Assembly: GCA_029972225.1 (NCBI GenBank)
Contig: CP124756.1
Coordinates: 2,276,001-2,340,000 of the forward strand
Direction: 5' to 3'
From: Candidatus Thiothrix putei
GTDB lineage: Bacteria > Pseudomonadota > Gammaproteobacteria > Thiotrichales > Thiotrichaceae
Length of the DNA stretch: 64,000 nucleotides
The position numbers and the translations under genes were made by a program. The notes beneath the pieces are model-generated. The model was not told the origin of the DNA, did not search any database, and saw only the letters and a program-made list of their open reading frames with translations. Below, piece by piece: positions 1 through 64,000 of the stretch (within the stretch, counting starts at the first letter, position 1; the number at the start of each line of letters is the position of its first letter).

Positions 1-2271
1 AATATGTGTTGGTGGCTCATACAAAACCATCGCTTTATTTGAAATAACAACGTTTTTTTCTAAAAAGCCTATGGGGATATATTCCCTTCTTTCTGATGAA
101 ACGCTTGGAATGATTAACGATTTTTTATTTTGGTAACGTATCTCACCAAACAAATGAGGTGTTTCAGCTAAAAGGGCTGTAGATGATTTTTTGCTTTTCA
201 ATCTTGTTTCTCTTACAGAAAGCATCCTTTTTCTTATGAACTCAATAGATTTCGCTTGAGAAAGTGATTCATCTGTTATCCACAAACAAAATCTTTTTAA
301 ACCTCTTATGTATTCACTTGCTCCCATAAATGGTTTAATCATTTCCTTGACTTCAGGATTCAGCGAAAGCAATTTATTTTTCTCAACATCATCCAATAAT
401 AAAAATCCTCCATCAACAGGCTTGCTGCCATAAGTCATTACAGGAAAATTTGATATAGGCAGATTTTTCTTAGATACAATTTGATTTTTACTTTTTATTA
501 AATAAGGGCTTATATTATTTGCTTCGGAACAAATCCCATTCGTAAATAAGAACTTTTGTTTTAATGATGTTTTTCTAAGTCCGACAATAACACAGGTAAC
601 ACCAGCATTGCCTTTTGCATTATTAGTCCAGTTAAATGATTGATGTGCAAAAAATATTTCAATATCAAGAGAAAAAACAGGACTCCATAATAGTACAACC
701 TGCTCACCTTGAACTATAGAGTTTGTAGATACAAATGCAGATCTAGTACTAGCATTGCTAATAAATTTAGATGCCAATAAAAACCAACAGGCAATATAAT
801 CTAGGTTCTTATAATTTTTTATTCCTTTAAAAACGGTTGCCATATCTTCTTTTTGTTCGGCAGATTGCATACTTGAGCCGAGGTAGGGGGGGTTGCCGAG
901 GATGTAGGTTTCGTGGGCGGGGTCTTTGGGGCAGACGGTTTCCCAGTTGAGGCGAGTGGCGTTGCCGCAAACGATGTTGCCGCCGCTTTGCAACGGCAGC
1001 GTAGGCTTGGCATCGCCGAAGACTTCGCGGAATGCCATGTTCATTTGGTGTTCCGCCAACCACAGGGAGAGCTTGGCGGTTTCGTGCGCGAAATCGTCCA
1101 ATTCGATCCCGTAGAATTGCGTCAAACGGATGCCGGATTTTGCGGTTTTCCACTTGGTATTTAACGCCTGCAATTCGCGGAAAATCGCAATCTCCAGCTT
1201 GCACAATTCCTTATACGCAATGATCAGGAAATTCCCCGACCCGCACGCCGGATCAAAAATCCGCAAGTGATACAACCGATCCAGCAATTTAACCAGCTTG
1301 CCCTCATTGCCCGCAGCCTTCCCCAATTCCTCCGCCAATTCATTCAAAAACAGCGGTTCTATCACCTTCATGATATTCACCACCGAGGTGTAGTGCATTC
1401 CCATGTGGCTACGCTGCTCATCATGCACCACCGCCTGAATCATCGAGCCGAAAATATCGGGATTAATCGCTTTCCAATTCAACGCCCCGCATTCCAAAAT
1501 CAGCTTGCGCGATTTGGCACTGAATTGCGGAACCGGATAATCCTTTTCAAACAAGCCGCCATTCACATACGGAAACGCCTGCAAAAACGCCGGAAATTCG
1601 CCGCGTTCCCGCAACGCCAATACCCGAAACAGCTTGTGTAAATAATTCGATAAATCGCTGCCATCGTCCGCCGTGTGCGACCCCACCGCATTGGTAAACT
1701 GGTTATCGCTAAAAATGCCGGTATCTTCCGCGAAAAAGCAAAACAATAAGCGCGATAAAAACAGATTCAAGGCATGGCGATCAAACGCCTTATTATCCGC
1801 ATGAATCAAATCATACAAACGCCCCATGCGCTCCGCTGCTTTCACATCCGCCGGATTTTCGCTTTGGAATTGCTGTTTCTCCATCCCCGCCCAGGGCAAA
1901 AAGAAATCAAAATGCTTGGGCAAATCCACCAGTTCAATATCCAGCGTATCCTGCGTTTTGGTATCCACTGCCACCAAATGCTGCATAGTGGTCGCGATTA
2001 AAAAGCGCGGCGCGTGGCGCGTAATCGCGGTGTCTTGCTGGATAGCATCAATCAGCGCGTGCAAATCCGAATGGCGCTCATGGCTGAAATACACTTTCTT
2101 TTTCCACAACACATCAGTGCCACGTTTGGCAAGGTTGTAATCGCCCTTTTGCAAACGGGTGATGGACGCACGCGGCTGCTCATACGCCAGCAACAAGTCA
2201 TACAGAAACTGATCAGGGTCAGGATTTGTCACCAATTTGCGTAAATTCTGTTCCAGCGTGTCGATATTCAT
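1..2271 (-). CDS. MmeI-like class I SAM-dependent DNA methyltransferase, C-terminus beyond the left edge
   Basis: The frame is open from the ATG at 2271 through the left edge, so 757 N-terminal residues are visible. Residue 340 begins the SAM-binding motif DPACGSGNF, and residues 460-463 are the catalytic NPPY of N6-adenine methyltransferases. After it comes a region rich in aromatic and Ser/Lys residues that resembles the target-recognition part of Type IIL (MmeI-like) enzymes. Such proteins methylate DNA and may also cut it. Whether an N-terminal nuclease motif is present was not established. An out-of-frame ATG at 2276 meets a stop at once, which favours 2271. Codons for roughly the first 470 residues are GC-rich; the rest are AT-rich, suggesting that the specificity half was exchanged. 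A BREX- or DISARM-type methylase is the alternative. Confidence 0.85.
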   Translation of the reverse strand, partial: MNIDTLEQNLRKLVTNPDPDQFLYDLLLAYEQPRASITRLQKGDYNLAKRGTDVLWKKKVYFSHERHSDLHALIDAIQQDTAITRHAPRFLIATTMQHLVAVDTKTQDTLDIELVDLPKHFDFFLPWAGMEKQQFQSENPADVKAAERMGRLYDLIHADNKAFDRHALNLFLSRLLFCFFAEDTGIFSDNQFTNAVGSHTADDGSDLSNYLHKLFRVLALRERGEFPAFLQAFPYVNGGLFEKDYPVPQFSAKSRKLILECGALNWKAINPDIFGSMIQAVVHDEQRSHMGMHYTSVVNIMKVIEPLFLNELAEELGKAAGNEGKLVKLLDRLYHLRIFDPACGSGNFLIIAYKELCKLEIAIFRELQALNTKWKTAKSGIRLTQFYGIELDDFAHETAKLSLWLAEHQMNMAFREVFGDAKPTLPLQSGGNIVCGNATRLNWETVCPKDPAHETYILGNPPYLGSSMQSAEQKEDMATVFKGIKNYKNLDYIACWFLLASKFISNASTRSAFVSTNSIVQGEQVVLLWSPVFSLDIEIFFAHQSFNWTNNAKGNAGVTCVIVGLRKTSLKQKFLFTNGICSEANNISPYLIKSKNQIVSKKNLPISNFPVMTYGSKPVDGGFLLLDDVEKNKLLSLNPEVKEMIKPFMGASEYIRGLKRFCLWITDESLSQAKSIEFIRKRMLSVRETRLKSKKSSTALLAETPHLFGEIRYQNKKSLIIPSVSSERREYIPIGFLEKNVVISNKAMVLYEPPTHI

Positions 2272-2305
2272 GCCATGCGTTGCCCGTGATGAAAGAACCG
2301 GCATA

Positions 2306-2725
2306 TTACCCCGCAGACAACTTCCCCCGCAACCAACGCACCCCCCACCCTAACACCGGCAACTTGCTGTAAATATGCTCCGCCGGATCCCAATAATCCA
2401 CATGCTCCACCGCCAAACCCGCATCATTAAACCGCACCACGCTCGTACCGGGGATTTCCCAACGCTCGCCTTTCAAGGTTTGAAAATGGTAATCCCAGCG
2501 AATAAACAGCGTATCCCCCGCCAGCGCGTGATCCACAATCATAAAGCGTGAATGCTGGGTAGTCGCAAACATGTGCGCAAAAATCCGCGTAATCGCCGTC
2601 AACCCGCGCACATCATTAAACGGGTCTTTGAACCGCGCATCTGCCGCAAAAATTCCTGCCAAACACTCCAAGCCATCTGCCTGCAAGGTCGTAAAGGTCT
2701 GCAAATAACGCTCCACATGCCCCAT
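2306..2725 (-). CDS. NTF2-like (SnoaL-type) small protein
   Basis: This 139-aa protein has the size and pattern of the nuclear transport factor 2-like fold: an N-terminal helix, a FKDPFNDV segment, and a beta-rich C-terminal half with a WDYHF strand and a DYWDPAEHIY tail. Members bind small hydrophobic molecules or act as simple isomerases; the substrate here is unknown. The start chosen is the ATG at 2725, which shares one base with the stop of the upstream SDR gene (TGATG), implying translational coupling. An upstream in-frame start at 2761 would lie inside the SDR gene. NTF2-like genes are commonly found with SDR and lipocalin genes in photolyase-associated clusters. Confidence 0.75.
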   Translation of the reverse strand: MGHVERYLQTFTTLQADGLECLAGIFAADARFKDPFNDVRGLTAITRIFAHMFATTQHSRFMIVDHALAGDTLFIRWDYHFQTLKGERWEIPGTSVVRFNDAGLAVEHVDYWDPAEHIYSKLPVLGWGVRWLRGKLSAG

Positions 2726-3471
2726 CACGCCGCCCCCTTCGTCAGTTTGAAATACAACCAATATGGCAAGATACGCAGCAATTTCATCAAATACGCAAAG
2801 CGTTTGGGAAACGCAATCTCGAAATTCTGACGCGGCAAATCACGCATAATCGCTTGCGCCGCTTCCGCTACTTCCATCAGAAACGGCATCTTGAACGTAT
2901 TTTTATCCGTCAGCGGCGAACGCACAAAACCGGGGTTAATCACCCGCAACAACACGCCCCGCGCTTTCAACTCCAGATGCAAGGATTCCGCCAAGCTAAT
3001 CACCGCCGCTTTGCTGGCACTGTAAGGTGCGGATTTTGGCAAACCGCGATACCCCGCAATACTCGCCGTCAGCAAGATTTGCCCACGCCCCCGCGCCAGC
3101 ATCAACGGCAAAATCGCATCCAGCCCGTTCACCACCCCCAAATAATTCACGTCGCACAACTTACGAAATAGCGCAGGGTCAAAATCTGCGAGCGGCATCG
3201 GCGTGTAATCACCCGCATTCAACACACACAGCTCAATGTCACCCAGTTCACGGGTAATCGCCGCTGCTGCGTGATGCAGACTTTGCACATCGGTCACGTC
3301 CAGCGGATACGGTGTCAGCAAGGGGTTACGCGCCTGCATGGCCTGCAACGGCTCGATGCGCCGCGCACTGATGGCGACCTTCCAACCTGCCCCTGCCAAC
3401 GCCAGCGCGAGGGCTTGCCCGATGCCGGAACTTGCCCCCACTAACCACGCGACAGACGGCTGGATACTCAT
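2725..3471 (-). CDS. SDR family NAD(P)-dependent oxidoreductase
   Basis: A classical short-chain dehydrogenase of 248 aa. The cofactor motif GASSGIG lies near the N-terminus, NAG is in the middle (VLNAGDY), and the catalytic Ser and YSASK (Tyr-x3-Lys) follow (TASIAGY, PYSASKAAV). The substrate cannot be read from the sequence. The start is set at the ATG at 3471, which overlaps the stop of the DUF3429 gene as ATGA; a longer reading to 3654 would run antisense-like through that gene and has low-complexity composition. It is the second gene of a tightly coupled minus-strand run (DUF3429, SDR, NTF2). Confidence 0.9.
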   Translation of the reverse strand: MSIQPSVAWLVGASSGIGQALALALAGAGWKVAISARRIEPLQAMQARNPLLTPYPLDVTDVQSLHHAAAAITRELGDIELCVLNAGDYTPMPLADFDPALFRKLCDVNYLGVVNGLDAILPLMLARGRGQILLTASIAGYRGLPKSAPYSASKAAVISLAESLHLELKARGVLLRVINPGFVRSPLTDKNTFKMPFLMEVAEAAQAIMRDLPRQNFEIAFPKRFAYLMKLLRILPYWLYFKLTKGAA

Positions 3472-3929
3472 CCTACTGCCACTCCCGCCGCCGCTAGTAA
3501 CAACGTCACAATCACCGTCAGATGCAGGCGCATTTTTCCGTAATCCGACGCTAGCTTGCCAAACAACAGTGACGCATCCACCACGTAAGCAAACACCACC
3601 AGCCCCGCCAATACAAACAACGCCACTTGAATCGGCAGCAGTAACGCAAACCACGCCAACACACTCGGCACGACGCTAAACAGCAACAACTTGCCCAAGT
3701 CACGCTCATTCAGCGTATCCTGCATCCCCAGCGCCACGCCCCAATGCACCGCACCGAGGAAACTCAAAATAATCGCCGCATACGCCGCCAGCCACCAATC
3801 CAGCCGCACATTTTCCAACAGCGGCAGATCAGACCCCAGCAATAACGCCACCGTCAGCGCAAAAAATGGCAGTAAGCCACCGTAACCTAACCACCACATC
3901 ACCTTGGGCAAAGCACGTTTGGGTTGCAT
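3468..3929 (-). CDS. DUF3429 membrane protein
   Basis: A 153-aa integral membrane protein with about five hydrophobic segments. The first follows a short basic N-terminus, and the central one contains the conserved FLGAVHWG motif typical of DUF3429. The function of the family is not known. The stop overlaps the SDR start (ATGA). The gene begins 22 bp after the lipocalin stop, so these genes probably share a transcript. Confidence 0.82.
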   Translation of the reverse strand: MQPKRALPKVMWWLGYGGLLPFFALTVALLLGSDLPLLENVRLDWWLAAYAAIILSFLGAVHWGVALGMQDTLNERDLGKLLLFSVVPSVLAWFALLLPIQVALFVLAGLVVFAYVVDASLLFGKLASDYGKMRLHLTVIVTLLLAAAGVAVG

Positions 3930-3951
3930 GGAATTCTCCTTTTCTCTCGCG

Positions 3952-4479
3952 TCACTGCTTCACAAAAATCAGCTTGTCGGTAGCAAAACCAAGGCTTTTC
4001 GCCTTTTCCACCAAGCACTGTTGTACCGCTGCATCCAGTTGCGGGGTACGCGACAACAGCCACAAGTAATCGCGGTCATTGCCCGCAATCAGCACGTATT
4101 GGTAATTCGGGTCGAGTTCCACGATATTATAACCGCCGTAGAAGGGGCCAAAGAACGACACTTTCAACTGCCCAACATCTTTTGCGCCGACAAATTTAGC
4201 GCGACCTTCCGCCTCTTCCCATTGCTGCTTGGCGGTGTTGTAACCGCGATTCATGACGCGAATATCGCCATCATCACGCGGGCTGTATTCCGCTGTCACC
4301 TGCTCCAAACCGCGCTCGAAGGAATGATCCAGCCGCGCCACTTCATACCACTTGCCCAAATAACGCTCGACTTGGAAGCCTGTCACTGGGGTTATGCCGT
4401 CTGGAATGCCGACACAGCCGGACAACAACAGTGCCAAACCCAGTAGCCATGCGTAAGATAATTTTCTGCACAACTTCAT
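3952..4479 (-). CDS. blc: Outer membrane lipocalin (Blc-like)
   Basis: A 175-aa lipoprotein. The basic N-terminus and hydrophobic stretch end in the lipobox LLSGC, so the mature protein should start at Cys22 and be lipid-anchored. Then come the lipocalin signature GKWYEVARLDHSFERG, a YNIVELDPNYQY strand and an LWLLSR strand, as in bacterial Blc. Members carry lysophospholipids or other lipids at the outer membrane, often under stress. The length matches the family. A degraded second copy lies at 9552-9700 on the same strand. Confidence 0.92.
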   Translation of the reverse strand: MKLCRKLSYAWLLGLALLLSGCVGIPDGITPVTGFQVERYLGKWYEVARLDHSFERGLEQVTAEYSPRDDGDIRVMNRGYNTAKQQWEEAEGRAKFVGAKDVGQLKVSFFGPFYGGYNIVELDPNYQYVLIAGNDRDYLWLLSRTPQLDAAVQQCLVEKAKSLGFATDKLIFVKQ

Positions 4480-4495
4480 GCAAAACTCCTTGTAG

Positions 4496-4873
4496 TTACG
4501 ACAAATCGACAGCGTGTTGCTTCAGATCATCCAGTGACAATACTTGTAGACAAGCCTGATGGGTAGAACGAACCATCACCCTCGGTGCTTTCCCAGCTCT
4601 CAATGCCTCCAACCAACGGCGGGCGCACAAACACCAGCGATCGCCGGGCTTCAGACCCGCAAAGCCATATTCTGGCTGCGGGGTTATCAGATCATTCCCC
4701 TGTTCACGGCTGTATTCCAGAAACGCTGGTGTCATCACCGCGCATACCGTATGCGAACCAATGTCCTGCTTGCTGGTATTGCAAGCACCATCACGGAAAA
4801 AGCCAGTCAGTGGTTGTGTGCCACATTCCTCAAGTGGTGTACCCAGTACATTGAGTGATTCCATCTTATCCAT
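4496..4873 (-). CDS. DUF2237 family protein
   Basis: This 125-aa protein carries the family pattern NVLGTPLEECG, TGFFRDGACNT, GSHTVCAVMT and GLKPGDRWCLCARRW. Many conserved Cys and His residues suggest metal or cofactor binding, but the biochemical role is unknown. ATG at 4873 is preferred over the TTG at 4879 because an AGGGAG Shine-Dalgarno lies upstream of it. The stop is only 16 bp before the lipocalin start. Confidence 0.88.
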   Translation of the reverse strand: MDKMESLNVLGTPLEECGTQPLTGFFRDGACNTSKQDIGSHTVCAVMTPAFLEYSREQGNDLITPQPEYGFAGLKPGDRWCLCARRWLEALRAGKAPRVMVRSTHQACLQVLSLDDLKQHAVDLS

Positions 4874-4923
4874 TGTCAATACTCCCTAAAATAAAGAACC
4901 CGAAGCATTAGTAGCGGCAGGCA

Positions 4924-5487
4924 TTACCTATAAGCAGGCAATGCTTTAAACGCCTGCTTATAATTCAACTGCGCAATGCCGGACAAGTGCATCGACTTGC
5001 CCAACGAATTCGCCAACGCCGACGCAAACACGCGCTGATAAAACGGCAGGGATGCCACATACACCGGCAACGCATCCTCCAGCGTCGGACTCGCTTGCAA
5101 CGCCTGCTCCAAGGTTTCACGCCGCGTGCGAATGTAAGCCAGAAACGCTGCATCGCGTGCGGTTTCTTCGCTCAATTCCAACGTCCACGCCAAATCATCA
5201 TGCAACTCACAGCAGCCGATCACCTGATCAAACGTCGGCACACTCCACTGTTGCGGGAACACCGGCGAAAGCTGAAAACGTTCACCGTAACGATACAACC
5301 AATACTTGCGCCCGCGCACAGGCTTGAAACTGAAACGGCTTTCCAGCACAAACATCGACGTAAACAAATCCGCCGTCATCTGCTCCAAGTGTTTCGGCAC
5401 AATGCGCACACCGCTGCTGGCATTGCCTAACGCCGCTAATACCGGCACTAGCCCTTTGCCTTGTGGATTCGGATTTTTCTGTTTCAC
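4924..5487 (-). CDS. DUF2452-like protein
   Basis: A soluble 187-aa protein starting with the motif NPNPQGKGLVPVL typical of DUF2452 proteins. It is rich in aromatic residues and continues with a conserved GRKYWLYRYG segment. No catalytic motif can be assigned. It lies between DUF2237 and TIGR03643 genes on the same strand (10 bp after the latter), which supports membership of the photolyase-associated cluster. The DUF number is recalled from the motif and should be confirmed by profile search. Confidence 0.7.
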   Translation of the reverse strand: MKQKNPNPQGKGLVPVLAALGNASSGVRIVPKHLEQMTADLFTSMFVLESRFSFKPVRGRKYWLYRYGERFQLSPVFPQQWSVPTFDQVIGCCELHDDLAWTLELSEETARDAAFLAYIRTRRETLEQALQASPTLEDALPVYVASLPFYQRVFASALANSLGKSMHLSGIAQLNYKQAFKALPAYR

Positions 5488-5497
5488 GATCTCATTC

Positions 5498-5761
5498 CTA
5501 ACGGGTGCGTTGTGATGGGCAGACGAATCGTCCGACCAAAAAGCCGCGCTTGCCCAAATGTTTGGTGGTGCGCCCCGCCATGCGTTTGCGCCACATCCGA
5601 AAGCTGGACGGCTGCATCTGTTGGCGCATCAAGTCAATGACCGCCGTTTCGTTTAAACCGTAAAGCGTGTTGATTGCCTCAAACGGGGTACGGTCTTCCC
5701 ACGCCATTTCCACTATGCGGCTCAAGTCAGCGTCGTTAAATCCAGTCTTGTATAACTTCAT
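5498..5761 (-). CDS. TIGR03643 / DUF2805 family protein
   Basis: A small basic protein of 87 aa. It has the family signature MAWEDRTPFEAI, a helix-turn-helix-like GLNETAVIDLMR and the conserved SSFRMWRKRMAGR..TKH. This family is found in genomes carrying cryptochrome/photolyase-related proteins and often beside them. That association fits the photolyase stub and the DUF2256 gene about 100 bp away on the opposite strand. The function is unknown; the arrangement of basic residues would suit nucleic-acid binding. Confidence 0.88.
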   Translation of the reverse strand: MKLYKTGFNDADLSRIVEMAWEDRTPFEAINTLYGLNETAVIDLMRQQMQPSSFRMWRKRMAGRTTKHLGKRGFLVGRFVCPSQRTR

Positions 5762-5858
5762 TTGGAAAATACCTTGTAAACTCTCCCGATAATAGCACCT
5801 AACTTATACATTACTGATAATCAGCAGTAACCCTGCGGTTTAAGGATTCAACACAGTA

Positions 5859-6014
5859 ATGGCACACCACAAACCCACCCTCCCCCACAAAACCTGCCCC
5901 GTCTGCCAACGCCCGTTCGCGTGGCGCAAAAAATGGGAAAAATGCTGGGACGAGGTGAAATACTGTTCCGAACGTTGCCGCCGCAGCCGTGACACGGGGG
6001 CAGATCATGCGTAG
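5859..6014 (+). CDS. DUF2256 zinc-binding small protein
   Basis: A 51-aa protein with CPVCQRPFAWRKKW followed by KYCSERCR, a four-cysteine treble-clef-like zinc site typical of DUF2256. Genes of this family usually sit immediately upstream of a deoxyribodipyrimidine photolyase-related gene. Here the stop overlaps such a start (ATG at 6007), but the photolyase is truncated. The 97-bp gap to the divergent TIGR03643 gene probably holds both promoters. Confidence 0.88.
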   Translation: MAHHKPTLPHKTCPVCQRPFAWRKKWEKCWDEVKYCSERCRRSRDTGADHA

Positions 6015-6144
6015 ATTGTGCATCGTGCTGGGCGACCAACTTGACCGCCAATCCAGCCTGTTCAACGATTTCGACCCGCAGCAAGATTGCGTTTGGATGC
6101 TGAAGAAAGCATTACCTATTACATCGGCGTGCAAAAAGACGTAA
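6007..6144 (+). pseudogene. Photolyase/cryptochrome-related protein, N-terminal stub
   Basis: The ATG at 6007 overlaps the DUF2256 stop and opens a frame beginning MRRLCIVLGDQL, followed by SSLFNDF and DCVWM. This is the typical N-terminus of deoxyribodipyrimidine photolyase-related proteins, which are normally near 500 aa. Homology ends at about 6099, where the sequence switches to the tail of a LOV gene in another frame, and the stub ends at a stop at 6142-6144. Photolyase function from this copy is therefore lost. Confidence 0.8.
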
Positions 6145-6215
6145 CCGCGTTGGTTAACCTCCAGCAAGAACTGGCAGCCGCTCAAGCGCGTATCAAAGCG
6201 CTTGAACAGTGCTAA
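6096..6215 (+). pseudogene. C-terminal fragment of a LOV/PAS protein
   Basis: From 6096 the frame reads DAEESITYYIGVQKDVT and ends in an alpha-helical tail with ARIKALEQ just before the stop at 6213. It is closely similar to the last 40 residues of the intact LOV protein at 9071-9535. No start or N-terminal part remains. The fragment is joined to the photolyase stub, which implies that one deletion removed most of both genes. Confidence 0.8.
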
Positions 6216-6341
6216 GACTTAGCGCTGCAACAATCATTGCTGTCACACTTTTGTATAAATACCCGATACAAAGCATGATTAATTGCAAGTCTTGTCCAGA
6301 ATCACGACACTCAGGGCACAATCATTAGGAGGAACTCGACC

Positions 6342-6560
6342 ATGCGCATTTCGACCCTTGACCCGATTAGCCTAGAAGATGTTACCGATATTGAAAATGC
6401 GCCGTTCGTTGTGGATGGCGACCTCAAAATCTACTTCCAGTCCGAAGCCAATAAAACCGAGTATCTCGACATTCCCATGCACACCGGCGAAAACAGCCCA
6501 GGCTTGAAAAAGATTTTCGACGACATCGCCGATTGCCCGATCACCGGCAGCATTAACTAA
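6342..6560 (+). CDS. Small acidic hypothetical protein
   Basis: A 72-aa acidic protein preceded by a strong AGGAGG Shine-Dalgarno 6-8 bp before the ATG. No recognised motif, signal peptide or membrane segment is seen. Its stop lies 3 bp before the start of the following SDR gene, so the two are probably co-translated. I do not recognise the family. Confidence 0.7.
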   Translation: MRISTLDPISLEDVTDIENAPFVVDGDLKIYFQSEANKTEYLDIPMHTGENSPGLKKIFDDIADCPITGSIN

Positions 6561-6562
6561 GC

Positions 6563-7297
6563 ATGACAGCCACGCCGCGTAAGGTGTTGGTGGCAGGTGC
6601 GTCGGGCGGCATCGGGCAGGCGTTTTGCCAGCAATTGGCGGCGCAATTTCCCGACATCCACCTGATTCGCTTGGCGCGTCACACCGAAACATTGTTGCCG
6701 TTAAACGTTGCCACACAAGACCTTAGCTTCGATCTCACCGACGAAGCCAGCATGATTACCGCGCTGCAAACCTTGCCCGACAACGCCGAGATTGATTGGA
6801 TTTTCATCGCTACTGGCTGGTTGCACGATCATGATACCCAGCCTGAAAAAACCTGGCGCAATCTGGAAGCGGATCACCTGATACGTGCTTTCAGCCTAAA
6901 CACCGTCGGCCCCGCGTTACTGGTCAAACACTTGCTGGCAACGCTCAACCCCAAACACCCGACCACCATTGGTATTTTATCCGCACGGGTCGGCAGCATT
7001 AGCGACAACCGTTTGGGTGGCTGGCATTCCTACCGCGCCAGCAAAGCCGCGCTGAATATGCTGATTAAAAACTTCGCCATTGAACTAAACCGCATCAAAC
7101 GCCCCACCATTATCGTGGGCTTGCAACCGGGTACAACCGCGACCGCGCTTTCCGCCCCCTTTCAACGCAATGTGCCACCCGACCATTTGCAAACGCCTGA
7201 ATTCACTGCCAGCCACTTGCTCAACGTCATGCAAACCCGCCAATTGAGCGATTCGGGGCAACTTTTTGACTTCATGGGTTTGCCGTTCGCGCCCTAA
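6563..7297 (+). CDS. SDR family oxidoreductase (C-factor/CsgA-like)
   Basis: A 244-aa short-chain dehydrogenase. GASGGIG near residue 12 is the nucleotide-binding motif, ILSARVGSISDN carries the catalytic Ser, and YRASKAALN the Tyr-x3-Lys pair. The internal pattern and the PGTTATALSAPF segment resemble the CsgA/C-factor subgroup, which act as dehydrogenases of unclear substrate. It follows a small hypothetical gene by 2 bp and precedes an HNH-like gene by 21 bp. Confidence 0.88.
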   Translation: MTATPRKVLVAGASGGIGQAFCQQLAAQFPDIHLIRLARHTETLLPLNVATQDLSFDLTDEASMITALQTLPDNAEIDWIFIATGWLHDHDTQPEKTWRNLEADHLIRAFSLNTVGPALLVKHLLATLNPKHPTTIGILSARVGSISDNRLGGWHSYRASKAALNMLIKNFAIELNRIKRPTIIVGLQPGTTATALSAPFQRNVPPDHLQTPEFTASHLLNVMQTRQLSDSGQLFDFMGLPFAP

Positions 7298-7318
7298 ACC
7301 TTGTGACAGGAACTCCCC

Positions 7319-7588
7319 ATGTACCGAGCCAAACTGCAAGCCCAACTCAAATCCCTCAGCAACGTTAACCCCACCACGCAATGCTGGGAGTGGCAGGGAC
7401 AAATTTCCAATAGTGGGCGCGGACGTATTATGATTCAGGACGACGGAATGCCGCGTACAGTCGGTGCAGACGATGCCAGTTACATCGCCTTTTTCGGCGT
7501 GATTCCGCCTAAAACGCTGGTGCGTCAAACGTGTGGTAATCGCTTGTGCATCAATCCTGAACACCTTGAGTTAATGAAACTGCCATGA
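7319..7588 (+). CDS. HNH-endonuclease-like small protein
   Basis: An 89-aa protein with the pattern CWEWQG near the N-terminus and TCGNRLCINPEHLEL at the C-terminus. That is the zinc/active-site arrangement of small HNH homing-type nucleases. The usual first His of the His-x-Cys-x-N segment is Gln here (VRQTCGNRLC), so nuclease activity is uncertain. It overlaps the ABC1 kinase start by 4 bp (ATGA), implying coupling. It may now be a DNA-binding or inactive derivative. Confidence 0.65.
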   Translation: MYRAKLQAQLKSLSNVNPTTQCWEWQGQISNSGRGRIMIQDDGMPRTVGADDASYIAFFGVIPPKTLVRQTCGNRLCINPEHLELMKLP

Positions 7589-8925
7589 CGACTATCGACG
7601 AAAAACACAATGCCAGCGTCCCCGCCGGACGCTTTGCCCGTATGGCGCGTCTCGGTTCACTCGCCACGGGTGTCGCGGGTGGCATGATCGCCGAAGGGGC
7701 GCGGCAGCTTGCCCAAGGTAATCGCCCCAAAGTCAGCGAGTTGCTGTTAACCCCCGCCAATGCCAAGCGTGTTGCCGACGAACTGGCACGGCTACGTGGG
7801 GCAGCGATGAAAGTCGGGCAACTGCTATCGATGGACGCAGGGGATATGTTGCCCGCCGAACTCACCGACATCCTCTCGCGGCTGCGTTCTGATGCCAAAC
7901 CCATGCCCTTGAGCCAATTGGCAAAAGTGCTGGATGACAACTGGGGCAAAGGCTGGAACGCTCGCTTCCAACAATTTTCGTTCCAACCCTTAGCAGCAGC
8001 GTCGATTGGGCAAGTGCATTCGGCGCATACCAAAGACGGGCGGCATCTCGCGCTGAAAATCCAGTACCCCGGCGTGCGCGAAAGCATCAGCAGTGACGTG
8101 GATAATGTCGCGGCGTTATTGCGCATTTCGGGACTGATCCCCAAAGGCATCGACTATCAACCACTGCTCGAAGAAGCCAAGCAGCAATTGCATCAAGAAG
8201 CGGATTATTTGCAGGAAGCCGCGTACATGCAACGTTACCAAACCTTGCTGGCGGATAGCCCTGAATTTACCCTCACCGCCGTGCACGACGATTTCACCAC
8301 CGTGAATATTCTAGCCATGACGCATATTGGCGGCGTGCCGATTGAATCGCTGATCCATGCGCCACAGGAAGAACGTGACCGCGTGGTGAGCTTGCTGATG
8401 GGCTTGTTATTCCGCGAAATTTTCCAGTTCCGGTTGGTGCAAACTGACCCGAACTTTGCCAATTACCGTTACGACCGTGACGCGCAGCAATTGATTTTGC
8501 TCGACTTTGGCGCAACGCGTGAATACCCCGCGACGATTGCCGAAGGTTATCAGCAAGTGATGCAAGGCGCGGTTCAACAGGATCGTGCCATGATGGATGC
8601 GGGCGCGGCGCAAATCGGTTTCTTTCAGGCATACATCAAACCCGAACAACGCGCCGCTGTGCTGGATTTATTTGCCCAAGCCTGCGAACCGTTGCGCTGG
8701 CAAGGCGCGTATGATTTCGGCACCTCAAATCTTGCCAGCCGAATTCGTGACGCAGGCATGGCGTTGAGCATGGAGCAGGATTACTGGCATACCCCGCCTG
8801 CGGATGCGTTATTTTTGCATCGCAAGCTGGGCGGGCTGTATTTACTAGCAGCGAAATTGCGGGCGCGGGTGGATGTGGGCGGCTTATTTGCGCAATACGC
8901 TACGCTGCCCACTTGCGCCCGTTAG
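7585..8925 (+). CDS. ABC1/AarF/UbiB family atypical kinase
   Basis: A 446-aa protein of the ABC1 (AarF/UbiB/ADCK) atypical kinase family. The family-specific KxGQ motif appears as KVGQLLS near residue 75. The alanine-rich AAASIGQVHSA loop, the LALKIQYPG lysine and a LLDFGATREY metal-binding segment follow. Relatives support ubiquinone biosynthesis or lipid homeostasis. There are no C-terminal transmembrane helices of the UbiB type, so it is more like the soluble AarF group. It is coupled to the HNH-like gene. Confidence 0.9.
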   Translation: MTTIDEKHNASVPAGRFARMARLGSLATGVAGGMIAEGARQLAQGNRPKVSELLLTPANAKRVADELARLRGAAMKVGQLLSMDAGDMLPAELTDILSRLRSDAKPMPLSQLAKVLDDNWGKGWNARFQQFSFQPLAAASIGQVHSAHTKDGRHLALKIQYPGVRESISSDVDNVAALLRISGLIPKGIDYQPLLEEAKQQLHQEADYLQEAAYMQRYQTLLADSPEFTLTAVHDDFTTVNILAMTHIGGVPIESLIHAPQEERDRVVSLLMGLLFREIFQFRLVQTDPNFANYRYDRDAQQLILLDFGATREYPATIAEGYQQVMQGAVQQDRAMMDAGAAQIGFFQAYIKPEQRAAVLDLFAQACEPLRWQGAYDFGTSNLASRIRDAGMALSMEQDYWHTPPADALFLHRKLGGLYLLAAKLRARVDVGGLFAQYATLPTCAR

Positions 8926-9070
8926 CCGCTTAGCGCAAAGCAACGACAAATATATGTGCTATCGGGACTTGACATTTAGTAGGATGTTAAATAGGGCAAG
9001 CAGTTTTTCAGGAATAAGCCTACTACTGGTAGCCACTGCTCCAGCCCTTTATAATGATCTGCTATAAACC

Positions 9071-9535
9071 ATGCAGGATACTCCCATGCGTAACGAACAA
9101 GAGTTCCCCATTCGCCCCGATTTATTATTGGCATTAATCGACCATGCCGAACACGGCATCACCATTGCTGAGCGCGAAGGCAGTGATACGATTTTGCTGT
9201 ACGTCAACCGTGCTTTTGAAGAATTAACGGGCTATTCATCCGAGGAATGTTTATACCGTGATTGCCGTTTTTTACAAAACGGCGAACGTGAGCAAGCAGG
9301 CTTAGCCAACATCCGTGAAGCAATTGAGAATGACCAACCTGTGCGGGTGGTATTGCGTAATTACCGTAAAGACGGTAGCTTGTTTTGGAATGACCTGACG
9401 ATCACCCCCTACTTCGATACAGAAGAAGGCGTGACTTACTACATCGGGGTACAAAAAGATGTCACTGATCTGGTCACCCTCCAGCAAGAACTGGAGGCTG
9501 CCAAAGCAAGAATTAAGGCGTTAGAACAAAGCTAA
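9071..9535 (+). CDS. Short LOV-domain photoreceptor
   Basis: A 154-aa single PAS/LOV protein. The segment YRDCRFLQ matches the flavin-binding GxNCRFLQ signature, with the photoactive Cys at residue 65; the usual Asn before it is Asp. Next are NYRKDGSLFWND, typical LOV strands, TYYIGVQKDVT at the end of the core, and a helical coiled tail from about residue 138. There is no output domain, as in short LOV proteins that signal by dimerisation. A TATAAT box at 9050-9055 lies just upstream. Loss of the photolyase next to a LOV relative suggests an ancestral blue-light regulon. Confidence 0.85.
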   Translation: MQDTPMRNEQEFPIRPDLLLALIDHAEHGITIAEREGSDTILLYVNRAFEELTGYSSEECLYRDCRFLQNGEREQAGLANIREAIENDQPVRVVLRNYRKDGSLFWNDLTITPYFDTEEGVTYYIGVQKDVTDLVTLQQELEAAKARIKALEQS

Positions 9536-9551
9536 ACGGCTGTATTCACAG

Positions 9552-9700
9552 TTAGTTTTGCTTCACCAAAATCAATATCCCCGTCATCACGCTGGCTGTA
9601 TTCCGCTGTCACTTGTTCCAGACCTCGCTCGAAGGAATGATCCAAACGGGCAATTTCATACCATTTACCAAGGTAGCGTTCGACATTAAACCCGGTAGTT
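9552..9700 (-). pseudogene. Internally deleted lipocalin remnant
   Basis: On the minus strand the frame reads GFNVERYLGKWYEIARLD, then FERGLEQVTAEYS and DDGD, closely matching the middle of the lipocalin at 3952-4479. It then jumps to LILVKQN and a stop, matching that gene's last residues. The signal peptide and about 70 central residues are missing, with a frame change at the junction. It lies between the LOV gene and an NDUFA9-like gene and has no plausible start. Confidence 0.82.
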
Positions 9701-9706
9701 TCATAC

Positions 9707-10639
9707 TCAACCTTTTGTATTCAAGTAAGCTAAATTTTCCAATGCAAAGCGCTTGGGCTGAATACCGAAGAGTTGCCAAGCCGACATATCGCTACACGTA
9801 TTGCCTTCCAACAACATCACAATCTGATCACGGGTAATCGGAAACCATGCTTGCTTATCCAATAAGCCCGCCACCACTTTGAGAATTTCTGCTGGGGCTG
9901 GCACAGCAAGTTTGCGCTTACGCCCTGACGCCTGTGCCAACGTTTGAATAATGGTTTTCCAACTCACTGCATCCGTACCGCACAATGTGAAGGTTTTGCC
10001 AAGTGCTGACGAATTATCCAATGCTCCCGCGAATGCTTGCGCCACATCGGTGACATGCACTGGCTGCATCTGAAATTCACCGGCTTGCAAAATACTGACG
10101 CCGCCAAAGAACAGCGGTGCGGGGATCGGTGGTAATACCAGTTCTTTTTGCAATTGAGTACAAAATTCTGCCTTACCACGCGGGTCGCCGAAAATGACAG
10201 AGGGGCGAAAGATTGTCCACTGCAAACCAGATGCTTTCACACATTCTTCGGCGCGAAACTTGGTGTCTTGGTATTGCGTGCCGCCCGCTTTCACGCCATT
10301 GGCACTCATTAAAATGAAATGTTTCACGCCTTGGCGTTGTGCCGCAGCAACCGTGCGCTCCACACCCTTAAATTGGCTTTCCTCGTAAGTAATTCCTTTA
10401 GCGGGAAATTCGCGCAGGATACCAATGAGATAAATCACTGCATCCGTGCCTTGCAGACAACGATCGAGTGCTGTGGTGTCACTGATGTCACCGGAAACGA
10501 TTTCACATTGACTGGGGGCTGCGAGCTTGCTCTCGCTGCCCGCACGCACTAACACGCGCGGCGTATGTCCTGTTTGCAGTAAAGCGTCAATGAGGTAAGT
10601 ACCGACGAAACCCGTGCCGCCGATGATGCTGACTTTCAT
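9707..10639 (-). CDS. NDUFA9-like NAD(P)H-binding protein (atypical SDR)
   Basis: A 310-aa protein beginning MKVSIIGGTGFVGTYL, the atypical SDR nucleotide-binding motif. It continues with VIYLIGILRE and a FRPSVIFG segment, as in the complex I NDUFA9-like/NmrA-like group. Such proteins bind NAD(P)H and act as structural or redox-sensing partners. ATG at 10639 is preferred over one at 10672 because AAGGA lies 7 bp upstream and the protein then begins at the Rossmann strand. It stands alone on the minus strand. Confidence 0.87.
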   Translation of the reverse strand: MKVSIIGGTGFVGTYLIDALLQTGHTPRVLVRAGSESKLAAPSQCEIVSGDISDTTALDRCLQGTDAVIYLIGILREFPAKGITYEESQFKGVERTVAAAQRQGVKHFILMSANGVKAGGTQYQDTKFRAEECVKASGLQWTIFRPSVIFGDPRGKAEFCTQLQKELVLPPIPAPLFFGGVSILQAGEFQMQPVHVTDVAQAFAGALDNSSALGKTFTLCGTDAVSWKTIIQTLAQASGRKRKLAVPAPAEILKVVAGLLDKQAWFPITRDQIVMLLEGNTCSDMSAWQLFGIQPKRFALENLAYLNTKG

Positions 10640-10749
10640 ATTGGAATCCTTGTCATTGGGTGATACATACATTGTCTTACTCTAGTATAAGGCTTGCCAA
10701 ATAACCGGAATTCACTTGAGCCGATTCGTCAACACGCTGAACACCTCCT

Positions 10750-10782
10750 CTTGAAATAACGCAAGCCATCACAATCTTATAC
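10750..10782 (+). promoter_or_regulatory. Candidate promoter upstream of lon
   Basis: CTTGAAA at 10750-10756 matches the -35 element of heat-shock (sigma-32) promoters, as expected for lon. No proper CCCCAT-type -10 element is seen at the right distance. A sigma-70 reading (TTGAAA, 18 bp, TCTTAT) is also possible. Confidence 0.35.
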
Positions 10783-10834
10783 AACAGTGATACTTGATAT
10801 ATTTACTGGGTTTAATCCCAACCGAGGTAACAGA

Positions 10835-13174
10835 ATGAACGAATCTCTTATCCTAATCCCCATGCGTGACGTGGTACTGTTCCCCGGCATGGCGATTCCC
10901 ATCACCATCGGGCGCGAACAGTCACTCGCTGCTGCCCAAGAAGCCGTGAAAAGTGGGCGTAAAATCGGTTTAGTGTTGCAAAAACAAGCCGAAACCAACA
11001 CTCCTGAAGGCCATCATTTGCACAGCATGGGCACAATTGCCAACATCTTGCGGTATGTCACCACTTCCAGTGGCACACACCATTTGGTCGTGCAAGGCGA
11101 AGAACGCTTCCGCATCGTGAATTACGTGCAAGATCAGCCGTATCTAGAAGCAAACGTCGAGATTATTCCCGAAGTCGAAACCGATGACGCTGACATCAAA
11201 GCCCGGATGCGCCATTTGCAAGAAAAAGCCATCGAAACAGTACAATTGTTGCCGCAAGCACCGCCTGAAGTCGTGAGTGCTATCCAAAGCATCGAATACG
11301 CGGGTGCCTTGGCAGACTTAATCAGCAATTTCCTTGACATCAGCCCGCAGGAAAAGCAAGCGATTCTCGAAACCACTGCTTTGCGCGAACGCCTCGACAA
11401 AGTTGCCGAGCATGTGCGTCACCAGCTCGAAGTGCTGAAACTTACCCGCGAAATCGACCAACAAACCCAACAGTCGATGGATGCCCGTCAGCGTGAATTC
11501 ATGCTGCGCGAACGCCTCAAAGCCATCAAAAAGGAGTTGGGCGAAGACGATGACGACAGCAACCAAGCCGAAATCGACGAACTGAAACAGGCTATTGCCG
11601 ACGCGAATATGTCTGATGAAGCCGCTGAACAAGCGCGTAAGGAACTCAAGCGTCTGCAAAAAATGCCAGAAGCTTCCGGTGAATATTCAATGATTCGTAC
11701 CTACCTCGACTGGCTCACTAACCTGCCTTGGAACGTGCTCGCCACCGAAAACATCGACATTGCCAAAGCCCGTGAAGTACTCGACGAAGACCATTACGGC
11801 TTAGAGAAAATCAAAAAACGTATCCTCGAATACCTCGCGGTACGTAAACTCAACCCGCAAGGCCGCAGCCCGATTCTGTGTTTTGTAGGGCCTCCCGGTG
11901 TTGGCAAAACCTCCTTAGGCAAAAGCATTGCACGCTCCCTAGGCTTACCCTTTGTCCGCACCAGCCTTGGCGGGGTACATGACGAAGCCGAAATTCGGGG
12001 ACATCGACGTACTTACATGGGTGCACTTCCCGGCAATGTGATTCAGGAATTGCGTAAAGCCAAACACCGTAACCCCGTGTTCATGCTCGATGAAATCGAC
12101 AAGCTCGGCGGCGGCGGTTATCACGGTGACCCCGCAGCGGCATTGCTCGAAGTGCTTGACCCAGCACAAAATGAAACCTTCCGTGACAACTATTTAGCGT
12201 TGCCGTTTGACTTGAGCAAAGTGGTATTTATTGCTACTGCCAACGTGCTGGACGCTATTCCGGGACCATTACGTGACCGCATGGAAGTGATCAGCCTACC
12301 CGGCTACACCGAAGACGAAAAAGTGGAAATAGCCAAACGCTATTTGTTGTCCCGCCAGCTTGAGGCACACGGTTTAAAACCGGAGCAAGTGCATGTCAAT
12401 GAAGCCGCTTTACGCAGCATTGTTGCCGACTACACCCGTGAAGCGGGTTGCCGCAATCTGGAACGTGAACTTGCCGCCGTCATGCGCAATGCGGCGATTC
12501 AGATTGCCGAAGGCAAGACCGAGCGCGTGGCGATTACCCCCGCAGAATTGCCCGATATTCTTGGGGCGCAACGTTTTGAGAGCGAGGTAGCCATGCGTAC
12601 CAGCGTCCCTGGCGTTGCCACGGGATTAGCATGGACACCTGTGGGCGGCGATATTCTATTCATCGAAACCACCAAAATGCCGGGCAATGGCAAGCTGATC
12701 ATTACCGGACAATTGGGTGATGTGATGAAGGAAAGTGCACAAGCTGCGCTCAGCCTGATTAAATCGCAGGCAAGGCGTTTCGGCGTTGACCCGCAAGTGT
12801 TTGAGAAACACGACATTCACCTGCACGTTCCGGCAGGTGCAATCCCCAAAGATGGCCCTAGTGCTGGGGTGTCGATTTTCACCTCACTGGTGTCTTTGCT
12901 GAGTGAGCGCAAGGTACGCAGTGATGTAGCCATGACGGGTGAAATCAGCTTACGTGGTTTGGTGTTACCGATTGGCGGGGTAAAGGAAAAATGCCTTGCT
13001 GCCTTACGAGCAGGGATTCATACCGTGATGTTACCTGCACGTAACCGTAAAGATCTGGAAGATGTGCCGGAAAATGCCCGCAAACAACTTAATTTTGTGT
13101 GGCTGGAACGGGTGGAAGATGCGATTGGCGCAGCACTGGAGACAGCGGAATTAGACATGCAGGCTGCTGCATGA
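10835..13174 (+). CDS. lon: ATP-dependent Lon protease
   Basis: A 779-aa LonA protease, close to the usual 780 or so. In order: N-terminal substrate-binding domain from RDVVLFPG, a long coiled-coil linker around residues 200-290, the AAA+ module with Walker A GPPGVGKTS and Walker B VFMLDEID, and the C-terminal protease with catalytic Ser676 in DGPSAGVS and Lys719 in GVKEK. It degrades misfolded and regulatory proteins in the cytoplasm. ATG at 10835 has GAGGT 6 bp upstream; an in-frame start at 10787 would add a non-conserved leader. Confidence 0.97.
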   Translation: MNESLILIPMRDVVLFPGMAIPITIGREQSLAAAQEAVKSGRKIGLVLQKQAETNTPEGHHLHSMGTIANILRYVTTSSGTHHLVVQGEERFRIVNYVQDQPYLEANVEIIPEVETDDADIKARMRHLQEKAIETVQLLPQAPPEVVSAIQSIEYAGALADLISNFLDISPQEKQAILETTALRERLDKVAEHVRHQLEVLKLTREIDQQTQQSMDARQREFMLRERLKAIKKELGEDDDDSNQAEIDELKQAIADANMSDEAAEQARKELKRLQKMPEASGEYSMIRTYLDWLTNLPWNVLATENIDIAKAREVLDEDHYGLEKIKKRILEYLAVRKLNPQGRSPILCFVGPPGVGKTSLGKSIARSLGLPFVRTSLGGVHDEAEIRGHRRTYMGALPGNVIQELRKAKHRNPVFMLDEIDKLGGGGYHGDPAAALLEVLDPAQNETFRDNYLALPFDLSKVVFIATANVLDAIPGPLRDRMEVISLPGYTEDEKVEIAKRYLLSRQLEAHGLKPEQVHVNEAALRSIVADYTREAGCRNLERELAAVMRNAAIQIAEGKTERVAITPAELPDILGAQRFESEVAMRTSVPGVATGLAWTPVGGDILFIETTKMPGNGKLIITGQLGDVMKESAQAALSLIKSQARRFGVDPQVFEKHDIHLHVPAGAIPKDGPSAGVSIFTSLVSLLSERKVRSDVAMTGEISLRGLVLPIGGVKEKCLAALRAGIHTVMLPARNRKDLEDVPENARKQLNFVWLERVEDAIGAALETAELDMQAAA

Positions 13175-13178
13175 TAGC

Positions 13179-13198
13179 TGAACATTACAAGATGTTCA
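13179..13198. promoter_or_regulatory. Inverted repeat between lon and the response regulator
   Basis: Perfect 7-bp inverted repeat TGAACAT / ATGTTCA with a 6-bp spacer, starting 5 bp after the lon stop and 38 bp before the regulator start. No T-tract follows, so an operator is as likely as a terminator. Confidence 0.4.
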
Positions 13199-13235
13199 TC
13201 GCACAAGCAGCGGCAAGTGTTTTATCCTTTGCATC

Positions 13236-13919
13236 ATGAATATCCTAATCGTTGAAGATGACCGCCAAACCGCCAGTTTCATCCAGAAAGGCTTGATGGA
13301 AAGTGGCTATATTGTTGACCATGCTGCTGATGGCGAGGATGGTTTGCACCTTGCCCTGCAAGGCCATTACGATGTGTTGATTGTCGACCGTATGTTGCCC
13401 AAACGCGATGGCTTATCCTTGATCCAAACCCTACGCGCTCAGGGGATGCAAACACCGGTGCTGATTCTTAGCGCCTTGGGCGATGTGGATAATCGGGTGG
13501 AAGGCTTACGTGCCGGTGGGGACGATTATCTGGTCAAACCTTACGCTTTCAGTGAATTACTGGCGCGTTTACAAGCGCTGTTGCGCCGTACCCAACCTGC
13601 ACAAGAATACACCGTCCTCAAAGTGCGTGATTTGGAAATGGATTTGCTGAAACGCCGCGTAACCCGCAGTGGGACGGTCATTCCCCTGCAACCTCGCGAA
13701 TTCAACTTGCTCGAATACTTAATGCGCCACGCAGGACAAGTTGTCACCCGCACCATGTTGCTGGAGAAGGTGTGGGATTACCATTTCGACCCGCAAACTA
13801 ACGTGATCGACGTGCACATTAGCCGTTTGCGTGGCAAGATTGACAAAGATTTTGACCCGCCATTGCTGCACACTATCCGAGGCGCTGGGTATTTATTGCA
13901 TGACCCGCAAACTGCTTAA
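13236..13919 (+). CDS. OmpR-family response regulator
   Basis: A 227-aa two-domain regulator. The receiver has the acidic pocket EDD at 7-9, the phospho-acceptor Asp51 and the conserved Lys101 in LVKPYAF. The C-terminal winged helix (from about residue 130) contains PREFNLLEYLMRHAG and DVHISRLRGKID. The style resembles CusR/QseB-type regulators of metal or envelope stress. The kinase gene overlaps its 3' end by 20 bp, so they form a two-component operon. The signal is unknown. Confidence 0.93.
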   Translation: MNILIVEDDRQTASFIQKGLMESGYIVDHAADGEDGLHLALQGHYDVLIVDRMLPKRDGLSLIQTLRAQGMQTPVLILSALGDVDNRVEGLRAGGDDYLVKPYAFSELLARLQALLRRTQPAQEYTVLKVRDLEMDLLKRRVTRSGTVIPLQPREFNLLEYLMRHAGQVVTRTMLLEKVWDYHFDPQTNVIDVHISRLRGKIDKDFDPPLLHTIRGAGYLLHDPQTA

Positions 13920-15267
13920 TACCTCTGTTTTTCGGCTCTCACTGGTGTATGCGCTACTTTTTAGTACCGTAGCGGCAGGTGCATTGGGTTTTATTTACTG
14001 GATGGCGAAAGGGCAAATGGAACAGCAAACCGATGCCCGCTTACAACTGGAAACCGATGCCCTGCTTAACCTTTACCGCAGTCTTGCGGTCGAAGGCTTA
14101 ACCGGCGCTATTAGTATGCGTAACAGTGAAAACGGCTCGCGCTTTCTGATTTCGCGCCTGATTCACCGCAGTCAGCAAGATTTGACCCGTGACCTTCAGT
14201 TTGACAGCTTCACGCAAAACCCCAAACAAATTGTTGCCAGTTTACCGCTCAGCATTATTACCGGAAAAAAAGACCATACTGAACCCGCCCGCATGATGCT
14301 CACCATTTTGCCCGGTGGCTATCAATTGTTAGTCGTCACAGACCTAAAAGAACAGCACACCCTGCAAGATCGCTTATTCCAAACCGTGCTGGGAGCCATT
14401 GGCATTATTGTCGCGTTAGCCTTAGCGGGGGGGATTTTCATGGGGCATAACGTGCAACGGCGTATCAATGCGGTGGGGCGTACTGCCAATGACATTATGA
14501 GCGGCGACTTAGCTCGCCGAATGCCCGTTACAGGGCGCAACGACGAATTTGATAGCCTCAGCCGGGTACTCAATACCATGCTGGCACGTATCGAACACCT
14601 GATGCAAAGTATGCGCGACGTGACCGATAACCTAGCCCACGACCTGCGCAACCCACTTAATCGCTTACGCAATCGTCTGGAAACCAGCCAGTATCACCCC
14701 ACTGCACACACCGATTACCCACAACTGATCCAAGACACGATTGTAGAAGTCGATGAACTCATCAAAACCTTCAACGCCCTGCTCAGCATTGCGCAAATAG
14801 AATCCAGCAGGCAACGTCAGGATTGGGCAGACATCGACTTAACCCTGTTGATTGAAGAATTAGCTGACCTGTATACGGCGGTTGCTGAAGAACAAAATCT
14901 CACCCTAACCTATCAAGCGGAGGCGGGTTTGCATCTGCATGGCAACCGCCAATTAATCGCTCAAGCCATTACCAACTTACTGGACAATGCCGTGAAATAT
15001 ACCCCCCCAAGCGGGGCTATCCGCTTGGAAGCCACGCAGCAGCCCAAGCAGATATGCATTAGCGTGGCGGATAATGGGCCGGGCATTCCCGAAACACAGC
15101 GTGAACAAGTCTTCAAACGCTTTACCCGTCTCGATAATGCCCGCAGCACCCCCGGTAACGGGCTGGGGTTAAGTCTGGTGAAAGCAGTAGCTGAATTGCA
15201 TGGTGCAAGCGTGCAATTGCAGGATAATCACCCCGGCTTAAAGGCTAGTATCCTGATTTCCCGTTGA
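13900..15267 (+). CDS. Sensor histidine kinase
   Basis: A 455-aa membrane kinase. A transmembrane helix spans about residues 14-35, followed by a periplasmic region of roughly 130 aa, a second helix (IGIIVALALAGGIFMG), and a HAMP linker. The DHp domain carries His247 in AHDLRNPLNRL. The ATPase domain has the N box (ITNLLDNAVKYT), G1 (DNGPGIP), F box and G2 (GNGLGLSLV). It should phosphorylate the preceding regulator. The start at 13900, inside the regulator gene, gives a normal N-terminus; a longer reading to 13831 adds an unnatural leader. Confidence 0.93.
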   Translation: MTRKLLNTSVFRLSLVYALLFSTVAAGALGFIYWMAKGQMEQQTDARLQLETDALLNLYRSLAVEGLTGAISMRNSENGSRFLISRLIHRSQQDLTRDLQFDSFTQNPKQIVASLPLSIITGKKDHTEPARMMLTILPGGYQLLVVTDLKEQHTLQDRLFQTVLGAIGIIVALALAGGIFMGHNVQRRINAVGRTANDIMSGDLARRMPVTGRNDEFDSLSRVLNTMLARIEHLMQSMRDVTDNLAHDLRNPLNRLRNRLETSQYHPTAHTDYPQLIQDTIVEVDELIKTFNALLSIAQIESSRQRQDWADIDLTLLIEELADLYTAVAEEQNLTLTYQAEAGLHLHGNRQLIAQAITNLLDNAVKYTPPSGAIRLEATQQPKQICISVADNGPGIPETQREQVFKRFTRLDNARSTPGNGLGLSLVKAVAELHGASVQLQDNHPGLKASILISR

Positions 15268-15679
15268 TTTTATCCAGTGCTTCCTGACCAATACCCTGAG
15301 CGGTATCTGCCGTGGCACGATTGACGGCTTGCACCAAATCACTGTCAGGAATTGATATGCCATTAATCATCATCGCGGTGGGCGTATTGGCATATTCCCC
15401 CATGGCATTGCGGTAATCCATATCAGGGCTGCTGAGGCCATAGATACACACTGCCTGGGAAATCTCGCCGTCTGCCTGCCCCACTAACGCAAAGTCCAGC
15501 GTCACTTGCAGTTGTACACCGGTTTGTTCGGTTTGTTTTTCGCCATGCCAAACCACACTTTTATCACCCGCTAACACACTAGTAACGGCTTTACAGGTTT
15601 TGATGGGAGAATCCAGCCCATGCCCGCCTGAACAACTTGCCAACATGAATACACTTGTTAATACTACCAGCTTGCGCAT
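15245..15679 (-). CDS. Putative lipoprotein
   Basis: A 144-aa secreted protein with a short basic N-terminus, a hydrophobic stretch and the lipobox MLASC (Cys16). The mature part has several Cys residues and no recognised domain. It overlaps the end of the histidine kinase gene by 23 bp in convergent orientation. I do not recognise the family. Confidence 0.72.
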   Translation of the reverse strand: MRKLVVLTSVFMLASCSGGHGLDSPIKTCKAVTSVLAGDKSVVWHGEKQTEQTGVQLQVTLDFALVGQADGEISQAVCIYGLSSPDMDYRNAMGEYANTPTAMMINGISIPDSDLVQAVNRATADTAQGIGQEALDKINGKSGY

Positions 15680-15752
15680 TTATTAATCCCTCTTTTGCAC
15701 TACATCATGCCGGAAACCCGACAATGCGTTATCATCATTCCTTTAAGCCTTA

Positions 15753-16079
15753 ATGAGAACAGAAAACATGTATGAAGAAAAGCATAAGCATCTAAAAGAA
15801 CTGGAAAAAGTGCTTGTCTCACGCATTGATAACGTCAGCCATGACCTTAGCAGCGAACACAGTGCCGATTCTGCTGAACAAATCACCGAACGTGAAAATG
15901 AAGATGTGCTGCGTAATTTAAAAGAAGAAACCCAACTGGAACTGAAGCAAGTGCGCAGTGCTCTAAAACGCATTGACAGTGGTGAATACGGCATGTGTGC
16001 CAAGTGTGGTGAGCCGATCAGTGCGGCGAGATTGGATGCACTGCCTTATGCAACGCTATGCATCCGTTGCGCCAGTTAA
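15753..16079 (+). CDS. DksA/TraR-type zinc-finger protein
   Basis: A 108-aa protein with a long charged coiled-coil N-terminus and the C-terminal four-cysteine finger CAKCGEPI...CIRC of the DksA/TraR family. Members bind the secondary channel of RNA polymerase. The coiled-coil tip lacks the usual DxxDxA of DksA itself, so this is a paralogue of uncertain activity. The ATG at 15768 is an alternative start, and neither has a strong Shine-Dalgarno. Confidence 0.85.
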   Translation: MRTENMYEEKHKHLKELEKVLVSRIDNVSHDLSSEHSADSAEQITERENEDVLRNLKEETQLELKQVRSALKRIDSGEYGMCAKCGEPISAARLDALPYATLCIRCAS

Positions 16080-16097
16080 CGTAACAAAGGAACTATC

Positions 16098-16382
16098 ATG
16101 AGTTTGAGATTAGGCTTTTTCATTAGCATCGTGGTAACAACACTCAGTGCTTGTGGCAGTACGCCTCCTCCTCTAAACGCTGCACCTCATGCAGTACGTG
16201 CAGCCAGCCCCGCATCACTCAATTGCCTTCAGAACCACGGCAAACTAGACATTCGCCAAACCCCAGAAGGCGAACGTGCGGATTGTGTATTACCCAGTGG
16301 TAAACGTTGTGATGAATGGGAAATGTTCCGGGGTAATTGCCCGACTCGCACCGTTAACGCCAACGGCATCTTCGGTTTTTAG
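16098..16382 (+). CDS. DUF333 lipoprotein
   Basis: A 94-aa lipoprotein: a hydrophobic leader ending in LSACG (lipobox Cys19), then the DUF333 core with ASPASLNCLQNHG, CVLPSGKRCDEWEMFRG and a closing Cys. The family is often labelled putative hemolysin, but the role is unknown. AAAGGA lies before the ATG. It follows the DksA-like gene by 18 bp and may share its transcript. Confidence 0.85.
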   Translation: MSLRLGFFISIVVTTLSACGSTPPPLNAAPHAVRAASPASLNCLQNHGKLDIRQTPEGERADCVLPSGKRCDEWEMFRGNCPTRTVNANGIFGF

Positions 16383-16412
16383 TCGACTAATGAATATAAG
16401 GGCTACAACAAT

Positions 16413-18686
16413 ATGCAGACTAAAATAATAATGGTGGCAGCGTTATCGCTGTTACTGAACAGTTGCGGTGGCGGGGGTGAAACCAGTAACCCTCCCCCGT
16501 CTTCCAGTAATAACGGGCGTTTGTTACTGCTTGACCCGACCCGCAGCAATGCCGAAACGCCCATCAGTGGTTTGCAATACCTCAGTGCTGGCAATGTGAG
16601 TGGTGCAGATGGCAGTTTCACCGCTCCCTCTAGCAACCTACTGCTTCACTTAGGCAGCAACACGCAACTGTCAGTAATCGGCAAAACCAGCTTAACGCAA
16701 CACGATATGGCAGCGGCACTGTGCAGTGGCAATGCAGACCTTAGTGCCTGCACCTACCATGTGCGTAAAAATCTGGAACGTTTTTTCCTCAGCCTCGACA
16801 GCGACCGTAACCCCAGCAATGGTATTCAACTGGGCGCAAACGCCAACAGCCTGAACTTAGCGTGGAACGTTTCGCCTGATCAATTTGAAAACGTGTTAGC
16901 TCAACAACTCAGCGTCTATGGGCAAACACCGGCAGCCCTGTTCCAACCGTCGCTGGGCATTAATAGCGAAGCACCACAAGCTGAACAAAACAGCATTTCG
17001 TCCCCCATACCTTTTGCCGACATTTTTCGGGTTGCCCGTCCTTTGCGTGAATATTCCTGTAAAGACGTGGTTTATGATGAAAACGGCTGGGCGACTACAC
17101 CACCCAGCACTACTTGCATTATCCGCACCTTCCTGCTGGATAGTGCCGTGCAAGGTCAAGTTCCCAATGGACGTTACACCGTGTTGTACGAAGGCAATGG
17201 CAAGCTGGAATATTCTGGCTACGCCAAAATGGTGAGCAACACACCGGGGCGTGATGAAATCGACATTACCCTACCCGTCAAACTGGATAGTGTCCCCACC
17301 AATAACCGTATCGGTGTAAAAATTGTCAGTGGCACTGTCAAAAATATCCGCATTGTCATGCCCGGTGGTATTTGCGAAGGCAAACCGTTCACGCGAGTAG
17401 ACAGCGCGGCTAATTGCCCAGCAGGTCAGTACCGCAGCTTTGAAGACACTTTGCGCACTGACCGTAATGCCATTGTCTTCAACCCCAGCTACTTAAACTT
17501 CCTCAAAGACTTCCGCGTGGTGCGCATGATGAATCTGATGGAAGCCAGCCCAAGCTACCTCACCTGTGCGCAAACCGAACCCGGCAAAACCAACAGTTTC
17601 ATCCGCGATGCCGATGGCAATCTGATCTTTGACCAAACCTGTTTGGTGCAAGAATTCCGCTGGGATCAGCGTAGCAAACTCGCGGATGCGGTATGGGGCG
17701 CATCCGGCAATATCGCGCGTCTGGAACGTTACGGGCGTGGTGTGCCTATTGAAGTACAAGTCGAACTGGCAAACCAGTTAAACGCGCACCCGTGGTTTAA
17801 CATCCCTCATAATGCTTCTGAAACCTACATCAGGGAATTTGCCCGCTACGTTGAAGCACACCTCAAACCGGGTTTAAAAGCCCATGTCGAGTACAGCAAT
17901 GAAACCTGGAATGGTATTTTCTGGGCGTATCGTTACGTGCTCAAAAAAGGCGAAGAACTGGGTAGCCCTACCGATGCCTGGCGCGGTGCTAATTTCTACG
18001 CAAAACAAGCCAGCAAAGTCTTTCAGATTTGGGAAGATGAATTTGGCGGCACGCAACGTCTGATCCGCCTATTGGGGACATACCAGAATGACGCCAACCG
18101 TACCGAACGAATGCTGGCCTACAGCGATACGCGCCAATATGTGGATGCGATTGCGACAGGTGGCTATTTCTATGCTTGTTGGCGCAATGACGATGCCAAA
18201 CTGCCTGCCTGCAATGATAGTAACAAAATCCCCAAACCGCTGGTGAATGCTACCTCTGTCGATGATATTTTTGCCGCGATTGATAACCCCAGCGATCCTT
18301 TCGGTATTGAAGGTCTCAAGAACCAGTTCGCCAAGCAAGCAGCAGTCGCCCAAAAGTATGGCAAAGCCTTATACGCTTACGAAGGCGGGCAACACCTGAC
18401 CATTGGCGGCGAAATCGCTACCGACCGCAGGCAAAACATGATTGATTTACTCCATGCCGCCAACCGCGACCCACGCATGGGCGAACGTTACCAGCGCCTG
18501 TTGGAAGCTTGGAAAGCTGCCGGTGGGCAAACCTTTATGCTATTTAGCGTGCCACACACCTTCAGTCAATACGGCAGTTTCGGGCTTAAGGAAAGTCTGA
18601 ATCAACCGCGTAGCAGTGCACCTAAGTACGATGCGGTAATGAAGTTTCAGGAGAGTCAGGGGAATTGTTGGTGGAGCGGGTGTTGA
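16413..18686 (+). CDS. Large lipoprotein with glycoside-hydrolase-like C-terminal domain
   Basis: A 757-aa lipoprotein (lipobox LLNSCGGGG), with a Gly/Ser/Pro-rich linker, a middle beta-rich region, and a C-terminal part from about residue 430. The C-terminal part contains HVEYSNETWNG, IWEDEFGGTQRLIRLLG and YEGGQH. The YSNExWN motif occurs in proteins annotated as cellulose-binding or clan GH-A-like, where a Glu in NE would be catalytic. I infer a cell-surface carbohydrate-active or binding protein, possibly for the cell's own sheath polymer. The substrate is unproven. Confidence 0.7.
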   Translation: MQTKIIMVAALSLLLNSCGGGGETSNPPPSSSNNGRLLLLDPTRSNAETPISGLQYLSAGNVSGADGSFTAPSSNLLLHLGSNTQLSVIGKTSLTQHDMAAALCSGNADLSACTYHVRKNLERFFLSLDSDRNPSNGIQLGANANSLNLAWNVSPDQFENVLAQQLSVYGQTPAALFQPSLGINSEAPQAEQNSISSPIPFADIFRVARPLREYSCKDVVYDENGWATTPPSTTCIIRTFLLDSAVQGQVPNGRYTVLYEGNGKLEYSGYAKMVSNTPGRDEIDITLPVKLDSVPTNNRIGVKIVSGTVKNIRIVMPGGICEGKPFTRVDSAANCPAGQYRSFEDTLRTDRNAIVFNPSYLNFLKDFRVVRMMNLMEASPSYLTCAQTEPGKTNSFIRDADGNLIFDQTCLVQEFRWDQRSKLADAVWGASGNIARLERYGRGVPIEVQVELANQLNAHPWFNIPHNASETYIREFARYVEAHLKPGLKAHVEYSNETWNGIFWAYRYVLKKGEELGSPTDAWRGANFYAKQASKVFQIWEDEFGGTQRLIRLLGTYQNDANRTERMLAYSDTRQYVDAIATGGYFYACWRNDDAKLPACNDSNKIPKPLVNATSVDDIFAAIDNPSDPFGIEGLKNQFAKQAAVAQKYGKALYAYEGGQHLTIGGEIATDRRQNMIDLLHAANRDPRMGERYQRLLEAWKAAGGQTFMLFSVPHTFSQYGSFGLKESLNQPRSSAPKYDAVMKFQESQGNCWWSGC

Positions 18687-18795
18687 ATAGCACACCCTAA
18701 CGTCGCGTTATCTGCAACTTCCCTACCCTAAGCTATTCGGTTCGTCAGGTTTGGTGCATGATCTTCCCACTGTTAACAATATAAGGAGGAAGATC

Positions 18796-19410
18796 ATGCG
18801 CCACTTACTTCGCTACATACTCATTGCTCTTTTGAGTGTTGCTTCGTTCGGTTGTGCAACGAACGCTTTGCATTCCAGCAAAAACACCAGCACTGAAAAA
18901 ATCAACAGTTTCCTCATCACCCCCGATAAAGCCACGCTAGTAGTTGCTGGTGAACAACACCACTTCATCTTCCCGCTGAATGAGCCGCTGAGATCCGTCT
19001 TGCAATGGAACGGACGTACCAAACTCACCCCGACATTCGGCAAATTCACCGTCAATGCAGGGCAAAGTGTCAGCGGCAGCTACACCTTGCAAGCGGATGT
19101 AGGGAAACTCACGGTAGATGAACACCAATTCCTCACCCAACGCGGTTTCAGCCAACAGGGGAATACCTTGGCATACAGTGCGAATATTCAGGGAACGCGC
19201 TATTTGGCAGGCAGCGTGAAAGTGCCGCAAACCGCATTCTTCCGCCAGCCGTATGAATTGACCATTGTTGCGCCTGATGGTGTGGCGGATACTGCTGCGA
19301 AAATTGCCCTGACGCCGCTAACGCTGGCTGCGGATGGCGTGACTGCTGTGCTGGGTGGAATTGTACTTGCACCGTTTTTTGGCTTGCTAATGATGTCCGG
19401 TGGGCTGTGA
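18796..19410 (+). CDS. Putative lipoprotein
   Basis: A 204-aa protein with a signal peptide ending in SVASFGC (lipobox). The mature part is beta-rich, and a hydrophobic C-terminal stretch contains GGIVLAPFFGLLMMSGGL and could insert in a membrane. AAGGAGGA lies 6 bp before the ATG at 18796; an upstream in-frame start at 18751 would break the signal peptide. The family is not recognised. Confidence 0.75.
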   Translation: MRHLLRYILIALLSVASFGCATNALHSSKNTSTEKINSFLITPDKATLVVAGEQHHFIFPLNEPLRSVLQWNGRTKLTPTFGKFTVNAGQSVSGSYTLQADVGKLTVDEHQFLTQRGFSQQGNTLAYSANIQGTRYLAGSVKVPQTAFFRQPYELTIVAPDGVADTAAKIALTPLTLAADGVTAVLGGIVLAPFFGLLMMSGGL

Positions 19411-19419
19411 GCTAATCTT

Positions 19420-19438
19420 TCTGAAAATTATTTTCAGA
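19420..19438 (+). terminator. Candidate hairpin after the 18796 gene
   Basis: Perfect 8-bp stem TCTGAAAA / TTTTCAGA with a 3-bp loop, 10 bp after the stop codon. There is no long T-tract, so it may be a weak terminator or mRNA-stabilising hairpin. Confidence 0.45.
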
Positions 19439-19489
19439 GGTGGTCAGGATCCATGTGTGGGGTTTATGAAAGCCGAAAAAATTACCAAA

Positions 19490-19526
19490 ACGAAAAAGGG
19501 CTGCACCCGTTAAGATGCAACCCTTT
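19490..19526 (-). terminator. Rho-independent terminator of the tRNA-Met gene
   Basis: On the minus strand an 11-bp stem (19495-19505 with 19516-19526, one mismatch) and 10-bp loop is followed by a T-rich run. It begins 9 bp beyond the tRNA 3' end, the expected position. Confidence 0.8.
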
Positions 19527-19534
19527 GAATTTGT

Positions 19535-19611
19535 TGGTGGCTACACCTAGATTCGAACTAGGGACCCCATCATTATGAGTGATGTGCTCTAACCAACTGA
19601 GCTATGTAGCC
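19535..19611 (-). tRNA. tRNA-Met (CAT), elongator type
   Basis: A 77-nt cloverleaf including an encoded CCA end. The acceptor stem is GGCTACA / TGTAGCC, the D-loop contains AGCTCAGTTGG, the anticodon loop is CTCATAA with anticodon CAT, and the T-loop contains GTTCGAATC. It closely resembles the elongator tRNA-Met of enterobacteria. It lacks the three G-C pairs of initiator tRNA in the anticodon stem. Confidence 0.97.
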
Positions 19612-19750
19612 AAGAGGCGGCGATCATAACCACTATTATCCATGCTGTCAATAGTCAGTATGCACTAACAATAAAATAAGTGTGAAACGGTTGCAGATAT
19701 TCGACAGGCGGCTACACAAAAACAGGAGAACATCTGTCGTAATTCTTATC

Positions 19751-19963
19751 TCAGCGCACCTTTGCCATAATCTGTAACTGCCGATTATCCTTCGCCGCCA
19801 ACCACCCCACATTCCACACCCCCGTCAGCGCATCGTATTCCCCCACCGGACTAGCCCGTTGAAACTGCAAGGACTCCGGCAACACATCGCGCACTTGCAC
19901 ACCCGACGCATCATCCGCCCCCGTATTACTCACCGTCAGCGTGTAAACCACCGCCTCACCGCG
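19751..19963 (-). pseudogene. Detached C-terminal DUF11-like domain of a surface protein
   Basis: This stretch reads KRGEAVVYTLTVSNTGADDA, then VRDVLPESLQF and QLQIMAKVR before a stop: one DUF11-type repeat. It has no start of its own and lies directly after the frame break that ends the large SdrD-like protein. It is best read as the former C-terminus of that gene after a deletion and frameshift. Confidence 0.7.
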
Positions 19964-19965
19964 TT

Positions 19966-22428
19966 TTACCTGCTGTCTTGCGCCCCATCGCCATTCACGT
20001 CAAACCACACCTTATCGCCCAACGCGGCTGGCAATGTAAACCCGAAGTCATAATCCGCCGCAAAACTGCCCGCCGCGCCGGTACTCGCCGCCTCAATCCC
20101 CTTTGGCTGCATTCCACCCAGCGGATTGCCTGCCAAATAATCCTCTGCCTTATCCAGCTTCACGCTATAGGCATGGTTAGGCAGCAAACCCCAGAAAGCG
20201 TAATGCCCCACTGCATCGGTCAGCGTTTCTGCCACCAAAGTTGTGCCGTCATACACGCGCACCGTCACCCCTTCCAACGGCGGCTCGCCTGCATCCTGCT
20301 GCCCATCGCCATTGCGGTCAAACCACACGTAATCCCCCAAACCCGCCACTGCCGCCGTATCCACCATCACTAAACCCACTTTCGGCGGCTCGGTCGTCAG
20401 CAGCGTTTCGGTAGCCTTAGTCGTCGTGTCGTAATAACTCGCGGTGTAGGCAAAACTGTTCCACGCCACGCTCAGATTCGCGGGCATTGCCTCACCCGCC
20501 AACTGCCGCACGGGTGCTATAATCCGCAACTTTTCCCCCGGCAATAATCCACCCGCTGGCAACCACGTGAACTGAAAGGATTGCCTACCACTGCTGGTAT
20601 CTTGCACTTCACCCGCAGGCACAGCGGTCACACTGCCATCCACCGCCACCCGCTGCAAAGCAATCTCACCCGCCAATTCCATGCTCCATTGCGATTGCCG
20701 CGCACCTCCTGTGACCAGCGCAGTATCACCCAGCGCAGGCAACACATCCTGCACCTCCAGTTGCGTATCGGTCACATTGCCCGTATTGCGGATTTCCAGC
20801 ACATACGTCCCCGCCCCGCTCAAGCCGGTTTTGCCCGTGTTTGGGGTACGGCTGAACCCGCTATCCAGTTCGCCCTTCACCCATTTCACGCTGTCGAGCG
20901 TGGTCAATTCCGGCACATCGAAATTAGCGTTGGCGGAACGGCACAACACCCGCCCTGTCTTGCCCGCATCCGCGCCATTCACGCACGTCACCAGCGGATG
21001 GTCGCCCGTGGAAAATTGCGCCACATTGGTAATCTGCGTGCCGACACTGATACCGGGGTGAATCCGTGCGCTAAAATACACCGCAATGCCAAGATCAGAC
21101 TGACTGACAGGCAACTGGCAACCGGGAAATTCCCAACGTAACTTCACGCGCCCATCGGCTTGCAACGTGCGGCTGAATTGCGGGATTTGGCAGGCGGTTT
21201 GGTTGGTCGCCACGCTATTGCTCGGCACAGAAACTCGCCACCAGTTACCACCCTGCCCAGTCGCGTAGTCGAGAGCGGCGGGCAATACATCTTCCAAAAT
21301 CGGGTATTGCGTGCCTGTACCGGAAAGCTCATCCACCCCCAGCGACACGCGATATACGTGGTCGTTGCTGCTAGGGGCAGGCGCAATCATCGGTTTCCAT
21401 GAAGGTACAGAGTACGTAATGGTTAAACCATCAGCCGACACTTTCCCACCCGTTGGGGTAATTTTGCTGATACTCAAAATAGGTTCGCCCTGCCCCAATA
21501 CCGGAATTAACGGCGCACAACTCGTGCCATGCTGCGATGACTCCACACAGTTGCGGATACCATCGCCGACGTAATCGCCATCAACTACAAAGGCTAAATC
21601 CAGCTTTTGCGCGGCAATATTGGCAGGCACCGACCAACGCAAACGTTTGATGCTGCTAACCGTCAAACCCGAAGGCAGCAACGTCGTTGGGCAACCTGAC
21701 GTGTGGAAATCATCCACCCCATCATCGGTGCAATCCACTTCTGGGTTGCCCATCACCTTGGGCGTATTGCTGGCAGTCGCACTGTAAACCTGCATTCCGG
21801 CGGGAACATTTTCCGTCACGGTGTAAGCGGTCGTGCTGGTCGGCAGGCTGACGCTCCAACGTTCCAGCCCACCCGGTTGCACAAAGGCGGCGCTGCCTGT
21901 TTTGGCAAAACCGGGGCTGGGTGCAGGCGGTGGTGTCGGGCAAGCCGCATCAATGCCAGCGGGAACAGTAACGCCCAGCACCGTTGCAGGCGGCGCGTTA
22001 ACGCCACAGGTGGGAAATTTCAGTTGCACCTTGATCATGCCGGTCGAACCAGCCGCCAAGCCGTCAGCGGGAACACCTTCCGGCAAGCTATCGGGCGGCG
22101 TTGCCAACTGCCAGGTCAAGGTTTTGCCCACCAGCGTAGCAGCGGCGACACTGCCGCCCATCGGGGTATAACTGACGATTTTCAGCGGTGCGGGAATCGT
22201 GTCGGTAATGGTCGGCGCAGCACAATACAACTCGGACATGCTCGCGCAACGGTAGCGGATGGTGTAGGTGAAGGTTTCGCCCGCAGCAGGTGCCGTGGTG
22301 CTCATTTGTTTGACCACCAACAGGTCAGCGTCCGCCGCGTGGGAGGGGGTCATGAAGAAGGAGAGTGCGCAAACAGCCAGCCACAAGGCGGCTTTGACCC
22401 GTGCGGGGCGATTATTATTATTCTGCAT
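19966..22428 (-). CDS. SdrD B-like / DUF11 repeat surface protein, truncated
   Basis: A secreted protein of about 820 aa: signal peptide ending near SHAADA, several DUF11-like domains (TITDTIPAPL, VTDTQLEVQDVLP), then SdrD B-like repeats with the calcium-binding pattern DRNGDGQQDAGE near residue 735. It stops right after a second such motif (NGDGAQDSR), where the frame breaks and a DUF11 remnant follows. Such proteins form extended, Ca2+-stiffened surface stalks or adhesins. ATG at 22428 is chosen over a TTG at 22434. Confidence 0.78.
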   Translation of the reverse strand: MQNNNNRPARVKAALWLAVCALSFFMTPSHAADADLLVVKQMSTTAPAAGETFTYTIRYRCASMSELYCAAPTITDTIPAPLKIVSYTPMGGSVAAATLVGKTLTWQLATPPDSLPEGVPADGLAAGSTGMIKVQLKFPTCGVNAPPATVLGVTVPAGIDAACPTPPPAPSPGFAKTGSAAFVQPGGLERWSVSLPTSTTAYTVTENVPAGMQVYSATASNTPKVMGNPEVDCTDDGVDDFHTSGCPTTLLPSGLTVSSIKRLRWSVPANIAAQKLDLAFVVDGDYVGDGIRNCVESSQHGTSCAPLIPVLGQGEPILSISKITPTGGKVSADGLTITYSVPSWKPMIAPAPSSNDHVYRVSLGVDELSGTGTQYPILEDVLPAALDYATGQGGNWWRVSVPSNSVATNQTACQIPQFSRTLQADGRVKLRWEFPGCQLPVSQSDLGIAVYFSARIHPGISVGTQITNVAQFSTGDHPLVTCVNGADAGKTGRVLCRSANANFDVPELTTLDSVKWVKGELDSGFSRTPNTGKTGLSGAGTYVLEIRNTGNVTDTQLEVQDVLPALGDTALVTGGARQSQWSMELAGEIALQRVAVDGSVTAVPAGEVQDTSSGRQSFQFTWLPAGGLLPGEKLRIIAPVRQLAGEAMPANLSVAWNSFAYTASYYDTTTKATETLLTTEPPKVGLVMVDTAAVAGLGDYVWFDRNGDGQQDAGEPPLEGVTVRVYDGTTLVAETLTDAVGHYAFWGLLPNHAYSVKLDKAEDYLAGNPLGGMQPKGIEAASTGAAGSFAADYDFGFTLPAALGDKVWFDVNGDGAQDSR

Positions 22429-22540
22429 GAGCAAGCCTGCTGGTGTATTTTTAGAAGAATTTCAATAAGTAAATTCTATTTACAATAGACATAAAATACA
22501 AACAGGTTTATGCAATGAATCGAATTTAACCCCAGTTTGC

Positions 22541-22944
22541 CTAGTGCTGAATTCGTAGTTTCTGGACTTCTTCCAGTGGCAAGCCTGCAATACGGGCAAT
22601 ATCAGCTTCGGGGATTACGCCCAGTTGCAGCAAACTACGGGCGATTTCTTGGGCTTTTTTGTACTCACCTTCTTTGCGGCCTTGTTCGATGCCCTTTTCG
22701 ATACCCTTTTCGATACCATCCCTCATGCCCCAGCTATAGGAGGCAAATTTAGTTACATCCACTTGTGTCAACATTTGTTCAGCCTCTTTGATGTTGGGTT
22801 GCAGGTCACGGTTTTCGGCGAGGGTTTCGAGCATCTCGAAATAGTTACGGAAACCACGTTCGTCTTCGCCCATGAGTTCACGTAGGCGCAATACGATGTA
22901 GTTTACCATATCCTGTGTAGGTTTCCCCTTGAAATCACACAGAA
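22541..22944 (-). pseudogene. Rpn-family nuclease, C-terminal part separated by an IS
   Basis: This stretch encodes MVNYIVLRLRELMGEDERGF, a charged EKGIEKGIEQGRKEGEYKKA helix and the stop, as in the C-terminal half of Rpn (PD-(D/E)XK transposase_31) proteins. It continues the frame of the fragment at 24369-24825. Removing 22945-24368 and one 9-bp duplication gives one open frame of 852 nt (283 aa). Rpn proteins promote RecA-independent recombination and some act in phage defence. Confidence 0.88.
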
Positions 22945-23017
22945 GGGTGTGAACAAAAGTGCGGTGTCCTGTAGACTAAGATGGCATCCCCTAAAACCAG
23001 AGAAAAAGGACTTTCCC

Positions 23018-24342
23018 ATGTTGACAGTTAGCTCCCGCGACCAAAAACTTTTAGAAGCCTTGAACCGCAACCCCGCATTAAAAGCTCGGATGGAAGGGCT
23101 AATCGAGGTGGTTGAAAATGCCGGTGATGACATTATCAAAGCAGCAGACGCCGAACAGCGGGTGATAGAAGAACTGCGCCAAATGGGAAATGATGCGATC
23201 ACTGCATGGGCAAACAAACGTGTAGAAAAATGCACAGCCCCAGCCTGTGAAGAAGGCATTGGGAAGTATGTAAAGAGTGGAAAAAAAACTGTCATTGGCA
23301 CACGACCTACGGAAAAATCCACATAAGCGAACCGGTCTACCGGATTCCCGGCAAGCGTGTCCGCCCCTTTAGCCAGAGTGCCGAGGTTGTTTGCCGAGGC
23401 TGTTCGCTCCCGCTGCAACGGGCGGTGACGGACTTTGGGGCGGACTGTTCATTTGCTCAAGTGCCTGATAAATTAGAAGAACATTACGGGATACGGCTGG
23501 CATCCAGCAGCATCCGACACATCACCGAAGGTCACGCCAAACGCATCCATGAATCCCAAGTGTTGATAAAAGACTATCCAAGCACGTTGGGAAAAGCCTA
23601 TGTCATTGCCGAAATGGACGGCAGCATGATCCCCATCGTCGAGATTGACGAAACAGCCCCCGACAAGCGCAAAGGCAAAAAGGAAAGCTGGAAAGAAGCC
23701 CGCCTGTGTCTTGCCCACGCCAAAGGCAGTGCTACGCCAACGTTTGGCGCAATATTCGGTGGCACGGTAGAAGATGCTGGAAAAATCTTATTCGACACCG
23801 CCTGCCGTGCTGGATTTGGAAAAAGCACGTTCCTCCATGCGGTGGGTGATGGGGCAAGCTGGATCAACCGTCAAGTGGATGAACAATTTGGCACACAAGG
23901 ACATTACCTGATTGATTTTTATCATGTTTGTGAATACCTATCAGCAGCATCCGCAAGCTGTTCATGCCTCAAGGACAAGGATAAATGGTTTGCCAAACAG
24001 AAAAAAGCCCTACAGGATGGTCAAGCTCAAGCGGTCATCGACACACTGAAACCTTTCCTCGAAGCAGAAACGGTAGAAGACAGTAACGCCCCAGTACGAG
24101 CTTGTCACCGTTACCTGAGCAACCGCATTGAGCAACTGGATTACCCGACAGCAAAATCCCTCGGATTGCCCGTGGGGTCGGGCGAAATAGAAAGTGCACA
24201 CCGTTACATCATCCAGCAACGCTTAAAAAAATCGGGGGCATGGTGGAAAAGTGATAATGCGGCGGATATGTTGGCGTTGAGGGTCATGCGGGGAAACCAG
24301 CAATGGAAGCATTATTGGCGAAACACCGCTGAGGCGGCATGA
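23018..24342 (+). CDS. ISKra4-like transposase, expressed by -1 frameshift
   Basis: The first frame (23018-23326) starts MLTVSSRDQKLLEAL and gives an alpha-helical N-terminus. The second, open from 23281, carries the rest: a CRGCSLPLQRAVTDFG zinc-like segment, the catalytic-core Asp in VIAEMDGSMIP, GDGASWI, DFYHVCEYL and GSGEIESAHR. The frames meet at an A8 run where a -1 slip from GGA-AAA-AAA joins them exactly. An internal ATG at 23425 alone would lack the N-terminus. It should catalyse transposition of its own element. Confidence 0.88.
23281..23288 (+). other. Slippery A8 frameshift site in the ISKra4-like element
   Basis: Eight A residues in the frame context GGA AAA AAA ACT. A -1 shift on A-AAA-AAA makes the next codon AAC and enters the frame of the catalytic part. 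Ribosomal frameshifting or transcript slippage would both work. Confidence 0.75.
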
Positions 24343-24368
24343 GGTTTACCGCACTTTTGTTCACACCC

Positions 24369-24825
24369 CACACAGAATTGCCAGAACCAAGGCATCGGGG
24401 GTGTCTTGCTCCAACAACAGGCTGCAATCGACGTTGTGCATATCGAGGATGGGGTAATGGTAGGCAAGCGTTGGAGCATTGAAATGGTCGGGCATGGTTA
24501 AGCGGTCACGCCCGATGTAAATCAGGTGTTGGTGAATGGAATAGCCGGGATGCGCGAGTTGGATGTCGGTGAAGTAGCGCAACATCCGCAGCGGCATACT
24601 GCTGTCGTTTTGGTTTTGGATTTCGATGTGCAGGATGAAATCTTGCCCGTCGGCTTGGCGGCGCATCCGCGCTACGAGGTCGGCGCGGCGTTGTTCAACG
24701 CGCTGCTGTTCGGTGTCGAGCAATTCTACGCTGTCCATCTCTACACCTAAGCCTAGCAACAGGTTGGCGATGTCGGCTGCCAGATGACCGAGTACGGATT
24801 TGCTGATGATGTCTTTGTTTCCCAT
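24369..24825 (-). pseudogene. Rpn-family nuclease, N-terminal part separated by an IS
   Basis: The N-terminal half of an Rpn-type protein. RRADLVARMRRQADGQDFIL followed by HIEIQNQND is the D...ExQ core of the PD-(D/E)XK nuclease fold, then LRMLRYFTDIQLAHP. It reads into the insertion and terminates in the element (LAILCGV). It joins in frame to 22541-22935, so the disruption appears recent. Confidence 0.88.
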
Positions 24826-24934
24826 GTGGGGAGTGTAGCAGGGGATGAGCTGTTTGTTGGGGCATTCTGATGGAATGCTGGGCTTTGTGCTACCATTTCG
24901 CCATCGTAAACCACCGCAAACGTAAGGAGTGGTG

Positions 24935-25612
24935 ATGGACTATTTGCCTGCTGTTGAAGTTGAACCCACCTCCCCCGCCACTGCTGCGGTCATCTGGCTG
25001 CACGGTTTGGGCGCGGATGGGCATGACTTTGTACCGATTATCCCGGAACTGGGTTTGCCGCCCGACCACAGTATCCGTTTCATTTTTCCACACGCGCCAG
25101 ACATGCCCGTGACCGTCAATGGCGGTTATGTGATGCCCGCGTGGTATGACATTCTGGAAATCGCCCTCGACCGCAAGGTGGATGTGGCGCAATTGCAAGC
25201 ATCCGCCCGCGAAGTGGGCAAGCTGATTGAGCGCGAAATCGCACGCGGTATTCCCAGCGAACGCATTGTGATTGCGGGCTTTTCGCAAGGCGGCGCGGTG
25301 GCGTATCAAGCTGCATTGAGCTACCCCAAACCGCTGGCGGGCTTGCTGGCGCTGTCGACGTATTTTGCCACGACGGATACGGTTGTGTTGGATGCAGCGA
25401 ATGCGCAGTTGCCGATCCACATTTTCCACGGCAAGCAGGACACGATTGTGCCGGATTTGCTGGCACTCAAGGCGTATCGCTGGCTGCGTGAGCGTGGGTA
25501 TGCGCCACAGTATTCGGAATATCCGCTGGGGCATAATGTGTTTGCGGAGGAGATTGCGGAAGTGGGACGGTGTTTGCGGGCGTGGTTGCAACCAATGCAT
25601 TACAAACAGTAG
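24935..25612 (+). CDS. Carboxylesterase / phospholipase (alpha/beta hydrolase)
   Basis: A 225-aa serine hydrolase of the carboxylesterase II family. It has an oxyanion region WLHGLGADGHDF, the nucleophile elbow GFSQGGAVA (Ser), an acid in HGKQDTIVP and the catalytic His in PLGHNV. It cleaves short-chain esters or lysophospholipids in the cytoplasm. AAGGAG lies 5 bp before the ATG at 24935; GTG codons at 24929 and 24932 are poorer choices. The 3' end overlaps the convergent NYN gene by 13 bp. Confidence 0.94.
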   Translation: MDYLPAVEVEPTSPATAAVIWLHGLGADGHDFVPIIPELGLPPDHSIRFIFPHAPDMPVTVNGGYVMPAWYDILEIALDRKVDVAQLQASAREVGKLIEREIARGIPSERIVIAGFSQGGAVAYQAALSYPKPLAGLLALSTYFATTDTVVLDAANAQLPIHIFHGKQDTIVPDLLALKAYRWLRERGYAPQYSEYPLGHNVFAEEIAEVGRCLRAWLQPMHYKQ

Positions 25613-26205
25613 CTAACCTTATTGTTTTCATTGATATTAATGAGCTTGCGCTGCTCTAGCTGCTTTACCAAACCAGCAACTTCACTCTCAGCTAATTGCT
25701 TCGCAAACGTGGAATGAATGTAAGCAAGCAGACTGTCACGTTTTGCAGGGCGATTTTTAGCGTGGGTGGTAAAGCGTTCGGTCAACAAGGTTATTTTATC
25801 GGTGACGGGTATTTTCTGGTGATCAACAAACACCGGAATTTGAGCAAATTCGTCATGCCGCGCCGCTGATACTTTCAATTGCTTCAAGTGCGTAATCAGC
25901 GGGTCAAAGCCTTTGTCTTTGGAAACGATGTGGAAATAGCCCGTTGGGTCTTGCTTCGCCCATTGCCCAACGTGGAAGGCAAGCACGAAATCCAGCGCAT
26001 TCTTCCCCGCGCAATTTGCTTCAATCAAACCCACTTGATCGGCGTGCGCCAATAACTGTTTGATCAAGGGTATCGGTAACTGCTTTTGTTTTTCGCCCAT
26101 CACCAGCAACAGGATGACAGGCTTACCGCTAATCAAACCAATATCGTGTACTTGGGTATTCTCAAAATCGACGAAGATGTAGTTGGTACGTCTGGGGTTT
26201 TCCAT
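25600..26205 (-). CDS. NYN/PIN-like domain protein
   Basis: A 201-aa protein whose N-terminus IFVDFENTQ, followed by GKNALDFVLAFHVG and HIVSKDKGFDPLI, matches the NYN/PIN nuclease fold with acidic metal ligands (VDFEN, ALDF, SKDKGFD). The C-terminal 70 residues are helical and resemble a small winged-helix domain. It is probably a ribonuclease. The start is set at the ATG at 26205 (MENPRRTNYIF); the upstream one at 26226 adds seven residues. Confidence 0.8.
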   Translation of the reverse strand: MENPRRTNYIFVDFENTQVHDIGLISGKPVILLLVMGEKQKQLPIPLIKQLLAHADQVGLIEANCAGKNALDFVLAFHVGQWAKQDPTGYFHIVSKDKGFDPLITHLKQLKVSAARHDEFAQIPVFVDHQKIPVTDKITLLTERFTTHAKNRPAKRDSLLAYIHSTFAKQLAESEVAGLVKQLEQRKLININENNKVSYCL

Positions 26206-26404
26206 TGTTATGCTTATTCCTTGCAACTTGCGGGTATCTATTCCCTATCCCTTTTGCCAATATCGATGTCCGGCTTATTAACGCCCGAAACCTCCTTCAA
26301 TGGACAAATGTCATTCTTCACAAAACGTTACACCTATCACACTTTTTAAGCAGCAATTCTGGTAAAATCCAATACACGATCCACACCTCAGGATAAGGCT
26401 TGCC

Positions 26405-26839
26405 ATGACCGAACCTTCACCACCACCGTTTGAAGTCACCACATCTGCCTTGAGCAAATACGACGAGTCGTTGCTCGACAATTTTGCCAAAGATGTTGCC
26501 GCGCAATCCACCCGGTTGGATGACCTCGCCAAACAGTTAATCACGCTGAATATTGCGATTCCGGGTTTGTATGCCACGGTGCTCAAATTCATCAGTGGCG
26601 ACAAGGCGGTGGTCAATGACCCCGTGTTGCTACTCATCACCTTTGCCGCATGGTTGCTGGCATTAGGATTCGCGCTCGCCAGTTTGTTCCCGCAACGCCA
26701 TCAGGTAGACCCGGATAGCCTCAGCGAGGTCGAAACCTTCTTTTACCGCAGTGCCCAGCACAAACGCATATTGCTGGCAGCGGCAAGTTTGTTGAGCTTT
26801 TTCGGGATTTGTTTTGCCGTTTTCAGCTTATTTGTTTAA
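26405..26839 (+). CDS. Membrane protein of the CHAT gene set
   Basis: A 144-aa protein with a soluble N-terminal helix region (about 1-60) and two clear C-terminal membrane segments (LLLITFAAWLLALGFALASL and the last 22 residues). No known domain is seen. It lies 14 bp before the zinc-ribbon gene, which in turn is 3 bp before the CHAT gene, so the three form an operon. I infer that it is a membrane partner or effector of the CHAT protein, without direct evidence. Confidence 0.75.
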   Translation: MTEPSPPPFEVTTSALSKYDESLLDNFAKDVAAQSTRLDDLAKQLITLNIAIPGLYATVLKFISGDKAVVNDPVLLLITFAAWLLALGFALASLFPQRHQVDPDSLSEVETFFYRSAQHKRILLAAASLLSFFGICFAVFSLFV

Positions 26840-26853
26840 CAGGGGAATACAAC

Positions 26854-27099
26854 ATGGGGCAAAAAATCAAACGTGTTACGCAGTGTGGTCACTGTGGTAA
26901 ATCATTTCCTTACACTTACGACCTGGAACGTGTTCCAGCGGGGATGACCAGCTATGACTTGCCTTGCCCATTTTGCCAAACCCGCCAGAGCGTGCCGCTG
27001 CAAAGTGTGCGTAAGGTAGAAGTATTGAAAGATGGCACACAGCAGGAAATGATGGAATTAACCCTGTCAGAACATCCTGTCGGCAAAGTGGAGGAATAA
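26854..27099 (+). CDS. Zinc-ribbon small protein of the CHAT gene set
   Basis: An 81-aa protein with CGHCGK near residue 11 and CPFC near residue 39, a four-cysteine zinc ribbon, and a beta-rich C-terminus. An in-frame start at 26809 lies within the upstream gene; ATG at 26854 after an AGGGG motif is preferred. The function is unknown. Its tight position between the membrane protein and CHAT genes suggests a shared role. Confidence 0.78.
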   Translation: MGQKIKRVTQCGHCGKSFPYTYDLERVPAGMTSYDLPCPFCQTRQSVPLQSVRKVEVLKDGTQQEMMELTLSEHPVGKVEE

Positions 27100-27102
27100 A
27101 CG

Positions 27103-27756
27103 ATGACAACCGCTCCGCCTTTCACCATTACTCCACCGGCTGACCTGCTGCGCACTCACCCACACATCAAGGGTATGGCAGATAGAATCAGTACCGCCTA
27201 CGAAAAACATTTGCTGGTGGAAGAAGAACACTTGCAGGCAATGGGGCAAGCCCTGTGGGATGCGCTGGCACTCGGCGATAGCCTTGAGCTTGCCAAGCAA
27301 GCCAGCGGGCAACAGGTATTGCCGATCATTATTGCATCGGCTGATGCAGCCATCCTCACCTTGCCGTGGGAAACGTTGTACCACCCCACTTATGGTTTTC
27401 TGGGGCGGGAAGCGGGTTTCAGTTTGTCACGGCGCAACCTAACGGTCAGCGTGGCGTTGCCTGCGTTGCAACGTGAACCCTTGCGCGTATTACTGTTCAC
27501 TTCCCTGCCCGATAATTTGAGCGAACTGGAACGGTTGGATGTGGAAGCCGAACAAGCCGCCGTGCAGGAAGCCTTGATGGAACAGGAACGTCTCGGTGAA
27601 ATCGTGCTGGAAATGCCGGATGACGGACGGCTGGACACTTTGCGCGATACCTTGCAACAGTTCCAGCCGCATCTGGTTTACCTCAGCGGGCATGGCAACT
27701 TTACCCACGAACACCATAAGGAACTGTCCCGAAATAACTTCCCTCTTTTCTGCTAA
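27103..27756 (+). pseudogene. CHAT-STAND-TPR protein, N-terminal part (interrupted by IS)
   Basis: The first 206 codons (27103-27719) of a large CHAT-domain gene. The part includes PWETLYHP, LSRRNLTV and the catalytic-His segment LSGHGN (His197). The reading frame then enters an ISAzo13-like element and stops at 27756. With both insertions and one copy of each target duplication removed, the gene is exactly 2982 nt, 993 aa, without a stop. CHAT domains are caspase-like cysteine proteases. Confidence 0.9.
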
Positions 27757-27812
27757 CAGCGAAAGGGGGAAGATAGCCCCTTGTAATGCCAATCAACACC
27801 GAGGATGAGCCA

Positions 27813-29017
27813 ATGGATGTTTACCCATCAGCCATAGAAAAACAAATGCAGCGGTTCTACCAATCGCTCAATGAGCGTGACCGCCGCCGCTACGCCGCCG
27901 TGGAAGCCGTCCGGCTTGGGCACGGGGGGCAGGACTACATTTCCCGGTTATTGGACTGTGACCCCAAAACCATCCGCCACGGGTTGACGGAGTTGGAATC
28001 GGAAGATGGCTTGCCCACCGTAAGGCAGCGAAAAAAAGGGGCGGGCGCAAACGGCTGAACGCTACGCACCTGCAATTGGATGAGCATTTTCGCCAAGTTT
28101 TAAAGGATCATACGGCAGGCGACCCCATGCGGGAGGCGGTGAAATGGACGAACCTGTCACGTCGGCAGATTGCCCGGCGGATGCAGGCATTGGGGACATC
28201 GGCTGGGAAAAACGTGGTGTCGCGCCTATTACGGGAGCACGGCTACCGCCGCCGCAAGCCCCAGAAGAAACGCACCATGGGGCAACACGCTGACCGTAAT
28301 GCCCAGTTTGAAAAGATTGCCCAACTCAAACAAACCTACCTGCAAGCAGGCAAACCCGTGATCAGCATTGACACCAAAAAGAAGGAACTGCTGGGCAACT
28401 TTTACCGTGAAGGGGTAACGGATGCCGTCGAACCCACGGAGGTCAATGACCATGACTTCCCCAGCTATGGCAATGGTCAGGTGATCCCCCACGGCATCTA
28501 CGACCTTGCCCGCAACGAAGCGGCACTGCACCTGAACACCAGCCACGACACCACCGAGTTTGCCTGCGAAAGCCTTGGCTTATGGTGGCGTGAGCAAGGG
28601 AAACCCAACTACCCCGAAGCTGACGAGCTGTTGGTCTTATGTGACGGTGGTGGCAGCAACAGTTCCTCTGCGTACCTGTTCAAGCAAGACTTGCAGGCAT
28701 TGGCGGACAGCCTGAACCTGACAATACGCATCGCCCACTACCCGCCCTATTGCTCCAAATACAACCCGATTGAACACCGACTGTTCCCCCATGTGACCCG
28801 TGCCTGCCGGGGTGTGCCGTTGGAAACGGTCGAAACCGCCAAACACTACATGGCAAAAACGGAAACCACCACTGGCTTGAAGGTCGCTGTCCGCATCATC
28901 AGTAAAGTTTTTGAAACCGGGCGCAAGTATACCCAAGCGTTCAAGGATAACATGACCATCCAGTTCGATGACTTCCTGCCAAAATGGAACTACTCCGCTG
29001 TCCCTCAGTCCCCCTGA
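27813..29017 (+). CDS. ISAzo13-like transposase, expressed by -1 frameshift
   Basis: Frame 1 (27813-28058) encodes an N-terminal helix-turn-helix region with DRRRYAAVEAVRLGHGG. At A7 (28031-28037, context CGA AAA AAA GGG) a -1 slip enters the second frame. That frame holds the rest of the DNA-binding part and the DDE core with VISIDTKKKELLG, LVLCDGGGSNSS and HYPPYCSKYNPIEHRLFPH. This pattern is typical of ISAzo13 (Rhodopirellula-type) transposases. An ATG at 27786 is an alternative start. Confidence 0.87.
28031..28037 (+). other. Slippery A7 frameshift site in the ISAzo13-like element
   Basis: Seven A residues in frame context CGA AAA AAA GGG. A -1 slip on A-AAA-AAA makes the next codon AGG and continues in the frame of the catalytic part. 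Confidence 0.7.
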
Positions 29018-30407
29018 TTTCGGGAAGTTATTTCGGGACAGTTCCTAAACAACGGGCGTATGGCAGCTTCCTGTTTGAAGATGCATTGGGGCGCGGGCAA
29101 TTGGTTGCTGAAAATGAATTGGTCGCCTGTTTCCAGAATACGCGGGTACAACTGTTGGTGATGTCCGCCTGTTTGAGTGCCAAACAACACCCCGACTACC
29201 CGCATAACGGTTTGAGTGCAGCGTTGTATCGGGTGGGGATTCCGCACGTTATCGGGATGCGTGAATCGGTGTTTGACAAGGCGGGCATCCAGTTTGCCAA
29301 AGCCTTGCTGCTCAAATTGGGTAAGCACAGCACGGTGGATGTGGCATTACAACACGCCCGCGCCGCGATTACCCAACCCTTCAAGGAAGCGGGTGGCTAC
29401 CGCGATAGCAACAACCCGCTACGCACCGAAGCCTCGTATGGTCAATGGTGTTTGCCGCAATTGTTGAGCCATGACTTGCAACAAGGCTTGGTCGATTGGG
29501 GGTTTACGCCACAGCCCAAATCACAAAGCGAATTGAAGACCTTGATGGGGCAAGTGTCCGTGCCGGAAAAATTCCGGGGTCGTCGTCGTGAGTTGCGCCA
29601 ATGGCAAAACCGTTTGCGTGACAAAACCACCAATAGCCTGTTGATTACGGGTGTTGGCGGCATGGGCAAAACCTCACTGGCCTACAAACTGCTGCAAGGC
29701 TTGCACAAAGATGGCTACCAGACGTTCAGCTTTTCGCTGCGCCCGGAGCATGACTGGCAAAGCATCCTGCTGGATATGGAACTGGAGCTTTCCGAAGATG
29801 AGAAAGCCTATAAAAAGTACCAAATTCTGCAAAGCAAAGGGCTGGATGAAGCAAAACAAGCCGAGTATTTCCTCAAGTTCCTGCTGACACGTTATGACGG
29901 CAAGCTGGCGTTATTCTTCGACAACCTCGAATCCGTACAAGATGGGCAATACCCTCATGCCATCACCGACCCCACGCTGCAACACTGGCTGCAAGCGGCA
30001 CAGTCACTGACCCGGCAAGGCTTGAAGCTGATTCTCACCTCACGCTGGCGGTTGCCGGGTTGGGCGGATGCGGAACACTACCCGCTGGGCAAACCCGTGT
30101 ATGGCGATTATGTGGCAATGGTGCGGCTGCAAGGTTTGCCATTGCAGGGTAAACGCCTGCAAACCGCTTATGAAACCTTGGGTGGCAACTTCCGCGCTTT
30201 GGAATTTTTCGCCAAGGCAACACAAGGCATGAGCGCACAAGAGGAGCATGAATTTACCGCCAGTTTGGGCAAAGCGGCGGCTGAAAGCCAAACCGATATG
30301 GCATTGGCAAAGGTAGTAGAGCTACGCAGTAGCGAGGAAATCGCGCTGCTGCATCGTTTATTGGCGTATCAGACGACCGTGCCGTTGTTGGGGGTGGAGA
30401 TCGTGGG

Positions 30408-30454
30408 AGAACCCCTCACCCCCTGCCCCTCTCCCTCAAGGGGCGAGGGGAGCA
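30408..30454. repeat. Palindromic (REP-like) insertion inside the CHAT gene
   Basis: A C-rich then G-rich palindrome, with CCCCTC on one arm and GAGGGG on the other, read in frame as PLTPCPSPSRGEG. Peptides of this kind mark REP-type elements that have inserted into coding sequence. Confidence 0.6.
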
Positions 30455-30891
30455 AGAGCGAAACGATGGATACTGTGTTGCAGCGGTTGTTGGCGGTGTC
30501 GTTGGTGGAGCAATACGCCAACCCGCACACGCAGCAAACCGAATACCAGCTTGCGCCGTTGGTGCGTAGTTGGTTGCTGGCAAACGGTGCGCCCGAACCG
30601 GATCAACCCCTATTGCAAAAAGCGGCTAATTTCCTGCTGTGGGAATGGGAAGAGAACCAGAACACCACATGGGAACATTTAATGGCAACCCATGCCGCGC
30701 TGCTGGCTGCCAACCTCACTGAACAGGGGCAGCGGTTGGTACTGGACTGGATTATCGGGCCTCTCAACAATGCGGGCATGTACCGCACCCTGCTGGACGA
30801 CTGGCTGCCCCCGCTCGCCGAGGCTGACAACCAGCAGATCAAAGGGGAAGCACTCGGGCAGATCGGCAAGCAATACCACCATATTGGTCAA

Positions 30892-31080
30892 TACGACACC
30901 GCTCTCGACTTCCTCAAACAGTCGCTCGCCATTCAACAGCAAATCGGCGACAAAAAAGGCGAAGGCTCTACCCTCAACAATATGGCGACAACTGCACATG
31001 CACGCGGCGACTACGACACCGCTCTCGACTTCCTCAAAAAGTCGCTCGCCATTCAACAGGAAATCGGCAACAAAAAAGGC
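30892..31080 (+). repeat. 120-bp-period TPR-encoding DNA repeats
   Basis: The segment starting TACGACACCGCTCTCGACTT recurs at 30892, 31012 and, beyond the IS66 element, 33514. The spacing is exactly 120 bp once the insertion is removed, giving 40-aa TPR units. Near identity at DNA level indicates recent expansion or gene conversion. Confidence 0.8.
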
Positions 31081-31096
31081 GAAGGCACGTAAACGG

Positions 31097-32716
31097 TCAT
31101 TCTAGCCCGTCGTTGATATCCGCAAACAAATCCGAGCGCAATGGCTTATCCGCAAACCGTTGTTTCCAACATCTTGGCGTAAGGTCTTGCACCTGAGAAG
31201 CGGGATGCTCACTAACGCGCAACAGAACATCCATCAGATAGACATACGGGTTAATGTCATGCAGGCGGCAGGTGGTGATCAGGCTTTGGATGATGCCCAC
31301 GTGTTCCGCGCCGAGTTCTGTCCAGCAGAACAACCAGTTTTTCCTGCCCATGGGGATGGGCCGCAGGGCGCGTTCGATGTGGTTGGTATCCATTGGCACG
31401 TCGGGATCTTCCAGAAACACGCGCAGTTCGTGTTCGCGGCGGATGACATAACCAAGGGCTTTGGTCAGCGGGTTGGAGGGGATTAAATCGGTACGTTGTA
31501 ATTGGGTTTGGCACCATTCAAAGAACTGGTCGACCAACGGCTTGCTGTGGGTGAGGCGGTAGGTACGTTTGGCTTCCCCGTCGAGTTTTTTCTCGTTAAT
31601 CTGGGCTTCGTGCTGATAGAGTGCCGCGATAGTGTCAAGGGCTTGGCGTACTGCTTGTGGTTCAGCGGTTTCGGCGGCAATGAAGGTGCGACGGCTGTGT
31701 ACCCAGCATTGGGCATGGGTAATCTTGTCATTGGCGTTGACGTAACTGGCATAAGCACGGTAACCGTCGCTGAGCAGTGTGCCGCTGAACTGTTGGCGAA
31801 GAGTCTTTTCAATGTGTTGCCGCCCACGGCTGGCGGAGAAGGTGAAGACGATTTCGTCCTGATCCCCGTACAGCGGCCAGAAGTAGCCTTGCTTCATCTT
31901 GCCGTTGCCTGCGGGGCTGGCTTTGATGGGGGTTTCGTCCATCGCCAGCAGCTTGCTTTGCAGTACACTGGCGAGTTGCGCTTCGGCAATGGGTTTGAGC
32001 AGGTCGATGGCACGTTTCACCGCATTGGTCAGCGTCGTGCGGCTGAGGGTGATCCCCGCTTGGGTCAGGCGTTGGTGCTGGCGGTACAACGGCAGGTGGT
32101 ACTGGAACTTGTCCACCAACATCCCCACCAAAAAGCTGACATCGGTGACACTACGTTCCAGCACGTTGGCGGGTGCAGGGCTGGGAAGTGGTGGGTTGCT
32201 GAGCGAAGCCGAAGCACTGCCCTTACGTTTGATGACCGGGCGCTCGTATTGCAGGATGAGGTAGCTGGCAGGGCGTTGCGCCACCCGATGGGTCACCTGG
32301 GTGCCGATCACCTCATACTGGTCAGCCTCTTCCCCCTGAAGTTCCGGCGGGGTGAGGTGAATCACCTTGACCGGGACATCGGCGGTAAAGCGTAACCCGC
32401 TGTCATTCACGCAGTCATCCGGGCGCAGCTTGGGGGCTTTACCGCGTTGGTAGGTGACGGTAATGCTTTCACCCTCGGGTGCGGCAACCGGGGCGGCGGC
32501 GGGGGCAAACAACGGCAACTGCGCCACCGGTATCTCAACCGGACGCTTTTCCGATTTGCTGCCAAAGACATGTTGCCTGAACCACGCCAATTGGCGTTTC
32601 AATTCAGCTATATCCTGTTTCAGGGCAGCATTTTCCTCACGCAACGCCAGCATTTCCGCCACAATCGGCGGCATGGGAACGCTGGTGTCAGACGGGGTGG
32701 ATGGCTTTAAAATCAT
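31097..32716 (-). CDS. tnpC: IS66 transposase TnpC
   Basis: A 539-aa IS66 DDE transposase. It has an N-terminal coiled coil (LREENAALKQDIAELKRQL), the segment WFRQHVFGSKSEKR, a zinc-like region, and the catalytic core with LLAMDETPIKA, GTLLSDGYRAYASY and the Glu in NHIERALRPI. It cuts and joins the element's ends. The start overlaps tnpB by 4 bp. Confidence 0.96.
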   Translation of the reverse strand: MILKPSTPSDTSVPMPPIVAEMLALREENAALKQDIAELKRQLAWFRQHVFGSKSEKRPVEIPVAQLPLFAPAAAPVAAPEGESITVTYQRGKAPKLRPDDCVNDSGLRFTADVPVKVIHLTPPELQGEEADQYEVIGTQVTHRVAQRPASYLILQYERPVIKRKGSASASLSNPPLPSPAPANVLERSVTDVSFLVGMLVDKFQYHLPLYRQHQRLTQAGITLSRTTLTNAVKRAIDLLKPIAEAQLASVLQSKLLAMDETPIKASPAGNGKMKQGYFWPLYGDQDEIVFTFSASRGRQHIEKTLRQQFSGTLLSDGYRAYASYVNANDKITHAQCWVHSRRTFIAAETAEPQAVRQALDTIAALYQHEAQINEKKLDGEAKRTYRLTHSKPLVDQFFEWCQTQLQRTDLIPSNPLTKALGYVIRREHELRVFLEDPDVPMDTNHIERALRPIPMGRKNWLFCWTELGAEHVGIIQSLITTCRLHDINPYVYLMDVLLRVSEHPASQVQDLTPRCWKQRFADKPLRSDLFADINDGLE

Positions 32717-33087
32717 GGGCTTATTGTACCAGAATGTGGCTGCACAGGATACTGGTAACGCTTGAATTGTCTGGATTTTTGCACCTCAATGCCCGCCAAA
32801 ATCAACTGCAAATCCGTCCGGGTCAGTTCGCGCTGCCCGCTGGTTGTCGGCTGCACCCGGTATTGGCCCTGCTCCAGGCGTTGGCTCCATAAGCAATAGC
32901 CGCTGGGTTCAAAATAGAGGATCTTCATCTGGGTTTTACGTAGGTTCACAAACACGAAATAATGCCCACTCAGGGGATTTTGCCCTAACTGGTTTTTCAC
33001 CAAAGCGGTCAGCCCCGTAAAGCTTTTGCGCATGTCGGTGGCTTGGGTGCATAGCCAGATGCGGGCGGTGGCTGCGGGGGCAAACAT
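32713..33087 (-). CDS. tnpB: IS66 accessory protein TnpB
   Basis: A 124-aa IS66 Orf2 protein with IWLCTQATDMRKSFTGL and YFVFVNLRKTQMKILYFE, the family hallmarks. It is required for IS66 transposition, but its biochemical role is unclear. It abuts tnpA (one-base overlap) and overlaps tnpC. Confidence 0.95.
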   Translation of the reverse strand: MFAPAATARIWLCTQATDMRKSFTGLTALVKNQLGQNPLSGHYFVFVNLRKTQMKILYFEPSGYCLWSQRLEQGQYRVQPTTSGQRELTRTDLQLILAGIEVQKSRQFKRYQYPVQPHSGTISP

Positions 33088-33377
33088 CAGCGTTGGCTCA
33101 GGCGTAGTTCAACACCATTCCCCAAACTCAGCACAATGTGCCAGCCTTGCCCCAGCGCGGCATGACCCGCCGATAATGCTCCCAAGTCGATGAAGGTATT
33201 GGCGGGAACGGCTGGTTCCTCCACGCCATCTGCGGAGCGTAGACGCTGCCGCCATTGGCAAAAACTGGCGTAACCGATACTGTGCTGTTCACAAAATGCC
33301 GGGGCGGATAAGCCGCTGGCTTGCCATTGGCTAATGAGGGTTTGCCATTCGCTGGCGCGGCGGTGAGGGCGTTTCAT
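33087..33377 (-). CDS. tnpA: IS66 accessory protein TnpA
   Basis: A 96-aa helix-turn-helix protein with RRASEWQTLISQWQASGLSA and FCEQHSIGYASFCQWRQRLR, the IS66 Orf1 pattern. It is the first gene of the IS66 operon, 85 bp inside the right end. Confidence 0.93.
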   Translation of the reverse strand: MKRPHRRASEWQTLISQWQASGLSAPAFCEQHSIGYASFCQWRQRLRSADGVEEPAVPANTFIDLGALSAGHAALGQGWHIVLSLGNGVELRLSQR

Positions 33378-33462
33378 TGAGGTTTCCTTCGGTTGTTCAG
33401 GTTGGAAACCAGTTTAGGACGTGGAAATCGCGAGGGCTAGACGTGCTGAAATGGTCGCTTAC

Positions 33463-33795
33463 GAAGGCACTACCCTCAACAATATCTCGCTAATCTATTC
33501 TGCACGCGGCGACTACGACACCGCTCTCGACTTCCTCAAAAAGTCGCTCGCCATTCAACAGGAAATCGGCGACGTGGCGGGTTTGTGCACCACTTTATTC
33601 AACATAGCTTTTATACAGTGGCAAAACGGTGAACACGACGAAGCCAAACGCTCATGGGTGAAAGTTTACGGCATCGCCAAAAAGATCAATCTGGCACAGA
33701 TACTACAAGCATTGGAAAGTTTGGCTGGGAATATCGGCTTAGAAGGTGGGCTGCAAGGCTGGGAAATGCTGGCACAGCAAATGAACGAAGCGTAA
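33463..33795 (+). pseudogene. CHAT-STAND-TPR protein, C-terminal part
   Basis: The last 108 codons of the CHAT gene, resuming in frame from GEG-T after the IS66 element: one more TPR unit (GDYDTALDFLKKSLAIQQEI), a related degenerate unit (NIAFIQWQNGEHDEAKRSW), and the stop at 33795. An ATG upstream at 33421 lies in the IS end and is not the real start. Confidence 0.9.
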
Positions 33796-33895
33796 GAAAA
33801 TCCCCCTCAATCCCCCTTTTTCAAAGGGGGAAGCCAGAGAAGGCATTTTTCTTACTCCCCTCCTTTGCAAAAGGAGGGGCTGGGGGAGGATTTTC
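33796..33895. repeat. 100-bp palindromic repeat element
   Basis: Starts directly after the CHAT stop with GAAAATCCCCCTC and ends with GGGGGAGGATTTTC. Between them are two inner hairpins (CCCCCTTTTTCAAAGGGGG and CCCCTCCTTTGCAAAAGGAGGGG). It may serve as a bidirectional terminator between two converging genes or be a small non-autonomous mobile unit. Confidence 0.7.
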
Positions 33896-33897
33896 TT

Positions 33898-34503
33898 TTA
33901 CCGATAACTATCCACACTCGGACAAGAACACACCAAATTCCGATCCCCGTACACATTATCAATCCGGTTCACGGTAGGCCAATACTTCGCCGTCGGGCTA
34001 ACACCCTGCGGGAACACCGCCTCGGTCTGGCTGTAAGGGCGTTCCCAAGCATTCACCAAATCATCCAGCGTATGCGGCGCATTCACCAGCGGATTATTGT
34101 CGAGAGGCCACACGCCCTCCTGCACCTTACGAATCTCTTCCCGAATCGCAATCATCGCATCGCAAAAACGGTCAAGCTCGGCTTTCGGCTCGGATTCGGT
34201 CGGCTCGATCATCAGCGTACCCGCCACCGGAAACGACATGGTAGGCGCATGTGTTGCCGGATCAACGCGGGGATTCCACAAAGCAGGCTGATCATCGACA
34301 GGCCAATCATCTGATTTGAAGTTGTTACATTTCGGACAGCTATAGACCAAATTCTCAATGTCGTCGCTGCCACCTTTGGCCTGTGGCTGGTAGTGATCAA
34401 TCGTCAACTCGCTGGCGGCACTCTCTTCCGTAACACCACAAAATTCACAAGCACAGCCTGCCCGTTGGTGTACTTGCTGACGAATATCTGCCGTTATGGT
34501 CAT
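33898..34503 (-). CDS. Chimeric ORF: HNH endonuclease N-terminus joined to a GcvP C-terminus
   Basis: Residues 1-85 are an HNH nuclease ([41 protein letters not shown]), with the metal Cys pairs and active-site His of the family. From residue 86 the protein is identical to the last 116 residues of GcvP. The nucleotide segment 33899-34248 duplicates 38785-39134 with, by eye, two differences. The natural HNH C-terminus is lost. The HNH core is complete, so the nuclease may still fold, but the appended tail has no evident role. The start overlaps the upstream gene (ATGA). Confidence 0.85.
33899..34248 (-). repeat. 350-bp direct repeat, copy 1 (gcvP 3' end)
   Basis: The same orientation and nearly the same sequence as 38785-39134. 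The two copies bracket the HNH, coiled-coil, Fic, SLOG-YhfG, PRTase and IS genes. This is as expected if the islet entered the 3' end of gcvP with duplication of the target. Confidence 0.95.
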
Positions 34504-34814
34504 ACGGCTTTTTGCAGCGGAATAGAAGCGATCAGTTGGCTGCGCAAGCCTTCAATTTCTTGACGCAATGCCTTGTTTTCGAGCATTACCTCTTGAATAC
34601 GGCGAGTCATGCTCATCAGTTGCGTCAACGTGGCATCAATCTGCGCCTGAAGTCTGGCAACACCTGTTACTTCTGGAACGGCGGCATACATCGCAGCTTC
34701 CTCTGCGTCCTGTTCGTCGTACCAAGTTTGCAACTGTACCTGCTCCTCAGCGGATAGGGTCATACCGCGAGTGGCTTTGTCGTGTAGTACCTTTCCCAAT
34801 TCATTAGAAATCAT
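34500..34814 (-). CDS. Coiled-coil hypothetical protein
   Basis: A 104-aa acidic protein. The N-terminus ([18 protein letters not shown]) resembles short proteins often paired with HNH genes; from about residue 50 it is a coiled coil ([20 protein letters not shown]). It overlaps the HNH start by 4 bp and follows fic by 36 bp, so it belongs to the same operon. The function is unknown. Confidence 0.75.
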
Positions 34815-34850
34815 GCTAAGTACCTTTTTTCATGCGTAACATTCAACAGT

Positions 34851-35441
34851 TTACACAGACACCACAATTCGTTCAAACAAGGCTTGTAACGGCGGCAAGT
34901 CACCCGCATACCCCGCAATATTCGCCTCTACCCACTCGCTACACTCGACCTTTGCCCAATCCAGCCCGAATCCGGCGTTGATTGCCAGCAAATCAAAAAA
35001 CAGGCGTTGCGTCCGTCCGTTACCTTCGCGGAAGGGGTGAATCACGTTCAGTTCGCAGTAGTAATGTGCCAGCCGTTCCACAAAGGCGGATAGTGGCACA
35101 CCGACCAGCCAGTTTTCCTCTGCCAGTTTGCCCAGCAGTTTGTTGGCTTCGGTTGCAATGTAAGCGGCGGCACAAAAGCGGGTATTGCCCTTGCTGAGGT
35201 CAGTGGAACGCAATTCGCCTGCCCACGGGTACAAGTCTTGGAACAGGTGGTGGTGAATGGCTTGCAAGGCTGGCAAATCAAATACCTGCAAGCGCGTCTC
35301 GAAGGATTCAGCGCGTAGGTAACTCAACACCGCGTCTGCCTCTGCCAAGGTGCGGCTGTCCTGCAAGCCCAGCTTGTTGACCAGCGTGCTTGTGCCGCTG
35401 TAACAGGCGGGGTCTTCGGCTATCTCATGCTTGCTGTGCAT
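34851..35441 (-). CDS. fic: Fic-domain AMPylating enzyme (toxin)
   Basis: A 196-aa Fic protein resembling E. coli Fic over its length. The active loop at residues 135-146 is HPFREGNGRTQR, a full match to HxFx(D/E)GNGRxxR with catalytic His135, whereas the E. coli loop is degenerate. The flap region SKGNTRFC precedes it. Fic enzymes transfer AMP from ATP to target proteins and are toxic when free. No inhibitory S/TxxxEG helix is seen within this protein; the matching motif is at the end of the preceding gene. Its start overlaps that gene by 17 bp. Confidence 0.95.
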   Translation of the reverse strand: MHSKHEIAEDPACYSGTSTLVNKLGLQDSRTLAEADAVLSYLRAESFETRLQVFDLPALQAIHHHLFQDLYPWAGELRSTDLSKGNTRFCAAAYIATEANKLLGKLAEENWLVGVPLSAFVERLAHYYCELNVIHPFREGNGRTQRLFFDLLAINAGFGLDWAKVECSEWVEANIAGYAGDLPPLQALFERIVVSV

Positions 35442-36174
35442 AGCGGTCTTTGGTTTGCTGGATCAGGGTTGCTATGCCTTGCGCCGTTACTGGCAAGGGC
35501 AAAGCGGCAATGTCATCCGGTAAGGATAGCCCTTCCAGCCGCAAACTGGCGCGGTAATTGTGGTTGCGGGTTGCTTGATAATAACGCTGTTTGCGCTCAT
35601 CCGGCGATGGTGCGGCAAAGCTGAGGGTGTTTTGTGCCATGCCATCCAGTGTTTGCAAGGTGGCGGTCAGTTTGATCTTTTTGTCTATTTCCGCGACGGC
35701 TGCGGGGTCGCATTTATCCAATAAGGTGCGGGCATCGTCTACGCTGGAAACGGGATAAAATGCGTTATCCGGGGCGAAATAGACCAAGGCTTTTTTGCGC
35801 TGTTTCAAAAACGCCAGCACATTATTGAATGAACCGGGGCTTTTGCCATCCCATAGCACAAAACCGTAATCGGCAAGCTGCGCCATTGCTTTATCTTTTT
35901 GGGTGTAAAAAGCGCGTCCGGTTATATTGGCATCCACACTGATGTGTTTGACAGACCAGTTACCCAGATTATTGCGGCAAACATTTCCGGCACAAAATAC
36001 CGTGACGTGTGGGTATTGCAAGGTCGTCAGGTGTTTTTGCAATGCCTTGTCTGCGCCGTTGGCATCGCCCACCACAATGGCAAACTGTTTATCAATGATG
36101 TTTTGCAAACGTGCCAGTATGACGTTGTTCAAACGAGTAATGGTGATTGAGCCTGATAGAAATACCGTGGTCAT
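35425..36174 (-). CDS. SLOG-like domain fused to a YhfG-type Fic antitoxin
   Basis: A 249-aa protein. Residues 1-135 form a Rossmann-like domain (FLSGSI, VVGDANGADKALQ, GFVLWDGKSPGSFNN) with the glycine-rich loops of SLOG/DUF2493 nucleotide-binding proteins. After a helical linker, residues 192-220 resemble E. coli YhfG. They carry RASLRLEG (Ser210, Glu214, Gly215), the S/TxxxEG motif by which Fic antitoxins block the ATP site. I infer an antitoxin whose action is tied to nucleotide binding. It overlaps both neighbours (PRTase by 4 bp, fic by 17 bp), indicating strict co-expression. Confidence 0.85.
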   Translation of the reverse strand: MTTVFLSGSITITRLNNVILARLQNIIDKQFAIVVGDANGADKALQKHLTTLQYPHVTVFCAGNVCRNNLGNWSVKHISVDANITGRAFYTQKDKAMAQLADYGFVLWDGKSPGSFNNVLAFLKQRKKALVYFAPDNAFYPVSSVDDARTLLDKCDPAAVAEIDKKIKLTATLQTLDGMAQNTLSFAAPSPDERKQRYYQATRNHNYRASLRLEGLSLPDDIAALPLPVTAQGIATLIQQTKDRYAQQA

Positions 36175-36749
36175 CGTTTACTCCGGGTTTTGGTCATTAC
36201 CAGCACAAAAACATTTTTCACATTGGCTTGTTGATACAGAATATCGGTGGCAACTGTCAGGGTTGAACCAGAACGGTAAAGATCATCGAGCAGCAGGATA
36301 TTCTTTCCAGCCAGATTAGCGTTGGGATTTAATGTCAGGGAGGTTTTCAGCAAAGCTTGCCGTTCTTGCGGGTCGTCAACGTTTTTCAGTTCTTGTCCGC
36401 CCGTTTGCTTTTGCAAAGCATTGTCCAGCACTGGCACATTGATCCGCTTGGCTAAGGCTTGGGCGATTACGAGTACGGGTTGAATCTTGCGCTGCTTATT
36501 GGTGGATGGCACAGGAATAATGGCATCCATCGTTTCCAGCCCCTTGTACTTGCCGAGTATATCGACAATCTGCCCCACGACTGACGCATCACCCTGATAT
36601 TTCAGGCGATAGAGCAACTCACCCATCTCGCTGCGGGTGGTTTGCCAAGAATCGTGACCATGCTCATCCACGCCCATGTACACGCTGTCCAGCGTATGCA
36701 CATCGTAGGCAAAGCCGCGTTTCCAGTTACCTTTCAGTTCGATGGTCAT
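36171..36749 (-). CDS. ComF-like phosphoribosyltransferase
   Basis: A 192-aa type I phosphoribosyltransferase. Residues 145-165 contain NILLLDDLYRSGST, the PRPP-binding motif, and IIPVPSTNKQRKIQPV precedes it, as in ComF-like enzymes. There is no zinc-ribbon start as in ComF. It is the first gene of the fic operon and overlaps the SLOG-YhfG start (ATGA). It may make or consume a nucleotide sensed by the SLOG domain; that is inference. Confidence 0.87.
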   Translation of the reverse strand: MTIELKGNWKRGFAYDVHTLDSVYMGVDEHGHDSWQTTRSEMGELLYRLKYQGDASVVGQIVDILGKYKGLETMDAIIPVPSTNKQRKIQPVLVIAQALAKRINVPVLDNALQKQTGGQELKNVDDPQERQALLKTSLTLNPNANLAGKNILLLDDLYRSGSTLTVATDILYQQANVKNVFVLVMTKTRSKR

Positions 36750-36817
36750 TCAGTCAACATTTGTGATATTTGAGACTCAAAGAGTAGCAGTTCAGGTAGG
36801 CAACTCCAACCGAATAT

Positions 36818-36953
36818 TTCACAAGAGACAGTGATCAAAAAGTAATATGAGCGACTTGCAAAATCCGACAAACTGAGTTGCTCAATTCACAAGAGACAGT
36901 GATCAAAAAGTAATATGAGCGACTTGCAAAATCCGACAAACTGAGTTGCTCAA
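36818..36953. repeat. Two tandem 68-bp repeats including an IS end
   Basis: Two copies in tandem (36818-36885, 36886-36953), each holding TGAGCGACTTGCAAAAT, which is the left end of the following IS. Flanking DNA upstream of that end is duplicated too, so it arose by tandem duplication after insertion or by nested insertion of ends. This stretch (36750-37123) otherwise contains no gene. Confidence 0.85.
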
Positions 36954-38299
36954 TTTTCAGCATTGACCGAACGCCGCATATTCAGCCGATTTTTTACTCA
37001 ATTTGACCAACGAAACCTGAGCTTTTTCAGTTTTACCGTAACTTTTGCTAAATTTCACCCATACCGATGCGACTGCTCCTGTTTTTCAGTCAGTCTTCCC
37101 GTGTTTTTTCAAACCCAGTCGCTTTATAACAAGACACGCATCAGTTGATCAGCACTCAACACCAAAATCCCAAACATCAAGTGGCTGTAAACTTTTTGCG
37201 CACCTTGCACCCACACATTCCGACCACCAAATTCATCCTTCAGGCGGGCATTGGTTCGTTCTACGGTGCTGCGAATTTTGTAACGCTCGGCATCAGCAGG
37301 TTCAAACGCTTCTTTCTGTCCGCCGCGAGGATTGTGATCAATCAGAGGGACATGCCCCAGATGACGGCTGTATTCGTGCAAATCAGCACTGCAATAGGCC
37401 GCATCCATCAGGTCGTAGAGACTGGTGACACGTTGGGCACTGATTTGAGAGAGTGGGATGGCTGCCCCGCTGTCGTGAAAGGAGGCGGAAGACAGAATGG
37501 CTGCTATCGGGACACCACAATCGGCGGTATCGATATGCAGTTTGTAGCCGTTCCAACTGTGCTTGTAGCCTTGGGCATTCTTCTTCGTCCCCCGGTTACA
37601 CTGAACCGGTATCTCATCGAGTGCTTGCTGAAGTGACTGTTCCCGTTGGCGCTGAATCCGTGTTTGCCCTTGTTTTTTCTTTGGCTTTTCCTCGGCAACA
37701 GGCCGTTCACGTGCCTCAATGGCTGTTGAATCCCGACACAGGTGGCCGATCAGCGCATCGCCCAAATACGTTTTCACCAACGTTTCATGCACACGTTCCG
37801 CTAAACGCTGTTCAGCAAATTCAGCGAAGGCACGTGAAAAGGTGGATTCGGAAGGCAGTTTCTTGGTCAGGGGAAACCCGCAGATGCGTCGCAGGGAGCG
37901 ATCGTTTTGCAGCCGGTCAATGAGTGCTCGCGTATTGACAATATTGAGCACGCTTTTGGCGACAAAAGCATTGGCAAACCAAGATCGCTCCGTCGCTGGC
38001 CGTCCAGACCCATCACGAAAAGAGCGCACAAAATCTTCAATGCGCGTCAGCTCCAGTACGTGAATGAGCTTTTCAAGCTTGGGGGTCAATGTGCCAAAGG
38101 CATCATTGAAGCAAGGCAGTATTTCAATTTGCAGCAAACTCCAGCGTTGTGCAATCAGGGCGCGTTCGGTAGAATTCATAGCGTGGGCTTAATGGTTGTT
38201 TTGATGCTTCTATTATCGCCGAAAACGGCAGCCCACACTTCTTTTTTCCTTCAGATGAAGGAAGGTTCACGCTGAAAATGTAATTTTGCAAGTGGCTCA
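36916..38299 (-). mobile_element. DDE-transposase insertion sequence of IS4/IS5 type
   Basis: About 1384 bp with 17-bp imperfect terminal inverted repeats (TGAGCGACTTGCAAAAT at 36916-36932, TGAGCCACTTGCAAAAT reading inward from 38299). A possible 4-bp duplication AATA lies at 36912-36915 and 38300-38303. The left end is present twice because of a 68-bp tandem duplication. The exact family was not determined. Confidence 0.78.
37124..38179 (-). CDS. IS4/IS5-type transposase
   Basis: A 351-aa transposase. An N-terminal helical domain (SWFANAFVAKSVLNI) is followed by the first catalytic Asp in CRDSTAIEARERP, a basic linker, YKLHIDTADCGVP, DAAYCSADL (second Asp) and RSTVERTNARLKDEFGG (Glu). Complete by length, so the element may be active. 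The left-end repeat structure is the only odd feature. Confidence 0.9.
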   Translation of the reverse strand: MNSTERALIAQRWSLLQIEILPCFNDAFGTLTPKLEKLIHVLELTRIEDFVRSFRDGSGRPATERSWFANAFVAKSVLNIVNTRALIDRLQNDRSLRRICGFPLTKKLPSESTFSRAFAEFAEQRLAERVHETLVKTYLGDALIGHLCRDSTAIEARERPVAEEKPKKKQGQTRIQRQREQSLQQALDEIPVQCNRGTKKNAQGYKHSWNGYKLHIDTADCGVPIAAILSSASFHDSGAAIPLSQISAQRVTSLYDLMDAAYCSADLHEYSRHLGHVPLIDHNPRGGQKEAFEPADAERYKIRSTVERTNARLKDEFGGRNVWVQGAQKVYSHLMFGILVLSADQLMRVLL

Positions 38300-38783
38300 A
38301 ATATATGATGAATTACTATACAAACATAGAAAAATTTGAGTATATTTACTACCTATCTATCAACAACACCCAAGTGTAAGGTAGTCCCACAACTACCTTA
38401 GCGTTATCAACCACTTAAAAAACACGATGTGTTCCCCCCTCCCCCATTCATTCCTTTTCAGGTCAACTTACAGGAAAGCGACAACATCACCATAGGGAAA
38501 ACATCCTCATCCGGTTATTTTTATCCATTATCAATGAGTTATGATTTATTCTTACGCGAAGCGAGATAGCAAAAACACAGCAAAGTTGTGTATATCTTCA
38601 CCAAAAATACAGCAGAAAAGAAAATCCGCCACCCTCTATTGTAAAAAACGACACTGCATCAAGTTAGCACTTTTGCGGCACTGGACACTTTCAAAAAGTA
38701 TGCAACCCTTTGAAAATCAAGAGACAAGAATTTAAGAGCAAGGCCGCAAACCCAACAGGATCAACGGCCTATTGAACAAGAAT
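38300..38783. other. AT-rich region without a supported gene
   Basis: This stretch between the IS and gcvP is AT-rich and contains short C-tracts near 38431-38450. One perfect 9-bp hairpin (TAAGGTAGT / ACTACCTTA, 38377-38400) is seen. A 64-codon frame at 38541-38735 has no Shine-Dalgarno and unusual composition, so I do not call it. The origin is probably foreign, brought with the islet. Confidence 0.5.
38377..38400. repeat. Perfect hairpin in the AT-rich region
   Basis: TAAGGTAGT and ACTACCTTA around a 6-bp loop CCCACA. No T-tract follows. The function is unknown. Confidence 0.5.
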
Positions 38784-41669
38784 CTACCGGTAACTATCCA
38801 CACTCGGACAAGAACACACCAAATTCCGATCCCCATACACATTATCAATCCGGTTCACGGTAGGCCAATACTTCGCCGTCGGGCTAACACCCTGCGGGAA
38901 CACCGCCTCGGTCTGGCTGTAAGGGCGTTCCCAAGCATTCACCAAATCATCCAGCGTATGCGGCGCATTCACCAGCGGATTATTGTCGAGAGGCCACACG
39001 CCCTCCTGCACCTTACGAATCTCTTCCCGAATCGCAATCATCGCATCGCAAAAACGGTCAAGCTCGGCTTTCGGCTCGGATTCGGTCGGCTCGATCATCA
39101 GCGTACCCGCCACCGGAAACGACATGGTAGGCGCGTGGAAACCGTAATCCATCAAGCGTTTAGCAATGTCCGACTCATCAATCCCCGAAGCCGCCTTCAA
39201 CGGACGAATGTCGATAATGCACTCATGCGCCACCCGCCCATTCGCCCCCCTAAACAGCACCGGATAATGCTCAGCCAAGCGTTGCATCATGTAATTGGCG
39301 TTCAAAATCGCCATCTCCGTCGCCCGCTGCAAACCCGCCGCGCCCATCAACTTAATGTACGCCCACGAAATCGGCAAAATCGCCCCGCTACCATAAGGAG
39401 CAGCCGACACCGCACTATTCCCCAGCGCAACCCCATCCGGCGGAGTCACCGCATGGCTGGACAAAAACGGTGCAAGGTGCGCCTTCACCCCAATCGGCCC
39501 CATGCCAGGGCCACCGCCGCCGTGCGGAATCGCAAAGGTCTTGTGCAAGTTCAAATGCGACACATCCGACCCCATCTTGCCCGGTTTCGACAAGCCCACT
39601 TGCGCATTCATGTTCGCGCCATCCATGTACACCTGCCCACCGAACTGATGCACAATGTCGCAAATTTCCACGATGTCCTGCTCAAACACCCCGTGCGTAG
39701 ACGGATAAGTCACCATCAAGCATGACAGGTCGTCGGCGTGTTTTTCCGCCTTGGCACGCAAATCCGCCACATCCACGTTACCGTTCGCGTCGCACTCGAC
39801 CACCACCACCTTCAGGCTCACCATCGCCGCCGAAGCCGGATTCGTGCCATGCGCCGAACTCGGAATCAAACACACATCCCGATGCCCCTGCCCAATACTC
39901 GCCTGATAACGACGGATCGCCACCAGCCCTGCGTATTCGCCCTGCGCCCCCGAATTCGGCTGCATCGAAATCGCATCATAGCCGGTGATTTCCACCAACC
40001 AATCTTCCAACTCCTTGATCATGGCGCGATAACCCACGGTCTGCTCCTGCGGCGCAAACGGGTGAATATCCGCAAACTCTGACCAAGTAACCGGCAGCAT
40101 TTCCGTGGTCGCATTCAACTTCATGGTGCAAGAACCCAACGGGATCATGCCGTGCGCCAACGAGAAATCCTTATTCTCCAAGCGCTTCAAATAGCGCAAC
40201 ATTTCTGATTCCGAATGGTGCGAATTAAACACCGGATGCGTCAGAAACGCGCTCGTGCGCTGGTAGCCGGACGGAATCCCGCTGAAACCTTCCGCGATAA
40301 CCGCAGCATCCAACGCATCCACATCCAACCCATGCCCCGCCCCCAGCAACACATCGAACAGCTCGGTGATGTCAGCGCGGGTTTTGCGCTCATCAATACT
40401 GATACCGATGTTGCCATTGTCGAACTGACGGAAATTAACGGGTATTGCCCCCTTCACCCCTTGCGGGGGAAGGGCTGGGGATGGGGGGTTGGTGACGACA
40501 GTCAGCGTATCAAACCAAGTGTCATTCAACAGTTGGACACCTTTCTGCTGCAAGCCCTTCGCCAGAATATTCGTCAACCGATGAATCCGCCCCGCAATCG
40601 TCTTCAACCCTGCCGCACCGTGATACACCGCGTAGAAGCCCGCCATATTCGCCAGCAACGCCTGCGCCGTACAAATGTTGGAAGTCGCCTTCTCACGCCG
40701 GATATGCTGTTCACGGGTCTGCATCGCCATCCGCAACGCCTGCTTGCCATGACTATCAATCGAAACCCCAATCACCCGCCCCGGCATGGTGCGCTTAAAC
40801 GCATCCTTCACCGCAAAAAACGCCGCATGAGGCCCCCCGAAACCCATTGGCACGCCGAAACGCTGCGAGTTACCGACCACAACATCCGCACCCATTTCGC
40901 CGGGAGCTTTCAACATCACCAACGCCATCAAATCCGAAGCCACACAAACCAAGGCTTTTTGCGCGTGCGCCTGTTTGATCAAGGCTTCAATATCAACGAC
41001 TTCGCCGGTGGTGCTAGGGTATTGCAGCAACACACCAAACACTTCATGCCCCGCCAACTCGCTATACGGGTTGCCGATCACCAGTTCAAACCCGAAATGT
41101 TCCGCACGGGTTTTCAGCACATCAATGGTTTGCGGATGCACGTCCTCACCCACAAAAAACTTGTCCGATTTGAGCTTGTTGGAACGCTTACACAGCGTCA
41201 TTGCTTCCGCCGCTGCGGTCGCTTCATCCAACAAGGAGGCGTTGGCAATGTCCATGCCCGTCAAATCCGTGACCATCTGCTGGTAATTGAGCAAGCCTTC
41301 CAGCCGCCCTTGGGAAATTTCCGGCTGATACGGCGTATACGCGGTGTACCAACCGGGGTTTTCCAAGACATTACGCAAAATGACCGGCGGCACAACCGTA
41401 TCGTAATAACCCATACCGATGTACGACTTAGCAACCGTGTTTTGTGCCGCCAGTGTTTTCAGGTAAGCCAGCGTTTCGGCTTCGGAACGGCTGTCGTCAA
41501 TCGCCAACGGGGCTGACAAGCGAATGCTCGCAGGCACAGTGCTGTCAATCAGCGCATCCAGCGATTCCGCACCCACGGTTTGCAGCATTGCCGCTGTGTC
41601 TGCCTCGTTGGGGCCAATGTGGCGGGCAATAAAATCATCGTGTTGTTCAAGTTCGTACAAGGTTGTCAT
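38784..41669 (-). CDS. gcvP: Glycine dehydrogenase (decarboxylating), P-protein
   Basis: A 961-aa single-chain P-protein, near the usual 950-960. It decarboxylates glycine and passes the aminomethyl group to the lipoyl arm of GcvH. The N-terminus has [14 protein letters not shown]; the PLP lysine lies in [19 protein letters not shown]. Residues about 393-408 ([16 protein letters not shown]) are an extra stretch encoded by a palindromic repeat, absent from relatives I know. The 3' 350 bp are duplicated at 33899-34248. It is the last gene of the gcv operon. Confidence 0.97.
38785..39134 (-). repeat. 350-bp direct repeat, copy 2 (gcvP 3' end)
   Basis: Nearly identical to 33899-34248 in the same orientation. 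Recombination between the copies would remove 4886 bp carrying the Fic operon and the IS, and leave one intact gcvP. Confidence 0.95.
40447..40491. repeat. Palindromic repeat inside gcvP
   Basis: CCCTTCACCCCTTGCGGGGG followed by AAGGGCTGGGGATGGGGG, the same element as at 41689-41731 and 43321-43369. Here it is translated in frame without a stop. Confidence 0.8.
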
Positions 41670-41688
41670 TTAATCGTTACCTGATCTT

Positions 41689-41731
41689 GCTCCCTTCACC
41701 CCTTGCGGGGGAAGGGTCGGGGATGGGGGAT
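41689..41731. repeat. Palindromic repeat between gcvH and gcvP
   Basis: Contains CCCTTCACCCCTTGCGGGGG and GAAGGGTCGGGGATGGGGG. It fills the 70-bp gap between gcvH and gcvP and may form an mRNA hairpin affecting relative expression. Confidence 0.8.
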
Positions 41732-41739
41732 CTTAAAAA

Positions 41740-42126
41740 TTACTCGTCACATTCCGCTTTGTATGCGTCTGCATCCATCAATTCGCCCAGCGCGTCTTCG
41801 TCATCCACGCGCATGACGAACAGCCAGCCGTCACCGTAAGGGTCGGAATTGATCAGTTCCGGCGAGTCTTGCACCGCTTCATTGCTCTCGATAATGACAC
41901 CCGGAACAGGCGCGTAAATATCAGATGCTGCCTTGACCGATTCCGCGACCGCGCAACCGTCTTCCGCACCGAATTCAGTGCCAACTTCTGGTAAATCAAC
42001 GTGTACCAAATCACCCAGCAACTCTTGCGCGTGATCAGTAATGCCGACAGTAACAGTGCCGTCGCCGTTATCACGTACCCACTCGTGGGATTTGGTGTAT
42101 TTCAAATCGGATGGAACATTGCTCAT
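41740..42126 (-). CDS. gcvH: Glycine cleavage system H-protein
   Basis: A 128-aa lipoyl carrier of the usual size, with the lipoylated Lys65 in [12 protein letters not shown] and the conserved HEWV near the N-terminus. It shuttles the aminomethyl group between GcvP and GcvT. AGGAG lies upstream of the ATG. It is 17 bp after gcvT. Confidence 0.97.
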
Positions 42127-42143
42127 AAATAACTCCTAAAAAC

Positions 42144-43226
42144 TTAATTTAAAACAGATTTGCCATTGCGTGCGAAAACCGGCTTCACTACTTTTGCCGG
42201 GTGCAATTTGCCACGAATATCGACCTCGCAAGTCTCACCGCAGCTCGCCGGAACTCGCGCCAGCGCAATCGCTAAGCCGAGTGTAGGCGAAAATGTGCCG
42301 CTGGTGGTTTCTCCCTCACCGCCTTCACAAATAACTTTCATATGGCTGCGCAATACGCCCTTGCCTTCCAGCACCAGCCCGACGAACTTTTGCGGCACAC
42401 CAGCGGCTTTTTGAGCTTCCAACGCGCTACGCCCGATAAAGTCACGGTCTTCCGGCTGCCAACCGATTGTCCAACCCAAACCCGACACTAATGGGGAAGT
42501 GGTTTCGTCCATGTCTGTGCCGTAAAGGTTCATGCCCGCTTCCAAACGCAAGGTGTCGCGTGCGCCCAAGCCGATGGGTTTGATACCAGCGGCTAACAAC
42601 GCATCCCACACTTTGTGGGCTTGTTCGTTGGGGAACATCATTTCAAAGCCGTCTTCGCCGGTGTAGCCGGTGCGGGCAATGAACCAGTCGTTGACGAATG
42701 CGCCGTAGAAGGTTTTCAGCGGTTCAACAATAGCCACTTCATCCGCAGGCATAATACCCAGCACTTTGGCGCGTGCATTCGGGCCTTGCGCGGCAATCAT
42801 GGAAAGATCATCACGTTCGGTCAGAGTGGCATCAAAGTTGGCGATTTGCTGCTGCATCCACGCAATGTCTTTGTCGCGAGTGCCAGCATTCACCACGATG
42901 CGCCATTGGGTTTCGGTGATGAAATACACGATCAAATCGTCAATCACCGTGCCTTCGGGGGTCAACATGCAGCTATACAACGCCTTGCCGGACTCTTTCA
43001 GCTTATCAACGTTATTGGCGAGCAGGTATTGCAAAAAGGCTTTGGATTGCGCCCCCACGAGGTCGAGGATGACCATGTGCGACACATCAAACATGCCCGC
43101 GTCATTGCGGACTTGGTGGTGTTCTTGCAGTTGTGAGCCGTAGTGGATGGGCATTTCCCAGCCCGCGAAATCGACCATTTTCGCACCTGATTCAAGGTGC
43201 TTGGCGTAAAGTGCAGTACGTTGCAT
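42144..43226 (-). CDS. gcvT: Glycine cleavage system aminomethyltransferase, T-protein
   Basis: A 360-aa T-protein, near the usual length. It contains [13 protein letters not shown], the [16 protein letters not shown] segment, [11 protein letters not shown] and [17 protein letters not shown]. It transfers the methylene group to tetrahydrofolate and releases ammonia. It is the first gene after the glycine riboswitch; GGAAG precedes the ATG. Confidence 0.97.
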
Positions 43227-43251
43227 TAGGATTCTTCCGGTTTAACAGGCA

Positions 43252-43287
43252 CAAAAAAAGGGCGGCAAGCCGCTAAGCTTGCCGCCC
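43252..43287 (-). terminator. Intrinsic terminator of the glycine riboswitch
   Basis: On the minus strand, GGGCGGCAAGC and GCTTGCCGCCC form an 11-bp perfect stem with a 6-bp loop, followed by T7. It sits between the second aptamer and gcvT, so it is the likely expression platform: glycine binding should prevent termination. Confidence 0.9.
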
Positions 43288-43524
43288 CTCTGTCCGTTTA
43301 CCTGAGAGATTCCTCAATTTACCCCCCTTCCCCGACCCTTCCCCCGCAAGGGGGGCAGGGAGGAAGAGGCAATCAAGTTACTACCCTTCGGTGAGTGCGT
43401 CCGCACTGCTCTCCAGAGTCAGATCTAGTGCTGCCAGTCCTGTTGCCTGAGCGTTTCCGGGCGGAATTGCGCCTTCGGCGGTTGCGGCAACCTTGCGGTG
43501 TGCAACGCTCTCCTGCCAGTGTTT
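43288..43524 (-). promoter_or_regulatory. Tandem glycine riboswitch (gcvT motif)
   Basis: Two aptamers on the minus strand. Aptamer 1 has GGAGAG (43508-43513), CGCCGAAGGCGCAA and CTCAGG (43446-43451) then CAACAGGACTG. Aptamer 2 has GGAGAG (43409-43414), CACCGAAGGG (around 43385-43393) and CTCAGG (43301-43306) then TAAACGGACAGAGG. The order and spacing match gcvT RNAs that bind glycine and switch on glycine cleavage. The variable stem of aptamer 2 carries a palindromic repeat. Confidence 0.95.
43321..43369. repeat. Palindromic repeat inside aptamer 2 of the glycine riboswitch
   Basis: On the minus strand CCCCTTGCGGGGGAAGGGTC followed by GGGGAAGGGGGG, of the same family as the elements at 40447 and 41689. 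It replaces the peripheral stem between the CCGAAGG and CTCAGG blocks and leaves both conserved blocks intact. Confidence 0.8.
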
Positions 43525-43781
43525 ACTGAATGCAGGGGATTGTAGCGGATGCAGTGCAGCAACTAAAGCACCATTTACGCCTGCGAGGTGAAAAGGGGGT
43601 TGCCGATTGTATCTGATGCAGTGCAACACCCCAAGCAGACTTTGGGCAAACCTTGCTTTATATCAGGAGACTCGCATAAACCCCAACGCCACCATTTATC
43701 CCTGAGCGCGGTAAGAACATAATCAAACCCTAATAAAGATACACAAACACTGACCACAGTTGGTAGGGAGAATGAGCCATC
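43525..43781. promoter_or_regulatory. Divergent intergenic region between the gcv operon and the Mrp operon
   Basis: This 257-bp stretch has no supported gene. It must hold the promoter of the gcv leader (minus) and of the Mrp/complex I-like operon (plus). I could not identify convincing -35/-10 pairs. Confidence 0.4.
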
Positions 43782-44291
43782 ATGAGCAAGGGCAAATCCA
43801 CGGTGCGCGATACCGTCGTCCTGTTTGCGACCTTAATGTTGTTCTGGTTAATGCTAAGCGGCACGCTAACGGCGGATGTTTTGTTGGTCGGTGCAGTCGT
43901 CTCGCTGTTAATTGCGCTGCTCTACCCCAATGGTTTGTCGTTTTTTACCGAGTTTCGGTTTACCCCGGCGGCAATCGTTGCGGGTTTTCGCTACTACGGT
44001 TACTTCTTTAAAGAACTGGTCAAATCCAATCTGACCTTGGCGGGCATTGTGCTTTCGCCTTCGCTGCCGATTGCGCCCACCATCGTTAAAGTACGCACCA
44101 AACTGAAAAGCCGGATGGGGCGCTTAATGCTGGCGAATTCCATTACCCTGACACCGGGAACGCTCAGCGTTGAGCTGGAGGGTGAATGGCTGTATGTGCA
44201 TTGCGTCAGCGTGGGAGCAACCGAGGTGGAAGCAGCAACAGCGGAAATTGTCAGCGGTTTTGAGTCCTATCTTGAGGTGATGTATGGTTGA
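43782..44291 (+). CDS. mrpE: Mrp-type antiporter subunit E
   Basis: A 169-aa membrane protein with three N-terminal helices and a soluble C-terminal domain. NSITLTPGTLSVELEGEWLYVHC is the MnhE/MrpE signature. It is a subunit of the multi-subunit Na+/H+ antiporter module. It is the first gene of a 13-gene operon and overlaps mrpF by 8 bp. Confidence 0.94.
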   Translation: MSKGKSTVRDTVVLFATLMLFWLMLSGTLTADVLLVGAVVSLLIALLYPNGLSFFTEFRFTPAAIVAGFRYYGYFFKELVKSNLTLAGIVLSPSLPIAPTIVKVRTKLKSRMGRLMLANSITLTPGTLSVELEGEWLYVHCVSVGATEVEAATAEIVSGFESYLEVMYG

Positions 44292-44544
44292 GCTATTGAT
44301 TGCTGTGGCGGCAGTCATCGCCGGAATAGCGTTTTTACTGGCATTGGGGCGGTTTATTTTGGGACCGTCGCGCTTGGATAGGGTGGTGGCATTTGATGTG
44401 CTAACCGTGATTAGCATTACCTTTATTGTGCTGGCGGCATTGTTGGAAGAACGCGGTATTTATTTGGATGTGGCGTTGGTTTACGCGCTGCTGTCATTCC
44501 TTGGGGTAATCGCCATTGCTCGCTATTTTGAGGGCAGATTCTGA
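44284..44544 (+). CDS. mrpF: Mrp-type antiporter subunit F
   Basis: An 86-aa protein with three membrane helices and the conserved LGPSRLDRVVAFDVL motif of MrpF/MnhF. It overlaps mrpE and shares a base with mrpG (TGATGG). Confidence 0.94.
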   Translation: MVELLIAVAAVIAGIAFLLALGRFILGPSRLDRVVAFDVLTVISITFIVLAALLEERGIYLDVALVYALLSFLGVIAIARYFEGRF

Positions 44545-44882
44545 TGGCTGTAATACTTGATCTTATCGGTGGTGTGTTGCTGGTGTCCGGTGCCATGTTC
44601 CTGCTGTTTGGGGGTTTGGGGCTGGTACGAATGCCGGATATTTTCAACCGCATTCAGGCTGGCACGAAAACCACCACACTGGGAACCTTACTCACCCTTG
44701 CCGGAGCTGCGTGTTTGCAACCCGCTTGGGGCTGGAAACTGTTGCTGATTGGGGTATTTCTAATCTTTACCAACCCCGTTTCGGCGCAAGTATTGGCAAA
44801 TACAGCCCATCGGCGCGGTGCTTATCAAACCCCGCTGACGCGCATAGATAAGCTGGCGGAAGATCGGGAGGGTACGTCATGA
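44544..44882 (+). CDS. mrpG: Mrp-type antiporter subunit G
   Basis: A 112-aa protein with three helices and the signature VRMPDIFNRIQAGTKTTTLG of MrpG/MnhG. It ends in a soluble tail. Its stop overlaps the next start by 4 bp. Confidence 0.94.
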   Translation: MAVILDLIGGVLLVSGAMFLLFGGLGLVRMPDIFNRIQAGTKTTTLGTLLTLAGAACLQPAWGWKLLLIGVFLIFTNPVSAQVLANTAHRRGAYQTPLTRIDKLAEDREGTS

Positions 44883-45133
44883 ATAGCGTGATGTTAGGTA
44901 TCGCTGCATTGCTGGCAGTGGCGATGCTGGGTGCGGCATTTGTCACCATCATGGCGAAACGCCCCGCTACCGCCATGTTGGCAGCGGGCATGATCAGCCT
45001 GTTTGCGTCGGTCATGTTTTTATTGCTTGCCGCCCCCGATGTGGCAATGACGGAAGCCGCGATTGGCAGTGGCTTAACCACCTTCTTATTTTTCTTTGTG
45101 CTAGGGCGAGTACGTGGAGGCAAACATGATTAG
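44879..45133 (+). CDS. MbhD-like (DUF4040) membrane subunit
   Basis: An 84-aa protein of three helices with LLAAPDVAMTEAAIGSGL, the conserved segment of MbhD and of the C-terminal part of MrpA. In [NiFe]-hydrogenase-type Mbh/Mbs complexes this is a separate small subunit, and the arrangement here is the same. It overlaps the next gene by 8 bp. Confidence 0.9.
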   Translation: MNSVMLGIAALLAVAMLGAAFVTIMAKRPATAMLAAGMISLFASVMFLLLAAPDVAMTEAAIGSGLTTFLFFFVLGRVRGGKHD

Positions 45134-45824
45134 GCGTTTTGCCGTATTCCTATTGCTGTTGGGCTTGGGTGTAATCTTTGCCAAGCTGTTGCTGGGCTAT
45201 ACAGCAAGCGAGGAACTCAACCTGACGGCACGTTACTACGCGGAACACACCGCGCAAGATTTGGGTGCTGCCAATATCGTCACGGCGATTATTGTCACTT
45301 ACCGGGGGCTGGATACACTGGGCGAAGTGACCGTGTTGTTTTTGACCGCTGCCATTATTGGCATGGTGTTAGCCCAAGGGCGCAAGCAACAAGCGTTACA
45401 ACGGCAATTACCCGCTTCTGGGGAATTATTGACGACGGGTAGCCGTTTGCTCGTGCCACTGATTTTATTGCTGGGGGCTTATGTGTTTATCAATGGGCAT
45501 TTGACTCCCGGCGGCGGTTTTCAGGGTGGGGCAATTATCGCATCGGCGGCGTTGCTGCTGCTATTGACCGACCCGCTCAAACGTTTTAGCCATCGCTTGA
45601 TTGCACGGGTGGAAGCGCTTTCTGGGCTGGTATTTATCACCATCGGGGTGCTGGGCATGGTGTATGCCAGTGGCTTTTTGGATAGCCGTTTGCTGCCTAG
45701 CGGAACCTTTGGCACGCTGTTTTCGGCGGGAGTTATTCCGGTGATTTATAGCGTTATTGGCCTCAAAGTTGGGGCTGAATTCACTTCCATGTTGACCAAT
45801 CTGGCAGAAACGGAGCAATCGTAA
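45126..45824 (+). CDS. MbhE-MrpB-type fused membrane subunit
   Basis: A 232-aa membrane protein. Residues 1-85 resemble MbhE (TAIIVTYRGLDTLGEVTVLF), and the rest is MrpB/MnhB (GHLTPGGGFQGGAIIASA). In many operons these are two proteins. The start at 45126 overlaps the previous gene; the earlier in-frame start at 45114 is less likely. It shares its last base with the next start. Confidence 0.9.
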   Translation: MIRRFAVFLLLLGLGVIFAKLLLGYTASEELNLTARYYAEHTAQDLGAANIVTAIIVTYRGLDTLGEVTVLFLTAAIIGMVLAQGRKQQALQRQLPASGELLTTGSRLLVPLILLLGAYVFINGHLTPGGGFQGGAIIASAALLLLLTDPLKRFSHRLIARVEALSGLVFITIGVLGMVYASGFLDSRLLPSGTFGTLFSAGVIPVIYSVIGLKVGAEFTSMLTNLAETEQS

Positions 45825-46180
45825 TGGACTGGATCGCAATGACAACCGGCTTTTTGCTGATTTTGCTGGGGCTGTACGGCGCACTCACTAACCGCAATAT
45901 CTTGCGCATGATTGTCTCGTTTACGGTCGCCAATACCGGCGTGAATCTGGTGCTGGTATCGGTAGGCTATATGCTGGGGCGCACTGCACCGATTCTCGAT
46001 GAAACGCTTGCCGCTACCGAAGCTGTCACCCGGATTATCGACCCTGTGCCGCAAGCGCTAGTATTGACCGCGATTGTTATCGGGGTAGGCATTACCGCGA
46101 TGATGCTGACTTATGCCTACAAATTGTATGAAGCCAAAGGCACGCTCGACATTGCCCAATGCAGGGATCTGAAATGGTAA
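45824..46180 (+). CDS. mrpC: Mrp-type antiporter subunit C (NuoK-like)
   Basis: A 118-aa NuoK/MnhC-like protein of three helices. GLYGALTNRNILRMIVSF and DPVPQALVLTAIVIGVGI are the family's conserved stretches, including the Glu/Asp-containing second helix. Its stop overlaps the start of the fused antiporter gene. Confidence 0.94.
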   Translation: MDWIAMTTGFLLILLGLYGALTNRNILRMIVSFTVANTGVNLVLVSVGYMLGRTAPILDETLAATEAVTRIIDPVPQALVLTAIVIGVGITAMMLTYAYKLYEAKGTLDIAQCRDLKW

Positions 46181-49100
46181 GCGCACTCTCTATTATTGCT
46201 CTCGGTCTTGGCTCTGCTTTTCTGCTGGGGCTGTTACCGGACACTTGGCGCAAGCTGGCTTATGGCATCACCCTTGCCGCACTAGCTGCAATGGCGTGGA
46301 TTGCCGCAAGCTGGTTATGGCACTTTAGCGTGACGGGTGCAATGGCGGTGGAAATCTTCACGGCAGGAACCGCGCCCCCGTTTGCGATTAACTTGCGGAT
46401 AGGCATGACGGAAGCGGCTTTGGTAGCACTGGTGACATTAACCGGATTACACGCGGCATTTTACCTGCGCGATACCCTGTTTAAGCACGGGCGGCGGGCA
46501 ATGGCGGTATTGCTGATTCTGATCATGGCACTGTGTGGCGTGATTATGACCCGCGATTTATTCAACCTGTTTGTGTTTATGGAATTGGTGGTCATTGCTT
46601 CGGCGGGTTTGGTATTGCTCTCGGCGGATCAACGCGCTTTAGGAGCAGGCATTAAATACCTGATCGTGGCGCAACTGGTGTCAATTTTATTGCTGATCGG
46701 GATTATTTTTGCCTACCACGCCACCGGCACACTCAACATCGACGGCATGGCAGCGGCGCAAGCCGACCTGTTCAAAGGCGGGGCGTTGGCGTTTTTCCTG
46801 ATGTTGATGGCGGTGCTGGCAGAGTTGAAACCCTTCCCTGCCAACGGTTGGGGGCTGGACATTTATGAATCGGCACACCCTGCATTTGCGGCACTGTTTT
46901 CGGCAGCAACCGGGGCGGCAACCGTGTATGCGGCGGACAAACTGTTGCTGATTGGCGGGGCGCAGTGGTTGCCACTGGCAAGTGCCATCGGGATTATGAC
47001 CTTTGTGGTTGCCAATATTTTTGCCTTGGTGCAAGACAATGACCGGCGGTTGCTGGGCTATTCCTCGGTAGCACAGGTGGGGTTGATCCTGACGGTAATC
47101 GGGCAGCGCGATTTGCTGGGGGAACAGTATTATTTTGTGGCAGGCGGTATCTTGCTGGCTCATGCAGTTGCCAAGGCGGGGCTATTCTGGCTTTCCGGGT
47201 TGGTAGCAGCGCGAGGCTTGGGTGACTGGGCGGCGTTGCGCGGGCATCCGGTGCTGGTGTTTGCGTTTGTCACCTTTATTGCGTTGTTGGTGGGTTTGCC
47301 GCCCTTCCCCGGCTTTTATGCCAAGTGGGAACTGGCGCACGCGCTGGCAGCAAACGGGCAATTGTGGTTGTTGGGGCTGATCCTGTTCGGGGCATTGCTG
47401 GAAGCGGCGTATTTGTTCCGCTGGTTTGGCTACGTGCTTAAACGTGAACAGCCGCAAGCGGGTTTGTTGCTGCAAGCCATCAAGGAAGATGTTGCCTTGA
47501 GTACGGTGGTGGTTGCGTGGTTATTGGCTTATCTGTGGGGCGAACTCTCCGGGCAAGGTAATCTGTTGCACGCCATCCCTTTGTTGTTTGCGCTGCTGTT
47601 TTTGCCGCTGGACTGGCTACCTGCCAAGCTCAAAAACGGGTTGGCGATTGCTGGGCTGGTCGGTTGGTTTTACCTGCATTACCCCAGTTACGATGAGCTG
47701 CAATTGATTTTTGCAGCGGTGATGTTGCCGGGTGGCGCGATTATTTTGCTGGCAAGTTTCCAAACGCAGCAACGGCGGGTGGGGTTCTACCCGGCAGCAA
47801 TGCTGATGTTTGCGGGCTTGGCGATGTTGATTGAAGCCAAAACCTCGTTTGCATTTTTTGCGGCGTGGGAATTGCTGACGGTGGGTTCTTATTTCCTGAT
47901 TCTGCGCGGCAAGCATTCTGAACCACACGCGCTGTCGTACATTGTGTTCTCGCTGGGCGGGGCATTCCTGATGCTGGCGGGGTTTGCACTGGCGGCGCAA
48001 GGTGTGCCGGACTTTAAGATCGCGGCCTTGGCACAGGTAGCAGAACCGTTTGCACCGTGGGTATTTGCGCTGCTGGCGATTGGTTTCATGACCAAAACGG
48101 CGGCGGTGGGTGTGCATATCTGGTTGCCCGGCGCACATGCCGAGGCAGAAACCGATGTGTCGCCACTGGTGTCCGGTATTTTGCTGAAGGCAGGGCTGTT
48201 CGGGCTGTTCGTATTGCTAATGACGATGGGCAAGCAGCAATTGTACGGGGTGGAACTCACCCACGTGATGCTGTGGATTGGCGCGATTTCGGCACTGATT
48301 GGGAACTTGCTGGCGATTTTTCAGGAAGACGCGAAACGCTTGCTGGCTTATTCTTCCATCGGGCAAATGGGCTACGCGCTGTTTGGGCTGGCAATGATGA
48401 ATCATCTGGGCTGGCTGATGGCCTTGATGTTTGTCATTAACCATTACATTTACAAGTCGATGCTGTTCCTGTCAGTGGGCGGGGTTGCCAAACGTACCGG
48501 CACGCGGGATATGTACCGCATGGGTGGGCTGATTACGCTGATGCCACTGTCGTTCATTGCCACTATGATCGGGATTATTGCGGTGTCGGGTGTGCCGCCG
48601 CTGTCCGGGTTTGGCGGACGCTGGATTTTCTACAATGCGATTATGACGGCGGAATACCGTTTGCCGATGGTGATTATTTTCCTCGCGGGGCCGATTGCGT
48701 TCCTGTACCTGTTCCGCTTGATTCACACCATTTTCCTGGGGCAGTTGAAAGATGAATTGCGCACCGTGAAAGAAGCACCGTTCTGGATTGTGTTGCCGCA
48801 GATGATTTTTGTGGTTGCCTTGTTGGTGTTCGCGCTGGTTCCGGGCATGGCCTTGCGGCATGTGGATGCTTACCTTGCGCCGTTCTTTGGCGGGCAAAGC
48901 GGGCTGGATTGGGCAGGGTTGACCATTACCAGCGAATTCGGTTACTGGAGTCCGGTGTCGATCATGCTGGTGATCGGGGTGATTTTTGCCACGCTGTTTG
49001 CTTGGTTGCTGTTCGTCAACCGCAGGGCGCAGCCGGTGAAGCAGTTCAATATTGTGTTTGCCGGTGAACGCCCGTTCCGCCCGGAAACGACCCATTTTGC

Positions 49101-49305
49101 CTGGAACTTCTTCGCACCGTACCGCAAGGCATTGGGCTTTTTGACCCAACCGCTGGTCACGATTTTTTGGGAAACCCTCACGGAATTGCTGCATTCGGCG
49201 GCAGACATTTTACGGCGGATGTATACCGGGAATGGGCAGACTTACGCCATTCACCTGCTCGCCTTTGTGATTATCGTCTACCTGTTGTGGATGGGGGGCT
49301 TGTGA
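46174..49305 (+). CDS. Double antiporter subunit: two NuoL/M/N-like domains in one chain
   Basis: A 1043-aa membrane protein made of two proton-conducting modules. The first (about 1-475) includes FNLFVFMELVVIASAGL, AELKPFPANGWGLDIYESAH and YSSVAQVGLI. The second (about 485-1000) includes FAAWELLTVGSYF, FMTKTAAVGVHIWLPGAHAEA and YSSIGQMGYALFG. The key Glu (ME/WE) and Lys (LK/TK) residues of ion-pumping subunits appear in both. Homologues usually occur as two genes. ATG at 46174 overlaps the mrpC stop. Confidence 0.93.
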   Translation: MVSALSIIALGLGSAFLLGLLPDTWRKLAYGITLAALAAMAWIAASWLWHFSVTGAMAVEIFTAGTAPPFAINLRIGMTEAALVALVTLTGLHAAFYLRDTLFKHGRRAMAVLLILIMALCGVIMTRDLFNLFVFMELVVIASAGLVLLSADQRALGAGIKYLIVAQLVSILLLIGIIFAYHATGTLNIDGMAAAQADLFKGGALAFFLMLMAVLAELKPFPANGWGLDIYESAHPAFAALFSAATGAATVYAADKLLLIGGAQWLPLASAIGIMTFVVANIFALVQDNDRRLLGYSSVAQVGLILTVIGQRDLLGEQYYFVAGGILLAHAVAKAGLFWLSGLVAARGLGDWAALRGHPVLVFAFVTFIALLVGLPPFPGFYAKWELAHALAANGQLWLLGLILFGALLEAAYLFRWFGYVLKREQPQAGLLLQAIKEDVALSTVVVAWLLAYLWGELSGQGNLLHAIPLLFALLFLPLDWLPAKLKNGLAIAGLVGWFYLHYPSYDELQLIFAAVMLPGGAIILLASFQTQQRRVGFYPAAMLMFAGLAMLIEAKTSFAFFAAWELLTVGSYFLILRGKHSEPHALSYIVFSLGGAFLMLAGFALAAQGVPDFKIAALAQVAEPFAPWVFALLAIGFMTKTAAVGVHIWLPGAHAEAETDVSPLVSGILLKAGLFGLFVLLMTMGKQQLYGVELTHVMLWIGAISALIGNLLAIFQEDAKRLLAYSSIGQMGYALFGLAMMNHLGWLMALMFVINHYIYKSMLFLSVGGVAKRTGTRDMYRMGGLITLMPLSFIATMIGIIAVSGVPPLSGFGGRWIFYNAIMTAEYRLPMVIIFLAGPIAFLYLFRLIHTIFLGQLKDELRTVKEAPFWIVLPQMIFVVALLVFALVPGMALRHVDAYLAPFFGGQSGLDWAGLTITSEFGYWSPVSIMLVIGVIFATLFAWLLFVNRRAQPVKQFNIVFAGERPFRPETTHFAWNFFAPYRKALGFLTQPLVTIFWETLTELLHSAADILRRMYTGNGQTYAIHLLAFVIIVYLLWMGGL

Positions 49306-50210
49306 TGGAATTTGAATGGATGAGAATCCCCTGGGCGTTGCTGACATTGTTTATTGTCATCAACTACGGCTTGCTAATGACGGCTTTGGTGCAAAAAATC
49401 GGCGCACGGGTGGGGCGGCGGCATGGCATCCCCCTTTGGCAAAACTACATTGATATGCTGAAGAACTATGCGCTGCGTACCTCCATTACCCACGGGGTGA
49501 TGTTCTATCTGGGGCCGGTGTTCCGGCTGTCCGGCGGGGTGGGCTTGTTGCTGTTTGTGCCGAGCATTTACGGCTCAGAAATGTTTGCCAACTTTTCGTT
49601 TGCAGGCGATTTGATTCTCGCGCTGTATTTTGTGTTCTTTGGCACGCTGGGCATGGCATTGGGTGCGGCAGAAAGCGGGCATCCCTATTCCGCTATAGGC
49701 ATTACCCGTGGCTTGTCGCAGATGACGGCGGCGGAATTGCCGTTTGCACTGGCGGTGTTTGCGGTAGCCTTGCAATACCAAACGCTTTCCGTGACCGAAA
49801 TTGTAGCGGCACAACAAGGTGGGGTGTTGCACTGGACATTGTTTACCAATCCATTAGCGGTGGCGGCAGCAATGATGTCGTTCCTTGGCTCGATGATGCG
49901 CCCGCCGTTTGACGTGGTACTTGCGCCGCAGGAAATTCCCATTGGCCCGCCGACCGAATACCATTCCTCGTTTCTGGCGATGATGCAGACCAACCGGGCG
50001 TTGTTCCCAGTCGCCAAGATCGTGGTGTACATGAACCTGTTTTTTGGCGGGGCGGGAAGCTGGCCGGAATTTTTCCTCAAGGTATTCCTGATTTACATGG
50101 TGTCGGCGTTTGTCGGGGTAGTATTCCCGCGTTTCCGGGTGGAACAGTCGATCCGCTGGTTTTTAATCTGGGCAGTGCCGTTGGGCATCCTCGCCGTGGT
50201 ACTGGTGTAA
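49305..50210 (+). CDS. Complex I subunit 1-like (NuoH/MbhM) membrane subunit
   Basis: A 301-aa protein of about eight helices with RPPFDVVLAPQEIPIGPPTEYHS, the quinone-channel-type loop of the NuoH family, and FFLKVFLIYMVSAFVGVVFPRFR. In group 4 hydrogenase-type enzymes it links the peripheral arm to the antiporters. The start at 49305 shares a base with the previous stop (TGATG). Confidence 0.93.
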   Translation: MEFEWMRIPWALLTLFIVINYGLLMTALVQKIGARVGRRHGIPLWQNYIDMLKNYALRTSITHGVMFYLGPVFRLSGGVGLLLFVPSIYGSEMFANFSFAGDLILALYFVFFGTLGMALGAAESGHPYSAIGITRGLSQMTAAELPFALAVFAVALQYQTLSVTEIVAAQQGGVLHWTLFTNPLAVAAAMMSFLGSMMRPPFDVVLAPQEIPIGPPTEYHSSFLAMMQTNRALFPVAKIVVYMNLFFGGAGSWPEFFLKVFLIYMVSAFVGVVFPRFRVEQSIRWFLIWAVPLGILAVVLV

Positions 50211-50214
50211 TGAC

Positions 50215-50856
50215 ATGAAAGAAGAATTACTCAAACGCATTGTAAAAACGCCGGATGGTCAGGAAATCGAAATTGACCCGCTACGCGATTATTACTGCGA
50301 AGCAGGCCCTACGGTGCAACCGCCTGCGTACACCGCGATTATTGAAAAGCTGTTTAACTGGGCGCGTTCCGAATCGTTGTGGATTTTGGGCTTTGGCACG
50401 GGTTGCGGAGCGATCGAAATGCGCCCGTTAATGACACCGCGTTTTGATGCTTACCGTTATGGCATTCAGTGGCGGCCTACACCGCGCCAGTCCAATCTGT
50501 TTGTGATTTCTGGCTATTTGTCGGTGAAAACCCTCAAGCGCGTGATCCGCTCCTACGAGCAGATGCAAGGGCCGAAATACGTGGTGGGGTTGGGGTCTTG
50601 CACCATTAACGGCGGTATGTATTGGGATTCCTACAACACCATCAAACGGCTGGATGATTATTTGCCGGTGGATGTGTATATCGCGGGCTGTATGCCGCGC
50701 CCGGAAGCCTTGCTGGCAGGGTTTGAGGAACTGAAAAAAATCATCCGCGCTGGCAAAGCCGAAGGCGCGAACCAATACGCCGCCAACTTTGACTGGTACA
50801 AAGCCAACCAGAAAAGCGTCATCCACGACTGGGACATGCCGGACTATAACTGGTGA
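50215..50856 (+). CDS. NuoB-like [4Fe-4S] subunit
   Basis: A 213-aa NuoB-family protein. The cluster-binding Cys are in FGTGCGAIEM, GLGSCTINGG and AGCMPRPE. The tandem CC of NuoB is CG here, so only three standard ligands remain; Cys28 in YYCEAG is a possible fourth. It should carry the proximal cluster facing the large subunit. It lies 4 bp after the NuoH-like gene. Confidence 0.9.
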   Translation: MKEELLKRIVKTPDGQEIEIDPLRDYYCEAGPTVQPPAYTAIIEKLFNWARSESLWILGFGTGCGAIEMRPLMTPRFDAYRYGIQWRPTPRQSNLFVISGYLSVKTLKRVIRSYEQMQGPKYVVGLGSCTINGGMYWDSYNTIKRLDDYLPVDVYIAGCMPRPEALLAGFEELKKIIRAGKAEGANQYAANFDWYKANQKSVIHDWDMPDYNW

Positions 50857-51398
50857 GCATTATGCAGCAACTTTACGACACCCTCACACAACGTTTCTCA
50901 CTGGGCGAATTCACCCGGCAACGCGCCGACCTCGCCTTTATCACGGTGGAAGCGGTACGCCTGCACGCCCTGTTACGGCATTTGCGTGATCAGGAAGGTT
51001 TCACCCATCTGGTGCTGTTAACGGCGGTGGATTGGCTGGAAGACGGGCAATTCCAACTCACTTACCTGCTCAACAATCGCAGCAAGTGTCAGGATTTGGG
51101 CTTGCGGGTATTGATTGCCCGCGACAACGCCAGCATGGAAAGCATCCACGACCTGTGGGCAGCCGCAGCGACTTACCAACGTGAATTGCGCGAAATGTTC
51201 GGCATCGACTTCCCCGGTAGCCCACGCCTGATGGACGATTTCATTCTGGAAGGCTGGAATGCCGCCCCGCCCTACCGCCGTGATTTCGATACCCTCGAAT
51301 ACGCACGCGCCACTTACCGCGAACGCCCCGGACGCGAAACCCGTGACCCGGCAGCGCACATGAAACAACAACTGTACGGGGACAAAGGCGATGTTTGA
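50853..51398 (+). CDS. NuoC-like 30 kDa subunit
   Basis: A 181-aa protein of the complex I 30-kDa type, with TYQRELREMFGIDFPGSPRLMDDFILEGW, the family's conserved stretch, and PPYRRDF near the end. It is a structural part of the peripheral arm. GTG at 50853 overlaps the previous stop; ATG at 50862, with GGTGAG before it, is an equally good start. Confidence 0.91.
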   Translation: MSIMQQLYDTLTQRFSLGEFTRQRADLAFITVEAVRLHALLRHLRDQEGFTHLVLLTAVDWLEDGQFQLTYLLNNRSKCQDLGLRVLIARDNASMESIHDLWAAAATYQRELREMFGIDFPGSPRLMDDFILEGWNAAPPYRRDFDTLEYARATYRERPGRETRDPAAHMKQQLYGDKGDV

Positions 51399-52563
51399 GT
51401 TAGACCGCAGCCAGTACCCGCAGAAAAAAGCCGACGGCACACTGGACATTGATCTCACTTCCGGTAAATACCTGAAACTGTGGCAAGGCCCGCAACACCC
51501 CGGCATTACCGGCAATATGGCGATTGAACTGACCGTGTGCGGCGACGAAGTGGTGGACGCAACCACCCACGTCGGCTATTTGCATCGCGGCTTTGAAAAG
51601 CTGATGGAACGCCGCACCTTCATGCAGTGCTTTCCGATTGTGTGCCGCATTTGCGTCCCCGAACCCGATTTCAACGAATACTGTTACGCCGCTGCCGTGG
51701 AAGAACTCGCCGGGCTGGAAATCCCCGAACTGGCGCACTGGATCCGTACCCTGATTCTGGAAATGGGGCGCGTCAACAGCTACCTGATGTACCTCGGCGG
51801 GCAAGCCGGTGCCTTCGGGCAAGGCGTGATCGGGCAATGGACAACGTATGTGCGTGACCTGATGCTCGACCGTTTCGAGGAACTGACTGGCGCACGTATT
51901 TACCACATGTTCATTATCCCCGGCGGGGTGCGCGATAACCTGCCAGACGGGTTTGCGGGGCGCATGGAAGAAACCTTGCGCGAAATCGAAAGTGTGCTGG
52001 CGGATGTGGATCGGGTCATGTTCCACAATGCCGTGTTCAAGAAACGTGCGGTTGGCGTGGGCGTGATTGATAGCGCATGGCTCGACAGTTACGGCATTAC
52101 CGGCCCGAATGCCCGCGCAGCCGGAGTCGCCAAAGACGTGCGCAAAGACCAGCCTTATCTGGTTTACCCCGAACTCGACTTTGAAGCGGTAACGGGTAAG
52201 GATTCCGACATTTACACCCGTGCGGATGTGCGCCGCCGTGACTTGTTACTGTCGCTGGATCTGATCCGGCAAATCTTGAGCAGACTGCCTAAAACGGGCG
52301 CGGTGATGACCAAGTTACCCAACGTATTGCACTGGAAAATCCCGCGCGGTGAAACCTATATCCGTGGCGAATGTTCACGCGGCGAATACGGTTATTACCT
52401 CGTCACCGATGGCAGCGGCTACCCGCGCCGGGTGAATGTACGCGGGCCGTCTTACACGCATTCGATTGCGCTGTTTGAACGCATGGTCATCAACGCCAAT
52501 ATTTCTGATGTTGCCGCTTTGCTGGTGTCGCTGCACACCTACCCGCCGGAGATCGAACGATGA
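51391..52563 (+). CDS. NuoD-like large subunit lacking the C-terminal Ni ligands
   Basis: A 390-aa protein of the NuoD/[NiFe]-hydrogenase large-subunit family. QGPQHPGITGNMAIEL, THVGYLHRGFEKLMERR and RGECSRGEYGYYLV are conserved. Near residue 90 is VCRIC, the N-terminal CxxC that binds Ni in hydrogenases, but the C-terminus reads SLHTYPPEIER where hydrogenases have DPCxxC. A NiFe site therefore cannot form, and hydrogenase activity is unlikely. It overlaps nuoC-like by 8 bp. Confidence 0.9.
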   Translation: MFELDRSQYPQKKADGTLDIDLTSGKYLKLWQGPQHPGITGNMAIELTVCGDEVVDATTHVGYLHRGFEKLMERRTFMQCFPIVCRICVPEPDFNEYCYAAAVEELAGLEIPELAHWIRTLILEMGRVNSYLMYLGGQAGAFGQGVIGQWTTYVRDLMLDRFEELTGARIYHMFIIPGGVRDNLPDGFAGRMEETLREIESVLADVDRVMFHNAVFKKRAVGVGVIDSAWLDSYGITGPNARAAGVAKDVRKDQPYLVYPELDFEAVTGKDSDIYTRADVRRRDLLLSLDLIRQILSRLPKTGAVMTKLPNVLHWKIPRGETYIRGECSRGEYGYYLVTDGSGYPRRVNVRGPSYTHSIALFERMVINANISDVAALLVSLHTYPPEIER

Positions 52564-54362
52564 GTATCAGTGATGTACTGTCCCCGTTTACCGCTTGGAA
52601 AAACCTGTTCCGCGACCCGGTAACGATCAAAGACCCGCTCAATGACCGCCCCGGTGCGGCGCGTTATCGCGGCTTCCACAAGAATGACATGGACAAGTGC
52701 ATCGGCTGCGGAACCTGCGAAACCATTTGCCAAAACGGTGCGATTGACATGCTACCCGTAGATGGCATTCTGGCGGTGCAAGGTGATTCCGGCTTGCGCC
52801 CGCGCATCGACTACGGGCGGTGCTGCTGGTGTGCGCTGTGTGTGGATGTATGCATGACCGGCTCGCTCACCATGTCCAATGAATACAAATGGGTGGAAAG
52901 CGACCCCGACCTGTTCCGCTTTACCCCCGGCGTGGACAAAAAATATTGGGACAATGCCGAACTCGGCTACCAGCGTCATGATGAAAAGCATCTGATGCCC
53001 CTGGCACGCGAGGAAATGCCGGAACTGCACCCGGAAGCGCGGCTGGATTCGTTTGTCGAAATCGTCAAAGGTTACAGCATCGAACAGGCCAAACTGGAAG
53101 CCGACCGTTGCGTATCTTGCGGCTTGTGCATTGCCACCTGCCCCGCGCACATGGCGATTCCCGACTACATCAAGGCGGTGCGGGACGGCGATTACGAACG
53201 CGGTGTGCAATTGCTGTACGCAACCAACCCGTTTTCGCAAGTGTGCGGGCGGGTGTGTACTCACCGTTGCGAAGATTCGTGTGCGGCACGGCACGAAGGC
53301 GATCCGATTGCCATCCGCTGGCTCAAACGCCACATCATTGACCAAGTGCCGCAAGAAAAAGTCATTGAATTGATTGGCAAACCGGCAGCGTCGACGGGCA
53401 AAACAGTTGCCATTATTGGGGCGGGGCCTGCGGGTTTGACGGCGGCATTTGACCTCGCCCGTCTGGGTCACGCGGTCACTGTCTATGAAGCGCAAGCGGC
53501 TGGCGGCGGCATGACGCGCTACGGCATCCCCGAATACCGTTTGCCTTACGACGCGCTGGACAAGGATATTGCTGTCATCACCGCAATGGGTGTCGAGATT
53601 AAATACAACCAGCGGGTCGGAACGGACATTGCCATGCAGCAACTGCAAAGCGATTATGACGCGGTAGTGCTGGCAATCGGCTTGCATCAAGGGCGTTCCA
53701 CCCGCATTCCCGGTTCTGAGCATCCGCAAGTGCGCAAAGCGGTTGACCTGTTGCGCCAGATTACCGCTGGCGAAACCATTGACGTACCCAAATCCATGGT
53801 CGTGATCGGCGGCGGCAACGTGGCGATGGACATTGCCCGCAGCATGGCACGCCTGCAATTGCAGCACTACGGCGAAATCCGTGTCACCCTGACCGCACTG
53901 GAAGACAAGGCACATTTCCTCGCCGATCCGGTGGAAATCAAGGAATCGCTGGAAGAGCAAATCAACATCCTCGACAGCCGAGGCCCGCAAGCCTGTGTGA
54001 TCGACGACAATGGCAAGCTGCTCGGCTTAAAAACCTGGAAAGTCTTGTCGATATTCGACGCGGAACGCCGCTTCGCCCCAAAATACGACCCGACAGACGA
54101 GCAACTCCACGAAGGCGAAATGATCGTCGAAGCCATCGGACAAATGGCCGATGTCAGCCTGCTCGGCGATGCACTTACCGAACGGCTGGAATGGAACCGT
54201 GGACGCATCCAAATTGACCCGAACGGACGCACCTCCGAAAACTGGCTGTGGTCAGCAGGCGATTGCGTCAAAGGCCCGGATGTCATCAACGCCGTTGCCG
54301 ACGGACACCGCGTCGCCACCAGCATCCACCGCGCCCTTACCCCACAGGAGGCAACCGCATGA
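52560..54362 (+). CDS. NuoI-like ferredoxin fused to a GltD/NfnB-type NAD(P)H oxidoreductase
   Basis: A 600-aa fusion. Residues 1-115 are NuoI-like with two 4Fe-4S motifs (CIGCGTCETIC and CCWCALCVDVC). Residues 180-245 carry GltD-type Fe-S Cys (CVSCGLCIATC, CGRVCTHRCEDSC). Residues 280-600 are a two-nucleotide flavoprotein with FAD motif IIGAGPAGLTAA and NAD(P)H motif VIGGGNVAMD. I infer that electrons enter from NAD(P)H through this subunit to the NuoB cluster. It overlaps its neighbours by 4 bp each. Confidence 0.93.
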   Translation: MSISDVLSPFTAWKNLFRDPVTIKDPLNDRPGAARYRGFHKNDMDKCIGCGTCETICQNGAIDMLPVDGILAVQGDSGLRPRIDYGRCCWCALCVDVCMTGSLTMSNEYKWVESDPDLFRFTPGVDKKYWDNAELGYQRHDEKHLMPLAREEMPELHPEARLDSFVEIVKGYSIEQAKLEADRCVSCGLCIATCPAHMAIPDYIKAVRDGDYERGVQLLYATNPFSQVCGRVCTHRCEDSCAARHEGDPIAIRWLKRHIIDQVPQEKVIELIGKPAASTGKTVAIIGAGPAGLTAAFDLARLGHAVTVYEAQAAGGGMTRYGIPEYRLPYDALDKDIAVITAMGVEIKYNQRVGTDIAMQQLQSDYDAVVLAIGLHQGRSTRIPGSEHPQVRKAVDLLRQITAGETIDVPKSMVVIGGGNVAMDIARSMARLQLQHYGEIRVTLTALEDKAHFLADPVEIKESLEEQINILDSRGPQACVIDDNGKLLGLKTWKVLSIFDAERRFAPKYDPTDEQLHEGEMIVEAIGQMADVSLLGDALTERLEWNRGRIQIDPNGRTSENWLWSAGDCVKGPDVINAVADGHRVATSIHRALTPQEATA

Positions 54363-54853
54363 GCGAAGCCAGCATCCAACGGCTGCAAAGCAAAACCACC
54401 CTCAAGGAAATCTTGGAAGTGGCGACCGAGTTTGAACGCACTGCCCGCGATTTCTACACCGACCTGATCCCCAAGGTACACAAAAGTATCCGCTATCTGG
54501 TGGAAGAACTGGCGGCTGAGGAACAAGGCCATTACGACCTGTTTACCCAAATGGCAGCGCGTGACGATCTGGAACAGCAGCTCAAAGCCGAAGTGGAACG
54601 GCCTGCCAGTGACCACAAGTTTTCCGACTGCATCCACCTGCCCGACCTTGGCGAACAGCCGGACGATCAGGCGGTGTTACAGTATGCGTTGCGGCGCGAA
54701 CATGCAGCGATGGAGCAATACCATGCCTTGGCACAAGGCACGGAAGCGGGGCCGATTCACGACCTGTTCCTGTACCTTGCGAATGAAGAAACCAAGCATA
54801 AAAATGAGCTGGAAAAACTGTACTACGCGACGGTGCATAGTGGCGGGGTGTGA
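54359..54853 (+). CDS. Ferritin-like diiron protein
   Basis: A 164-aa four-helix protein of the rubrerythrin/ferritin-like group. Metal ligands are visible as EFERTARDFY, EEQGHYDLF, RREHAAMEQYH and NEETKHKNELE (paired ExxH motifs). There is no rubredoxin domain. It could reduce peroxide or oxygen, or store iron. It is the last gene of the operon and overlaps the fusion gene (ATGA), so it probably protects or serves the complex. Confidence 0.88.
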   Translation: MSEASIQRLQSKTTLKEILEVATEFERTARDFYTDLIPKVHKSIRYLVEELAAEEQGHYDLFTQMAARDDLEQQLKAEVERPASDHKFSDCIHLPDLGEQPDDQAVLQYALRREHAAMEQYHALAQGTEAGPIHDLFLYLANEETKHKNELEKLYYATVHSGGV

Positions 54854-54874
54854 AACATCAAGCGGCGTGGCAAC

Positions 54875-55093
54875 TCAGTGTTGCTGCACCATCGGCGTAA
54901 TGCCGGTCTGCCGCCCTTGCTTGTCATAGTTGTACAACAACGCGCCTTTTTGCACGCTAATGCTGTGCGCGTTATAAGCCTTTAAACCGTCAGTGGGTAA
55001 ACGGCTGGGGGCTGAAATGGAGGTCACTGCTTCGCCATTTTGGTCATAAATGTAAATTAATGTACCGCGCTGCACGGCTTTGCTGATCGCCAT
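54875..55093 (-). CDS. Small protein with two internal repeats
   Basis: A 72-aa protein made of two similar units: AVQRGTLIYIYDQNGE (8-23) and SVQKGALLYNYDKQGR (46-61), each with VQ-x-G-x-L-x-Y-x-YD. AGGGAGAT precedes the ATG. No signal or membrane segment is seen. I do not recognise the family; the beta-rich repeats suggest a small barrel. Confidence 0.7.
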   Translation of the reverse strand: MAISKAVQRGTLIYIYDQNGEAVTSISAPSRLPTDGLKAYNAHSISVQKGALLYNYDKQGRQTGITPMVQQH

Positions 55094-55313
55094 ATGGTAT
55101 CTCCCTATGTGGTGTAAGTATTTTGTTAAAATTTTCGGTAATTCTATCTCTATTGATAGAGTATCATATAACTCTTATTGGTCATTGACTTAAGTCAAGC
55201 GGATTTCACCCCAAAGTGAATTTCCATACCATTACCGCAGTATATCCGACCAACGGTACAGTTCAGTTAAGCTGCTATGACACCGATATTAACCATTATG
55301 GGAAAAATAAATT

Positions 55314-55913
55314 ATGCGACGTGCTCTACCCTTTGTTTGCAACACCGTTCTCAGTTTCGCTTTGCTCTCCGGTACCGCCATGGCAGATTGGGTACTCGAC
55401 AATACGCAATCGGCGCTGTATTTCGTCTCCATTAAGAAAGACCATATTGCCGAAACTCACACCTTTAAAACGCTCTCTGGTGCGATTACCAAAGCGGGGC
55501 AAGGTTCTTTGAACATTGATTTGGCAAGCGTCAGCACCAATATCGACATCCGCGATCAACGAATGCGCGAACAATTGTTCGATACCAAAAAGTTTGCTAT
55601 GGCAAGCGTTAGTGTGGACTTGAGCAAAACTGGCGTAAAACCGGGCATCCAAACCGTTAACGTCACATTGGATTTGCATGGCGTGAAAAAGGAAATACCT
55701 GCCACCGTTGCCATCACCGAAGTCGGCAACACCGTGCAAGTGACCACTGTTGCCCCGATTGTGTTGAATGCGGCGGATTTTGACCTAGCTGCTGGTGTCA
55801 CTGCCTTGCGCGAAATTGCGGAACTCTCCAGCATCAGCAATGCCGTGCCTGTCACTTTTTTCCTGAGTTTTGTGAAACCGGCTGAAGCTAAAGCGCCACC
55901 AAACCCCGCGTAA
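55314..55913 (+). CDS. YceI-family periplasmic protein
   Basis: A 199-aa protein with a signal peptide ending in GTAMA. The lipocalin-like YceI domain follows: WVLDNTQSALYFVSIKKD, LASVSTNIDIRDQRMREQLF, and DLHGVKKEIPATV. Members bind isoprenoids in the periplasm. The 220 bp upstream hold no gene. The end overlaps the convergent pqiC by 26 bp. Confidence 0.92.
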   Translation: MRRALPFVCNTVLSFALLSGTAMADWVLDNTQSALYFVSIKKDHIAETHTFKTLSGAITKAGQGSLNIDLASVSTNIDIRDQRMREQLFDTKKFAMASVSVDLSKTGVKPGIQTVNVTLDLHGVKKEIPATVAITEVGNTVQVTTVAPIVLNAADFDLAAGVTALREIAELSSISNAVPVTFFLSFVKPAEAKAPPNPA

Positions 55914-56466
55914 TCTGATTAGCCAAATCCGCCAGCAAACCGCTTTGCGCTTTGACCAGCCCCGTCACTCCCGCCTCCGGGGTTTGGCGGGTCAGCATCA
56001 CCGGCTCTGTAGCAAGAATTTTTCCGTCATTACCCGCCTGAAGTTGCCATACCCCACGTAACCACGCTTTGCCCCCCGGTGTGCCATCAAACTGATCCAG
56101 TTTTACCACCACCTGATATTGCGGTGTTTGACTGAGTTCCCAAGGCACGGTTTGCACCCGTGTGGCAGGCAAACGACTTTGCAACTGTTGGGCTAAGGTG
56201 CGTTGGAATTCATCTTCCAACTGCCCGCCCCATAAGTGCGTGTCAGATACCTCCAAAGTCGTCGCATCTTTGCGAATCACCATGCCCTCGCGATCCAGCA
56301 AAGTGGGCAAGGTAATCGGGCCTACACCCACGCTCTTAATGGATGCTGTCACCACCGGCACGGCTGCACTCCCCATATCCGTTGATAGCGTGTGATATTG
56401 CGTCGGGGTGCTTGAACAAGCGCTCAACATCACCAATATCCCGCAAACAAACCATCGTTTCATCAT
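55888..56466 (-). CDS. pqiC: PqiC lipoprotein
   Basis: A 192-aa lipoprotein (lipobox MLSACSS) of the ABC-type transport auxiliary/DUF330 family, with SVGVGPITLPTLLDREGMVIR and a C-terminal helix. It anchors the PqiB tunnel at the outer membrane for lipid transport. It is 8 bp after pqiB. Confidence 0.93.
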   Translation of the reverse strand: MMKRWFVCGILVMLSACSSTPTQYHTLSTDMGSAAVPVVTASIKSVGVGPITLPTLLDREGMVIRKDATTLEVSDTHLWGGQLEDEFQRTLAQQLQSRLPATRVQTVPWELSQTPQYQVVVKLDQFDGTPGGKAWLRGVWQLQAGNDGKILATEPVMLTRQTPEAGVTGLVKAQSGLLADLANQITRGLVAL

Positions 56467-56474
56467 GATTTTCC

Positions 56475-58130
56475 TTACTTGCCGCGCAGCAATGCACTGG
56501 GTTGGCGTTGCAACGTTTCGGTCAAACTGCGCAAAGCACGGGAAGCAGCGGTCACTTCTTCCAGCATTTCTTGCAACTGGTGTTGCGTCGGAGAATTTTG
56601 TGCAGTCAATCGATCAAGCTGCCCCATCGAACCTTGAATTTTTTGCATGGTATTGCTCAAATCCTGACTGATTTTATTAACATCATTGGTCACGCTAGGC
56701 AGGGTATCTTTATCCACGGTTTTAAGCGTTTCTTTAGCCGCTTTAACCGCCTGTTCTGCTTCTGCTAATACCTTATTGAGGTTATCCACGGTTTTATCCA
56801 ATTTACCGCTATTCACCAGCTTATTAATGCCTGCCAAGGTTTCATCGAGGCTTATCATAATGTCGGTGGCTATAAACGGTAACTCTTCAAACGCCGTTCC
56901 AGTGGTCGGAAACTCACTGTAGAACTGTGTCGCTTTAATAGTAGCCGGTGGCGGATCAGTTTCCATACTCAGCGTAATTACTTTTTGTCCGGTTAGAAAA
57001 CTCACTGTATCTAATTTGGCACGCATCCCTTTTTCCACCAGTTTACGCATCGCGATTTCCCCTGTTTCTTTCGTAAGGGATTCATCAAAATATTGGGGTT
57101 GAATCGAGACTAACACGGGAACTCGCACCGCTAGCGAATCTTTATCCATTTTTAGATCAATCTTTTCGACTTTACCAATGGGAATGCCCTGAAACTCTAC
57201 GGCTGAACCCACCCCCATACCACGCACAGAACCATCAAAGTACATGACGTAATACAATCTCGTCGCGTATTGCTTTTCCTGCGAACTGGCATAATTGCGG
57301 TGTAATACAAAGGTATCCCCTTGTTTACTCACTTCTCCCCCGGCAACCCCGGCAGGCGTTTCAAACGCAACCCCTCCAATCAATACCGAAATCAGCGATT
57401 CCATGCGAAACTCTGCCCCGGTCGAATTCATGTTAAGCTCTACCCCGCTAGCATTCCAGAAACGGGTATTTTCATGCACATACTGAAAATAAGGGGCTCG
57501 AATAAACAACTCCAATTGCACACGATCTTGATTATCTAATAGTTCGTAGTCAATCACTTCACCGACCTGCAACTGCTTGTAAAATACCGGCGCTCCCACG
57601 TCCATTGAACCTAACGAATCCGATATTAAGAAAAAACGTTTACCGTCTTCTGCGGGTGCAATCACTGGCGGGCGTTCAGCCCCTTTATAAAAACTTTGAT
57701 CATCGTTATCGGTTCCCGGATCCATTCCAATATAAGAACCAGAAAACAATGTCCCTAAACCCGATACCCCGGAACGGTTCACACGCGGGCGTACTACCCA
57801 AAAACTGGCATCGCTGCCCAAATGTCGCCCGATTTCCTTGTTCAGCTCAATGATGGCCTCAATGTATTTCAGCTCATTATCCAATTTGAGTTTTTTGACT
57901 TTACCGACCGTTACCGCTTTATAGCGTACTTCGGTTTTGCCCGGTTCAATCCCTTCTGCACTGGAAAACTGCACTGTCACAATCGGCCCACGCTGATACC
58001 AAGCTTGAAACAATAACCAGAAACTAATCAATAATGCCGCCAGTGGAATTAACCATACGGGCGAAGGCCAGCGTTGCTCACGTACTTCCACTTCTGGCAA
58101 ATTATCATCAAGCCCTTTATTATCATTCAT
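56475..58130 (-). CDS. pqiB: Intermembrane lipid transport protein PqiB (MCE domains)
   Basis: A 551-aa protein with one N-terminal membrane helix and three MCE domains (first from GPIVTVQFSSAEGIEPGKTEVRYK, the last with GSAVEFQGIPIGKVEKI). A long C-terminal coiled coil follows from about residue 440. It forms a tube from the inner to the outer membrane. It overlaps the upstream pqiA-like gene by 4 bp. Confidence 0.95.
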   Translation of the reverse strand: MNDNKGLDDNLPEVEVREQRWPSPVWLIPLAALLISFWLLFQAWYQRGPIVTVQFSSAEGIEPGKTEVRYKAVTVGKVKKLKLDNELKYIEAIIELNKEIGRHLGSDASFWVVRPRVNRSGVSGLGTLFSGSYIGMDPGTDNDDQSFYKGAERPPVIAPAEDGKRFFLISDSLGSMDVGAPVFYKQLQVGEVIDYELLDNQDRVQLELFIRAPYFQYVHENTRFWNASGVELNMNSTGAEFRMESLISVLIGGVAFETPAGVAGGEVSKQGDTFVLHRNYASSQEKQYATRLYYVMYFDGSVRGMGVGSAVEFQGIPIGKVEKIDLKMDKDSLAVRVPVLVSIQPQYFDESLTKETGEIAMRKLVEKGMRAKLDTVSFLTGQKVITLSMETDPPPATIKATQFYSEFPTTGTAFEELPFIATDIMISLDETLAGINKLVNSGKLDKTVDNLNKVLAEAEQAVKAAKETLKTVDKDTLPSVTNDVNKISQDLSNTMQKIQGSMGQLDRLTAQNSPTQHQLQEMLEEVTAASRALRSLTETLQRQPSALLRGK

Positions 58131-58759
58131 GTATGCGATTCCTCTTGTCGGGTAATATCCCAGATCAAGTGCTCATCCAACGTGCGGGCGGCAAACATGG
58201 TTAACACCACCACCGCCGCAAACGACAAACTGCCCAGGTTTGCATCGACCCGAGCCAGATTACCGAATTGTACCAACCCGGTCAAAATCGCAATCACAAA
58301 CACATCCACCATTGACCAGCGCCCCACGTATTCGGTGATGCGATACAAACGCATCCGGTCATGTTGCCGCCAGCGTGAGCGCCGCTGAATACTGATCAAC
58401 AAAAAACTTAAGGTAAACAATTTCAATAAAGGCACGACAATACTCGCCACAAAAACAATCAATGCCAGCGGCCACTGCCCGGCTTCCAGCAAATGGTACG
58501 CCCCGGTGATAATCGTGTCTGGTTGCCCTGCTCCCAACATGTACACACTCATAATCGGTAACATATTCGCTGGTATGTACAGAATCGCAGCCGCAATCAA
58601 CAATGCCCACGTCACTTCCACGCTATTGGACTGTTGTGCTAACTTCACCCGCGCCCCACAACGCGGGCAATGCATGACCTCAAAGCGCTTTAATTGCGTG
58701 GACGCATGACTCAAACAGCCACAGACGCGGCATTGCAGCAAAGCATCATGCTCAGCCAT
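58127..58759 (-). CDS. pqiA: PqiA-type membrane protein, second half
   Basis: A 210-aa protein with a four-Cys zinc site (CRVCGC..., CPRCGA) and four membrane helices, with ILYIPANMLPIM and WSMVDVFVIAILTGLV. It corresponds to the C-terminal half of E. coli PqiA. It overlaps the other half by 8 bp, so both are probably needed. Confidence 0.93.
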   Translation of the reverse strand: MAEHDALLQCRVCGCLSHASTQLKRFEVMHCPRCGARVKLAQQSNSVEVTWALLIAAAILYIPANMLPIMSVYMLGAGQPDTIITGAYHLLEAGQWPLALIVFVASIVVPLLKLFTLSFLLISIQRRSRWRQHDRMRLYRITEYVGRWSMVDVFVIAILTGLVQFGNLARVDANLGSLSFAAVVVLTMFAARTLDEHLIWDITRQEESHT

Positions 58760-59366
58760 TGTTTTTCCCCAACGCCCGCCATACGCTGAATGGGTCTAAT
58801 AATGCAGTGGCGGCTGCCATCGTCAGAATCAGCCCCGCGAATGACCAGAAAGCAGTCCCCACTATCAGGGTAGCCAAATCGCCCAATTTTACTACAGCGA
58901 CCAGCACCCCTAGCATAAAGACCTCCAACATCCCCCACGGTTTGAATTCACTCATCCAACGAAACAAAAAAATCGCCGTACTCGACCGCCAGCGGTAGCG
59001 AATAGTTAAAACCACGACCAATACCGTCAATAATTCAAACAAGGGAAAAATGATAATATTGAGAATGATCAGCCCTGCCAACAGAGGGTAACCCTGATCC
59101 CAAAATGCCAGACTTGCCCCCAGCAAATGCAACTCCTGCTCTGCCCCTTGAGCACGTAAGCCCAGTAACGGAAACACATTGGTCAACACAAACAATACCA
59201 GCCCGGCTAAGGTCAGTGCCAGCACTGAATCCAGCATATCCGGGCGATTGCGGTATAATACAGCTCCACAACGGGTACAATTGGCAGTTTTACCCGGCGC
59301 AAGCGGGCTATAACGGTGCAATTGACCGCAGTCGTGGCAAGCAATAGGTTCGGCAGAAACTAACAT
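58752..59366 (-). CDS. pqiA: PqiA-type membrane protein, first half
   Basis: A 204-aa protein with CHDCG and CTRCGA zinc Cys, and four helices (LFVLTNVFPLLGLRAQG, WGMLEVFMLGVLVAVVKLG). It corresponds to the N-terminal half of PqiA. The start is taken at the ATG at 59366; an earlier one at 59384 adds six residues. It heads the pqiA-A-B-C operon. Confidence 0.92.
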   Translation of the reverse strand: MLVSAEPIACHDCGQLHRYSPLAPGKTANCTRCGAVLYRNRPDMLDSVLALTLAGLVLFVLTNVFPLLGLRAQGAEQELHLLGASLAFWDQGYPLLAGLIILNIIIFPLFELLTVLVVVLTIRYRWRSSTAIFLFRWMSEFKPWGMLEVFMLGVLVAVVKLGDLATLIVGTAFWSFAGLILTMAAATALLDPFSVWRALGKNNG

Positions 59367-59473
59367 GCTTGCATTGTAACGCACTTCTCCAAAAATGACC
59401 GATAAGTTAGATTGAAGATAAGCTGTTCTGTTAGACTCTATAGAAGGCGCAATAGCCGCAAGGAAGAAAAAGC

Positions 59474-59644
59474 ATGAGTGTCGTAGACGAAAAATCTATC
59501 TTTATCGCCATGCAACAGAGCGATAGTTTGGTCGCTGCTTGCATTAGGCCAAATGTAAAAAACCACTCAACCCCTGTTGCTGTACCTTATGCCCTGCCAT
59601 TTTCACCGCATAACGCAGCGCCTCTTCCAGCAATTGTCCGGTAG
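59474..59644 (+). CDS. Short ORF of uncertain status
   Basis: A 56-codon frame starting MSVVDEKSIFIAMQQSDSL after an AAGGAAG Shine-Dalgarno-like motif. From about residue 25 it runs antisense to the 3' end of the PfkB kinase gene and loses protein-like character. It may be the start of a truncated gene. No family is recognised. Confidence 0.3.
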   Translation: MSVVDEKSIFIAMQQSDSLVAACIRPNVKNHSTPVAVPYALPFSPHNAAPLPAIVR

Positions 59645-60413
59645 CTAACGCATGGATCAAACAAGCGTTGAACACATCCCCTGCCCCTAGAGTATCCACC
59701 ACATTTACCGGCAATGCAGGTGCATGGAATACCACCCCCAGTTGGTCGATTGCCCATGCTCCTGCTTCTCCCCAAGTGCAGGTCATCCACACATTACCAT
59801 GCTTCGCCTGCCGATCACGTAAAAAATGTTCGGCATCCTTAAAGCCTTGTGCCTGGGCATAAGCACGCGGAAACATAACCAAATCGACCAGCGGTATCAG
59901 TTCTTCCAAGCCCTCACGCACTTTTTCAATTTCCAAGGACACGGGTTGGTCAACAATGTTTTCACGGGTATAAGCCAGCATCTTTGCCAACTCCGTCACA
60001 TTACGCCCTTCAAAATGCAACCAATCGTAATGCGCCACAGGAATGTGATAAAAATCTTCCGCCACCAACTCCACTAAATCACGATGATGCACAATGGTGC
60101 GACTACCATTTTGCTGATTCAAGGTGATGTACGATACGGGGGATTTACCCGGCTGTCGCGTCACCTGCTCTAAATAAATCGACTTTTCCATTAATGCACT
60201 GCAAATAAAATCACCATCATTATCTTGGGCAATTACCCCGGTGAAATCACAGCGGTGCAAATGTGCAGCCAACACCTGCGCCACATTAGCGGCATTACCA
60301 CCGGTATCCCGCCACTGATGTAAGGCACGCATTTCCTCATCTTCCTGCGGGTAATGATCGACCACATTGACAATATCCAAGGTGGCATTGCCTGTTACCA
60401 AAATAAAACTCAT
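59544..60413 (-). CDS. PfkB-family sugar kinase (ketohexokinase-like)
   Basis: A 289-aa kinase. The first PfkB signature lies around DTGGNAANVAQVLAAH, and the second is VVDTLGAGDVFNACLIHAL, with the catalytic Asp in GAGD. The lid and EGRNVTELAKML region resemble ketohexokinase (fructokinase type). The substrate is inferred only. It stands alone on the minus strand. Confidence 0.88.
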   Translation of the reverse strand: MSFILVTGNATLDIVNVVDHYPQEDEEMRALHQWRDTGGNAANVAQVLAAHLHRCDFTGVIAQDNDGDFICSALMEKSIYLEQVTRQPGKSPVSYITLNQQNGSRTIVHHRDLVELVAEDFYHIPVAHYDWLHFEGRNVTELAKMLAYTRENIVDQPVSLEIEKVREGLEELIPLVDLVMFPRAYAQAQGFKDAEHFLRDRQAKHGNVWMTCTWGEAGAWAIDQLGVVFHAPALPVNVVDTLGAGDVFNACLIHALATGQLLEEALRYAVKMAGHKVQQQGLSGFLHLA

Positions 60414-60499
60414 AAATTTTTCTCGTCCATGTGCAGTATTTTCTAAAATCTTGCGGTCGTAATCATTGGGCCGAATGATAACGTCACAGGGGATTTATA

Positions 60500-61459
60500 A
60501 TGTACAAATTATTGGGGCTAATACTCCTCGCACTCTTACCAATGCAAACCGTGAATGCTAACGAGATGACCATGCGTATTGTAGGCGGTAATCCTGTCGG
60601 GCAAAATGCTTGGCCTTCTGTCGTCGCCATCAAAACCACACGAGATGGGCAAGTGCTTTGCGGTGGCAATTTAATTCACCCCATGTGGGTGTTAACCGCA
60701 GGGCATTGTATCAAAGGTGAAGCGGAAGGCTTGTACTATGAATACGGCACGCCCGACTTGGTTATCTTTTCCGGGGCAACTGGATTAGATTCCCCCAATG
60801 GTCGGCACATGCAAATTCAACGCATCGTTGTGCATCCAAACTACAACATGAGTAACGGTGCCAACGATGTGGCACTACTGATGTTATCAGCCCCCTTAGA
60901 AGGTGCCACCATGCCGGTGTATGCCGACAATCCCGCACCCGGAACACCCGCCACGGTAGTCGGTTGGGGTGCACGCACTGCCAAAGCCAACAATGGCTAT
61001 CCCGGCAATTATCCGAAACAAATGGAGCAAGTCACTGTACCTATCGTCCCCAATGAAGTATGCAATGCCCCGAATTCTTACGGCGGTAAAATCCAATCCA
61101 GCATGTTGTGTGCTGGATACCCTCAAGGAGGCCGGGATGCTTGTGTTGGCGACAGTGGTGGACCGCTGATGGTGCAACAAAACGGTGTTTACCGACAAAT
61201 CGGCATTGTGAGTCAGGGAGAAGGCTGTGCCATGGCAGGAAAATACGGTATTTATACCCGTGTAGCGAGTTACGCAGGGTGGATCCAGCAATTTGCCCCA
61301 CCACCGTATGCACAAGCCCCAGTAGCACAAGCTAATGACCCCCGTGCCAATTATCCAGGCGGTGCAGGTGCACTAGATATGACTTGGTTTGGCTTATTAA
61401 GTTTACTATTGCTGATCTTGAAAAAGGATCTGTTCAGATCACGACAACAAGATCTCTAA
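60500..61459 (+). CDS. Secreted trypsin-like serine protease with GlyGly-CTERM-like tail
   Basis: A 319-aa S1 protease with a signal peptide (1-20) and the activation site RIVGG at 26-30. The catalytic triad is His69 (TAGHC), Asp123 (ANDVALL) and Ser219 (GDSGGP), with Asp before it (RDACVGDSG) giving trypsin-type specificity. After a Pro/Ala linker the end reads GGAGALDMTWFGLLSLLLL and then basic residues, like GlyGly-CTERM signals processed by rhombosortase. Secretion and surface attachment are inferred. Confidence 0.92.
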   Translation: MYKLLGLILLALLPMQTVNANEMTMRIVGGNPVGQNAWPSVVAIKTTRDGQVLCGGNLIHPMWVLTAGHCIKGEAEGLYYEYGTPDLVIFSGATGLDSPNGRHMQIQRIVVHPNYNMSNGANDVALLMLSAPLEGATMPVYADNPAPGTPATVVGWGARTAKANNGYPGNYPKQMEQVTVPIVPNEVCNAPNSYGGKIQSSMLCAGYPQGGRDACVGDSGGPLMVQQNGVYRQIGIVSQGEGCAMAGKYGIYTRVASYAGWIQQFAPPPYAQAPVAQANDPRANYPGGAGALDMTWFGLLSLLLLILKKDLFRSRQQDL

Positions 61460-61606
61460 CCTAAATCCATAACCTTGTCGGGATTTCAACACCATTTTTT
61501 CAGGGTGAGTTGGGAACTCCTCGGCCTAATCTGTTATGCTTCGCGTTGAAATTTATTCTGTAACCTCAACACTAGCAAACAGTAGAACATTTTAGGAGCT
61601 TCAACT

Positions 61607-62800
61607 ATGCCCTGGAACGAACCGGGTGGGAATCAACAAGACCCTTGGTCAGGAAAAAAACGTGGCTCAGGCGGCAATGACCCTGAAGAGCTAATCCGCA
61701 AATTGAATGAAAAATTAGGCAAGCTATTCGGCGGTTCCGGTGGCAATGGTGACAACCCCAGTCAAAACAGCAACAAAGGTATCATTTTCTTACTAATACT
61801 GTTTGTTGTTGGCTGGTTATTATCAGGCTTTTACACGGTTGACGCACGTCAACAAGGTTTAGTGCTACGGTTCGGGGCTTATCAAGCCACCACGGATGCT
61901 GGTTTGCATTGGCGTTTACCCTACCCCATTGAAACTGTTGAAATTATTGATACCGAACAAAACCGCAGTGCCCAAGATCGCAACACCATGTTGACCAAAG
62001 ACGAAAACATCGTCGAGGTCGGGGTCGCGGCACAATACAAAGTTCGTAATCCTGAAGATTATGCCTTCAATATCCTCAATCCGGATTTCTTGGCTGATCA
62101 AACCCAAGGGACACTTTATCAAGTCATGCGAGGTGTTACCCGTGAAGTGATTGGACGCAATGATATGGATTTCATCCTCAAAGAAGGTCGTGCGCAAATT
62201 GCCGGTGATATTCAAAGCCAAATGCAACAGGTACTGGATAATTATAAATCAGGTTTGCAAATCATTACGGTCAACCTAACGTATGCTGAAGCCCCGCCGC
62301 AAGTCAAAGAAGCGTTTGATGAAGCCAATAAAGCACGTGAAGATGCCAACCGCTATCAAAACGAAGCCCAAACTTACGCGAATAAAGTGATCCCTGAAGC
62401 GCGTGGTAAAGCCGCACGCTTAAAAGCGGAAGCCGAAGCGTTCCGTCAGGAAACGGTCAGCAGAGCGGAAGGTGATGCTTCACGTTTCATGCAGTTGGTC
62501 ACGGAATACCGTAAAGCACCTCAGGTTACCCGCGAACGCCTGTACTTGGAAACGATGGAAACTGTCATGGCTGGTAGCCGCAAAATCGTGATTGACTCCA
62601 ATAGCAATAATATGTTGTACCTGCCCCTGGATCAATTGAACGCTCAAACCAGCACGGCTGCTGGCAATACGCCCCAAGCTGCCGCCGCTGCCATGCAAAA
62701 TGCGACTGACAAATCGAATGCGACACCTAGCGATGCCACGGTTAATAGTACCGACGTCACGCGTACAGGTCGGGAAACTGGTGTAAGGGAGAGCCGCTAA
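61607..62800 (+). CDS. hflK: FtsH modulator HflK
   Basis: A 397-aa protein. The Gly-rich N-terminus (GGNQQDPWSG, GGSGGNGDN) and a membrane helix (residues 60-78) are followed by a band-7/SPFH domain (VDARQQGLVLRFG) and the coiled coil AEAEAFRQETVSRAEGDASR. With HflC it forms a large periplasmic cage controlling FtsH. TTAGGAG lies before the ATG. It shares a base with hflC. Confidence 0.97.
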   Translation: MPWNEPGGNQQDPWSGKKRGSGGNDPEELIRKLNEKLGKLFGGSGGNGDNPSQNSNKGIIFLLILFVVGWLLSGFYTVDARQQGLVLRFGAYQATTDAGLHWRLPYPIETVEIIDTEQNRSAQDRNTMLTKDENIVEVGVAAQYKVRNPEDYAFNILNPDFLADQTQGTLYQVMRGVTREVIGRNDMDFILKEGRAQIAGDIQSQMQQVLDNYKSGLQIITVNLTYAEAPPQVKEAFDEANKAREDANRYQNEAQTYANKVIPEARGKAARLKAEAEAFRQETVSRAEGDASRFMQLVTEYRKAPQVTRERLYLETMETVMAGSRKIVIDSNSNNMLYLPLDQLNAQTSTAAGNTPQAAAAAMQNATDKSNATPSDATVNSTDVTRTGRETGVRESR

Positions 62801-63672
62801 TGGATATTAAAAACATACTCGCGGTCGTCGCGGGTGCGCTTGCTTTGCTGATCTATTCATCCGTGTATACCGTGGATCAACGCGAAAAAGCAATCTTGTT
62901 CAAATTCCGTGAAATCGTGAATGCTGACATCAAACCGGGGTTAAACTTCCGTATGCCGTTTATTACCACCGTTAGCAGATTTCCAGCAACGATTCAAACA
63001 CTTACCTCACGCCCGGAGCAATTCCTCACTGGTGAGAAAAAGTATGTCACGGTGGATTTCTTTCTGAAATGGCGTATTGAAGATGTCTCGGCATTCTACC
63101 GTTCAACCGGCGGTGGACGCATTACTGATGCGGAAAATCGTCTGGAACAGCTCATGAAAGACGGCTTGCGTAACGAGTTCAGCCGCCGCACCATCCAAGA
63201 AGCCTTGTCTGGTGAACGAGGCAGCATCCTCCAAGGGGTTGAAAGCAAATCCAAGGAAGTCGCCAAACAATTAGGGATAGAAATCGTTGACGTGCGGGTT
63301 AGCCGCATTGACTTCCCCGATACTGTCAGCGATTCCGTCTACAACCGGATGCGCTCCGACCGGGAACGGGTTGCCCAAGACTTCCGCTCACGCGGTCAGG
63401 AAGAAGGTGCGAAGATCGAAGCCAATGCTAACCGTGAGTCCACCATCATTATGGCGGAAGCTTATAAGGAAGCGGAAAAAATTCGCGGCGAAGGGGATGC
63501 TAAAGCCGCTAATATCTACGCACAAGCTTACCAACAAGATGCCGAGTTTTACGCTTTCTACCGCAGCCTAAACGCTTACCGCAATACCATCGGTAAAAAC
63601 GGGGATGTCATGGTGTTAGAACCCAACTCCGAGTTCTTCCGTTATTTCAAGCAGCAAGCGCTGCAACCCTAA
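62800..63672 (+). CDS. hflC: FtsH modulator HflC
   Basis: A 290-aa band-7 protein: membrane helix at residues 4-22, then YTVDQREKAILFKFREIV, RISRIDFPD-like VSRIDFPDTVSDSVYNRM and the helix KEAEKIRGEGDAKAANIYA. It is the partner of HflK. The length matches the family. Confidence 0.97.
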   Translation: MDIKNILAVVAGALALLIYSSVYTVDQREKAILFKFREIVNADIKPGLNFRMPFITTVSRFPATIQTLTSRPEQFLTGEKKYVTVDFFLKWRIEDVSAFYRSTGGGRITDAENRLEQLMKDGLRNEFSRRTIQEALSGERGSILQGVESKSKEVAKQLGIEIVDVRVSRIDFPDTVSDSVYNRMRSDRERVAQDFRSRGQEEGAKIEANANRESTIIMAEAYKEAEKIRGEGDAKAANIYAQAYQQDAEFYAFYRSLNAYRNTIGKNGDVMVLEPNSEFFRYFKQQALQP

Positions 63673-63675
63673 GCA

Positions 63676-63870
63676 GTGGCGTTTAACTGGAACGATTTGC
63701 TCACTGCTATCGCCCTCCTGTTGATTTTGGAGGGGCTTATGCCATTCTTAAGCCCCTCCCGCCTCAAACAAGCCTACCGCGAATTGATCGAATTACCCGA
63801 CAAAACCTTACGAACCATTGGTCTGATAGGTGTAATTGCTGGTATCCTACTGCTCTTTTTGACCGATTAG
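63676..63870 (+). CDS. DUF2065 small membrane protein
   Basis: A 64-aa protein starting at GTG, 3 bp after hflC, with two membrane helices and the conserved LILEGLMPFLSPSRLKQAY of DUF2065 (YjeT-like). Commonly found after hflC; the function is unknown. Confidence 0.88.
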   Translation: MAFNWNDLLTAIALLLILEGLMPFLSPSRLKQAYRELIELPDKTLRTIGLIGVIAGILLLFLTD

Positions 63871-63878
63871 CTGAAAAC

Positions 63879-64000
63879 ATGCTGAATACTCACCACTATT
63901 GGGCGCTTCCTGATGGAATCAGCGAAGCCCTGCCCGATGAAGCCGAAGCGCTGGAGCAATTGCGCCGCAACCTGCTCGACCTGTATGCCACCTGGGGCTA
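63879..64000 (+). CDS. hisZ: ATP phosphoribosyltransferase regulatory subunit HisZ (partial)
   Basis: Begins at the ATG at 63879 and runs off the right edge with 40 full codons. The start MLNTHHYWALPDGISEALP, followed by LEQLRRNLLDLYATWGY, is typical of HisZ, a histidyl-tRNA synthetase-like regulator needed by short-form HisG. The position after hflKC-DUF2065 is common in gammaproteobacteria. Confidence 0.88.
   Translation, partial: MLNTHHYWALPDGISEALPDEAEALEQLRRNLLDLYATWG

Follow-up and report, generated by a model that had tools for sequence, protein, structure and literature searches.

In Candidatus Thiothrix putei, the second aptamer of the tandem glycine riboswitch located upstream of gcvT carries a 49-bp palindromic repeat in the upper part of its P3b stem. 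This insert is very probably a solo copy of a dispersed family, here called family A, that derives from a DUF559-encoding unit and sits in a P3b with no known partner, where the predicted fold is kept and the effect is near-neutral. The insert, its copies, the short stems of relatives, the anatomy of the DUF559 units and the covariation described below are read from nucleotide sequence. Our view of the insert as most probably a neutral passenger is a conclusion drawn from predicted folds, which model secondary structure without tertiary contacts.

A dispersed repeat lies in P3b of aptamer 2

We analyzed a window of 64,000 nucleotides, meaning the whole stretch of DNA examined, and give coordinates within it unless genome positions are stated. 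The gcv operon of Candidatus Thiothrix putei (gcvT, gcvH, gcvP) occupies its minus strand, and the closest named relatives of GcvT are those of T. caldifontis (97%) and T. fructosivorans (96%). The features that bear on the argument are as follows.

43425..43525 (-), aptamer 1 of the glycine riboswitch (RF00504, 58.8 bits)
43459..43464 (-), CCGCCC in the aptamer-1 P3b loop, predicted to pair with the G-tract 3′ of aptamer 2
43288..43418 (-), gcvT glycine riboswitch, aptamer 2 (CUCUGGAGAG to GGACAGAG), with its core blocks intact
43313..43377 (-), repeat-extended P3b of aptamer 2, 65 nt, predicted energy -33.0 kcal/mol
43321..43369 (+), family-A palindromic repeat copy in upper P3b of aptamer 2, 49 bp
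43282..43287 (-), GGGCGG tract directly 3′ of aptamer 2, which forms the 5′ strand of the terminator and is the predicted partner in the pseudoknot
43253..43287 (-), expression platform, an intrinsic terminator consisting of a hairpin and 7 U
42144..43226 (-), gcvT
41740..42126 (-), gcvH
41677..41730 (-), family-A copy at the gcvH-gcvP junction
38784..41669 (-), gcvP, 961 aa, with a repeat-encoded in-frame segment at aa 394-412
40435..40489 (-), family-A copy within gcvP, in frame, encoding that 19-residue segment
30411..30459 (+), weaker, B-like relative of the palindrome, read in frame within a long open reading frame (EPLTPCPSPSRGEGSKS)

Close to the 3′ end of gcvP lies an ORF (37124-38179) that we take to resemble a transposase. 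Upstream of the riboswitch are two 33-nt direct repeats (43538-43570 and 43605-43637; 82% alike, 67 bp apart), which are perhaps promoter or operator repeats.

The original prediction, made from the letters alone, had placed a repeat at 43321-43369 inside an aptamer 2 whose GGAGAG, CCGAAGG and CTCAGG blocks were retained, and had named two further copies in the gcv operon. The coordinates are right and fall inside P3b, the three blocks are intact in the sequence, and the other copies are those at the gcvH-gcvP junction and in gcvP. Its description of a palindrome of about 50 bp stands as regards a 49-bp dispersed repeat but not as regards symmetry, for the repeat forms an imperfect hairpin and not a perfect palindrome.

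Aptamer 1 scores above the Rfam gathering score (58.8 bits vs 32 for RF00504), and aptamer 2 gave no RF00504 match in the Rfam scan, even at E 5. Across the gcv operons of 16 relatives (L060-L075), aptamer 2 reached the Rfam cut-off only in that of Thiofilum (L075). Because short-stem relatives are missed too, we attribute the failure to a limit of the model and not to the insert. Alignment and folding of 19 leaders showed that the aptamer-2 core blocks and P1, P2 and P3a are conserved in relatives.

Family A is repeated in the genome and across the genus

Matches to the 18-mer core of the repeat, allowing up to three mismatches, number four in the window vs 0.02 expected, and none of 100 shuffles reached four. 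A 26-mer core at the same tolerance has 28 matches genome-wide, and the reversed-pattern control has none. Our genus sample comprised 16 genomes (G000-G015), as assigned to Thiothrix by the search tool. Searched with the 18-mer at no more than one mismatch, 15 of them hold family A at 6 to 69 copies each (controls, 0), and one, G008, has no copy at that threshold. Copies occur in both orientations, those at the gcvH-gcvP junction and in gcvP both being opposite to the riboswitch copy, and several form inverted pairs, some of which have an outer CCGAAC...GTTCGG. At genome positions 2874516-2875392 (L010, L021, L022), four copies fall within about 0.9 kb, the first two flanking an intact DUF559 gene. 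An Rfam search at gathering score returned nothing around the 24 of 28 sites in the T. putei genome that were scanned, a set that omitted the gcv sites (L003, L009, L018) and L022.

Long P3b stems are derived and differ in sequence

P3b of aptamer 2 is short, at 10-25 nt, in nine of the 16 Thiothrix genomes; in the other seven it holds inserts that derive from repeats and fall into at least three types. T. fructosivorans has a 10-nt stem and T. caldifontis an insert. The 49-bp A-type insert is identical in G000, G003 and G012; a B-type palindrome occupies P3b in G014; and a C-type repeat (TGCCTGAGCGnAGTCGAAGG) occupies it in G005 and G010, with a long inverted C pair in G006. P3b lengths among the carriers are 65, 60, 34 and 97 nt, the last being that of G006. 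B and C are likewise repeated in the genomes that carry them, with five B matches in G014 and 21, 6 and 48 C matches in G005, G010 and G006, the riboswitch copy included in each count. Outgroup genera have different P3b stems of varied length. Since nine of the 16 stems are short and the other inserts differ in sequence, the long stem is derived and not ancestral.

These comparisons bear out the original prediction that an inserted repeat extends a peripheral variable stem, given the 28 genomic copies and the short stems that it had suggested looking for in the gcvT leaders of relatives. The alternative raised alongside it, an ancestral long stem preserved by covariation, is ruled out, since three genomes share an identical long stem, and each of the remaining 13 has either a short stem or an insert of different sequence. 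It had also called such inserts uncommon in ligand-binding RNAs, which fails for P3b in this genus, where seven of 16 genomes carry one.

The P3b site appears to have received inserts on more than one occasion. How many insertions took place is uncertain because the gcv and rpoB trees conflict, the former being without resolution within the main clade, and because the A and B inserts could represent a single insertion that was converted later. Neither a target-site duplication nor a clean empty site is readable for the P3b insert, because the short stems differ in sequence.

A spacer scan extended the comparison to 110 leaders, of which 100 matched, some species being represented twice. In every leader with both aptamers detected, the aptamer-1 spacer measures 17-21 nt, except for an overlapping 241-nt match in L136, and the aptamer-2 spacer ranges over 10-135 nt across the leaders scanned; the pattern read the G006 aptamer-2 spacer as 27 nt, which is too short, since its insert contains CTCAGG. 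P3b is nearly absent from aptamer 2, with a 10-nt spacer, in L057, L100, L104, L105, L109, L113 and others, so P3b seems dispensable there too. Long P3b stems elsewhere need not be repeats: the 73-nt P3b of L114 and L118 was rejected as one, there being a single perfect copy per genome.

The insert is predicted to extend P3b and leave the aptamer fold unchanged

When aptamer 2 was folded in isolation from five leaders, the predicted arrangement was the same with or without the insert, a comparison that the original prediction had proposed, and the repeat simply continued P3b. The predicted energy of P3b is -33.0 kcal/mol here vs -2.6 to -9.9 in short stems. The mean P1 probability in isolated aptamer 2 is 0.90 with the A insert vs 0.81-0.96 in short-stem genomes, and that of P3a is 0.37 vs 0.37-0.49. 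In G006 the value for P3a is 0.26, and the base of P3b is paired with a probability of only 0.43. The letters of the closing P3b pairs change while pairing stays, with all four pairs standard in 17 of the 19 leaders.

Once the platform was included, P1 probability was 0.00 in 19 of 19 leaders, insert or none, and in the five leaders followed the terminator stem reached into the 3′ strand of P1. The free fold and the fold with P1 enforced lie 7.5 kcal/mol apart here. Two relatives with short stems give a gap of 5.6, and two further carriers of an insert give 6.9 and 9.4. These values lend no support to the suggestion, made with the original prediction, that the insert changes folding speed or tandem-aptamer contact. 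In the same five leaders, the terminator core hairpin still formed under enforced P1. With P1 at 0.00 when the platform is present and the terminator core forming despite enforced P1, the fold model therefore fails to show switching, and the persistence of the core means that P1 alone cannot explain it.

The P3b loop of aptamer 1 covaries with the terminator

The CCGCCC of the aptamer-1 P3b loop is complementary to the GGGCGG that follows aptamer 2 and forms the 5′ strand of the terminator. A pseudoknot between a P3b-loop C-tract and a G-tract after aptamer 2 is described in a passage of PMC13104608, citing Torgerson et al. Of 110 leaders, 85 were readable at both sites (54 distinct, with 24 distinct hexamer pairs), and 82 of these 85 pair at five or six of the six positions. 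Changes on both sides include CCGTCC/GGACGG, CCACTC/GAGTGG and TCGTCT/AGACGG. The paired fraction is 0.903 vs 0.855 in shuffles, with 9 of 10,000 shuffles reaching the observed value, and falls to 0.41-0.63 in shifted registers; under an alternative register rule, by which some loops are misplaced, 9 of 5,000 shuffles lay at or above the observed pairing.

Read from sequence in this way, P3b of aptamer 1 appears tied to the platform and P3b of aptamer 2 is without a known partner. The former would be the constrained one because its loop can pair with the 5′ strand of the terminator, and the lack of a known partner would explain why the latter tolerates an insert. In the gcv switches of Bacilli, too, aptamer 1 is described as more conserved than aptamer 2 in the part of PMC6944388 consulted. 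We infer that the pseudoknot may act as an antiterminator, which would give an ON switch.

Family-A repeats also lie in frame in protein-coding genes

Eight of the 28 family-A sites in the T. putei genome are read in frame in conserved proteins and fall inside matched domains or between them, the hosts by domain being NadE, CusA/AcrB-type, CobQ, CobB, 3-hydroxyacyl-CoA dehydrogenase, MutS, Lpd and GcvP. Two more sites look similar, one in a heparinase-like protein, where the insert precedes the domains, and one in a putative NtrC-like ORF. The gcvP loop at aa 394 is variable across the genus, and, judged from the peptides, A is read there in either direction. In the gcvH/gcvP gap, A is limited to some species, and G010 and G013 have different inverted repeats there. 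A second variable in-frame GcvP insert, at about aa 735-750 in the numbering of T. putei GcvP and before a ten-residue stretch, is present in G006, G007 and G014 (L070, L066, L067), with palindrome-type peptides in G006 and G014 and a tandem repeat in G007.

In the same 16 genomes, RNase P RNA (0/16) and cobalamin riboswitches (0/19) are free of internal A, B and C copies. A B-type palindrome begins a few bases 3′ of a cobalamin riboswitch in G006 (L238, G006:C116:113606-113778).

Related palindromes bracket DUF559 genes

DUF559 is a family still of unknown function in Pfam. Two family-A copies in the T. putei genome bracket a DUF559 gene that is interrupted by an ISAzo13 transposase (genome positions 2125992-2127828; L016, L017). 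PF04480 (DUF559) has 41 matches in 16 of 16 Thiothrix genomes, and 30 of the genes were analyzed. One of their products, L248, has a PRK09767 match and a weak Vsr match, both below curated cut-offs, and also matches the solved chain 3hrl, an ‘endonuclease-like protein’. A clade with the N-terminal motif RDLARNLR, assigned by eye from the alignment and including one truncated member, has inverted A copies on both sides in 11 of 11 members. Among other DUF559 genes, 1 of 19 shows the same inverted orientation and 2 of 19 show either orientation (Fisher 2e-7 for 11/11 vs 1/19). Eleven measured units, ten of this clade together with L250, have inverted repeats of 34-103 bp and total lengths of 471-616 bp. 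The outer flanks of 12 DUF559 units represent at least nine different sites, and no target-site duplication was identified in them.

A flank test that scored inverted left/right similarity at E<1e-4, independent of the A sequence, found 23 of 30 genus genes (L247-L276) and 11 of 20 plasmid ones (L277-L296) between like palindromes; 7 of 30 and 9 of 20 were without bracketing palindromes by the same test. Controls gave 0 of 61 window ORFs and 0 of 300 mock genes and, in a slightly narrower version, 0 of 16 rpoB and 0 of 36 RNA loci. Since near-palindromes match either way, this test detects like palindromes on both sides, and inversion is read for A only. The plasmid sample came from Deinococcus, cyanobacteria, Sinorhizobium and sphingomonads, and its palindromes include a cyanobacterial CCCCCTAAATCCCC type.

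Palindrome similarity and DUF559 protein similarity are correlated, with a Mantel r of 0.87 (n = 20, 0/5,000 permutations, three shared-site rows dropped) and of 0.78 over all (n = 31), values that shared ancestry inflates in part; nearest neighbors agree in only 7/20 and 12/31. Both the A and the B insert of the riboswitch match palindromes that bracket DUF559 genes better than any of 200 shuffles did, and A matches best to the RDLARNLR clade. The C-type inserts, three of the seven, show no match to DUF559 palindromes beyond shuffles, and we rejected them as DUF559 palindromes, there also being no C motif within 400 bp of the 30 DUF559 genes. Repeats thus occupy the gcvT riboswitch stem in seven of 16 genomes and are of the DUF559 type in four of these. 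The number of A copies did not rise significantly in genomes with a bracketed DUF559 gene (p = 0.16). Equally, something other than movement by DUF559 proteins, such as protection or nuclease-driven gene conversion, might explain why palindromes gather near DUF559 genes.

Comparison with known systems

The closest parallel is the gcvT riboswitch of Neisseria gonorrhoeae, which is the same RNA, has a 73-nt P3 loop in the corresponding stem of aptamer 2 and is glycine-responsive in vivo, a precedent for tolerance of a long stem, and for which a pseudoknot between a P3b poly-C and a post-aptamer poly-G is discussed, according to the portion of PMC13104608 consulted. The gonococcal platform is translational there, whereas that of Thiothrix is an intrinsic terminator; the same portion traces the gonococcal loop to no repeat, whereas the Thiothrix insert is a dispersed repeat that differs by species. 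Among the titles and opening lines of abstracts listed by a literature search, none names a repeat insert in a riboswitch, which does not establish its absence from print.

Rickettsia palindromic elements (RPEs) are palindromes found in frame inside genes and also in the structured RNA genes for tmRNA and RNase P RNA, according to passages of PMC2229807 and PMC10969869. Family A likewise inserts in frame into conserved genes (8/28 sites). RPEs differ in size, at about 150 bp in the passages of PMC10969869, and the likeness to the Thiothrix repeats drawn here is one of behavior. Thiothrix RNase P RNA, unlike that of Rickettsia, carries none of the repeats tested (0/16), and the RPE passages of PMC2229807 and PMC10969869 name neither a riboswitch host nor a partner nuclease gene.

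Units of REP/BIME repeats with RAYTs resemble the Thiothrix arrangement in being short GC-rich palindromes that form inverted pairs and bracket a small nuclease-type gene (PMC2817692, in the part consulted), and REPs read in frame appear in a passage of PMC3733652. The bracketed Thiothrix gene, however, is DUF559 (Vsr-like) and not a Y1 transposase, and inspection by eye of 12-bp flanks found no consistent GTAG/CGTC head beside the A copies listed, one L023 copy beginning with CGTC. Miniature inverted-repeat transposable elements (MITEs) share terminal inverted repeats, shorter geneless copies and larger coding relatives with our elements, and the riboswitch copy indeed matches the terminal inverted repeats of the DUF559 units. 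The differences are that the DUF559 coding relative is without a classical DDE transposase of its own, an ISAzo13 transposase interrupting one unit, and that no target-site duplication is established for the DUF559 palindrome units.

The pairing of DUF559 with palindromes, which resembles REP/RAYT units, is the most novel part of these results. In a literature search that was not word-specific, DUF559 was unnamed among the top 20 of 4,355 papers, which does not establish absence from print, and the word is absent from the repeat papers PMC12306157, PMC10969869, PMC2817692 and PMC2229807.

Proposed origin of the insert and its alternatives

We propose that a 49-bp family-A palindrome landed in, or replaced, the upper P3b of aptamer 2. 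Its RNA would fold on itself and prolong the P3b helix, leaving the glycine pocket, P1, P2 and P3a in their predicted structure, and P3b of aptamer 2 would accept it, having no known partner. The palindrome probably descends from the long terminal inverted repeats of a DUF559-encoding unit of about 0.5-0.6 kb, whose protein may mobilize the repeat, and the same kind of repeat would enter loops of GcvP, an enzyme under the control of this very riboswitch.

We think it unlikely that the insert instead tunes the riboswitch under selection, its 65-nt stem delaying completion of aptamer 2 during transcription or altering dimer contacts. Passages of PMC8991567 and PMC13104608 assign the P3 helices to the aptamer-aptamer interface, so a long P3b could matter; the identical 49-bp copy is kept in three genomes; and an insert at this one stem in seven of 16 genomes compares with 0.003-0.031 genomes expected for a 20-nt site, a crude figure from hot-spot arithmetic that is post hoc and takes genomes as independent. 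Against tuning, nine of 16 Thiothrix genomes have a short stem, and the inserts differ in sequence, length (65, 60, 34 and 97 nt) and family, so that the only property they have in common is a hairpin. The gap between free and P1-enforced folds is, moreover, similar with and without the insert in the five leaders, and the same kinds of repeat also appear in the gcvP loop and the gcvH/gcvP gap.

A different proposal is that the palindrome is kept in the operon for a function of its own as an RNase III or IHF site or an mRNA-stability element, roles that a passage of PMC2229807 describes for other small repeats. Three copies do lie in the gcv operon, all within the transcribed stretch, but copies are found in either orientation and some are read in frame as part of proteins, the gcvH/gcvP gap has a palindrome in some species only, with other inverted repeats in G010 and G013, and the riboswitch copy has no U-run after its hairpin and is therefore not a terminator; we consider this function quite improbable. 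Classical REPs are thought to be moved by RAYTs, and the REP-like size, the inverted pairs and the Y1_Tnp genes of 10 of 16 genomes might suggest a RAYT (Y1 transposase) as the mover here. Yet Y1_Tnp (PF01797) is unmatched in six of 16 genomes, including G003 and G006, the richest in copies, and 29 of 30 Y1 loci are without an A copy, the other having a weak one. With Y1 genes absent or unlinked, we rejected RAYT as the partner of the repeat and regard movement by it as very improbable. A solo, near-neutral family-A copy derived from a DUF559 unit remains our preferred reading of the insert.

A wider generalization seems to us evenly balanced between right and wrong: that a mobile partnership between DUF559 endonucleases and C-rich palindromes is widespread and works in the manner of REP/RAYT but with an unrelated enzyme, its lineage-specific palindrome variants scattering as solo copies into permissive protein and RNA loops, with the gcvT stem as the RNA counterpart.

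For the riboswitch, sister leaders that differ mainly in the aptamer-2 stem offer a natural set for asking what that stem does in a tandem switch, and the findings suggest why gcv switches have a rigid aptamer 1 and a free aptamer 2. C-rich palindromes adjoin DUF559 genes in Gamma- and Alphaproteobacteria, Deinococcus and cyanobacteria. If DUF559 proteins move these palindromes, the family would gain a role, and REP-like repeats would have a second, RAYT-independent route of spread.
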